Below are positions 1 through 35,321 of a stretch of DNA of 35,321 nucleotides, piece by piece (the stretch's first letter is position 1; the number at the start of each line of letters is the position of its first letter). Source of the stretch: Nitrospira sp. (GTDB lineage Bacteria > Nitrospirota > Nitrospiria > Nitrospirales > Nitrospiraceae); assembly GCA_013140455.1 (NCBI GenBank), contig JABFSU010000010.1, positions 1 through 35,321 on the forward strand, given 5' to 3'. The position numbers and the translations under genes were made by a program. Below the pieces are notes generated by a model, which searched no databases, was not told where the DNA came from, and saw nothing but the letters and a program-made list of their open reading frames with translations.

Positions 1-442
1 TACCGGCCATATCACGGCCGTTGTTGAGGCCTTGCACCAGCTGCATGACCTGCACGGAATCGAGATCATAGACCGGCTTGGCCTCTTTGTGATCGCCGAC
101 TGTCGGATAGTCACCGGTCAGACAAAGAATGTTGCGGATGCCGAGCATGTGGGCACCCATGAGATCGGACTGCATGGCAATCCGGTTCCGGTCGCGACAG
201 GTCAGCTGCATCACCGGATCATGGCCCAATTCATAGAGCAATCGACAGACCGGCAACGACCCGGCGCGGACGACGGCGGCCGTGTTGTCGGTCACATTAA
301 CGCCGTGCACGCGCCCAACCAGTTCTTTGGCACTCTCCAGCACTTTCGAGATGTTGGTGCCCTTCGGCGGGTTGTACTCAATCGTCACGGCAAACTGCCC
401 GCTACTCAGGACTTCACTCAACCGCCGCGGTTCCTTGCTCAT
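1..442 (-). CDS. metF: methylenetetrahydrofolate reductase (MetF family), 3' end cut off by window edge
   Basis: Reading the minus strand from an ATG at 440-442 gives about 147 residues of an open frame that runs off position 1. Visible family marks are the N-terminal catalytic-type Glu (E22, in TIEYNPPKG), the NVTDN stretch near residue 54, LTCRDRNRIAMQSDL, and LTGDYPTVGDH followed by YDLDSVQ. These are typical of the FAD-dependent TIM barrel that reduces 5,10-methylene-THF to 5-methyl-THF in the cytoplasm. A GAGGGAGA-like ribosome binding site lies just upstream. It follows folD on the same strand about 207 nt downstream, so both enzymes of the C1-folate branch are adjacent. Only the N-terminal half is visible, so the full domain structure (for example a fused C-terminal part) cannot be judged. 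Confidence 0.85.
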   Translation of the reverse strand, partial: MSKEPRRLSEVLSSGQFAVTIEYNPPKGTNISKVLESAKELVGRVHGVNVTDNTAAVVRAGSLPVCRLLYELGHDPVMQLTCRDRNRIAMQSDLMGAHMLGIRNILCLTGDYPTVGDHKEAKPVYDLDSVQVMQLVQGLNNGRDMAG

Positions 443-501
443 ACCATCTCCCTCGCCATTATCCACTCCCCTACTTCATCCCTTACCCAGCTATAGAGGA
501 C

Positions 502-644
502 TGGAGGCGCTCCACTGCGCGCATGCACCAATCTTATCTCCACTCTTCTAGAGATCGAGCGGGGCACTCCACATTGCGCGCATCCAACGAGGGTCTTCTG
601 AGACCGCGCGTTGGGCGAGCACTGGAGGGTTCCGCTCGATCTCT
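502..644. repeat. palindromic repeat element between folD and metF, with a degenerate half copy
   Basis: Positions 550-562 (AGAGATCGAGCGG) and 632-644 are perfect 13-bp inverted arms. Further nested complementary blocks lie between them: CTCC 567-570 with GGAG 624-627, TGCGCGC 575-581 with GCGAGCA 615-621 (one mismatch), CCAACG 584-589 with CGTTGG 609-614, and GGTCT 592-596 with AGACC 601-605 around a TCTG loop. The whole forms a roughly 95-nt imperfect hairpin beginning just after the folD stop. At 502-530 there is a second, partial copy of one arm: the core CTCCACTGCGCGCATGCACCA resembles CTCCACATTGCGCGCATCCA at 567-586. It resembles REP/MITE-type intergenic elements. Dispersal in the genome is inferred, because only one locus is visible here. 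Confidence 0.7.
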
Positions 645-649
645 CCCTC

Positions 650-1510
650 CTACACCATCCCCGCCATTCGCTTGGCAGACTCCACCGTATTCGCAAGCAA
701 CATGGCGATCGTCATAGGGCCGACGCCACCGGGCACGGGGCTGATCCAGCCTGCCTTTTGGCTCACGGGTTCAAAGTCGACATCGCCACAGAGCTTTCCG
801 TCCGTCCACCGATTGGTACCGACGTCAACGACGACCGCGCCTTCTTTCACCATATCAGCCGTCACAAATTTGGCTTTCCCGATCGCGACCAGCAAGAGGT
901 CCGCCTCACGGCAGACTGCGGGCAAATCCTTAGTCTTGGAATGGCAAATCGTCACGGTTGCGTTGCGCTGCAACAACATGAGCGCTAACGGCTTTCCCAC
1001 GATGTTGCTGCGACCCAACACCACCGCACGCTTGCCTTCAATGCCGACACCGGTAGACTCGATCATCTTGATCACGCCTTTGGGAGTGCAGGCTTCAAAG
1101 ACCGGGCTCCCTTCAACCAACCGGCCAAAGTTATACGGATGGAATCCATCGGCATCCTTGTCTGGCGAGACTGCTTCAAGCACGACTCGGCTGTCGATGT
1201 GCTTCGGAAGCGGCAGCTGGACTAAGATCCCATGGACTTTGGGATCCGCATTCTTTTTTTCAATCAATGCCAAGAGATCCGCTTGTGTCGTACTGGCCGG
1301 TAATTTGTAATCATCGATGTAGATCCCTGCCGCCTCGCAGGCTTTCTGCTTGCTCTTCACATACTGATGCGACGCAGGGTCATCACCGACCAAAATGGTG
1401 GCGAGGCCCGGCTTGGTCCCAGTCTTTGCCAGGACCGCCGCTGATTCAATTGCCAGCCGGTCACGAACTTGCTGCGCCAATGCCTTCCCGTCGATGAGTC
1501 GTGCTCCCAC
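650..1510 (-). CDS. folD: bifunctional methylenetetrahydrofolate dehydrogenase / methenyltetrahydrofolate cyclohydrolase
   Basis: A 286-residue protein, normal length for FolD. It interconverts 5,10-methylene-THF, 5,10-methenyl-THF and 10-formyl-THF using NAD(P) in the cytoplasm. The N-terminal catalytic domain carries the YVKSK motif with Y50 and K54 in the positions known for the E. coli enzyme, then GILVQLPLP and the DADGFHP substrate loop. The Rossmann part has CTPKGVI and GRSNIVGKP, and the C-terminus has SPVPGGVGPMTIAMLL. All expected active-site blocks are present. It is transcribed ahead of the metF-like gene. A plausible promoter lies about 45 nt upstream of the ATG. Confidence 0.97.
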   Translation of the reverse strand: MGARLIDGKALAQQVRDRLAIESAAVLAKTGTKPGLATILVGDDPASHQYVKSKQKACEAAGIYIDDYKLPASTTQADLLALIEKKNADPKVHGILVQLPLPKHIDSRVVLEAVSPDKDADGFHPYNFGRLVEGSPVFEACTPKGVIKMIESTGVGIEGKRAVVLGRSNIVGKPLALMLLQRNATVTICHSKTKDLPAVCREADLLLVAIGKAKFVTADMVKEGAVVVDVGTNRWTDGKLCGDVDFEPVSQKAGWISPVPGGVGPMTIAMLLANTVESAKRMAGMV

Positions 1511-1555
1511 AATTCCCTCCCTGAATTCAAGCGGTTGGCCTTCAAAACCGTAGGC

Positions 1556-1585
1556 ACCTTAGCAGGGCATTTTTCATCAAGTCAA
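1556..1585 (-). promoter_or_regulatory. candidate sigma-70 promoter of folD (extended -10)
   Basis: On the minus strand TTGACT (1580-1585) is followed after 18 nt by TAAGGT (1556-1561), preceded by TGC, which resembles an extended -10 TGn element. It would start transcription about 40 nt before the folD ATG. Called by eye. Confidence 0.4.
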
Positions 1586-1687
1586 CGCCCGAAAAGCACA
1601 GACCGAGGTGAGACATCGCAACGCCCGCGATCTGAACCGCACCGAACCGCCGAATACCTTCCGGCCTCACTCCTCTCCAGCCATTCC

Positions 1688-1717
1688 TTGACAGTCTCTT
1701 CACCCGTTCGCTACGAT
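1688..1717 (+). promoter_or_regulatory. candidate sigma-70 promoter of the beta-propeller gene
   Basis: TTGACA (1688-1693) and TACGAT (1712-1717) are separated by 18 nt. The predicted start near 1724 would leave a leader of about 25 nt before the TTG start codon at 1749. It is the only clear promoter-like sequence in the 1511-1748 gap, which otherwise holds no recognisable gene. Confidence 0.45.
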
Positions 1718-1748
1718 GCATGCCTGTCTTCACACTGATTAATCAAGC

Positions 1749-2765
1749 TTGAACATCCCATCATCCACCGACAATTTTCGCGATACTCTCTTGAGGGTGA
1801 CACTCGTCTGTTGCGTGCTCGCAGGTTCGTCAGATCTTCTCCACGCGGCTCAGATTACCGGACTGGAAGCACCGAATAGCTTCGTCGGCGACCAGCAGGG
1901 CAAAGAATTCTTCATCTCCAATGTAAACGGCGAACCGAATGCGCGCGATAATAACGGGTTCATCACCAAAGTAGATGCCGAAGGGAAGGTCCTCAATCTC
2001 AAGTTCATCCAGGGCGGCATTGTCGATGTCATGCTGCATGCCCCCAAAGGCCTGGCCGTCGTCGATCAGACCCTCTACGTGGCCGATCTCGACCAGTTGA
2101 AAGGATTTGACAAATCGACCGGTAAATCACTTGTAGTGGTCAGCTTTCCCCCGCTCCCCTCGAAGGGAATCGTCTCCCTCACCGATGTCACGGCAGGATC
2201 GAACGGCGTACTGTACGCATCAGATCAATCCAACAACACGATCTACCGCATTGAACAAGCAGCCGGGCACCGCGTAAGCCTGTTCCTTCACGACGACCGC
2301 CTCGCGGGTCCGTCCGGGATTGCCGTCCATCCGCGGACCGGCCACCTCATCGCGGTCAGCTGGGAGAAGGGCAAGATTTTCGACATCACGCCCGAAGGCC
2401 AGCTCTCCGAGCTGGAGTCGAATGGATTTTTCACCGGCCGTTTTCAAAACCTGAGCGGGATCGATTTCGACCGGTGGGGCAATATGTACGTCTCGGATTT
2501 CTCCAGAGGGAAAATCTGGCGCATGACCCGTGACCAACGCTTCCAGGTGATTGCCGAGTATCTCCTCTCCCCGGCCGATATCAGCATTGACCGGGCCAAC
2601 AATTTGATTCTCGTCCCCTATCATTATGCCCATGCGGCGGAGATCAATGGACTGGAGGCTCCCTCGGACGGCAAGAGCCGGGACAACCGGCGAACCCTCG
2701 CAGACTACGGATTTGGAGCAGCGGGCCCCCCGCAGCCCGCTAAGGAAGGAGCCGCAGCCAAATGA
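1749..2765 (+). CDS. exported SMP-30/NHL-type beta-propeller protein of unknown substrate
   Basis: A 338-residue protein on the plus strand. The N-terminus has a hydrophobic stretch (VTLVCCVLAGSSDLLHAA, about residues 17-34) that looks like a Sec signal peptide ending near AA/Q. The rest is made of propeller-blade-like repeats such as QTLYVADLDQLKGF, GVLYASDQSNNTIYRIE, GHLIAVSWEKGKIFDI and GNMYVSDFSRGKIWRM, typical of NHL/SMP-30 folds. GLEAP occurs both at the start of the mature protein and near its end (about residue 298), which may mark closure of the propeller. The C-terminus is low-complexity Pro/Ala/Lys. The start is uncertain: TTG at 1749 lacks a clear ribosome binding site, and TTG 1791 or GTG 1797 are in frame. 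Function (lactonase, scaffold, carrier) cannot be told from sequence. Its stop overlaps the next gene's start. Confidence 0.75.
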   Translation: MNIPSSTDNFRDTLLRVTLVCCVLAGSSDLLHAAQITGLEAPNSFVGDQQGKEFFISNVNGEPNARDNNGFITKVDAEGKVLNLKFIQGGIVDVMLHAPKGLAVVDQTLYVADLDQLKGFDKSTGKSLVVVSFPPLPSKGIVSLTDVTAGSNGVLYASDQSNNTIYRIEQAAGHRVSLFLHDDRLAGPSGIAVHPRTGHLIAVSWEKGKIFDITPEGQLSELESNGFFTGRFQNLSGIDFDRWGNMYVSDFSRGKIWRMTRDQRFQVIAEYLLSPADISIDRANNLILVPYHYAHAAEINGLEAPSDGKSRDNRRTLADYGFGAAGPPQPAKEGAAAK

Positions 2766-3463
2766 GCCAATGCGCCTACTGCACACAACGCAAAGGCAAA
2801 CGCGTATGCCCAGGCCTCAACGGACTCATCTGCAGCCAGTGCTGCGGGGAGCATCGCCTCGTGCGCGTGACCTGTCCCAGTGACTGCGTCTATCTCGACA
2901 GCGGCAGCGATTATCAGCAGAAGCGGCTCGCCGTGCAATTCATGCCGCTCCGCCGGGAATTCTATCGGGAACTCGGCGAATTCGGCGGACAGCAGGCCAT
3001 CTCCCTTTTCAATCTCATTGAAGTGATCACGGTGAGTTTCTTCCAGGGACGTCGCGACGGGCAGGATGCGGAAGTCATCGCGGCCATTCAGGGACTGCGC
3101 CGCACATTGAGCCCCCTGCACGTGCCGGCGGCCCCCATGCCCGTCTTCGCCGAACATCTAATCAAGGAATACGAGACCTTCAAGAAGCAAAACCCGAAGC
3201 AGATCGCCGACTCATCCAACGCACCGGAGATTCTCGACCGGGCGGTCAAATTCGTATCGGAATTTTCAGGAAAAGATTTCCAGTCACGCCGCTTCCTCGC
3301 CGGACTGATCGGCTATGTCACCGCTTATCATCCCGAGATTGCCGCGAACTTACAAAAGAAACATGAACCGGGCCATATCGTGCTGCCAGGCCAATCGTTC
3401 ATGCCCCCGCCGACGGCCGAATCCCATGTGCACGGGCCTGAATGCCAGCACCACCAGCACTGA
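2762..3463 (+). CDS. Cys-rich putative metal-binding protein, function unknown
   Basis: A 233-residue protein beginning with ATGA that overlaps the stop of the propeller gene, so translation of the two is probably coupled. The first 45 residues hold eight cysteines (C4, C7, C16, C24, C27, C28, C38, C42), with patterns CAYC, CSQCCG and CPSDC, consistent with a small zinc-binding domain. A largely helical middle follows, without a motif I recognise. The extreme C-terminus is His/Cys-rich (HVHGPECQHHQH), a second possible metal ligand cluster reminiscent of SEC-C-like tails. There is no signal peptide, so it is probably cytoplasmic although its partner is exported. I recognise the N-terminal pattern only as a conserved hypothetical family. 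Assignment of function is not possible. Confidence 0.8.
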   Translation: MSQCAYCTQRKGKRVCPGLNGLICSQCCGEHRLVRVTCPSDCVYLDSGSDYQQKRLAVQFMPLRREFYRELGEFGGQQAISLFNLIEVITVSFFQGRRDGQDAEVIAAIQGLRRTLSPLHVPAAPMPVFAEHLIKEYETFKKQNPKQIADSSNAPEILDRAVKFVSEFSGKDFQSRRFLAGLIGYVTAYHPEIAANLQKKHEPGHIVLPGQSFMPPPTAESHVHGPECQHHQH

Positions 3464-3467
3464 GCCA

Positions 3468-3836
3468 TTACCCTACCGCTTGACCGGGGGCCTCATCGCA
3501 GCCGATCGACGATTGCAATGTGCGCTCAATAAATCCTGCAAGTTGGAAGTCCGATCCGTTAGAGATTGACTGGATCTCCACGCCGAACTCATTCCCTCTA
3601 TCCCACCGCACCATCGCTTGATCGATATCGATCGGCGCCGAGACGCCTGGCAGCCACACACGAATCATCACTGACGTATGCAGAGACAGCGCAGCCTCTC
3701 CCTGCCGCTCGACTCGAAACCCGCTCAACGAAAGGTCGCGCACCATGCAGCGATGGATGGCGCTGGACGTCAGAATACAAGCATGGCACTCGCGCTCGAC
3801 TCGCCGATACATTCGACGTGTTGATGGGTTTCTCAC
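3468..3836 (-). CDS. PilZ-domain protein (putative c-di-GMP receptor)
   Basis: With the GTG start at 3836 this is a 122-residue single-domain protein. It has both c-di-GMP-binding signatures of PilZ: R11-R12-V-E-R15 (RxxxR) and D34-L-S36-L-S-G39 (DxSxxG). The GTG is chosen because GGAGG sits six bases upstream. A longer frame from 3914 would run through the leader hairpin, and the internal ATG at 3812 has no ribosome binding site and would put the arginine motif at the very N-terminus. Single-domain PilZ proteins usually relay c-di-GMP to motility, pilus or polysaccharide machinery. The partner is unknown, though pil genes lie 14 kb away. It converges on the Cys-rich gene with four bases between the stops. 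Confidence 0.85.
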   Translation of the reverse strand: MRNPSTRRMYRRVERECHACILTSSAIHRCMVRDLSLSGFRVERQGEAALSLHTSVMIRVWLPGVSAPIDIDQAMVRWDRGNEFGVEIQSISNGSDFQLAGFIERTLQSSIGCDEAPGQAVG

Positions 3837-3939
3837 GGAATGCCTCCTCGGTAGACACCCTCTCGGTTTCGATAGGGTGAGAATACCTTGGAGTCTCCTT
3901 CTGGGAAATCCCACAAAAGCCCCCCACCAAAGGTAGGGG
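3837..3939 (-). promoter_or_regulatory. structured 5' leader of the PilZ gene
   Basis: Between the candidate promoter and the GTG, the minus strand has four successive self-complementary blocks. They are CCCC/GGGG arms around ACCTTTGGT (about 3922-3939), TGGGA/TCCCA (about 3902-3913), GGAG-A-CTCC (about 3891-3899), and CACCCT 3856-3861 with AGGGTG 3874-3879. The last stem is extended by TCG/CGA after one mismatch. It ends close to the ribosome binding site. I do not recognise a known riboswitch class, and the role is inferred. Confidence 0.45.
3843..3847 (-). promoter_or_regulatory. ribosome binding site that fixes the PilZ gene start
   Basis: GGAGG on the minus strand lies six bases before GTG 3834-3836. 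It is the strongest Shine-Dalgarno match among the candidate starts and sits eight bases downstream of a stable hairpin. Confidence 0.7.
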
Positions 3940-3967
3940 ATTAGACCACTTCAAGGGCTTTCCTCAA
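3940..3967 (-). promoter_or_regulatory. candidate sigma-70 promoter of the PilZ gene
   Basis: On the minus strand TTGAGG (3962-3967), a 16-nt spacer and TCTAAT (3940-3945, five of six to TATAAT). The start would fall near 3933, giving a leader of about 97 nt. Confidence 0.45.
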
Positions 3968-4047
3968 GATTGCACGGGGTCGGCAGTCTATGAGGTGGCG
4001 CATGGTCCGGACAAGGCATCAGCTTCAGGCCAGGCGGAAAAGAACGA

Positions 4048-4074
4048 GCCCTTCCCGCATGAAACGGAAAGGGC
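4048..4074 (-). terminator. intrinsic terminator after the cyclophilin gene
   Basis: GCCCTTTCCG and CGGGAAGGGC on the minus strand form a ten-position stem with one mismatch around a seven-base loop. It is followed by TCGTTCTTTTC. It lies about 40 nt past the cyclophilin stop and would end the long ribosomal/fatty-acid operon. Confidence 0.6.
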
Positions 4075-4112
4075 CTTCTCGATTCATCCAATGATAGTGG
4101 ACGAGACTCTCT

Positions 4113-4718
4113 CTACTCGACGATCGTGACCGTCATCTCAATCCGGTCGTTGGGCAGGTCGCGATCGTTTCTTGGCAAGCTCACAATTTTATCGGCCACG
4201 CCGATCCCTTTGGTGACTTCACCGAATACCGTGTACTTGCGGTCGAGAAACCGGGAATCCTCGACCACGATGAAAAACTGTGACCCCGCCGTATCCGGAT
4301 CGTTCGCCCGCGCCATGGATACAATGCCCCGCTTGTGCGGCGTATCGCTGAATTCTGCCTTGACCGTATAGCCGGGACCGCCCTGCCCGTAGGAATCTTT
4401 TTTGAGTGAGTCCTTGGTGTTGGGATCGCCGCCTTGGATCATGAACCCGGGAATCACCCGATGAAAGATCGTGCCGTTATAGAACCCGTCCTTGGCCAGC
4501 TTAATAAAATTCTCCACGTGTTTGGGAGCCAGATCGGGAAACAATTTCAGCTCAATCTCGCCGAATTTCGTTTTGACGATCGCTCGTGGACCTTTCGGCG
4601 CTTCGACCTTGGGAGCCGGCGCTTTGTCTGCGGCATCACTGACGCCGGTCCCGAACGCGAATGGAATACACACTGCCAACACGACACATCCCATCAACCA
4701 GCTCACTCTTCTCTGCAT
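4113..4718 (-). CDS. exported cyclophilin-type peptidyl-prolyl cis-trans isomerase
   Basis: With the ATG at 4718 this is 201 residues. The start is chosen because GGAGG ends six bases upstream; the adjacent ATG at 4721 is possible. The N-terminus MQRRVSWLMGCVVLAVCIPF is a Sec-type signal or anchor with Arg residues ahead of a hydrophobic core, followed by an Ala/Pro/Lys linker. The cyclophilin domain shows GFYNGTIFHRVIPGFMIQGG and GIVSMARANDPDTAGSQFFI, including the catalytic-type FHR arginine. This enzyme should catalyse X-Pro isomerisation of periplasmic proteins. It lies 60 nt after rnc with its own promoter-like sequence and a terminator behind it, so it can be expressed apart from the upstream operon. 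Confidence 0.93.
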   Translation of the reverse strand: MQRRVSWLMGCVVLAVCIPFAFGTGVSDAADKAPAPKVEAPKGPRAIVKTKFGEIELKLFPDLAPKHVENFIKLAKDGFYNGTIFHRVIPGFMIQGGDPNTKDSLKKDSYGQGGPGYTVKAEFSDTPHKRGIVSMARANDPDTAGSQFFIVVEDSRFLDRKYTVFGEVTKGIGVADKIVSLPRNDRDLPNDRIEMTVTIVE

Positions 4719-4753
4719 CATCGTCCTCCCCTTATCTTGGGATACCTGCATTG

Positions 4754-4782
4754 ACTATAGCCACCATCGCGCACGGCTTCAA
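4754..4782 (-). promoter_or_regulatory. candidate sigma-70 promoter of the cyclophilin gene, overlapping the rnc stop
   Basis: TTGAAG (4777-4782), a 17-nt spacer and TATAGT (4754-4759, five of six to consensus) on the minus strand. The -35 covers the end of rnc. The start would fall about 30 nt before the ATG. Confidence 0.55.
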
Positions 4783-5486
4783 GACCCGACCTGCTCCAGC
4801 GCGTATCGAGCCGCCATCTGTTCCGCTTCTTTTTTACTCAAGCCCTGCCCGGTCCCCGCCACACGCTCGTTGATCCGCACTTCAACTTCGAAATGTTTCT
4901 GATGATCCGGCCCGGACTCACGCATCGTCACATACTGCGGCAACTGATCGTACCGTTTCTGGCACCACTCCTGGAGTCTGGTCTTATAATCTTCTTCACC
5001 CGGTGTCGCTTGATGAGCTTCGGCCTGACGCAGCTCTTCCTGCATCACACCCAAGGTAAAAGTCCGGCTCGCCTCCAATCCCCCGTCGAGATACACCGCG
5101 GCAATCACCGCTTCCAAAGCATCGGCCAACAGAGAATTCTTTTCTCGCCCCTGCGAGAGTTCCTCCCCACGCCCCAGTCGCAACAGCGCACCGAGGTTCA
5201 TCCGGCGAGCCGCCTGGGCCAGGGAAGATTCGCTGACGAGGTTCGCTTTCAGTTTGGACAAAGCCCCTTCGCTCAGCTGCGCATAGAGCTGCGCCAGGTG
5301 GTCGCTGATAATCAGAGAGAGCACCGCATCGCCGAGAAACTCCAGCCGCTCATTATGGGTTCGCGTCACACCCTTCCGCTCATTGACATGAGACTTGTGC
5401 GTCAACGCTTCCGCGAGCAAACCGGGATTCTTGAACCGATAGTGGGGCAGGGATGGAACAGAATCGGCTGGGGAAGCCGGTGTCAT
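4779..5486 (-). CDS. rnc: ribonuclease III
   Basis: A 235-residue protein of standard length. The RNase III domain has the signature NERLEFLGDAVL (45-56) with the metal-binding E49 and D53, and the second acidic cluster in DALEAVIAAVYLDGG. The C-terminal third (from about 162) is a double-stranded RNA-binding domain ending GQGLSKKEAEQMAARYAL. It cleaves double-stranded RNA in rRNA and mRNA processing as a homodimer. It follows fabF by 13 nt, the common fabF-rnc or acpP-fabF-rnc arrangement. No strong ribosome binding site stands directly before the ATG (a GGAGG lies about 17 nt upstream), so translation may depend on coupling with fabF. Confidence 0.97.
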   Translation of the reverse strand: MTPASPADSVPSLPHYRFKNPGLLAEALTHKSHVNERKGVTRTHNERLEFLGDAVLSLIISDHLAQLYAQLSEGALSKLKANLVSESSLAQAARRMNLGALLRLGRGEELSQGREKNSLLADALEAVIAAVYLDGGLEASRTFTLGVMQEELRQAEAHQATPGEEDYKTRLQEWCQKRYDQLPQYVTMRESGPDHQKHFEVEVRINERVAGTGQGLSKKEAEQMAARYALEQVGS

Positions 5487-5499
5487 AGGCGCAACCGCA

Positions 5500-6750
5500 C
5501 TAGACCTCCAGACGCCTGAAAATCAGACAGGCATTCACACCACCGAACCCGAACGAGTTCGAAAGCGCCGTCTTGATCGGCACGGCCCTGGCTTTGTTCG
5601 GCACGTAGTCGAGATCGCATGCGGGGTCAGGATTTTCCAGATTGATCGTGGGCGGCAATAGACCATGGTGGAGCGCCAAAATACTGAAGACGGCTTCGAT
5701 ACCGCCGGCCGCGCCGAGCAAATGTCCCGTCATCGACTTGGTCGAACTTACAGGGATCTTATAGGCCTGCTGACCGAAGACCTGCTTGATCGCGCGCGTC
5801 TCAATGGCATCGGCCATCGTGGAGGTCCCGTGCGCATTGATATAGCCGATCTGATCCTTGGCGATCCCGGCATCTTTCAACGCCAGCTCCATGCAGCGCA
5901 CCGCACCTTCGCCTTCTTCCGGCGGCGCGGTAATGTGGTAGGCATCGCTGTTCATGCCGTACCCGATCACCTCCGCGTAGATCCGGACGCCCCGGCGCCG
6001 CGCATGCTCGAGTTCTTCCAGGACAACGACGCCGGCGCCTTCGCCCAGCACGAATCCGTCCCGATCTTTATCGAACGGCCGACTGGCTCTGGTCGGTTCA
6101 TCGTTGCGAAACGAGAGCGCTTTCGCGGCGGCAAATCCTGCCACGCCCAACGGCGTGATCGCCGCCTCCGCACCACCGGCAACCATGACATCGGCATCAC
6201 CATACTGAATCAGACGAAACGCATCGCCGATACAGTGATTCCCTGTCGCACAGGCCGTCACGGCGCAGGAATTCGGGCCTTTGGCGCCGATGCGGATCGC
6301 CACCTGACCCGAGGCCAGATTGATGATGGTCATGGGAATGAAGAATGGCGACACACGACCGGGACCTTTTTCCTTGAGCACATCATGATAGTGCTCGATG
6401 GCGCCCAGCCCGCCGATGCCGGAACCGATATAGACGCCGACTTTCGTGGCTTCTTCCGGCGCGACCTTCAATCCTGCGTCATCCACGGCCAGTTGGGCAG
6501 CGCCCACGGCATAGTGGATGAACGTATCCATCTTTTTGATTTCTTTTTTTTCGATGAATTGGCCCGGATCGAAATCGCGTACTTCACCGGCGATCTGGGC
6601 GTCATAGGCAGCCGGATCAAACTTGGTGATTCGCCCGATGCCGGATTGCCCAGCACACAGCGCGGCCCAGGTCTTGTCCACCCCGGTCCCGAGAGGTGTG
6701 ACCAGCCCCAAACCTGTCACGACAATGCGCCGCGTCGATCGCTCAGCCAT
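5500..6750 (-). CDS. fabF: beta-ketoacyl-ACP synthase II
   Basis: A 416-residue thiolase-fold condensing enzyme of normal length. It carries the active-site Cys167 in TACATG, His307 in NAHGTST, Lys338 in SSTKSMTG and His343 in GHLLGAAGG, the full Cys-His-His set with the conserved Lys. It extends acyl-ACP with malonyl-ACP in the fatty acid elongation cycle. It follows acpP by nine bases, as is usual. The pattern and neighbours favour FabF over FabB. Confidence 0.97.
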
Positions 6751-6759
6751 ACGTACCGC

Positions 6760-6993
6760 TTATGATTTTTCTTTGATGTAATCCAACGCTTTCCCGACCG
6801 TGAGGATCTTTTCAGCATCCTCGTCAGGAATCTCGATTTCGAATTCCTCTTCAAGCGCCATCACCAACTCGACAGTGTCGAGCGAGTCGGCTCCTAAGTC
6901 CTCGACGAAGGAGGCTTCGGGAACCACTTCATCTTCCTCAACGCCGAGCTGCTCGGCAATAATCTTTTTCACGCGCTCATCAACAGTTGCCAT
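6760..6993 (-). CDS. acpP: acyl carrier protein
   Basis: With the ATG at 6993 this is 77 residues, the usual ACP length. The start is supported by a strong AAGGAGGT about eight bases upstream; an upstream in-frame start at 7017 is less likely. Ser37 in GADSLD is the 4'-phosphopantetheine attachment site, and the helix-II acidic residues ([18 protein letters not shown]) are intact. It carries growing acyl chains between FabD, FabG, FabH and FabF, all encoded alongside. Confidence 0.98.
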
Positions 6994-7085
6994 CGATCTG
7001 CCTACCTCCTTCCCCAACGTGACTGACCCTGTGCGGCAACATGGGGATATGCTGCCGCTGGTTGTTCCCAGACCTTGGGGACCAT

Positions 7086-7829
7086 CTATACCATTAACAT
7101 ACCGCCATTCACATGCAAAACATGACCGGTAATATACGCCGCTTCATCGGACACAAGAAAGCGGACCGCCGCCGCGATGTCGGCCGGCGTACCCAACCGT
7201 CCCAACGGAATCTGTTTTTGCAATGTTTCCTTCACATCCTCCGACAAGCCATGCGTCATCGCCGTGTCGATGAACCCCGGCGCCACCGCATTGACGGTGA
7301 CATTGCGCGTGGCATATTCCCGCCCGACCGTCTTGGTGAAGCCGATCACAGCCGCTTTCGACGCAGCATAATTCGCCTGCCCGGCGTTGCCCATCACCCC
7401 CACGATCGAGGCGATATTCACGATGCGACCATACCGCTGCTTGGTCATCGGCTGCAAGACCGCCTTGGTGCAATTGAACGTGCCGTTCAGATTGACCTGC
7501 AGCACGAGATTCCAATCTTCTTCTTTCATTCTGAGCAACAGTCCGTCGCGGGTAATCCCGGCGTTGTTGACGAGAATGTCGATCTTCCCCCAGGCCTTGA
7601 TGACCTGCTCGGCCATGGCCTTAGTATCATTGGCATCCGCCACGTTCACTTTGACGTTGAGCACTTTCCGGCCCAATGCCTCAATGGCCTTGACCGTCTC
7701 CTGGGACCGGGTGGGATCCAGATCCGCGACGACGATATCGGCGCCCGCTTGCGCCAGCGTTTCCGCAATCGCCCGACCAATACCCTGTGCCGCCCCTGTC
7801 ACTATCGCGACTCGTCCTTGCAATGACAT
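7086..7829 (-). CDS. fabG: 3-oxoacyl-ACP reductase
   Basis: A 247-residue short-chain dehydrogenase. The NADP-binding TGAAQGIG is at 11-18, NNAG at 88-91, and the catalytic Ser141, Tyr154 and Lys158 (YAASK) are in place, followed by [14 protein letters not shown]. It reduces beta-ketoacyl-ACP in fatty acid synthesis. It sits between fabD and acpP, which supports FabG over another SDR function. Confidence 0.97.
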
Positions 7830-7856
7830 GCCGGTTTCCTTGTTAAACGTGACGTA

Positions 7857-8807
7857 TCAAGCCGAATGCGCGGCGCCGAGCGCCTGCAGCGTCGCATCCA
7901 GCGATTTCGGATCATGAACGTTCAATAATTTCGCATCCGGAAGAATGCGCTTGATCAGGCCCGTCAACACCGTCCCGGGCCCCACCTCAATAAATGTCGT
8001 CACGCCCAGTTTTGCCATCGCCTGCACCGAGTCTTCCCACAGTACCGATGACGGAAGTTGGCGGACCAGCGAGGGTTGAATCTCGGCGGCCCGGCTGATG
8101 GGTTTGGCTTCGGCGTTATTAACAAGCGGCGTGGCCAAGTCAGTCCACCGCACCGCGGCAAGATCTTTCGACAGTCGGTCGGCAGCGATCTGCATCAACG
8201 GAGTATGAACAGGAACGCTGACTGGCAACGGGATTGCCTTCTTGCAACCCTTGCCTTTGGCCAGCTCAATCGCTCGTTCAACGGCAGCTTTTTCTCCGGC
8301 AATGACCACCTGCCCGGGCGAATTGAAGTTGGCCGCTGCGACCACGCCGACCGAGGAAGCTTCACGGCAAATCTCACGGACCACATCCGGCGTCAATCCG
8401 AGCAGCGCCGCCACCTGGCCGGTGCCCGGCGGTACCGCTTCAGACATATAGCGCCCGCGCTTCTGCACTAACCCTACTGCATCTCGAAAAGACACACCGC
8501 CCGCAGCTACCAGCGCCGAATATTCACCCAGACTGTGCCCGGCCACCGCCATCGGCTTCAGCCCCATCGAATCCAATGTCTTGAGAGCCGCGATGCTACT
8601 CACTAACAAAGCCGGTTGCGTATTCTCCGTGAGATTCAATCGTTCAGCCGGCCCTTCGAAGCAGAGCGCCGCACTGTCATAACCGAGAACGGCCGACGCC
8701 TCGTCATAGACCTGCTTCAATCTGGGATAGGCCTCGCAGAGCGCTTTGCCCATGCCGACTGACTGCGACCCTTGTCCTGGGAATACCAATCCGATGCCTG
8801 AATTCAT
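7857..8807 (-). CDS. fabD: malonyl-CoA:ACP transacylase
   Basis: A 316-residue acyltransferase. FPGQGSQ opens the protein, GHSLGEYSA holds the nucleophile Ser92, and the partner His201 is in VPVHTPLM. The Gln of GQGSQ and a substrate-binding Arg near 117 (KRGRY) are also present. It loads malonyl groups onto ACP for FabH and FabF. The spacing to fabG is 27 nt. Confidence 0.97.
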   Translation of the reverse strand: MNSGIGLVFPGQGSQSVGMGKALCEAYPRLKQVYDEASAVLGYDSAALCFEGPAERLNLTENTQPALLVSSIAALKTLDSMGLKPMAVAGHSLGEYSALVAAGGVSFRDAVGLVQKRGRYMSEAVPPGTGQVAALLGLTPDVVREICREASSVGVVAAANFNSPGQVVIAGEKAAVERAIELAKGKGCKKAIPLPVSVPVHTPLMQIAADRLSKDLAAVRWTDLATPLVNNAEAKPISRAAEIQPSLVRQLPSSVLWEDSVQAMAKLGVTTFIEVGPGTVLTGLIKRILPDAKLLNVHDPKSLDATLQALGAAHSA

Positions 8808-8887
8808 GGGGGGTAGATATCTTAGAAATGACGTGGAATGTCAACGGGAAAAGTTGTACAGGACGGCTGCGTGTCGGCTCACCGCCG

Positions 8888-9862
8888 TTACCACCGAATC
8901 AGCGCCGACGCCCAGGTCAGCCCGGCCCCGAATGCGCCCAACATGACGAGCGATCCATCTCGAATCCGCCCCGCTCGAACCGCCTCATCCAGCGCGATCG
9001 GGATGGATGCAGCCGACGTATTTCCATACTGCTCAAGATTCAGCATCACCTTCTCAAGCGGAAGACCGAGCCGTTCCATCACCGCCTTGAGAATCCGCAT
9101 ATTGGCCTGATGCGGCACATAGAGATCCAAATCTTCGACCTGCAGTTGGTTCGCTGCCAGCGTCTCCCGCGCAATCTCTTCGAGCGTCCGCACGGCCACC
9201 TTGAAGGTCTCATTCCCCTTCATCTTAATGAAGTGGGTCCGCTCGGTCACCACCTGCTCAGAGAGTGGCGTACGCGACCCGCCGGCCGGCACAGTGATCA
9301 ACTCACAGAGACTCCCGTCCGACCGCAAATGCGTCGAGAGAATCCCCCGTTCACCGGCACTCGCGCTGACCACGGCAGCCCCCGCCCCATCACCAAACAG
9401 GATGCAGGTATTCCTGTCGCTCCAATCGGTAATCGCCGACATCACCTCGGATCCGATCACCAAGACATGCCGCATCCCGGTTCGCACATAGGCATCCGCC
9501 ACCGACAAGGCGTAGACAAATCCACAGCAGGCCGCCGACAGGTCGCAGGCCGCCGCCTTCGTCGCGCCCAGTTGATGCTGCACCAGGCAGGCGGTCGCCG
9601 GAAGCGGATAGTCGCCCGTGCAGGTGGCAACCAGGATCAAATCGAGGTCGGATGCCGCAAGGCCGGCTGCCGCCAGTGCACGCCGCCCGGCCTGAACCGC
9701 CAGATCCGAGCAGGCTTCGCCAGATGCCGCGATATGGCGCTCGCGGATTCCCGTCCGCTCGCGAATCCAATCATCGGAGGTCGCCACCATACGCTCAAGC
9801 TCCGTATTGGGCATGACCCGAGACGGGGCGTACGATCCGGTTCCCGCGATACGGGATTTCAT
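8888..9862 (-). CDS. fabH: beta-ketoacyl-ACP synthase III
   Basis: With the ATG at 9862 this is 324 residues, the family's usual size, and the ATG overlaps the plsX stop as ATGA. The longer frame upstream lies inside plsX and is not needed. The catalytic triad Cys112 (SAACCGF), His251 (VPHQANMRI) and Asn281 (GNTSAASIP) is present. It condenses acetyl-CoA, or branched starters, with malonyl-ACP to begin fatty acid synthesis. Starter specificity cannot be judged from sequence alone. Confidence 0.97.
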   Translation of the reverse strand: MKSRIAGTGSYAPSRVMPNTELERMVATSDDWIRERTGIRERHIAASGEACSDLAVQAGRRALAAAGLAASDLDLILVATCTGDYPLPATACLVQHQLGATKAAACDLSAACCGFVYALSVADAYVRTGMRHVLVIGSEVMSAITDWSDRNTCILFGDGAGAAVVSASAGERGILSTHLRSDGSLCELITVPAGGSRTPLSEQVVTERTHFIKMKGNETFKVAVRTLEEIARETLAANQLQVEDLDLYVPHQANMRILKAVMERLGLPLEKVMLNLEQYGNTSAASIPIALDEAVRAGRIRDGSLVMLGAFGAGLTWASALIRW

Positions 9863-10881
9863 GCCGAGGGCTCCACAGGCGATGGACTGGCAATGCTCTC
9901 TTCGATATCCCGCTGAATCAATTCGTGCACGCGCCCTTCGGCCATCCCTTTGGCCCGGCGGATGGCATTCTTGATGGCTTTCGCCGAGGAGCGGCCGTGG
10001 CAGATGATGGTGATCCCGTTGACCCCGAGCAACGGTGCCCCGCCGAACTCGGCATAGTCGATCTTGCGTTTCAGATTGAGGAGCGGCGCCGCGATCAGCG
10101 GATACGCCAGTCGGCCCAGCCACGAACTGGAAATTTCTTTGATCAGGAGCTTCTTGATGGTCTCAGCCACGCCCTCGGAAATCTTCAGCGCGACATTCCC
10201 GATAAACCCGTCGCAGACGACGACATCGGCCGTTCCGCTATAGACCTCGCGCCCCTCGACGTTGCCGATAAAGTTCAGGGAACTGGCCTTCAAAAGTTTG
10301 AAGGCCTCCTTAGTGACTTCATTGCCCTTGCTGTCTTCTTCACCGATACTCAAAAGGCCGACGCGGGGGTTTGGCTTGCGGAAGAGATGCTTGCCGTATT
10401 CGTTCCCCATCAGGGCGAATTGTTCGAGATGTTTCGCCGAGCAGTCGACATTGGCGCCGACATCCAGCATGACGGCTTCTCCCGTCAGCGTCGGCAAACT
10501 GGTGGCGATGGCCGGGCGTTCAACACCCTTGGTCAATCCCAACACAAAAAATGACGACACCATGCTCGCACCGGTGTTGCCCGGGCTCACTACCGCGCTG
10601 GCCTCGCCGCTCTTCACCAGCTCCGTTGCGATCCAGATCGATGAATCCCGCTTTTTGCGCGCGACGGCTGCGGGCGATTCATGCATCTCGACGACCTGAG
10701 GCGCATGCCGAATCGATAGGCGGGGATCGGTTGCAGCGAGGCGCGCGCATTCGCGCTTCAAGACCGCCTCATCGCCGACGAGAATGACCTCGACGTCGAG
10801 CTCTTTGGCCGCCTGTATGGCACCCTCGATACAGGGTGCGGGACCATGGTCCCCCCCCATCGCATCAAGCGCGATCTTCAT
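9859..10881 (-). CDS. plsX: phosphate acyltransferase PlsX
   Basis: A 340-residue protein of normal length starting MKIALDAMGGDHGP, the family hallmark, with VSPGNTGASMVSSFFVLG, LPTLTGEAVMLDVGAN, VCDGFIGNVALKISEG and the late GAPLLGVNG block. PlsX makes acyl-phosphate from acyl-ACP for PlsY, the first committed step toward phosphatidic acid in most bacteria. It lies in the conserved rpmF-plsX-fabH order, with a 161-nt gap to rpmF that shows no gene and no convincing terminator. Confidence 0.97.
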   Translation of the reverse strand: MKIALDAMGGDHGPAPCIEGAIQAAKELDVEVILVGDEAVLKRECARLAATDPRLSIRHAPQVVEMHESPAAVARKKRDSSIWIATELVKSGEASAVVSPGNTGASMVSSFFVLGLTKGVERPAIATSLPTLTGEAVMLDVGANVDCSAKHLEQFALMGNEYGKHLFRKPNPRVGLLSIGEEDSKGNEVTKEAFKLLKASSLNFIGNVEGREVYSGTADVVVCDGFIGNVALKISEGVAETIKKLLIKEISSSWLGRLAYPLIAAPLLNLKRKIDYAEFGGAPLLGVNGITIICHGRSSAKAIKNAIRRAKGMAEGRVHELIQRDIEESIASPSPVEPSA

Positions 10882-11042
10882 ACGGGGAAATGTGCTCGAG
10901 ATTGGAATAGATGGCTGAACACGCGTGGCACCCGTGATTCTCTCCGATGTGCCGAGAGCTTAGCGCAGACACACGAATTGCACAACCGGAACGAAAGGAG
11001 CCGAGGCCCGAGAGACCTCAGCATCCCTGTTTCGCGGTCCTG

Positions 11043-11228
11043 CTACGACTCTTCGACCTGAATGACTGCCTTACCCTTGTATGTTCCACAGTTCAAACAA
11101 GTGTAGTGCGGCAGCTTCAGCTCGTGACACTGCGGACATACGGACATCCCCGGAGGGGTCATCCGCAGTTTTTGTGTGCGTCGCTTGTCGCGGCGTGCAC
11201 GAGAATGTTTATGTTTCGGATTAGGCAT
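11043..11228 (-). CDS. rpmF: 50S ribosomal protein L32
   Basis: 61 residues. The basic N-terminus MPNPKHKHSRARRDKRRTQ is typical. Four cysteines (C31, C34, C44, C47) form an intact zinc ribbon, so this is the zinc-binding form. It lies between yceD and plsX as in many bacteria. GGAAGGAG upstream gives a good ribosome binding site. Confidence 0.97.
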   Translation of the reverse strand: MPNPKHKHSRARRDKRRTQKLRMTPPGMSVCPQCHELKLPHYTCLNCGTYKGKAVIQVEES

Positions 11229-11277
11229 GGCAACTCCTTCCCACGTTCAAGACCGCCGGGAGATCCGCCCCCCGACG

Positions 11278-11853
11278 TCACTTCTGTTCAGTCTTCAAAC
11301 TCTTCAATACTTGAAACGGAGTGGTCGGCGCCTCATCCGGACAGGCACACCGCCCCTCGTTCAAATTCTTTCCACAATGCGGGCACAACCCGGCACAATC
11401 GTCTTTGCACAACGGATGCATCGGGTTCGACAAAATCACTTGCTCTCGCAGCATCGGTGCGAGCTCCAAATGATCACCCTCGTAATGATAAATCTCGTCA
11501 TCCGTCTCGTCCGGCTCAACCTCTACCGGCTCGACAGCTTTTTTGCGATGATCAACCCGCCTGGCCGCCGGCGGAACTATTTTCTGCTCCGGTTCATAGA
11601 CGACACGGAGCGCAAACGCCAACGGCTCAGAAAAATGAGTCAAGCACCGCACACACTCCCGGATGGCCGTCCCTTCCACCACTCCGGTCACACAAATCGT
11701 GCGCTCGACCTTGGTCAGGTCCAATCCGACCGCCAACGCTCCATCGAGCTGCGTGTCGGCTTCGGTCAGTCCCAGCTCCTCAGCAGTCACATCACCCGTA
11801 AGCGACAACCCGTCGGCGGTGATATCTGCAAGATGCGGTGTGAGCAGATCCAT
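11278..11853 (-). CDS. yceD: YceD/DUF177-family protein (23S rRNA accumulation protein)
   Basis: About 191 residues from ATG 11853. GGAG ends six bases before this ATG; the adjacent ATG 11856 and a GTG at 11908-11910 that almost abuts rpsR are alternatives. The domain has CVRCL in the middle and a Cys-rich C-terminal block CKDDCAGLCPHCGKNLNEG followed by CAC, the DUF177 signature of non-enteric members. Family members affect 23S rRNA maturation, and the gene nearly always precedes rpmF, as here. An acidic stretch (EVEPDETDDE) sits between the two Cys regions. Confidence 0.85.
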   Translation of the reverse strand: MDLLTPHLADITADGLSLTGDVTAEELGLTEADTQLDGALAVGLDLTKVERTICVTGVVEGTAIRECVRCLTHFSEPLAFALRVVYEPEQKIVPPAARRVDHRKKAVEPVEVEPDETDDEIYHYEGDHLELAPMLREQVILSNPMHPLCKDDCAGLCPHCGKNLNEGRCACPDEAPTTPFQVLKSLKTEQK

Positions 11854-11915
11854 CATGATCTCCGGCGACCAGCCGGCTCCAGACGCCTGTATCGCGTCGC
11901 GCTGACTCACGCGCG

Positions 11916-12194
11916 CTATCGCTCCTCGGCAAAGCTGATGATCGCGATGTGCCGGGCGCGCTTGATCGAAATCGTCAATTCACGCTGATGCCGCATGCAG
12001 TTCCCGGATATCCGGCGCGGGACGATCCGTCCACGCTCGGTGAGAAAATTCCGGAGCAACCCGGCATCCTTAAAATCAATCGGAGCCTTCTCCAGGCAAA
12101 ACCGGCAAGGCCGGCGCCGCTGAAACAACCGCCCGCCGCCCCCGTTACCGTCACGGCGATCACCGCCGCCTGCACTGCCACCCGTTCGTTCCAT
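11916..12194 (-). CDS. rpsR: 30S ribosomal protein S18
   Basis: 92 residues from ATG 12194, which has GGAGG five bases upstream. A Gly/Asp-rich N-terminal tail (1-21) precedes the conserved core: CRFC (C30, C33), [19 protein letters not shown] and [26 protein letters not shown]. It partners S6 on the small subunit and is encoded with it here. The glycine-rich tail is longer than in E. coli S18. Confidence 0.96.
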
Positions 12195-12217
12195 CACTGC
12201 CTCCTCGTTCGTCCTAA

Positions 12218-12631
12218 TCAATGCTGTTCGTCAAATTCATAGCTGGGTTCGTCATGAATCGGCGGCTCACCGCCCGGTCCGCCGCTCACCCCGCCGCCAT
12301 CCTGGCGCTTCGGCATGAACGTCACGCTCTGGGCCACCACTTCATGTTTGCTGCGCTTCTGGCCGTCTTCGGTTTCCCAGCGGCGTTGCTGGAGCCGCCC
12401 TTCAATGATCGCCCCGTTGCCCTTACTCAAATACTGGCCGCAATGTTCCGCCTGCTTGCCGAACACCACGATATCGACAAAACACACTTCCTCTTTCAGC
12501 TCCTCACCCTGCTTGAACCGCCGGCTCACCGCCAGTCCGAAGCTCGCAACAGGGGTCCCGCTCGGCGTGTACCGCAGTTCGGGATTCCGCGTGAGGTTGC
12601 CCATGAGGATGACTTTATTAAATCCGGCCAC
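12218..12631 (-). CDS. ssb: single-stranded DNA-binding protein
   Basis: 137 residues from a GTG start (12629-12631) inside the end of rpsF, with AGGAG seven bases upstream. The OB-fold core shows [53 protein letters not shown] and [20 protein letters not shown]. The C-terminal linker is Gly-rich and short, and the tail is acidic ([11 protein letters not shown]) but lacks the usual final Pro-Phe. It binds single-stranded DNA in replication and repair. The rpsF-ssb-rpsR order is classical. Confidence 0.95.
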
Positions 12632-12965
12632 CGTCGGACTCCTGCGCTGAGGCCTCCAACGGACGCGGCGGAACTAACTCTTTTTCCAGATGGACGGTCA
12701 AGAACTTGAGAATGTTGTCTTCTAAACGGTAGGCCCGCTCGAGTTCGCCGACTGTCGTGTTGGGCGCGCGAAAGTAGAAATAGGCATAGGTGCCTTTCCG
12801 CTCATGCCGCACTTCGTAGGCGAGTTTCTTCTTGCCCCAATTCTCGGCCTTGATGAATTGCGCGCCGGTCTTATCGGCCACGGCTTTCATCTTGTCGATG
12901 AGGGTATTGGTCTCCTCGTCGGAGACGGACGGACGAATAATGAACAGAGACTCGTACAGCTCCAT
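12618..12965 (-). CDS. rpsF: 30S ribosomal protein S6
   Basis: 115 residues from ATG 12965, which has AGGAGG eight bases upstream; in-frame codons further upstream belong to the leader. The sequence MELYESLFIIRPSVSDEE opens the protein, with GAQFIKAENWGKKKLAYEV and KGTYAYFYFRAP following. It is the first gene of the long operon, overlaps ssb by 14 nt, and together with S18 is known in other bacteria to repress its own mRNA. Confidence 0.97.
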   Translation of the reverse strand: MELYESLFIIRPSVSDEETNTLIDKMKAVADKTGAQFIKAENWGKKKLAYEVRHERKGTYAYFYFRAPNTTVGELERAYRLEDNILKFLTVHLEKELVPPRPLEASAQESDGGRI

Positions 12966-12990
12966 GCAGCAATCCTCCTGGACAAAGGCC

Positions 12991-13036
12991 CCGGATCCAG
13001 TCCGGAGCGAGGTGTAGGTGCCTCTATATGAGGCGC
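12991..13036 (-). promoter_or_regulatory. two-hairpin rpsF leader, candidate S6:S18 autoregulatory site
   Basis: On the minus strand, GCGCCTC and GAGGCAC (13030-13036 with 13018-13024, one wobble pair) enclose the loop ATATA. CCGGA and TCCGG (12991-13005) enclose CTGGA. Both lie between the candidate promoter and the rpsF ribosome binding site (12974-12979). S6:S18 leaders with CCG-containing hairpins are known upstream of rpsF in many phyla. I cannot match the consensus in detail by eye. Confidence 0.35.
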
Positions 13037-13048
13037 AAAGAACGGTGG

Positions 13049-13078
13049 ACGGTATCACAGCGGCAAAGAGGCTGTCAA
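13049..13078 (-). promoter_or_regulatory. candidate promoter of the rpsF operon
   Basis: TTGACA (13073-13078) on the minus strand, with weak -10 candidates GATACC (13051-13056, 16-nt spacer) or TACCGT (13049-13054, 18-nt spacer). It is the only good -35 in the 12966-13143 gap. Confidence 0.35.
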
Positions 13079-13143
13079 TTGAATGAGTGCTGCTTGGGAT
13101 CGTTATCGTTCGGACGACGCCACAGCTTAAAGAGAGTGGCCGC

Positions 13144-13728
13144 CTAGTCTCTTCGATCAAACCAATAGATCAACTCGATAAGATGGAGATCCACTCCGCG
13201 GCTGTCTTGCCCGTAGAGCGTTGCATCCGAGTAATGTTGAAAGTGATAGCCGACTCCGAACGGCCCGGCCACGCGGCTGGTTATTCCGAACGTCCATACA
13301 AATTGAAATGGCCCGCCAAAATTCTGCCGGCCGAACTTAGAATCGCTCAGCAGCGCCCCTCCCCCTCCCATATCGATGGCCACGAGTCCGTCCTTGCGAC
13401 CCACCACAATATCGAGCGGCACCACGGTCATGATTCCGTTCGTTTCATCACCTCCCCGAAGTGCGCCGAGCGAGGCAAGCATTCTGGTGCCGAGCACCCA
13501 GCCTCCGCCAAGCTCTTTCTCCCAGGGGAGTCGAACTGTCGCAGCAAGATCGATCTGGTTAAAATCGCTCCGCCGCTCTCTCCCTAGCGGTGACCCGCCG
13601 CTGACGCCCCCTCTGATTCTGATCGATTCAAAAGCAAACTCTCCGGCCCGAGCCGCCCCAACGAGCCCAGTCTGGAAGGCCGTCACACTCATCAGGACAA
13701 AGACCATCACGTGCATATGTCTACGCAT
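13144..13728 (-). CDS. PagL-like acyloxyacyl hydrolase / lipid A 3-O-deacylase
   Basis: A 194-residue protein with a signal peptide (Arg-rich start, hydrophobic VMVFVLMSVTAFQTGL, likely cleavage after ARA near 28). The remainder is rich in alternating beta-strand patterns and ends in an aromatic strand (LIELIYWF), as in outer-membrane beta-barrels. The C-terminal YHFQHYSDAT carries the H165-x-S167 pair of PagL, and GVD (D180) is where many homologues have Glu or Asp as the third catalytic residue. The family removes the 3-O-acyl chain of lipid A in the outer membrane. It is last in the prs-rplY-pth group, 82 nt after pth, with GAGG seven bases before the ATG. Activity is inferred; the overall similarity is limited to the C-terminal motif region. 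Confidence 0.65.
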   Translation of the reverse strand: MRRHMHVMVFVLMSVTAFQTGLVGAARAGEFAFESIRIRGGVSGGSPLGRERRSDFNQIDLAATVRLPWEKELGGGWVLGTRMLASLGALRGGDETNGIMTVVPLDIVVGRKDGLVAIDMGGGGALLSDSKFGRQNFGGPFQFVWTFGITSRVAGPFGVGYHFQHYSDATLYGQDSRGVDLHLIELIYWFDRRD

Positions 13729-13810
13729 CCAAGAACCTCACACTCATCATACCCATTGGCTTATCGAGTCATGCCACAGCCCTGCCCATCCTGCATCCCT
13801 CAGCCGCAAC

Positions 13811-14395
13811 CTACGCCTCATCCGGCATAGGCTTCTCCCGAATATTGAATTGATTCATGGCAGTGGAAAGACCGCGATGGATCAGACACTCCAATGCATC
13901 AACGGCTCGTTCGAGGCACGGCGTAAAGACCGCCATCTCATCCTGCGTGACCGGCTGCAACACATAGTCGGCGGCGTCCAGGCCAGGAGCAGGCCGACCG
14001 ATTCCGATTTTGACACGGGTAAACTGCGGAGTCCCGAGTGCCTCAATGACCGATTTGATCCCGTTATGCCCGCCGGCCCCGCCGCCCTGTTTGATGCGTA
14101 AACGACCGGGTTCCAAATCGAGATCGTCGTGAATGAGAATCAAGTTGTCCGGCTTGATTTTGAACTCACGCAGTAAGCCTTTGAGGGGAGGACCCGTAAG
14201 ATTCATCCAGTCCAACAAGCCGGCGAGCTCGATGAACTCCGACCCGAGCCGACCGGATCCTCGTTGAGTAATACCGCGGGAGGCAAGATGGATAGACCAT
14301 CGAGCAGCCGCCCGCTCGATGGTCCACATACCGACGTTGTGACGGGTCCGGGCGTAGGCTTTGCCTGGATTGCCCAGTCCGACGAGGAGATGCAC
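13811..14395 (-). CDS. pth: peptidyl-tRNA hydrolase
   Basis: 194 residues, standard length, from a GTG start two bases after the rplY stop. GLGNPG holds Asn9, RHNVG holds the catalytic-type His19, HDDLDLEPG holds the conserved Asp, and GGGAGGHNGIKS is the signature block. It frees tRNA from prematurely released peptides. The ribosome binding site is weak (AAGAAG in the end of rplY), which suggests translational coupling. The rplY-pth pair is common in bacteria. Confidence 0.97.
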   Translation of the reverse strand: MHLLVGLGNPGKAYARTRHNVGMWTIERAAARWSIHLASRGITQRGSGRLGSEFIELAGLLDWMNLTGPPLKGLLREFKIKPDNLILIHDDLDLEPGRLRIKQGGGAGGHNGIKSVIEALGTPQFTRVKIGIGRPAPGLDAADYVLQPVTQDEMAVFTPCLERAVDALECLIHRGLSTAMNQFNIREKPMPDEA

Positions 14396-14397
14396 CG

Positions 14398-15171
14398 CTA
14401 CTTCTTCTTTTCAGGTTCCTTCTTTTCAGCCTTCGGAGCATCCTTACCGGCGGCTTTCTTGTCGCCACCTTTGGCATCTCCGGCGGCTGCGGCTGCGCCC
14501 GCCTTCGCAGGCTCTCCGCCTTCGCCTGCTTCCTTGCCTTTCGCCGCGACTTCCGGCTCGGTCGCCGTGCCCGCTCCGCCAGTCAACAGTGCTTCCAGCT
14601 TGGCATCGGAGATCGGCGCCGCCACACTCACAATCATCAGATCTTCGTCATCGAGGAATCGGATACCTTCGCGCCGCGCAACATCCTTCAAATGAATGCC
14701 TTGGCTGATTCCGAGGGACGACGCATCCACATCGATCTGGTCCGGCATCGCCGCCGGCAAACACTCGATATGAAGCTCGCGTGTATTGTTGTGCAGCACG
14801 CCGCCTTCTTTGACGCCGGCAGGAATGCCACCGGTGACATGCACCGGCACCTTCACGCGAATCGGCTTGTCCATCGAGACTTCGAACAGATCCGCATGGA
14901 GCACACTGCCTGTAATGGGATCGACCTGATAATCGCGCAACAACGCCGTGCGACTCGCCTTTGTCTTGGCTCCGCCGACGGTCAATGACACCAGCACCGT
15001 ACTGCCGGCTTGCGCCTTGAGAATCTTCACCAATTCATCCGGATTGACGGTCAACAGCACACACTCACCTTGACCATAGAGGACAGCGGGGATCTTGCCA
15101 CTCCGTCGCAACTGGCGTGCGATACCCTTCCCTGACTGCTCCCGTACGGTCACTGCTAAATCAAATTTCAT
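14398..15171 (-). CDS. rplY: 50S ribosomal protein L25/general stress protein Ctc, long form
   Basis: 257 residues. The N-terminal L25 domain (about 1-92) begins MKFDLAVTVREQSGKGIARQ and binds 5S rRNA. The TL5/CTC beta domain follows (about 100-190, with VPVHVTGGIPAGVKEGGVL). From about 200 the chain is a low-complexity Ala/Gly/Lys/Glu tail ending PEKKK, longer than in most CTC proteins and probably disordered. GGAGGAG before the ATG is a strong ribosome binding site. It lies 50 nt after prs in the conserved prs-rplY-pth order. Confidence 0.95.
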   Translation of the reverse strand: MKFDLAVTVREQSGKGIARQLRRSGKIPAVLYGQGECVLLTVNPDELVKILKAQAGSTVLVSLTVGGAKTKASRTALLRDYQVDPITGSVLHADLFEVSMDKPIRVKVPVHVTGGIPAGVKEGGVLHNNTRELHIECLPAAMPDQIDVDASSLGISQGIHLKDVARREGIRFLDDEDLMIVSVAAPISDAKLEALLTGGAGTATEPEVAAKGKEAGEGGEPAKAGAAAAAGDAKGGDKKAAGKDAPKAEKKEPEKKK

Positions 15172-15221
15172 GATGCTCCTCCGTCTCTCTTACGTCGATC
15201 TGGTCCCCGTGATTCAAGGAC

Positions 15222-16163
15222 TCAGGCAAATAATGAGCTGACTGATTCGTCTTCGTGAATACGCCGAATGGCCTCGCCCAATAACGGCGCGACCGAAAGT
15301 TGATGCAACTTGGGGCACGCCTGCTCTTTCCCGCGCAAGGGAATGGTATTGGTCACCACCACCTGCGACAAACAGGACTTTGTGATCCGCTCCAACGCCG
15401 GTCCGGACAATACCGCGTGCGTGCACGCCGTCCACACTTCCCGCGCCCCTTTGTCGGCACAAGCCTGTGCGCCCTGCACGATGGTCCCGGCCGTGTCGAT
15501 CATGTCGTCCAAGAGCAACACGCTCTTGCCCTGCACATCGCCGATGATATTCATGATCTGCGCTTGATTCGGACCTTCACGACGTTTATCGATAATGGCA
15601 AGATTGGCCTGCAGACGTTTGGCAAAGGCCCGCGCGCGCTCGACCCCGCCGGCGTCCGGCGACACCACCACCAAATCACTGATCTTTTTCTTGGTGATGT
15701 AATCCAAGAGCACGGGCAATGCATACAGGTGATCGACCGGCACATTGAAAAATCCCTGGATCTGCCCTGCATGGAGGTCCATCGTCAATACACGATCGGC
15801 ACCTGCCGTACTGATCAAATCTGCCACCAGCTTCGCCGAAATCGGCACGCGCGGTTGATCTTTCCGATCCTGCCGACCATATCCAAAGTACGGAATAACC
15901 GCTGTGATCCGGTTCGCCGACGAGCGCTTGAGCGCGTCGATGATGATCAACAACTCCAGAAGGGAGTCATTCACCGGCTGACAGGTCGACTGCACGACAA
16001 AGACGTCAGCGCCGCGCACATTTTCATCGATTTTGACACGGATCTCGCCGTCGCTAAAGGAGGAGACGGTGGCCTCCCCGAGCTTTTGCCCAAGATAGGT
16101 GCAGATCTCGTGGGCAAGCGCAGGATTAGCGTTCCCAGAGAATATTTTCAGTTCTCTGTTCAT
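15222..16163 (-). CDS. prs: ribose-phosphate pyrophosphokinase (PRPP synthetase)
   Basis: 313 residues from ATG 16163; GTG 16164-16166 is directly upstream, but GAGAAG is better spaced for the ATG. Class I features are KIFSGNAN, the flexible loop [11 protein letters not shown], the metal-binding [11 protein letters not shown] and the PRPP-binding loop [13 protein letters not shown]. It makes PRPP from ribose-5-phosphate and ATP for nucleotide, His and Trp synthesis. It heads prs-rplY-pth behind an unusually long leader. Confidence 0.97.
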
Positions 16164-16200
16164 CACCGACTTCTCAAAATATCCAATCTCTTACTATTAA

Positions 16201-16305
16201 GTAACTGAATTCTTGAATGAATTGACTTACCGGCGGACGTCGGCACCGTGCGGATACTCTGCCACTTTGCTCACGGCTCGCTGCGGAAGAAGCCAACCAA
16301 GTGGC
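16201..16305 (-). promoter_or_regulatory. structured 5' leader of prs
   Basis: Two hairpins stand between the candidate promoter and the prs start. The first has GCCACTT (16299-16305) paired with AAGTGGC (16261-16267), with GGCT/AGCC nested inside. The second, at 16201-16230, is a 12-position stem with two mismatches (GTAACTGAATTC against GAATTGACTTAC, plus-strand sequence) around a six-base loop. About 40 nt then lead to the start codon. No T-tract follows either hairpin, so a terminator is unlikely. No known riboswitch class was recognised. Confidence 0.45.
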
Positions 16306-16309
16306 GGAC

Positions 16310-16337
16310 TTTATCGGAAAGGGCTCGGATTTGTCAA
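16310..16337 (-). promoter_or_regulatory. candidate sigma-70 promoter of prs
   Basis: TTGACA (16332-16337), a 16-nt spacer and GATAAA (16310-16315) on the minus strand, in the ispE-prs gap. The leader to the prs ATG would be about 140 nt. Confidence 0.45.
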
Positions 16338-16363
16338 CCGATTGCCAGTAAATCAGAAGGGAA

Positions 16364-17287
16364 TCACTCAATTCGTAATTTTCCAGAATTGGTCTGCGCC
16401 ACGAATGCCTTCATCTCTGAACGCCCCTGAAAAAACGCAGCCGCCTGGCGAGCTCCTGCCTCCTCCCGGAATACCCCAAAGACGGTCGCACCGCTGCCGG
16501 ACAACAATGCCAGCTGAGCGCCCCGGCTCAACAAGTCCAGCTTGATCTGTTGAAGAACAGGATGCGCCGTGAACACCGGATCTTCAAAATCATTTGAAGC
16601 CAGACTCATCACATCGTCCCATGTAGTTCGGCTCTGTGACTCAAGTTGGGTACTTCGTTCGGAAAGCGGCACCACACCCTGCCGTGTCGTAGACAGTTGC
16701 TGATAGGCCCATTTCGTCTCGACGGGAAAACCCGGATTCACGAGCACCGCCCACCGGGAATCGGCCAGGTGAATCGCCCTGACCTGCTCACCTCGACCTG
16801 CAACCACCGCAGTCGGCGCATGAAAAAAGAACGACACGTCGCTTCCAAGCTCCTGACCGATTTCCGCCATCCGGGCTGCTGACCAGCCCACGTTCAGGAG
16901 TCGATTGATTCCGAGAATGGTTGCCGCCGCATCGCTGCTCCCGCCTCCAAGACCAGCGCCCATTGGAATGCGCTTTGCCAGCTGGATGTCGAGTCCGATC
17001 TTTTGCTGCACTTGCGCAAGCACTGCTGCCGCAGCGCGATAGACGAGGTTGGTCTGATCGACGCTAAGCGAATGGCTATCGCACTGTAACCGAATCTCAT
17101 CATGCTGCGGAGCCAGACGAATGGTGACCGCATCTTCCAGTCCAACCGTTTGCATGAGGCTCCACAAATTGTGAAACCCGTCAGGACGGCGATCAAGCAC
17201 TCGAAGGATCAGATTAACCTTGGCTGGAGCGAATACGGTAACAGCGGATCGAGCAGGATTGGGTGAATCTTCGTGCGGTCTAGTCAC
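16364..17287 (-). CDS. ispE: 4-diphosphocytidyl-2-C-methyl-D-erythritol kinase
   Basis: 307 residues of the GHMP kinase family. FAPAKVNLILRVLDRRPDGFH opens the fold with the conserved Lys and Asp, and PMGAGLGGGSSDAA is the ATP-binding glycine motif. LLSGSGATVFGVF is the third GHMP block. It phosphorylates CDP-methylerythritol in the MEP isoprenoid pathway. The start overlaps the end of pilR by eight bases, so ispE is likely co-translated with the pilus regulators. In many bacteria ispE precedes prs, as here. Confidence 0.96.
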   Translation of the reverse strand: MTRPHEDSPNPARSAVTVFAPAKVNLILRVLDRRPDGFHNLWSLMQTVGLEDAVTIRLAPQHDEIRLQCDSHSLSVDQTNLVYRAAAAVLAQVQQKIGLDIQLAKRIPMGAGLGGGSSDAAATILGINRLLNVGWSAARMAEIGQELGSDVSFFFHAPTAVVAGRGEQVRAIHLADSRWAVLVNPGFPVETKWAYQQLSTTRQGVVPLSERSTQLESQSRTTWDDVMSLASNDFEDPVFTAHPVLQQIKLDLLSRGAQLALLSGSGATVFGVFREEAGARQAAAFFQGRSEMKAFVAQTNSGKLRIE

Positions 17288-18665
17288 GGCCTCCCTTTAT
17301 AGCATACTTCTCAAGCCGGTAGCGGAATGATCGGGTGTTCAGCCGGAGCAATCTGGCCGCCTTCTTTTTTACCCACTTGGTCCGCTCCAACGCCTTCAGC
17401 AAGAGGTCCTTCTCAAGGCCGTTGATCATTCCCTCAAGGTCCAATCCATCTTCCGGCAGATCGGTCGGGATCCCCCCCTGCTGTTGGGGCGACACCGTCC
17501 GGTGAAGCCAGCCACGCATCTCAGCGTCCGTCACTGGGCCACCGGTTGAAAATGCGACCACTCGCTCAATCAAGTTTTCCAGCTCTCGCACATTGCCACG
17601 CCATTCATGCCCTAAGAGCACCTGCATCGCCTCAGGACTGATCACCGGCACCGGCTTCCCGCTTTCCTTGGAAAATCGCGTGAGGAAATGTGTGACGAGC
17701 AGCGGAATATCACCGGAGCGCAATCGAAGCGGGGGGAGACGGATTGGAATGACGTCCAATCGATAGTACAGATCTTCGCGGAAGGAGCCATCCGCCACGG
17801 CCTTCTCAAGATCTTTATTCGTCGCAGCCACGATGCGCACATCGACCTTAATATCCTGCGTCCCGCCGACTCGCCGAAATTCACGCTCCTGAATCACCCG
17901 CAATAACTTCACCTGGATCGTCGGCGTCGTATCCCCGATCTCATCCAAAAAGATCGTGCCTCCGTTCGCAACTTCAAACAACCCGGCTTTGTTGGAGATG
18001 GCACCCGTGAACGAGCCCTTCATATGACCGAACAACTCGCTCTCCAAGAGCGTTTCAGGTACCGCACTACAGTTCACCGCCACAAACGGCAAGGTGCTGC
18101 GCACGCTGTTATAGTGGATCGCCCGAGCGACTAACTCTTTGCCGGTTCCACTTTCTCCGCAAATCAAGACATTGCTCTTTGAGTCAGCCACTTTCTTCAC
18201 CACATCAAACACCTTCTGCATCGCCTCACTCTGTCCCACCAACTGAGCAAAGGACGACTGACTCGCCATCTCGCGCTTCAACAAGATGTTTTCTGTCGTC
18301 AACCGGCGCTTCTCAAGGGCATTCCGGATGATCAATTGCACTTCATCAACCTGGAACGGCTTCGTCAGATAATCGTACGCACCCTGTTTCATCGCCTCCA
18401 CGGCCGAGTCGGCCGTGGCAAAGGCTGTAATGATCAGCACTACTGTTTCCGGCGACGCCGACTTGACGGCCCGGAGCACTTCCATCCCGTCCACTTTGGG
18501 CATCCGCAGATCGGTGATCACCAGATCGAAAATCTCTTTCTGTAGCTGCTCAATAGCCTCTTCACCATCGGACACACTAGTGACCGCATACCCGGCCCGC
18601 TTGAGCATGATGCTCAAGACTTCCCGCAAGCTCTGTTCATCATCGACGACTAAGATCTTTTCCAC
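17280..18665 (-). CDS. pilR: sigma-54-dependent response regulator, PilR-type
   Basis: 461 residues from a GTG start. The receiver domain (1-120) has D8-D9, the phospho-acceptor D52 (VITDLRMPK) and a Lys in LTKPF. The AAA+ domain (about 140-380) has Walker A GESGTGKE and Walker B GGTIFLDEIGD. The sigma-54 contact loop reads GSFTGA instead of the usual GAFTGA. The C-terminus is a Fis-type helix-turn-helix (KKKAARLLRLNTRSFRYRLEKY). With pilS and pilC directly upstream, it most likely activates sigma-54 promoters of pilin genes. It overlaps pilS by 16 nt and ispE by 8 nt. Confidence 0.9.
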   Translation of the reverse strand: MEKILVVDDEQSLREVLSIMLKRAGYAVTSVSDGEEAIEQLQKEIFDLVITDLRMPKVDGMEVLRAVKSASPETVVLIITAFATADSAVEAMKQGAYDYLTKPFQVDEVQLIIRNALEKRRLTTENILLKREMASQSSFAQLVGQSEAMQKVFDVVKKVADSKSNVLICGESGTGKELVARAIHYNSVRSTLPFVAVNCSAVPETLLESELFGHMKGSFTGAISNKAGLFEVANGGTIFLDEIGDTTPTIQVKLLRVIQEREFRRVGGTQDIKVDVRIVAATNKDLEKAVADGSFREDLYYRLDVIPIRLPPLRLRSGDIPLLVTHFLTRFSKESGKPVPVISPEAMQVLLGHEWRGNVRELENLIERVVAFSTGGPVTDAEMRGWLHRTVSPQQQGGIPTDLPEDGLDLEGMINGLEKDLLLKALERTKWVKKKAARLLRLNTRSFRYRLEKYAIKGGRD

Positions 18666-20341
18666 GGTTCCCTACCTTCGTGCCATAGCCTCACGCCCAC
18701 ATCGGCCGAGCGAGGTAAGCACACCACAAATCGAGACCCCTCATGCTCTTTGCTCTCAACCTTGATCCACCCGCCGTGCAAATCGACAATCCGATGAACC
18801 GCCGCAAGACCCAGTCCTGATCCCTGTTTCTTCGTCGTAAAGAACGGGAGAAAGATATTGTCGAGATTTTTCTTAGAAATCCCGTCGCCGGTATCTTGAA
18901 AAGAAATCTCGATGACATCCCCTTTACGCCCGCCGACATCTATGGACCTGCAGCCGGTTGCGATCGTCAACTGTCCGCCCTTCGGCATGGCGTCGAACGC
19001 ATTCGTGGCAAGATTCCAGAACACCTGCTTCAACTGATCTTGATCGACCTGACCGACCAACGCCTCACGAGACGGCTTTGCCTCAATTCGAATATTTGTT
19101 CTAGTCCGAGCCTCATGTTGTACCAGATCAAGTGTCTCAGCAAGGAGTTTGTTCAAATCGTGCTCGGCCAGATTCAAAGCCGGCGGCCGCGCATACTGAA
19201 GAAACTCCGTGATGATCGTGTCCAATCGAGTCGCCTCCCGGATTGCGATGTCCATCAACCGCTGGCTCGTTTCATCCGCATGAAGATCCTTCCGCAACAT
19301 TTGCATCGCCCCGGCCAACGCACCGAGCGGGTTACGAATCTCGTGGGCCATCCCGGCCGACATTTCGCCCAGGCTGGCAAGCCAGTCTTTTCGATGCATC
19401 TCCTCTTCAAGATCCCGGATCTGCGTCAAGTCTTTAAAGACGCCGACCATCCCCGTCGTCTTCCCGCGTTCCTGGAGCGGCGAGAGTGTCATCCCCAAGA
19501 CCAAGCGATTCCCGTCCGCACGCGTGCACTCCACTTCGAACCGCATATGTGCAGCCTCTTCGTCCTGTACATCCAGCGGTCGATCCGGATGCCAGTTAAA
19601 CACGTCTCGCCAGGGGCGCCCTTGAACGTGCGCAAGATTATGTCCGGTGGCTTCCTGAGCAGCAGGGTTAAAAGAAGTGATTCGCCCCTCCTCATCGGCA
19701 GTAAATACGCCGCTGCTGATACTGTGAACAATGTTTTCGTGAAAAGCCTGGAGTCGGCTAAGGCCCTGCTCTTTTTCCTGAAGCGAATCGTCCGCACGTT
19801 GAAGCTGTTCGGTCAAAAGGCCACTCAAGAAACCCACCACCAAAAACGCCAGACTATGTACCCCAAATGTCTGAAGCGTTTCTGGCGCACTCAGACGGGT
19901 CCTGGGCAACCACCCCCAAGATTCAGTCAGCCCGTACAGTTGAAGATTGGTCAACAATCCCAAAAGGATTACGCACAGGCTGGCAGTAAGAAGCCCGACG
20001 TTCCGTCTGGGGATAAGACTCGCCAACGTCACCGAGATCACATACAGCACAAGAAACGGGCTCTCAATTCCACCGGTTCTTGCTATTAAAACTGTTTCCA
20101 GTAGGAAATCGATGCCGATTTGCACCCAGGCCAGTGAAACCAACGCCTCAGAGGTGACCACAAAGCGAAGAGCGAGGGCATACACAATGGTGATCGCGTA
20201 GGTGAACACGATCAGGCTATAGAACGTCTCGACCTGCTCCCCTCTTGTCACTTGAAAAGTGAGAGAAAGCCCGAGTAAGAGGGTTACAACGAGGACTCTC
20301 AGGCCGATCAACCATTGTATTCTTGCTTTAATTTCAACCAC
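18650..20341 (-). CDS. pilS: membrane sensor histidine kinase, PilS-type
   Basis: 563 residues from a GTG with GGAG five bases upstream. The N-terminus (about 10-180) has six hydrophobic segments, as in PilS. A coiled linker and a PAS domain (about 195-310) follow. HisKA has the phospho-acceptor His333 in MAHEIRNPLG. The ATPase part has an N-box-type WNLATNAFDAMPKGG, DTGDGIS and GSGLGLAAVHRIV. It should phosphorylate the adjacent PilR in response to a membrane signal, in other bacteria the level of pilin. The order pilC-pilS-pilR supports the assignment over a nitrogen-type NtrB. Confidence 0.88.
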   Translation of the reverse strand: MVEIKARIQWLIGLRVLVVTLLLGLSLTFQVTRGEQVETFYSLIVFTYAITIVYALALRFVVTSEALVSLAWVQIGIDFLLETVLIARTGGIESPFLVLYVISVTLASLIPRRNVGLLTASLCVILLGLLTNLQLYGLTESWGWLPRTRLSAPETLQTFGVHSLAFLVVGFLSGLLTEQLQRADDSLQEKEQGLSRLQAFHENIVHSISSGVFTADEEGRITSFNPAAQEATGHNLAHVQGRPWRDVFNWHPDRPLDVQDEEAAHMRFEVECTRADGNRLVLGMTLSPLQERGKTTGMVGVFKDLTQIRDLEEEMHRKDWLASLGEMSAGMAHEIRNPLGALAGAMQMLRKDLHADETSQRLMDIAIREATRLDTIITEFLQYARPPALNLAEHDLNKLLAETLDLVQHEARTRTNIRIEAKPSREALVGQVDQDQLKQVFWNLATNAFDAMPKGGQLTIATGCRSIDVGGRKGDVIEISFQDTGDGISKKNLDNIFLPFFTTKKQGSGLGLAAVHRIVDLHGGWIKVESKEHEGSRFVVCLPRSADVGVRLWHEGREPWKRS

Positions 20342-20457
20342 AGAAACTCCGACGCCTGGGAGAGAAAACCGCTCAGCGAAGTCTTAGGAAAGGGGAGGGA
20401 TACCGTTCAGCATTGATTCAGATGCTGGGGAGAAACCGATGCAGCAACACCGTCAGA

Positions 20458-20497
20458 CCAACAGACGCCGGCAAGCTATTCCGCCGGCGTCTGTTGG
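20458..20497 (-). other. perfect 15-bp hairpin between pilC and pilS
   Basis: CCAACAGACGCCGGC (20458-20472) and its exact complement (20483-20497) enclose a ten-base loop. It lies about 40 nt past the pilC stop. No T-run follows on the minus strand, so it is not a classical intrinsic terminator. A weaker stem, CAGCAT/ATGCTG, follows at 20408-20427. The 20342-20534 gap holds nothing else recognisable. It may stabilise the pilC 3' end or reduce read-through into pilS-pilR. Confidence 0.7.
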
Positions 20498-20534
20498 AAT
20501 CAACGAGGTCGCACGCTCCGTACGAAAAACAACT

Positions 20535-21749
20535 TTAGCCAATCGCCGAAGCCATCGTGAAGATAGGCAAATACATGGCAATGACGATGAATCCGACGGT
20601 GACGCCGAGAAACACCATCATCATCGGCTCAAGCAAAGCCGTCAGATTCGTCACCGCCGCATCGACTTCGTCCTCATAAAAATCGGCGATTTTCCCGAGC
20701 ATGTTGTCGAGCGCACCGGTGGATTCGCCGACGGCAATCATGTGAGTCACCATTTTGGGGAACGCCTCGCTCTTCGCCAGCGGCTCAGAAATCGTCTTCC
20801 CTCCGCTGATGCTGACGCGGGCATCCATCAGCACATTTTCGATGACTTTATTCCCGGCTGTCTTCGCACAAATCGATAAGGCCTCGAGCAGAGGCACTCC
20901 GCTCGTAATCAACGTGCCTAATGTCCGCGTGAACTTGGCAACCGACGCCTTTCGAATCAAGTCACCGAACACCGGCAATTTCAAGACAATCTTGTCAATC
21001 GTCAGTCTGCCTTGAGGAGTTGCGTAGTACTTCTTGAACGCAATCACGCCAACGACGATCGCACCGAGAATAATGTACCAATTCCCTTGAGCAAAGTTAC
21101 TCATATCGATGACAAGTTGTGTTGGCCCAGGCAAAGCCATCTTCCCGCCGGACATTTCTTTAAACATTTTCTCGAAGACCGGAATGACCCAAATCATCAA
21201 CACCGTGATGACAATCGCAGCAATACCGCAAATAGCCGCCGGGTACACCATGGCGCTCTTAATCTGCGACTTCAGCTTCATCGCCTTTTCGATGTGCTTG
21301 GAAAGTCGCGCAAGAATCGTATCCAGCAATCCGCCGACTTCACCGGCGTTCACCATGTTGCAGTAGAGATCGTCGAAGATTTTCGGGTGCCGCCGCAACG
21401 CATCGGAAAAGGTCGATCCGCCTTCAACGGCCCCCTTGATTTCACCAACGGCTTTTCGAAGCGCTGCATTTTCAGACTGTGTCGAGAGGATCTCCAAGCA
21501 CTGAATCAAGGGCAAGCCCGCATTAATCATCGTTCCAAACTGGCGAGTGAAAACAACGAGATCCTTTTCCGTCATTCCATTTCCGAAGCTCAGCTTGAAC
21601 CCGTCTTTTGACCCCTTCTCCTCAAGGCTCGTTACCACCACGCTTTGCTTCCGGAGTTGGTCGACAGCCTCATCACGGCTCTTGGCCACGAGCTCGCCCT
21701 TCTTGACCGCACCAGACTTGCTTCGTCCAACGTATGCAAACGTAGCCAT
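20535..21749 (-). CDS. pilC: type IV pilus inner-membrane platform protein PilC
   Basis: 404 residues, the normal length. Two T2SF/GspF domains are visible (about 68-190 and 270-393), each followed by hydrophobic membrane segments; the first begins FTRQFGTMINAGLPLIQCLEIL and the second FTRTLGTLITSGVPLLEALSIC in parallel. PilC forms the platform on which the PilB and PilT ATPases act. The ATPases and pilin are not in this window. It has its own promoter and leads the pilC-pilS-pilR-ispE group. GspF of a type II secretion system is the alternative, made unlikely by pilSR. Confidence 0.94.
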   Translation of the reverse strand: MATFAYVGRSKSGAVKKGELVAKSRDEAVDQLRKQSVVVTSLEEKGSKDGFKLSFGNGMTEKDLVVFTRQFGTMINAGLPLIQCLEILSTQSENAALRKAVGEIKGAVEGGSTFSDALRRHPKIFDDLYCNMVNAGEVGGLLDTILARLSKHIEKAMKLKSQIKSAMVYPAAICGIAAIVITVLMIWVIPVFEKMFKEMSGGKMALPGPTQLVIDMSNFAQGNWYIILGAIVVGVIAFKKYYATPQGRLTIDKIVLKLPVFGDLIRKASVAKFTRTLGTLITSGVPLLEALSICAKTAGNKVIENVLMDARVSISGGKTISEPLAKSEAFPKMVTHMIAVGESTGALDNMLGKIADFYEDEVDAAVTNLTALLEPMMMVFLGVTVGFIVIAMYLPIFTMASAIG

Positions 21750-21812
21750 AGGCGTTTAATCCTGTTGTGGCTCCCTGAGCCGGTTAGGAAACAACCGTGT
21801 ATCTACGTGGTG

Positions 21813-21841
21813 AGTCTACTGGGGGGGCAAAAACCTGTCAA
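21813..21841 (-). promoter_or_regulatory. candidate sigma-70 promoter of pilC with a C7 run in the spacer
   Basis: TTGACA (21836-21841), a 17-nt spacer and TAGACT (21813-21818, four of six) on the minus strand. The spacer contains seven consecutive C (G7 at 21821-21827 on the plus strand) next to a T5 run. An A/T-rich segment (about 21841-21859) directly upstream resembles an UP element. Confidence 0.5.
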
Positions 21842-21902
21842 AATAAATGCATTATTTATGCGGCCTGAAAGCGATGGGAACGAGCTGAACGACCTGCACA
21901 AG

Positions 21903-21926
21903 TGTGTCAACCGATGTGTCAACCGA
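21903..21926. repeat. 12-bp perfect tandem duplication at the pgsA stop
   Basis: TGTGTCAACCGA occurs twice back to back (21903-21914 and 21915-21926). The second copy covers the pgsA stop codon; the unit is a multiple of three and repeats an in-frame TGA. Each copy also contains TTGACA on the minus strand, about 70-90 nt upstream of the pilC promoter. Confidence 0.85.
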
Positions 21927-22461
21927 CAGAACTGTTCAAGTAGGTTCGTCGATACCCTCGATAGAGATAGTGCAGCCCCGAGCCTAACGTAAACGCTACC
22001 ATGACCAACAACAACGGGAGCAACGCACCGATCTTCATTCCCCGCCAGATCATGGCGATCACCAATACGACATACGTCAGCTGGCACAATGTCGTACCCT
22101 TGCCCAACATTGTCGGCGTGATGTCGATGGCAATATTCGTCACATGCGCAACCACTGTCCCCAGCATCAAGATGAGATCCCTGCTTACTACCAGGATCAC
22201 AACCCACGATGGCACCAGGTGCAGGATAGAGAGGGTGAGGAATGCCGACGTAAGCAGGAGCTTATCAGCTAATGGATCGAGGATTTCTCCCAGCTTGGTC
22301 TGCTGATTGGTCATCCGCGCAACCAGCCCATCCAGTGCGTCGGTGAGACCGGCGCAGAGCAAGGCCGCCAGCGCATACCCGTACTGTCGATAGGTCATGA
22401 ACCCCACAAACACAGGGATCAGGAGGATCCGCAAGATCGTCAGACTATTAGGTATGTTCAT
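21919..22461 (-). CDS. pgsA: CDP-diacylglycerol-glycerol-3-phosphate 3-phosphatidyltransferase
   Basis: 180 residues with several membrane helices. The complete CDP-alcohol phosphotransferase signature is present: D41-x2-D44-G45-x2-A48-R49-x8-G58-x3-D62-x3-D66. It makes phosphatidylglycerol phosphate from CDP-DAG in the inner membrane. The length and LGEILDPLADK are typical of PgsA, though another CDP-alcohol transferase such as phosphatidylserine synthase cannot be fully excluded. It is divergent from a small unknown gene. Confidence 0.92.
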   Translation of the reverse strand: MNIPNSLTILRILLIPVFVGFMTYRQYGYALAALLCAGLTDALDGLVARMTNQQTKLGEILDPLADKLLLTSAFLTLSILHLVPSWVVILVVSRDLILMLGTVVAHVTNIAIDITPTMLGKGTTLCQLTYVVLVIAMIWRGMKIGALLPLLLVMVAFTLGSGLHYLYRGYRRTYLNSSVG

Positions 22462-22542
22462 GCAACCGCGCAGAACCTCCGTCTGGTGGACTGTCGGCTG
22501 CCATCTTAGTGAGGGGATTTTGGGCTTGTCAACGCGGTTGCA
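22461..22542. promoter_or_regulatory. 10-bp perfect inverted repeat flanking the pgsA divergent promoter region
   Basis: TGCAACCGCG (22461-22470) and CGCGGTTGCA (22533-22542) are exact reverse complements 62 nt apart. One copy touches the pgsA start codon and the other overlaps the -35 of the plus-strand gene. It could be a paired operator or a long-range stem; the role is unknown. Confidence 0.45.
22503..22532 (-). promoter_or_regulatory. candidate sigma-70 promoter of pgsA
   Basis: TTGACA (22527-22532), an 18-nt spacer and TAAGAT (22503-22508, four of six) on the minus strand, about 40 nt before the pgsA ATG. Its -35 lies five bases from that of the divergent promoter. Confidence 0.5.
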
Positions 22543-22566
22543 GTGGCACGACCAGCCGCCTATAAT
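22538..22566 (+). promoter_or_regulatory. candidate sigma-70 promoter of the small unknown gene
   Basis: TTGCAG (22538-22543), a 17-nt spacer and a perfect TATAAT (22561-22566). The start would fall about 33 nt before the ATG at 22606. Confidence 0.55.
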
Positions 22567-22605
22567 CTCACTTGCAATCTCAATGCGGACCCTCGGGAGG
22601 AATTG

Positions 22606-22923
22606 ATGAGCGCGTTACCCTTGATGATGAAGAAAGAAGGACTTGTTGAGAAGCATCAGATGGAAGGCGTGGACCCAAGCGATCGCTATTTTAGTCGCGC
22701 CCTCCTGGTGAGTCGAACCGGCGCAGGCTATTCAGGGAAAATCATGTACGAAGCCCTCATTGTCCAAGGAGGGTCACACTCAACCATCGGAGCCGCCGTG
22801 CGCGAGGTGGTTGAGAAGCTTCAAGGAATGGGGTTTGTGCGAATGCGTACGAGAGCCAACTTCAGAGGCACCCGCTACCTCGCTGAAAAAGAAACCTGGA
22901 TCGACTACCCCGACCCCGCCTAA
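22606..22923 (+). CDS. small conserved-looking hypothetical protein, 105 aa
   Basis: Starts at ATG 22606, with GGGAGGA five bases upstream and a good promoter before it; an in-frame ATG at 22543 lies inside the promoter and is excluded. The protein is soluble, with no membrane segment or signal peptide. It has a helix-rich middle (STIGAAVREVVEKLQGMGF) and a basic-aromatic end (RMRTRANFRGTRYLAEKETW). I do not recognise the family. Its stop overlaps that of the convergent serine hydrolase gene (CTAA), and it is divergent from pgsA. Promoter, ribosome binding site and coding character together argue that it is real. Confidence 0.75.
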   Translation: MSALPLMMKKEGLVEKHQMEGVDPSDRYFSRALLVSRTGAGYSGKIMYEALIVQGGSHSTIGAAVREVVEKLQGMGFVRMRTRANFRGTRYLAEKETWIDYPDPA

Positions 22924-24074
22924 ACACATCCTACATATTCCCGATACACCAACTCGTGGATCAGCGGTCGAAACGATTTAATCCGCTCATTTTTCCTGGT
23001 CGGGTGCACCCGATTGGAAAGTAAGACGATCTCCAGCTCATGAAGCGGATCGATCCATACCGACGTCCCCGTATACCCTAAGTGGCCAAAAGAAACCTCA
23101 GGAAGAAATCTCCCAGCCGATGATGGAGGCGATGGAGTATCCCATCCCAACGCCCAGCTCGATCCAGGCACAACAGCCTGTCGACAGGTAAACTCTTTGG
23201 CAAGGTCAGCATCAAGCATGGACGACCGCCGATGATAGGCCTGCAGCCAGGCCCCAGTCACCGCTAATACGGCGTCCGCCGTTCCAAAGAGCCCCGCATG
23301 TCCGGCAACGCCACCTAATGAAGCCGCGTTTTCATCGTGAACTTCACCACACAAAAGTCGTCCCCTCCAGGCATCGTGTTCAGTGGGCGCAACATCACCC
23401 CCATGACGACGAGCGCACTGGAGAAAATTATCTGCCCACTCTGTCGGCACAAATCCTAATTGCGAGGTTCCTGCCAGGGGAGCGATCTGGTTACGAAAGA
23501 ATTCCTGGAGTGGAACGCCACTACATCGCTCCACGATCATTCCCAGAAGCATAAATCCCAGGTCACTGTAGAGGCTTCGCACCCCTCGCTCATAGATCAG
23601 GGCTTCGTCTCGGATCAGTTTCACTAAGACGGCACGCGAGAGACTACGCTGTCCTTCTGTCGCGGGAATGGAGGCGGTCGGACTCAGTCGTTCGTAGTAC
23701 CCTCGCCAACCAGGAAGTCCGGAACTATGCGTCAACAGATGCCGGAGCGACGCCGTGCCGATCGGGCTACCAGTCAGTTCCTGGAGTATCGATTCAACCC
23801 GATCATGAAGCTGACATCGCCCGGCTTGGATGAGCAGCACCAAAGCCGTCACCGTAGACAACGGCTTCGTGAGCGAGGCCAGATCATAGACTGTCGCCGG
23901 CTGGACCGCTCGAGCGGCGTCAAGAGTCGACACGAGCCCGGCCGTAAACACATCGGCCTGGCCGCCGCCATGGCGCACAGCCAACACGGCCCCGGGAAAC
24001 ACCCCGTCCGTGACGGCCTGCTCAAGTGCCACCTGAATCAGAGAAACATTCGGCATGGTGAGCGAATGACTCAC
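22920..24074 (-). CDS. serine beta-lactamase-family hydrolase (class C / PBP4B-like)
   Basis: About 384 residues from GTG 24074; ATG 24056 is an alternative, and neither has a clear ribosome binding site. Active-site motifs of the penicillin-binding fold are present: S67-L-T-K70 (SxxK), Y169-S-D171 (YxN-like) and H331-L-G333 (HxG). LLTHSSGLP and CGEVHDENA with GGVAGHAGLF match the branch containing YfeW/PBP4B and EstB-type esterases. No signal peptide is obvious with either start, which is unusual for a cell-wall enzyme and leaves a cytoplasmic esterase or a mis-set start open. It follows divIVA by 98 nt. Confidence 0.85.
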   Translation of the reverse strand: MSHSLTMPNVSLIQVALEQAVTDGVFPGAVLAVRHGGGQADVFTAGLVSTLDAARAVQPATVYDLASLTKPLSTVTALVLLIQAGRCQLHDRVESILQELTGSPIGTASLRHLLTHSSGLPGWRGYYERLSPTASIPATEGQRSLSRAVLVKLIRDEALIYERGVRSLYSDLGFMLLGMIVERCSGVPLQEFFRNQIAPLAGTSQLGFVPTEWADNFLQCARRHGGDVAPTEHDAWRGRLLCGEVHDENAASLGGVAGHAGLFGTADAVLAVTGAWLQAYHRRSSMLDADLAKEFTCRQAVVPGSSWALGWDTPSPPSSAGRFLPEVSFGHLGYTGTSVWIDPLHELEIVLLSNRVHPTRKNERIKSFRPLIHELVYREYVGCV

Positions 24075-24096
24075 GAAGATAATGAGCGCGCGGTGA

Positions 24097-24119
24097 TCAC
24101 GGCTTCAGCGCAGCCGTGA
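24097..24119 (-). other. 8-bp hairpin after divIVA
   Basis: TCACGGCT and AGCCGTGA are perfect arms around seven bases, between divIVA and the serine hydrolase gene. No T-run follows, so it is at best a weak terminator for the dcw transcript. Confidence 0.35.
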
Positions 24120-24172
24120 CACGCAACGGGATACGGCATCAACACAGGAGCACCACGCAATCGAGACGATGA

Positions 24173-24685
24173 TCAGCGAGTCGGGCTCGACTCCCCTTCC
24201 ATCTTCTCCTCAGGAACCACCCCGCTATCCTGATAGGCTTCAGCTGACTCGACATCCAACATACGCTCAAACGTATGGAGTGTGGCTCGCATCCGCTCGA
24301 CCATGAGCAGCCGCTGTTTCTGCAACTGGGACAGATCCCGTTGCGTCTCACCCAGTTCCACCCGTGCCTGACGAATGACCTCGCCGGCCTTCAACTCCGC
24401 TTCCTTAACGATCAACTCCGCATCGCGGTTGGCGCTGCGCTTGACGTCGTCGGCCAGCGATTGCGCCGCCACGAGGGTATTCGACAGCGTCGTCTCGGTC
24501 CGTTTTAATTCGGATACTTGCTGTTCCGTGATGGCCAGCCGCTCCCGCAGCAGCGCATTGTCGCGATTCAACGATTCCACGGTTTGCGCCAACTCTTCGA
24601 GAAACCGGTTGACCTCCTCACGATCGTAGCCGCGGAGCTTCGTGCGAAACACCATCTGTTGAATGTCGAGCGGTGTGATCTTCAT
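24173..24685 (-). CDS. DivIVA-domain protein
   Basis: 170 residues from ATG 24685. MKITPLDIQQMVFRTKLRGY followed by DREEVNRFLEELA is the DivIVA N-terminal membrane-binding and crossed-coil motif. The rest (about 30-150) is a long heptad-rich coiled coil. The end is short and acidic. DivIVA proteins recognise curved membrane at poles and septa in Gram-positives. In diderm phyla the gene often sits, as here, after yggT at the end of the dcw cluster, and its role is less clear. A GGGGG run upstream is the only ribosome binding site candidate. Confidence 0.92.
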   Translation of the reverse strand: MKITPLDIQQMVFRTKLRGYDREEVNRFLEELAQTVESLNRDNALLRERLAITEQQVSELKRTETTLSNTLVAAQSLADDVKRSANRDAELIVKEAELKAGEVIRQARVELGETQRDLSQLQKQRLLMVERMRATLHTFERMLDVESAEAYQDSGVVPEEKMEGESSPTR

Positions 24686-24705
24686 AGATGCCCCCATTCG
24701 TTGAA

Positions 24706-25002
24706 TCAATTCATCCGCAACGCCAGATCTTTTAATGACTGCACCACAGCGAACTGCAGAAACGTCAAAATCAAAATGGCGATAATTGGCGAGAGATCAA
24801 GGCCCATGCGCCATCCCATCCAGCGGCGAATGGGCGCGAGCACCGGCTCAGTTGCACGATCGAGGAATTGGACAATCGGATTCCACGGATCGGGGTTGAC
24901 CCAGGAGATCAAGGCCCGGGCGATAATGATCCACATATACAACCACAATACATAATCCAGCACCGTGGCTGTCCCCAACAGCACATTCCGAAACACAAAC
25001 AT
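24706..25002 (-). CDS. yggT: YggT-family integral membrane protein
   Basis: 98 residues with two hydrophobic blocks (about 5-37 and 68-88) around a basic amphipathic region (RATEPVLAPIRRWMG). ARALISWVNPDPWNPIVQFL and TEPVLAPIRR are the YggT signature. The family is linked to division-site or osmotic functions and to SepF in other bacteria, without a defined activity. The ATG overlaps the proC stop (TGATG), and the gene ends 20 nt before divIVA. Confidence 0.92.
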   Translation of the reverse strand: MFVFRNVLLGTATVLDYVLWLYMWIIIARALISWVNPDPWNPIVQFLDRATEPVLAPIRRWMGWRMGLDLSPIIAILILTFLQFAVVQSLKDLALRMN

Positions 25003-25820
25003 CAGCGTCCGAGCTCCTGAGATCGTTTCGTCGCCGCTTCGATGGCATCGATGAGCGTCGCACGCATCCCCCCGACTTCGAGACGATGCAGGCCGGCAAT
25101 CGTCGTTCCGCCTGGAGACGCCACTTTGTCCTTGAGTCGAGCGGGGTGCTCCCCGGTCTCCATCACCATCTTTGCGGCACCCAGAACGGTTTGGGCTGCC
25201 AGTACCTCCGCCGTCGCACGGGGCAATCCCATCTTCACCCCGCCATCAGCCATCGCTTCGATGGCCAGAAACACATAGGCCGGGCCGCTGCCGCTGAGTC
25301 CCGTGACTGCATCCATCAACCGCTCTTCAACTATAACAACCTTGCCGACCGACTCAAATATCATACGTGCGGTGCCGGCGTCCGGCTCAGAGACACCAGG
25401 CCCGATGGCCAGAGCCGTCATCCCTTCCTGCACCATGGCGGGAGTGTTCGGCATGGCTCGCACCACTCGTGTGCCTACCCCGCTAACTTTCGTGATAGCC
25501 TGGATCGTAATCCCAGCGGCCACTGACACTGTGAGTGCCCGCTTCAGCTCTCCGGCAATGTCGGTCATGACCCCGTCGAGAGTCTGCGGCTTGACCGCAA
25601 GTACAATAATCCCGGCCCAGGCAGCCGCCTCACGATTCGAACTGCCCACACGAACACCGTATAGGCGTTTCAGGGCATCGCATCGCTGCGCGACAGGATC
25701 GGTGGCCCAGATCTGATCGGGCTCGCAACAGTGAGTCGCGACAAGCCCTGCAATCAGCGCTTCAGCCATCTGGCCGCCGCCGATAAAGGCAATCTTTTCG
25801 GTGATGCGTGCCTTAGACAT
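25002..25820 (-). CDS. proC: pyrroline-5-carboxylate reductase
   Basis: 272 residues from ATG 25820, which has GGAG four bases upstream and overlaps the end of yggS by eight bases. The Rossmann motif IAFIGGGQMAEALI opens the protein, LAVKPQ and VRAMPNTPAMVQEGMTAL follow, and the dimerisation domain has GLSGSGPAYVFLAIEAMADGG and SPGGTTIAGL. It makes the last step of proline synthesis with NAD(P)H. The yggS-proC-yggT order is widespread. Confidence 0.96.
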   Translation of the reverse strand: MSKARITEKIAFIGGGQMAEALIAGLVATHCCEPDQIWATDPVAQRCDALKRLYGVRVGSSNREAAAWAGIIVLAVKPQTLDGVMTDIAGELKRALTVSVAAGITIQAITKVSGVGTRVVRAMPNTPAMVQEGMTALAIGPGVSEPDAGTARMIFESVGKVVIVEERLMDAVTGLSGSGPAYVFLAIEAMADGGVKMGLPRATAEVLAAQTVLGAAKMVMETGEHPARLKDKVASPGGTTIAGLHRLEVGGMRATLIDAIEAATKRSQELGR

Positions 25821-26523
25821 GGCGCGCTCCAAAAATCGCCGTGCCTACGCGCACCAGCGTGGCCCCTTCTTCGATCGCCACTTCAAAGTCATGTGACATG
25901 CCCATGGAATAATCCTGCATGACCAAAGACGACATCCCCTTCGCAGCAATGCGCGCCCCGAGTTCGCGAAGACCGCGAAAGTGGGAACGGGCATCCTCCG
26001 GCTGTTCCGTCGGAGGCGGGATCGTCATCAACCCTTGAATCCGGAGATGCGGCAGATCACCGAGAAAACCAAGCTCCTGCATCAACACCTGCGGTGAAAA
26101 ACCTGCCTTGCTCGCTTCTCCGGCAACATTCACTTCCAGGAGCACCGCCTGATTCACGCCGGCATCACCGGCGCGCCGGTTGATCTCCTGCGCCAGTTCA
26201 ACGGAGTCGACTGAATGAATCAGCTCAAAGGTGCCGATCGCGTCGCGCACCTTCCGCCGCTGCAACTGACCGATAAAATGCCAGCGGGGTGACAGGTCCC
26301 GGAGCAGCGCAACCTTTGATAGCGCCTCCTGCATCCGATTCTCCCCCAGAAGTGTGAGCCCGGCACCAAGCCCTTCTCTGATCCGCTCCGCCGGAACCGT
26401 CTTGGTCGCAGCCACAAGTCGGACGATGCCCGGTGGTCTGCCGGCCCGCTCAGCCGCGCGACGAATGCGATCCAGAACCTGATGCACGCGTCGGGCAAGA
26501 GAAACATCTGCGTCCGACTCCAT
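25813..26523 (-). CDS. yggS: YggS/PLPBP family pyridoxal-phosphate homeostasis protein
   Basis: 236 residues with an alanine-racemase-like barrel. K41 in VAATKTVPAE is the PLP lysine, and LLGENRMQEAL, WHFIGQLQRRK and LRIQGLMTIPP are family blocks. SMGMSHDFEVAIEEGATLVRVG is the phosphate-binding end. It buffers free PLP and has no known enzyme activity. It lies 104 nt after pgeF with a possible own promoter. Confidence 0.96.
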   Translation of the reverse strand: MESDADVSLARRVHQVLDRIRRAAERAGRPPGIVRLVAATKTVPAERIREGLGAGLTLLGENRMQEALSKVALLRDLSPRWHFIGQLQRRKVRDAIGTFELIHSVDSVELAQEINRRAGDAGVNQAVLLEVNVAGEASKAGFSPQVLMQELGFLGDLPHLRIQGLMTIPPPTEQPEDARSHFRGLRELGARIAAKGMSSLVMQDYSMGMSHDFEVAIEEGATLVRVGTAIFGARHV

Positions 26524-26578
26524 AAAATAGCTACGCCGGAAAAAGTCCTGGATTCATACGACCAACACTGCCGACAAT

Positions 26579-26608
26579 ATTCTAACGGAAGCTCTCGAAA
26601 ATTGGCAG
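26579..26608 (-). promoter_or_regulatory. possible promoter of yggS-proC-yggT-divIVA
   Basis: CTGCCA (26603-26608), an 18-nt spacer and TAGAAT (26579-26584, five of six) on the minus strand. Confidence 0.3.
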
Positions 26609-26628
26609 GGGTTCTCGGGCACACCCCT
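26607..26628 (-). terminator. weak terminator-like hairpin at the pgeF stop
   Basis: AGGGGT and ACCCCT are perfect six-base arms around ten bases, followed after five bases by TTTT on the minus strand. It may partly separate the ftsZ-pgeF transcript from yggS. Confidence 0.3.
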
Positions 26629-27362
26629 TACGGCGTCGCCGACAGACCGATCGCACTCACCATGGTCCCGATCACCTTGCCTTCTCGGCGATAGGAGAAA
26701 AAGAGATCCTCATGACAAATCGTACACACGTTCACGCTGGTGACCTGCCTGCCGCCAATCCCGCAATCCTGAACTTGCCGCCGGATCAACGCCTTTAAAT
26801 CGAGTCGCGCCTTGCCCTGGCGATGATCGCGCAAGACCGTTTCCCACCAAGCAAATCGGTTCCGAACCTCGTTCAGTACCGGTTCGTCCACTTCATAACA
26901 ACAGACGCCGGCAGAAGGACCGATACTGACATGCAGCTGGCCGAGCTCTGCCCCAAAACGCGTCTGCATGAGCATGAGGGTCTTTGGAACAATGCCGGCG
27001 ACGGCCCCGCGCCATCCGGCATGAATCGCGGCGACCACCCGCCGGTGTGCATCATGCACCAGCACAGGGACGCAGTCAGCGGTGCGCACCGCCACCATCG
27101 TTCCGGGCTGATCCGTCACGAGTGCATCCCACCCGCCGTCAAACCTGTCGCTATCGGTCAGCGGACGATCGACGACGAGAGCCTCCGTCCCATGGACCTG
27201 TTTCACCGACAAGATCCACGGCGCCGGAACACCGGGTGCTCGCATCGGGGCACCGGTCCCCAAACGCAGCTGATCGGCATGCGCCTTCGTTCCAAAGAAG
27301 TGCCGGACACCGCTTCTCGCAGAAGCAAACGCCGGCACCGTAATCACCGATGCTCGTCCCAT
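26628..27362 (-). CDS. pgeF: polyphenol oxidase/laccase-domain protein PgeF (YfiH)
   Basis: 244 residues from ATG 27362, which has GAGGGG nine bases upstream; ATG 27371 is a close alternative. Family metal ligands are visible as His in VKQVHGTEAL, Cys in VRTADCVPVLV and His in AIHAGWRG. GPSAGVCCYEVDEPV follows. PgeF-type enzymes act on purine nucleosides or mis-incorporated Ser in peptidoglycan precursors, and the gene very often lies after ftsZ, as here. Confidence 0.94.
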   Translation of the reverse strand: MGRASVITVPAFASARSGVRHFFGTKAHADQLRLGTGAPMRAPGVPAPWILSVKQVHGTEALVVDRPLTDSDRFDGGWDALVTDQPGTMVAVRTADCVPVLVHDAHRRVVAAIHAGWRGAVAGIVPKTLMLMQTRFGAELGQLHVSIGPSAGVCCYEVDEPVLNEVRNRFAWWETVLRDHRQGKARLDLKALIRRQVQDCGIGGRQVTSVNVCTICHEDLFFSYRREGKVIGTMVSAIGLSATP

Positions 27363-27400
27363 CTGTCCCATCCCCTCGCGACCGAGAGTGGCTCTCGTGC

Positions 27401-28603
27401 CTAGTTCACCTGCTTCCGAAGGAACGTGGGGACATCCCATTCATCTTCCGCCACCAACGCCCGATCGATGGCCTCACGGGCATCGTTCCGTTGGCGAAGG
27501 AAGGTAGGGCGATCCAGATCTTTCATCGGCCGTTCGGCCATCCCCATCGCGGCGCTCACGCCCACACCGGCCAAGACCGGCTGCACCGGCTTCGCGGCGC
27601 GGGCCGACGTCTGTTCGACGCTCGCCGTCATCGAGACCATCTCCTCTTCACATTCAAAGCCCGTCGCGATCACCGTCACCACCAGATCATCGCCCATGTC
27701 GGGATTGATCACTTGGCCGACAATGATGTTGGCATCGGAATCGGCCGTTTGCTGAATGATGGAGGCCGCCTCTTCAATTTCATGCAGCGTCATGTTCGGA
27801 CCACCGGTGATGTTCAGGAGGACGCCACGCGCACCTTGCACACTGCCTTCTTCGAGCAGCGGGCTGCAGATCGCCCGTTGTGCGGCTTCGATCGCGCGAT
27901 TGGCTCCCCGCGCGATCCCCATGCCCATGACGGCGCGGCCCGTATGCGACATGATCGTCCGCACATCGGCAAAGTCGACGTTGACATGACCGGTGGTCGT
28001 GATCACATCGGCAATGCCTTGGATCGCCTGGCGCAACACATCGTCGGCGACCTTGAAGGCTTCGAGCAAAGGCGTCGACTTGTCGACAATCCCCAGCAGG
28101 CGCTGATTTGGAATCACGAGGAGCGTATCGACATGGCGGCGAAGATCGCGAATGCCCTCTTCCGCATGTTTATGGCGACGCTGTCCTTCATATTGAAAGG
28201 GCTTGGTGACCACGCCCACGGTGAGAATACCTTGCTCCCGTGCGATGCTGGCGACGATCGGCGCCGCACCGGTGCCGGTCCCGCCGCCCATACCGGCCGT
28301 GACAAACACCATATCTGCGCCTTCGAGACATTCCCGGATATGATCCTTGCTCTCGAGTGCTGCATCTTTGCCGATCTCCGGACGGGCGCCGGCGCCGAGC
28401 CCGCGGGTCCGTTCCGGGCCCAATTGAATCTTGTACGGAGCCAGCGACCGGTCGAGCGCTTGCAGATCGGTATTCGCCGCGATGAAATCGACCCGGGCGA
28501 GCCCCGACCCGATCATCGTATTCACCGCGTTGCAACCAGCCCCGCCGACGCCGACGACCTTGATCCTAACCGGCAACAGTGCATCTTCCTGGAATGAGAA
28601 CAT
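27401..28603 (-). CDS. ftsZ: cell division GTPase FtsZ
   Basis: 400 residues. [13 protein letters not shown] begins the GTPase domain, and the tubulin signature [12 protein letters not shown] is intact. The synergy-loop and cap regions follow ([15 protein letters not shown]). A variable linker leads to a conserved C-terminal peptide, [12 protein letters not shown], which in other bacteria binds FtsA and ZipA-type partners. A strong GGAGGTG ribosome binding site precedes the ATG. It lies 53 nt after ftsA. Confidence 0.99.
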
Positions 28604-28656
28604 TGCGGCACCTCCTCACCTGTGATCGCCGAGCGGCACCATGCCGCGCGCGAAAG

Positions 28657-29898
28657 TTAGAACACTTCCAACACCCGTTTCGTCCATCCAAACATCTTCG
28701 CCCAGGGTCCCCCGTTCCGAAGACCCGCTGTTTCCAATTCGTCCGCGTGTTTTCGGGCATGCAATAAGAGTCCGACGCCGGTCGCATGGCCGGGATTACT
28801 CACGATATCTCTGAGCCCTCCGACTCCCGACGGCGTCCCGCGACGCGCCGGCAGATTCAAGACCTTTTCCGCCGCATCCGGCATCCCTTCGAGCAACGAC
28901 GTGCCGCCGGTCAACACGACCCCGGCACCCAGGATGCCTTCATAACCGGCCCGTGCAATCTCGCGCCGGACCAGCTCAAACATTTCTTCGACTCGCGGTT
29001 CGAGAATCTCGGCGATATCGCGGCGGGAGAAGGTCCTGGCCGGACGATCACCCACCGACGGCACCTCGACGGTCTCATGTCCGGTCACCAGATCCGTCCT
29101 GGCAATGCCGTACTGCATCTTGATTTTCTCGGCCTCGGTCTGAGACGTCAGCAAGCCGATCGCCAGATCCTTCGTCAAATTCTGTCCGCCGATGGGAAGC
29201 ACCGCAGAATGCCGGATACTGCCCTCGAGGAAAATCGCCAGATCGGTGGTCCCGCCACCGAGATCCACCATGGCCACACCCAGATCGCGCTCTTCCTGAC
29301 TCAACACCGCTTCACTGGAAGCCAGGGGCTGGAGAATGATGTCCACCACATCGAGCCCGGCGCGATTGACACTCTTGATGATGTTTTGCGCGGAGGTCAC
29401 CGCGCCGGTAATCACGTGCACATTGACTTCGAGCCGGTTCCCGGACAGTCCGAGCGGCTCGCGCACGCCTTCCTGCCCATCGACCATGTACTCACGGGGC
29501 AAGACGTGCAGAATGCGCCGTTCGTGCGGAATCACCGCCAGCGTCCGGGCGCTTTCGATCGCCCGATGAATATCCTCACGCGTCACTTCGGCCTTCTTCA
29601 GCGCCACGACGCCCTTGCAGTTCTCCGCAGAAATATGGCTGCCGGCAATGCCGGTGTAGACCGAATTGATCTGGACCGCCGCCATCAGTTCGGCTTCTTC
29701 GACCGCTTTCTTGATCGACTCCACCGTACTCTCGATATCGACCACCACCCCTTTGCGTAACCCGCGGGACGGACTGGCTCCGACACCGATAATGTTCAAC
29801 AGTCCGCCATCCGTGATTTCCGCGACGATCGCGCAGATCTTGGTGGTTCCGATGTCCAGACCGACAAGGATTTGATCTCGTTTTGGCACCGCGATCAC
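28657..29898 (-). CDS. ftsA: cell division protein FtsA
   Basis: 413 residues, actin fold with ILVGLDIGTTKICAIV (phosphate 1), MVDLGGGTTDLAIF (phosphate 2) and GVVLTGGTSLLEG (adenosine). The amphipathic C-terminus (WTKRVLEVF) is the membrane anchor linking FtsZ to the membrane. The start is GTG 29898, overlapping the ftsQ stop as GTGA; a second GTG three codons later is better spaced from GAGGGG and is an alternative. Confidence 0.98.
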   Translation of the reverse strand: MIAVPKRDQILVGLDIGTTKICAIVAEITDGGLLNIIGVGASPSRGLRKGVVVDIESTVESIKKAVEEAELMAAVQINSVYTGIAGSHISAENCKGVVALKKAEVTREDIHRAIESARTLAVIPHERRILHVLPREYMVDGQEGVREPLGLSGNRLEVNVHVITGAVTSAQNIIKSVNRAGLDVVDIILQPLASSEAVLSQEERDLGVAMVDLGGGTTDLAIFLEGSIRHSAVLPIGGQNLTKDLAIGLLTSQTEAEKIKMQYGIARTDLVTGHETVEVPSVGDRPARTFSRRDIAEILEPRVEEMFELVRREIARAGYEGILGAGVVLTGGTSLLEGMPDAAEKVLNLPARRGTPSGVGGLRDIVSNPGHATGVGLLLHARKHADELETAGLRNGGPWAKMFGWTKRVLEVF

Positions 29899-30770
29899 CC
29901 CCTCTCTCGCACAATCACACGATTCTCGTACCGTAGATCGATTTCATTCCCGCCCCGCCCATGCCCGTCGAACATCACCGTCTTCAGCGAAGGCTTGACT
30001 CGTTGAAATCGTTCCCATTGATCGCTCACCGCATCTTCGCCGAATTGAAATTGGACTCCTCGCACCGACGCCACCAGGTTGGCGGGATTCGCGGCATTCA
30101 CTTGCAAGCGCCCGTCGAGGCTCTGCCCGACTAATCGCGCCAGCTCAACGCCTGACTTCACCGCGTGACGCGCATCCGCATCACCACGCAACAATTCCCG
30201 TGAATCCAGACCCGTCACCATCGGCAACATCACGTTGTCATCCTGTCCCAATCGCGCCAACACATGGCCATCTTCATCGCTCAAAAAGTTCTCTGACCCG
30301 GCATGCACGATGGCCGCAGGCTTGCGCTCCACCACAGAGATGCGCAGCTCGTGAAATGGCACCCGGGTCACCACCGCTTCCTTGACCCAGGGATGAGACT
30401 CCACCCGTTCCTTCATGGCCGTCGTCAGAATGTGGTGGAGCGGGGTCCCGGGCTTGAGTGCCAGCCGATCCACCAACTCCTGCTTTCCAACCTGATGCAC
30501 CCCTTCAACGGTGACCGCCTTGATTTCCAGGAGGCGCTGAAGCCACGGGCCTGAGCGCTGTACGCCGACGACCACACCCCACCCCGCAAGAACCACTCCG
30601 ATACCGATCGCGCTCCATCGAATCAGCTGCCGACCTTTCGCCACCACCTGCGCGCGACGCGCCACACGATCCTGGGTCTCCACATGGCTCGACCGAGTGC
30701 CTTTCCACTGATTCAGTCGCGGTCCGGCCGCACGCTGCGCGTTGCGTCGGGCGATCGTCCAACGCTTCAT
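29895..30770 (-). CDS. ftsQ: cell division protein FtsQ
   Basis: 291 residues from ATG 30770, which overlaps the ddl stop as ATGA. A basic cytoplasmic N-terminus precedes one membrane segment (about 48-68, SAIGIGVVLAGWGVVVGV). A POTRA domain follows (EIKAVTVEGVHQVGKQELVD), then the beta domain with VTRVPFHELRISVVERKPAA. It recruits FtsBL in the divisome. The position between ddl and ftsA is the standard one. Confidence 0.95.
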   Translation of the reverse strand: MKRWTIARRNAQRAAGPRLNQWKGTRSSHVETQDRVARRAQVVAKGRQLIRWSAIGIGVVLAGWGVVVGVQRSGPWLQRLLEIKAVTVEGVHQVGKQELVDRLALKPGTPLHHILTTAMKERVESHPWVKEAVVTRVPFHELRISVVERKPAAIVHAGSENFLSDEDGHVLARLGQDDNVMLPMVTGLDSRELLRGDADARHAVKSGVELARLVGQSLDGRLQVNAANPANLVASVRGVQFQFGEDAVSDQWERFQRVKPSLKTVMFDGHGRGGNEIDLRYENRVIVRERG

Positions 30771-31759
30771 GCTGACCATCCTTTTTCGGCAAGCGCCATG
30801 CGGTCCGCGCGGTCCAACGCCGATTGCAAAATTCGTTCAACCAGGCTGTCGTAATCGATGCCGGCTTGGCCCGCCGCCATCGGCAACAGACTGGTCTCGG
30901 TCATGCCCGGCACCGTGTTGATCTCCAACATGTAGGGTTTCCCGCGAGGGGTAATTCTGAAGTCGACACGAGCGGCCCCTTCACAACCCAACGCTTCGTA
31001 GGTGCGTCTCGCCAATTCAGTAATCTGCTTGGTGATCTTGGCGGGAAGCGGAGCCGGACAGAGATATTGGGTCTTGCCCTTTTGATACTTCGCCGAAAAA
31101 TCGTAGAACCCCTCCGGCGCCACGATTTCCACCACCGGCAATACCGTAAGCACCCCGGAGGGCCCGCCCAAAATCGACACGGTCGTTTCATGTCCCGGAA
31201 TGTAGGCCTCGACCATCGCATCCGGATCGTAGCGATGAGCTAATGCCAGCGCTTCTTTCCACTGTGCCGGCTTCCGGACAATGGACACTCCGATCGTGGA
31301 CCCCTGCGAGGCCGGCTTCACCACCACCGGCAATTTCAGTTTCGTCGCCTTCAGCACCATCGCCAGCGACGGCTGTTCACCGCGCCGGACCTGCGTCCCG
31401 GCCGGAACCGGCACTTTTGCCGACACCGCCAGCGTTTTCGTGGTGACTTTGTGCATGCCCATCGCGCTCGCCTGCACGCCCGACCCCGTGTAGGGAATCC
31501 CGAGCGTCTCTAAAAATCCCTGGATCGTTCCATCCTCGCCGCCCGGGCCATGCAGAGAAAGAAACGCCAGCTCAATCTTGTTCTCCGTCACATCACGAAA
31601 CAGATTCGGGCCCACATCGATTGCGATCGCCTGATAGCCCCGGCGGAGGAGCGACTGGTGAACCGCCTGGCCGGTGCGCAGCGAGACTTCTCGTTCGGAC
31701 GATTGTCCGCCCATCAAGACCCCGATCCGCTTCTCTGTCAGCACACGTCGGTCTGCCAT
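30767..31759 (-). CDS. ddl: D-alanine-D-alanine ligase
   Basis: 330 residues from ATG 31759 (AGGAG four bases upstream; an adjacent GTG is at 31762). ATP-grasp fold: GVLMGGQSSEREVSL, LHGPGGEDGTIQGFLE, VVKPASQGSTIGVS, and the C-terminal EINTVPGMTETSLLPMA. It joins two D-Ala for the peptidoglycan stem. It follows murB by 12 nt. Confidence 0.98.
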   Translation of the reverse strand: MADRRVLTEKRIGVLMGGQSSEREVSLRTGQAVHQSLLRRGYQAIAIDVGPNLFRDVTENKIELAFLSLHGPGGEDGTIQGFLETLGIPYTGSGVQASAMGMHKVTTKTLAVSAKVPVPAGTQVRRGEQPSLAMVLKATKLKLPVVVKPASQGSTIGVSIVRKPAQWKEALALAHRYDPDAMVEAYIPGHETTVSILGGPSGVLTVLPVVEIVAPEGFYDFSAKYQKGKTQYLCPAPLPAKITKQITELARRTYEALGCEGAARVDFRITPRGKPYMLEINTVPGMTETSLLPMAAGQAGIDYDSLVERILQSALDRADRMALAEKGWSA

Positions 31760-31771
31760 CACGCTCCTGTC

Positions 31772-32716
31772 CTAGGCCTGTCCCACGACCTTGAGTTCCA
31801 ACTCCAACTTCACCCCGGTCCTCCGCGCCACCGCCGCCCGGACTTTCCGGATCAGCGCCAGGACATCCTTCGCGCTCGCCTGCCCTTGATTCACGATGAA
31901 GTTCGCATGCTTGTCCGATACCTGCGCATCGCCGACTTGGGCGCCTTTGAGTCCGGCCAAGTCGATGACCCGCCCGGCCGAGTCCTTGGAGGGATTCTTG
32001 AACACGCACCCGGCACTCGGCAGCGTCAACGGCTGCGTATCGCGCCGATAGTGCAGATAGTCTTTCACGACTTTCTCGACCTCCGCCCGTACACCCGCCT
32101 TCAGCTGCACCCACACGCCCACGACAATGCCGGCCGGCAACGTGGCCCGGCGATAGGCAAAGGGAATTTCCGACGCCGGGATATCGAGAATCTCGCCCTT
32201 GCGATTCACGAGCCGTACGGCCTTCACCGAGTCTTTCATTTCGCCTAATCGCGTCCCCGCGTTCATCACGACACACCCGGCAACCGTGCCGGGGATACCG
32301 GCGGCCCATTCCAGCCCCGCCAGCGAATGCCGGATGGCATACCCGATCAGCGTCGGCATCCCCACGCCCCCTTCGGCATACAGGACCGCTCCCGCTTCTT
32401 CTCTGATCGAACGGAGCTGGCCAAGATGAACCACCACGCCTCTGATCCCCTTGTCACGAATGAGGAGATTCGTCCCCCCCACCACAAACAGCGGAAGCTT
32501 CTGCGCTTTGGTCTGCCGAACCAGACGGGCCACATCATCGACATCGGCCGGTTCGACCAAGACATCAGCCGGCCCCCCGATGCGAAAGGACGTGTAGTCT
32601 TTGAGCGGCGCATTGAACGAGACAACCCCGCGAATACCGTCGACCGCGGCTTCCAATCGACGCTGACTGCTTGTCCGACGACCGGTCTGTGCATCTGTCC
32701 GTCCTTGCCGCGTCAT
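31772..32716 (-). CDS. murB: UDP-N-acetylenolpyruvoylglucosamine reductase
   Basis: 314 residues with a basic, Gln/Arg-rich N-terminal extension (1-25). The FAD domain has YTSFRIGGPADVLVEP, and GIPGTVAGCVVMNAG is the flavin phosphate site. PSAGCVFKNP carries the catalytic serine, and the end has HANFIVNQGQASAKDVL. The overall shape with this short FKNP variant fits type II MurB. It makes UDP-MurNAc with NADPH. It lies three bases after murC. Confidence 0.97.
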   Translation of the reverse strand: MTRQGRTDAQTGRRTSSQRRLEAAVDGIRGVVSFNAPLKDYTSFRIGGPADVLVEPADVDDVARLVRQTKAQKLPLFVVGGTNLLIRDKGIRGVVVHLGQLRSIREEAGAVLYAEGGVGMPTLIGYAIRHSLAGLEWAAGIPGTVAGCVVMNAGTRLGEMKDSVKAVRLVNRKGEILDIPASEIPFAYRRATLPAGIVVGVWVQLKAGVRAEVEKVVKDYLHYRRDTQPLTLPSAGCVFKNPSKDSAGRVIDLAGLKGAQVGDAQVSDKHANFIVNQGQASAKDVLALIRKVRAAVARRTGVKLELELKVVGQA

Positions 32717-32719
32717 TGC

Positions 32720-34108
32720 CTACGTATTGGGAGCCAATCGCGCCAGCAACCCCGTCCCCGCTTTCCAGATATCACCGGCACCCAACGTCACGACCAGATC
32801 GCCAGGCTGTAAATGCGGCAACACCTGATCGGGCAGCGTTTCCTTCTTCTCAACGAAGGTGACGCCCTGGTGGCCGGCAGCCTTGATCCTGTCGGCCAGC
32901 GCGGCCCCTGACACACCCGGAATCGGGGCTTCGCCGGCCGCATAGATGTCCGTCATGAAGAGCAAATCCGCTTGATCGAAGGCATGCGTGAACTCCTCGA
33001 TCAGATCGCGCGTGCGGCTGTACCGGTGAGGTTGGAACAACACCACCAACCGCCGATCCCATCCCTGTTTCGCGGCTGCCAGCGTGGCTTTCACCTCCGT
33101 GGGGTGATGCCCGTAGTCGTCCACGACCATGATATCGTTGGCTTCTCCGCGCAGATGGAACCGCCGCTCCACACCGGTAAAGGCAGCCAGGCCCTTGCGA
33201 ATCAAATCGACCGGCACCTCCAGCTCGACCCCGATCGCAATCGCTACCAGCGCGTTGGAGACGTTGTGCATGCCGGGTACGGCCAGCCGGAAAGGCCCAA
33301 GATTTTTCCCGCGAAAATGCGCACGAAACTCGGCGCCCCATTGCTTGAGCACGATATCCGTCGCCTTGAAATCCGGCACGACACCGGAAGTTTCGTGAAG
33401 TCCATAGGTGTGATACCGCTTCACGATGCGCGGGAACAGCGCGTGCAGCCGTTCATCGTCGGAGCACAGCACTGCCAATCCATAGAAGGGGATTTTGTTG
33501 ATGAACTCCAGAAAGCTGTCGTAAATCTTTTCCATCGACCCGTAGTGATCGAGATGCTCGCGATCAAGATTGGTCACCGCCACAATCGTCGGCGACAATC
33601 GAAGAAACGAACCGTCGCTCTCATCGGCCTCCGCCACCAGCAACTCGCCGCGACCCAGTCGCGCATGGCTGCCGAGGGCATTCACCTTGCCGCCGATCAC
33701 CATCGTCGGATCCAATCCGCCGGAGGCCAGCACGTTCGCGACCATCGACGTCGTCGTCGTCTTGCCATGGGCGCCCGCAATCGCGACCCCGAACTTCAAC
33801 CGCATCAGCTCGGCCAGCATTTCAGCGCGCGGAATCACCGGCACTTGCTTCGCTTTCGCCGCCAGGACTTCAGGATTGGTGGCCGCCACGGCGGAGGAAA
33901 TCACCACCACCTGCGCCTCTCCGATATTGGCTTCGTGATGGCCGATCGCGATCTTGCCTCCGAGTTCCTCCAGACGCCTGGTGGTTTCCGAGGCTTGCAG
34001 ATCCGAGCCACTGACTTTGTATCCCATCGTCAGCAAGACCTCCGCGATCCCGCTCATCCCCGACCCGCCGATTCCCACTAAATGAATGTGCTGTGTTTTT
34101 CGAAACAT
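32720..34108 (-). CDS. murC: UDP-N-acetylmuramate-L-alanine ligase
   Basis: 462 residues from ATG 34108, the family's usual start. A longer frame to 34213 would overlap the end of murG and adds a non-conserved stretch. [19 protein letters not shown] is the N-terminal UDP site, [13 protein letters not shown] the P-loop, and [15 protein letters not shown] the third Mur ligase block. It adds the first residue, L-Ala, to UDP-MurNAc. Confidence 0.98.
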
Positions 34109-34175
34109 GGCCGTTCGCCTCAATCCTGGTGATCCTGTTGATGGTCGCTGTGCCTGCTCTCGCGTCGCTGCCGCA

Positions 34176-35297
34176 TTAGACTCCCGTCGCTCCAACAGTC
34201 CGGTGGATGTCATGATTCACCCCCATGAGCGCATAGCATTCGTGGACGATCCTCTCGGCCGCATCGATTCGACTCATCGCCCGACTCTTCTCCTGCATTG
34301 CGCGTAGACGATCCGGGTGCTGCAACAGCCCGGCGATGGATCCGGCCAGCTGCGCCCCGGTCAACTCCGGCTGCGGCAGCACCACCGCGCCCCCCGCCGC
34401 CTCCATCGCCCGCGCATTCTTCATCTGGTGATCGTAGATGGCCGTCGGCAGCGGGATCAGAATCGCCGGCTTCCCGCAGGCCGTCAGCTCTGCAATCGTC
34501 ATCGCCCCGGCACGCGCCACCACCAGATCCGCGGCGCGTAACACGATCGGCATGTCGTAGAGAAACGGGACGACCGTGGCTTCAACGCCTGCCTGCCGGT
34601 ACGCCTCAATAACCCTCGCATGGTCAGCCTCTCCGGTCTGGTGCGTAATGGAGAGCCGCGGAAGTGTCTGCGCTAATGTCCCCAGCCCATCCATGACCGC
34701 GCTATTGATCGCCTTCGCCCCCTGACTGCCGCCAAAAATCAACAACCGCTGCCGACCTTCGGTGACCGAAGGGGATGTCGTGGTCGCATCCAGAAATGGT
34801 TGCCGAATCGGCGACCCGAACACGCGAACTTTTTCTTTCGCAAATTTCTCGGCGGCGGAGGCAAACCCTAGAAACACGCGTTGCGCACAAGGGCCGACCG
34901 CAATATTGGCCATCCCCGGATAGGCATTCGGCTCCAGAATGACCCGGGCAATCCCCTTCAACGCCGCCGCCACCAACATCGTCGGACTGGTGTAGCCGCC
35001 CACACCGATGACGAGATCCGCCCGGTACCGGGAGATCAGCCGCATCGACTGCCAAAGACTGATCGGCACGGACAACAATCCCCGCAACGCTTCTCCCAAT
35101 CCTTTTCCCATCACCGGCTTCGCCGTAATGAGTTCGAGTGGAAACCCTTCGTGCCCCAACACCTTGGTTTCAATCCCTTTCGCCGTGCCGACAAAAACGA
35201 TCGTGGTCGATGGATCGCGCCGCTGAAACTCGCGGGCCAGCGCCACCGCCGGATACAAGTGCCCGCCCGTCCCTCCTGCGGCGATGAGTATCGTCAT
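34176..35297 (-). CDS. murG: undecaprenyldiphospho-muramoylpentapeptide beta-N-acetylglucosaminyltransferase
   Basis: 373 residues. The GT-B fold starts [19 protein letters not shown] (lipid I side). The second domain has [12 protein letters not shown] and [16 protein letters not shown] for UDP-GlcNAc. It converts lipid I to lipid II on the inner face of the membrane. The ATG overlaps a TGA in the preceding frame (ATGA), as expected after ftsW. Confidence 0.98.
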
Positions 35298-35321
35298 CCG
35301 TGACCAGACCTGCCGCGCCCG
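35294..35321 (-). CDS. possible 3' end of the upstream gene (ftsW by synteny)
   Basis: Eight in-frame codons (GRGRSGHG) end with TGA at 35294-35296, sharing ATGA with murG. Identity with ftsW is only inferred from the usual dcw order; there is too little sequence to test it. Confidence 0.3.

Follow-up and report, generated by a model that had tools for sequence, protein, structure and literature searches.

Short non-autonomous intergenic hairpins such as MITEs, ERIC and NEMIS have conserved ends and a freer interior. REP and REPIN sequences, reportedly the subject of a 2011 paper by Bertels and Rainey, carry a GTAG or GGAG tetranucleotide 5' of the palindrome, and the attC sites of integrons carry the boxes RYYYAAC...GTTRRRY. 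Nitrospira, the host considered here, are major nitrite oxidisers. According to the available text of PMC3116915, REPINs and REPs are mobilised by RAYT transposases, and the insertion sequences IS1397, ISKpn1 and ISPsy8 insert within REP palindromes, as stated in the accessible part of PMC1525189. In Nitrospira moscoviensis, 3,788 putative REPs have been reported by RepRanger, which the available portion of PMC12306157 gives as a count and not as a motif. The hairpin repeat family described below, found in Nitrospira-family bacteria, has apparently not been described so far; no description of it was found among the open-licence PMC papers listed on palindromic, REP, stem-loop or MITE repeats of Nitrospira.

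The hairpin between folD and metF

The window, that is, the whole stretch of 35,321 nucleotides of a Nitrospira sp. contig (JABFSU010000010.1) that was analysed, carries a hairpin that comes after folD and before metF and points the same way as the two genes (Table 1). On the minus strand, the end of folD is followed by the left arm (644-622), the core (621-575), the right arm (574-550), a purine tail and a half repeat. A first-pass annotation had described a hairpin of about 95 nt after folD with 13-base perfect outer arms, part of an arm recurring about 57 bp away, and both features are real. The hairpin spans 550-644, its arms (550-571 and 623-644, 51 nt apart) are 86% complementary, and the outer 13 bases (550-562 and 632-644) pair perfectly. 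The predicted RNA fold of 500-660 reaches -73.8 kcal/mol against -50.7 for shuffled sequences (z -5.75; 0 of 200 shuffles equal it), while DNA folds of 548-646 give -37.0 on the plus strand (z -8.0) and -31.5 on the minus strand (z -6.9); with stability this far above that of shuffled sequence, the earlier observation of a hairpin is confirmed. The recurring segment, 506-522 against 563-579 at 76% identity, is the right half of another core that has decayed (516-533), and 503-539 gives a weak covariance-model match (E 4). At the intact core, covariance model R1 matches 562-632 with 63.8 bits (E 5e-18). For the left arm, 622-644, no second genomic copy was found at E <= 0.001. By eye, the tail at 534-549 resembles the tails of the mobile copies described below.

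Table 1. Features of the folD-metF intergenic region and its flanking genes in the window.
Feature	Position	Strand	Basis
folD	650..1510	-	PF00763, PF02882; stop TAG 650-652 adjoins hairpin base
Left arm (folD direction)	622..644	-	Inverted repeat and folds; pairs with 550-574
Conserved 47-nt core	575..621	-	Pattern match G000:C99:575-621:-, covariance model R1, covariation
Right arm (folD direction)	550..574	-	Inverted repeat and folds
Purine-rich tail AGAAGAGTGGAGATAA after right arm	534..549	-	Same stretch at folD in relative G029 (L091)
'Degenerate half copy': right half-core 516-533 and start of older element's right arm	503..533	-	2 mismatches
Rest of old right arm, ending CTCTATAGC	490..502	-	Matches CTCCTACAGC/AAC of relatives
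metF, cut by window edge	2..466	-	PF02219; next gene, same direction

A repeat family with a fixed core inside free arms

The folD hairpin belongs to a repeat family. The core reads TGCTCGC...ATGCGCGCA, with the half-sites TGCTCG-N5-CGCGC and TGCTCG-N4-ATGCGCGCA and complementary spacers, and follows the plan TGC[T]CGC nnn nnn C, loop, T n'n'n' n'n'n' [AT] GCG[C]GCA; it thus comprises a pair of half-sites, a spacer that varies but is paired, and an AT bulge and mismatches that stay constant. Most cores are 47 nt long, others 45-46 or 67-73 nt. Because most element sets were gathered by a fixed pattern, the pattern's own letters were excluded as evidence of conservation, and only wildcard positions and arms are counted as such. 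Pair 9:37 reads G-C in 77 of 98 distinct 47-nt cores and C-G in the other 21, and 95 of the 98 have A-T, C-G or G-C at pair 11:35.

The arms around the cores differ from site to site yet keep pairing, and the core is conserved inside them. Arm tests drew on 217 distinct elements of 218, of which 195, those with complete 60-nt flanks and 10 or more arm pairs, entered: the arms pair over a median of 21 positions (quartiles 19-23), as against 6 after right arms were swapped between elements. Where elements behind the same gene have arms less than 35% identical, pairing extends over 22 positions in the native combination and over 12 in hybrids. Among 34 diverse elements, 13 of 20 pairs have two-sided changes, with 98 cells against 38.4 in shuffled data (0 of 500 shuffles as high). 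Within single loci, covariation is seen at 5 of 29 pairs in ten atpD|atpC sequences (matched by 2 of 500 shuffles) and at 7 of 33 pairs in seven folD sequences (matched by 46 of 500); the folD covariation score and the changed cells are each matched by 0 of 500. The folD stem takes in the stop codon, with TTGTAG opposite CTACAA, or, in locus L199, CTGTGA opposite CACAG.

Distribution across genomes

The first-pass annotation had proposed that many dispersed intergenic copies with covarying stems in the genome and its relatives would speak for a repeat family, and such copies were indeed found. A search of the window's own genome with 545-650 gives strong matches to the inner part alone; the half-core pattern GCTCGGTNNATGCGCGCA, allowing for 2 mismatches at most, gives 26 matches against 2 for the reversed control, and the covariance model finds at least 28 copies there. 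Over 148 genomes of the phylum, the model, by which counts are lower bounds since the best 33 candidates per genome were scored, has matches in 31, which are all but one of the 32 listed genomes of the family and span five of six genera, genus g18 being free of the element; among the best 33 candidates per genome, it has none in the 116 other genomes of the phylum. A strict pattern occurs in 37 of 78 relatives, all within the 47 same-genus genomes (own included), and in 0 of 31 other-genus genomes, while a looser one occurs in 53 of 59 same-genus genomes (control 0). In the genome_contigs set, the 80 loci listed of at least 119 are titled Nitrospira or Nitrospirae/Nitrospiraceae, except for one record, labelled uncultured Nitrosospira, with two loci. 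A single-copy palindrome is rejected in view of the dispersed copies in the own genome and the family. Likewise, an origin from phage, plasmid or virus was dropped, as there was no match to the exact pattern in viral_contigs and none to query 545-650 in plasmids and phages.

Several observations concern assembly. In genome G000, the atpD-atpC copy (L003; G000:C12:1-118) starts at contig base 1 with a perfect 35-bp inverted repeat, while in the close relative L299 the left arm is normal and imperfect; these perfect arms are probably a fold-back assembly artefact at the contig end, and the row was excluded from A2 and, being without 60-nt flanks, from the 195 arm-test elements. On G000 contigs C12, C16, C17 and C42, the distance from element to contig end is about 100 bases or less, from which it appears that the repeat probably breaks the assemblies of these Nitrospira genomes.

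Position behind stop codons

Orientation was assessed against genes called by a codon-usage script and not taken from annotation, for 184 copies with called genes on both sides (31 elements without a called gene on one side were excluded). A same-strand stop lies within 60 nt upstream of 122 of the 184 copies and is absent from that range in 62; an opposite-strand stop lies within 60 nt downstream of 2, one copy being in both classes. The left arm begins at a median of 2 nt past the stop. In the own genome, the pattern-found relatives and the folD set taken together, 55 of 59 copies are within 60 nt of a same-strand stop and none is reversed; in genome_contigs, 67 of 125 are behind a same-strand stop and 2 are antisense. 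The upstream genes, by Pfam, are housekeeping genes, including folD, atpD, the SAICAR synthetase gene, ahcY, nuoC/D, guaA, ribBA and others. Judged by eye, the element is present at folD in 14 of 28 genomes and missing in 14 (2 of 30 loci, L096 and L106, could not be judged), and present at atpD in 21 of 29 and missing in 8 (1 of 30, L314, not judgeable). The near-absolute orientation to stop codons exceeds what plain mobility predicts, and could reflect a job in the transcript. At the same post-stop spot, L307 and L318 (atpD-atpC) and L366 and L369 (the L361 locus) have plain long hairpins without the core, which suggests that Nitrospira has hairpin repeats of still other families.

Strand bias of the fold

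In arms read in the mRNA sense, 314 apposed pairs are A.C and 116 are G.T; the counts are 198 and 91 where Watson-Crick pairs flank them, and 49 and 12 by locus. An A.C on the mRNA strand is a tolerable G.T on the other. When arms are grouped into families, the bias holds at 70% identity (55 against 20) and fades as more arms are pooled, to 21 against 11 at 60% (p 0.11) and 8 against 5 at 55% (p 0.58). It is weaker beside the core (138 against 102), and marginal once arm positions 8-10 and 17-18 are removed (41 against 24, p 0.046). The A.C appositions cluster at arm positions 8-9 and 17 from the core, perhaps as structural marks or through shared ancestry. By DNA parameters, the antisense (template) strand is the steadier in 179 elements against 14, and in 141 against 53 for the arms alone; by RNA parameters, the antisense strand is more stable in 136 of 192 elements and the mRNA strand in 56. 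The constant mismatches of the core are T.C as mRNA and G.A on the template. The wobble count does not decide the matter alone: besides fading under pooling and weakening near the core, it might equally stem from cells that disfavour very stable mRNA hairpins at stops. Combined with the core mismatches, it points to a DNA hairpin of the template strand as the likelier acting form.

The first-pass annotation had also considered that the structure might work at the end of the transcript, and this role finds no support: after the stem, 0 of 183 elements have at least 5 T in 8 nt, and both the mismatches and the fold energies are biased towards the strand complementary to the mRNA. An intrinsic (rho-independent) terminator is thus rejected for want of the T-run, and, the complement of the mRNA folding better, a single-stranded DNA hairpin element is favoured over an mRNA terminator. 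A known RNA family was rejected as well, because Rfam 15 gave 0 matches in the window at gathering score and, at E up to 10, sub-threshold microRNA matches alone.

Mobility, nesting and half copies

In the related genus g16, arms are shared among elements at different loci, and 50 elements form one single-linkage group. In twenty stretches of genome G210 with 25 copies, the inner 12 left-arm bases are common to 11 copies at up to 1 mismatch and to 15 at up to 2 (by eye). A unit of about 139 bp recurs in g16 genomes at 82-94% identity, and g16 copies have both arms and tail in common. As regards terminal repeats of the MITE type, arms are common within subgroups only, and no autonomous partner was seen among the loci examined. 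Cores and arms are reshuffled among elements, as in L124:2407 and L198:5175, which have arms in common and different cores.

Copies also nest. In nested copies, the outer core runs to ...CCTCAGAAG, the whole inner element follows, and the outer core resumes at GAAGGCCCTCGTT..., the insertion being in the apical loop. At one orthologous locus, the outer element is intact in G210, G245 and G167 and split by an inner one in G241, so that L370 is nested where L361, L363 and L364 are un-nested. By eye, the nested junctions read CAGAAG|...|GAAG and are ambiguous, as the GAAG-type repeat may be the unit's own end; since the tail of the unit, like the target loop, ends in TTGGAAGG, no length is claimed for a target duplication. 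At L365, a different hairpin repeat (of the TCTGGTCTATCTGG type) occupies the core loop where family members nest elsewhere, and the core loop may therefore be a general insertion hotspot. A conserved stretch close to CCCGGGCTAATGGCACGTCTCGGCGTGCCAGTGGGTGGGCGGGTGAGAAAG lies downstream of the nested copies at L133, L157, L160, L194 (shorter), L217, L220 and L235.

Of 209 complete elements, 23 are followed 30-150 nt downstream by an orphan right half, in most cases at 46-64 nt (0 in the other-strand control). The folD locus displays several states: L088 and L089 have one entire element, C, whose right flank GGAGNGCCTCCAGTCC matches window 490-533; G029 (L091) has elements A and B in succession, followed by the right half of C; and the window has B and the right half of C. 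From this series, it appears that B displaced the left half of C. In ten stretches of the own genome searched for half-sites around a gene, complete or decayed elements and chance matches were seen, and no autonomous copy.

Weighing the explanations

The window element is probably, though with considerable room for doubt, a hairpin repeat of the Nitrospira family that behaves as a non-autonomous mobile element and works as a folded single strand of DNA. The closest fit is a REPIN- or MITE-like hairpin that would be mobilised in trans by a putative enzyme. In such a scheme, a putative trans-acting recombinase or transposase would recognise the core once the template strand (the plus strand here) is folded, and would move it with its arms and a short tail, a unit of about 139 bp in all. 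Copies would survive chiefly where they do least harm, straight after a stop codon, and new arrivals would land in or beside old copies, leaving a half-core some 50-64 nt downstream; at folD, the older C would have been displaced by element B (550-644), with 490-533 as its remnant. No mobilising gene was found. More tentatively, and with doubt outweighing belief, the family might represent a hairpin-DNA mobile element of inverted design, in which the core is exchanged among unrelated stems, insertion occurs at hairpin tips, the template strand is acted on by an enzyme that is neither RAYT nor integrase, and the elements are tied to the stops of transcribed genes.

A functional mRNA element, i.e. 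an intercistronic post-stop hairpin that protects, cuts or slows the message (compare REP and NEMIS), spread long ago and kept by selection on RNA, would account for the 122 of 184 copies within 60 nt past a same-strand stop with 2 reversed, for left arms starting a median of 2 nt after it, for sites between co-directional genes such as folD|metF and atpD|atpC, and for two-sided changes that keep pairing. An RNA helix, however, predicts G.U over A.C, whereas the mRNA strand shows 314 A.C against 116 G.T and is the less stable in 136 of 192 elements even by RNA parameters; moreover, there is no T-run, and the element is missing at 14 of 28 folD and 8 of 29 atpD loci. We regard this explanation as unlikely, while giving it some weight. 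The same strand bias could be read as the mark of an antisense RNA against the gene end, because the antisense strand folds better by RNA parameters too (136 against 56) and a sense-strand A.C is an antisense-strand G.U, but there is no Rfam match, and the core boxes have a fixed sequence on either side, a pattern at least as well suited to the binding of a DNA hairpin; an antisense RNA is improbable.

Template switching can repair palindromes, keeping the arms matched whatever their sequence, and ordinary long palindromes kept perfect in this way, without mobility or function, would thus have matched arms. That account leaves the family-wide core, the fixed arm length, the orientation to stops, the shared-arm copies and the nesting unexplained, and is judged very improbable. 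An attC site of the integron type, or the remnant of a cassette array, is scarcely credible, although such a site is likewise an imperfect hairpin with bulged bases behind an ORF, in one orientation and with the bottom strand the more stable (179 against 14 by DNA parameters), and the window core GCCCAAC...GTTGGAT fits the consensus RYYYAAC...GTTRRRY. Both boxes are present in just 16 of 171 distinct cores, the integron integrase TIGR02249 scores above cut-off in 6 of 59 genomes, the window's own not among them, and the neighbours are housekeeping genes. The box and integrase counts largely refute the attC reading, and since both failed, the repeat is not filed as attC.

The repeat described here is placed between genes of core operons of Nitrospira; the examined loci include folD-metF, atpD-atpC and nuo genes. 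It offers a natural case of a DNA hairpin with a fixed inner core and a freely evolving yet paired stem, which is useful for learning how folded single-stranded DNA is recognised, and the family may point to a new recombinase. It also carries a warning that long inverted repeats at Nitrospira contig ends can be assembly artefacts.

Comparison with known systems

With respect to MITEs, ERIC and NEMIS as generally known, the Nitrospira family is turned inside out, its interior being conserved and its arms free. The REP- or MITE-like reading of the first-pass annotation stands in part: dispersed covarying copies and mobile behaviour in relatives speak for it, and the family departs from it in two points, the conservation of the core instead of the arms and a RAYT link that was not found. 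The half-sites of the core do form two imperfect inverted palindromes around a spacer, as in REPs and REPINs. Of 30 Y1 loci with up to 1.5 kb of flanks, none has the exact right half-core; 7 of the 30 have chance-like one-mismatch matches to the left half, those in L262, L263 and L271 (TGCTCGCCTGGTGCGA or similar) lying at the same place, about base 1446, beside the Y1 transposase gene. PF01797 is missing in 13 of 59 genomes, 10 of which bear elements (up to 13), and across the 59 the number of elements is unrelated to PF01797 (rho 0.05, p 0.69). As the link to RAYT failed, the repeat is not filed as REP.

Set beside the attC sites of integrons, as far as the available text of PMC2727003 describes them, the family is alike in that the bottom strand is folded, extrahelical bases set the choice of strand, and one orientation behind an ORF prevails; it is unlike them in that few cores have the R box consensus, no integrase is above cut-off here and no cassette array is seen. 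From REPINs, within what the accessible sections of PMC3116915 cover, it differs by the site-variable outer arms of about 21 bp, the orientation bias to stop codons, the nesting in the apical loop and a RAYT association that was not found. It resembles them, in the same sections, in being extragenic and present in many copies, with imperfect inverted half-sites around a variable spacer, a predicted single-stranded DNA hairpin, compensatory changes and decayed single halves. Finally, like IS1397, ISKpn1 and ISPsy8 in the available part of PMC1525189, the Nitrospira elements insert at one fixed point of a palindromic repeat; unlike in those REP-targeting insertion sequences, the inserted unit here is a small, gene-less hairpin of the same family as its target.
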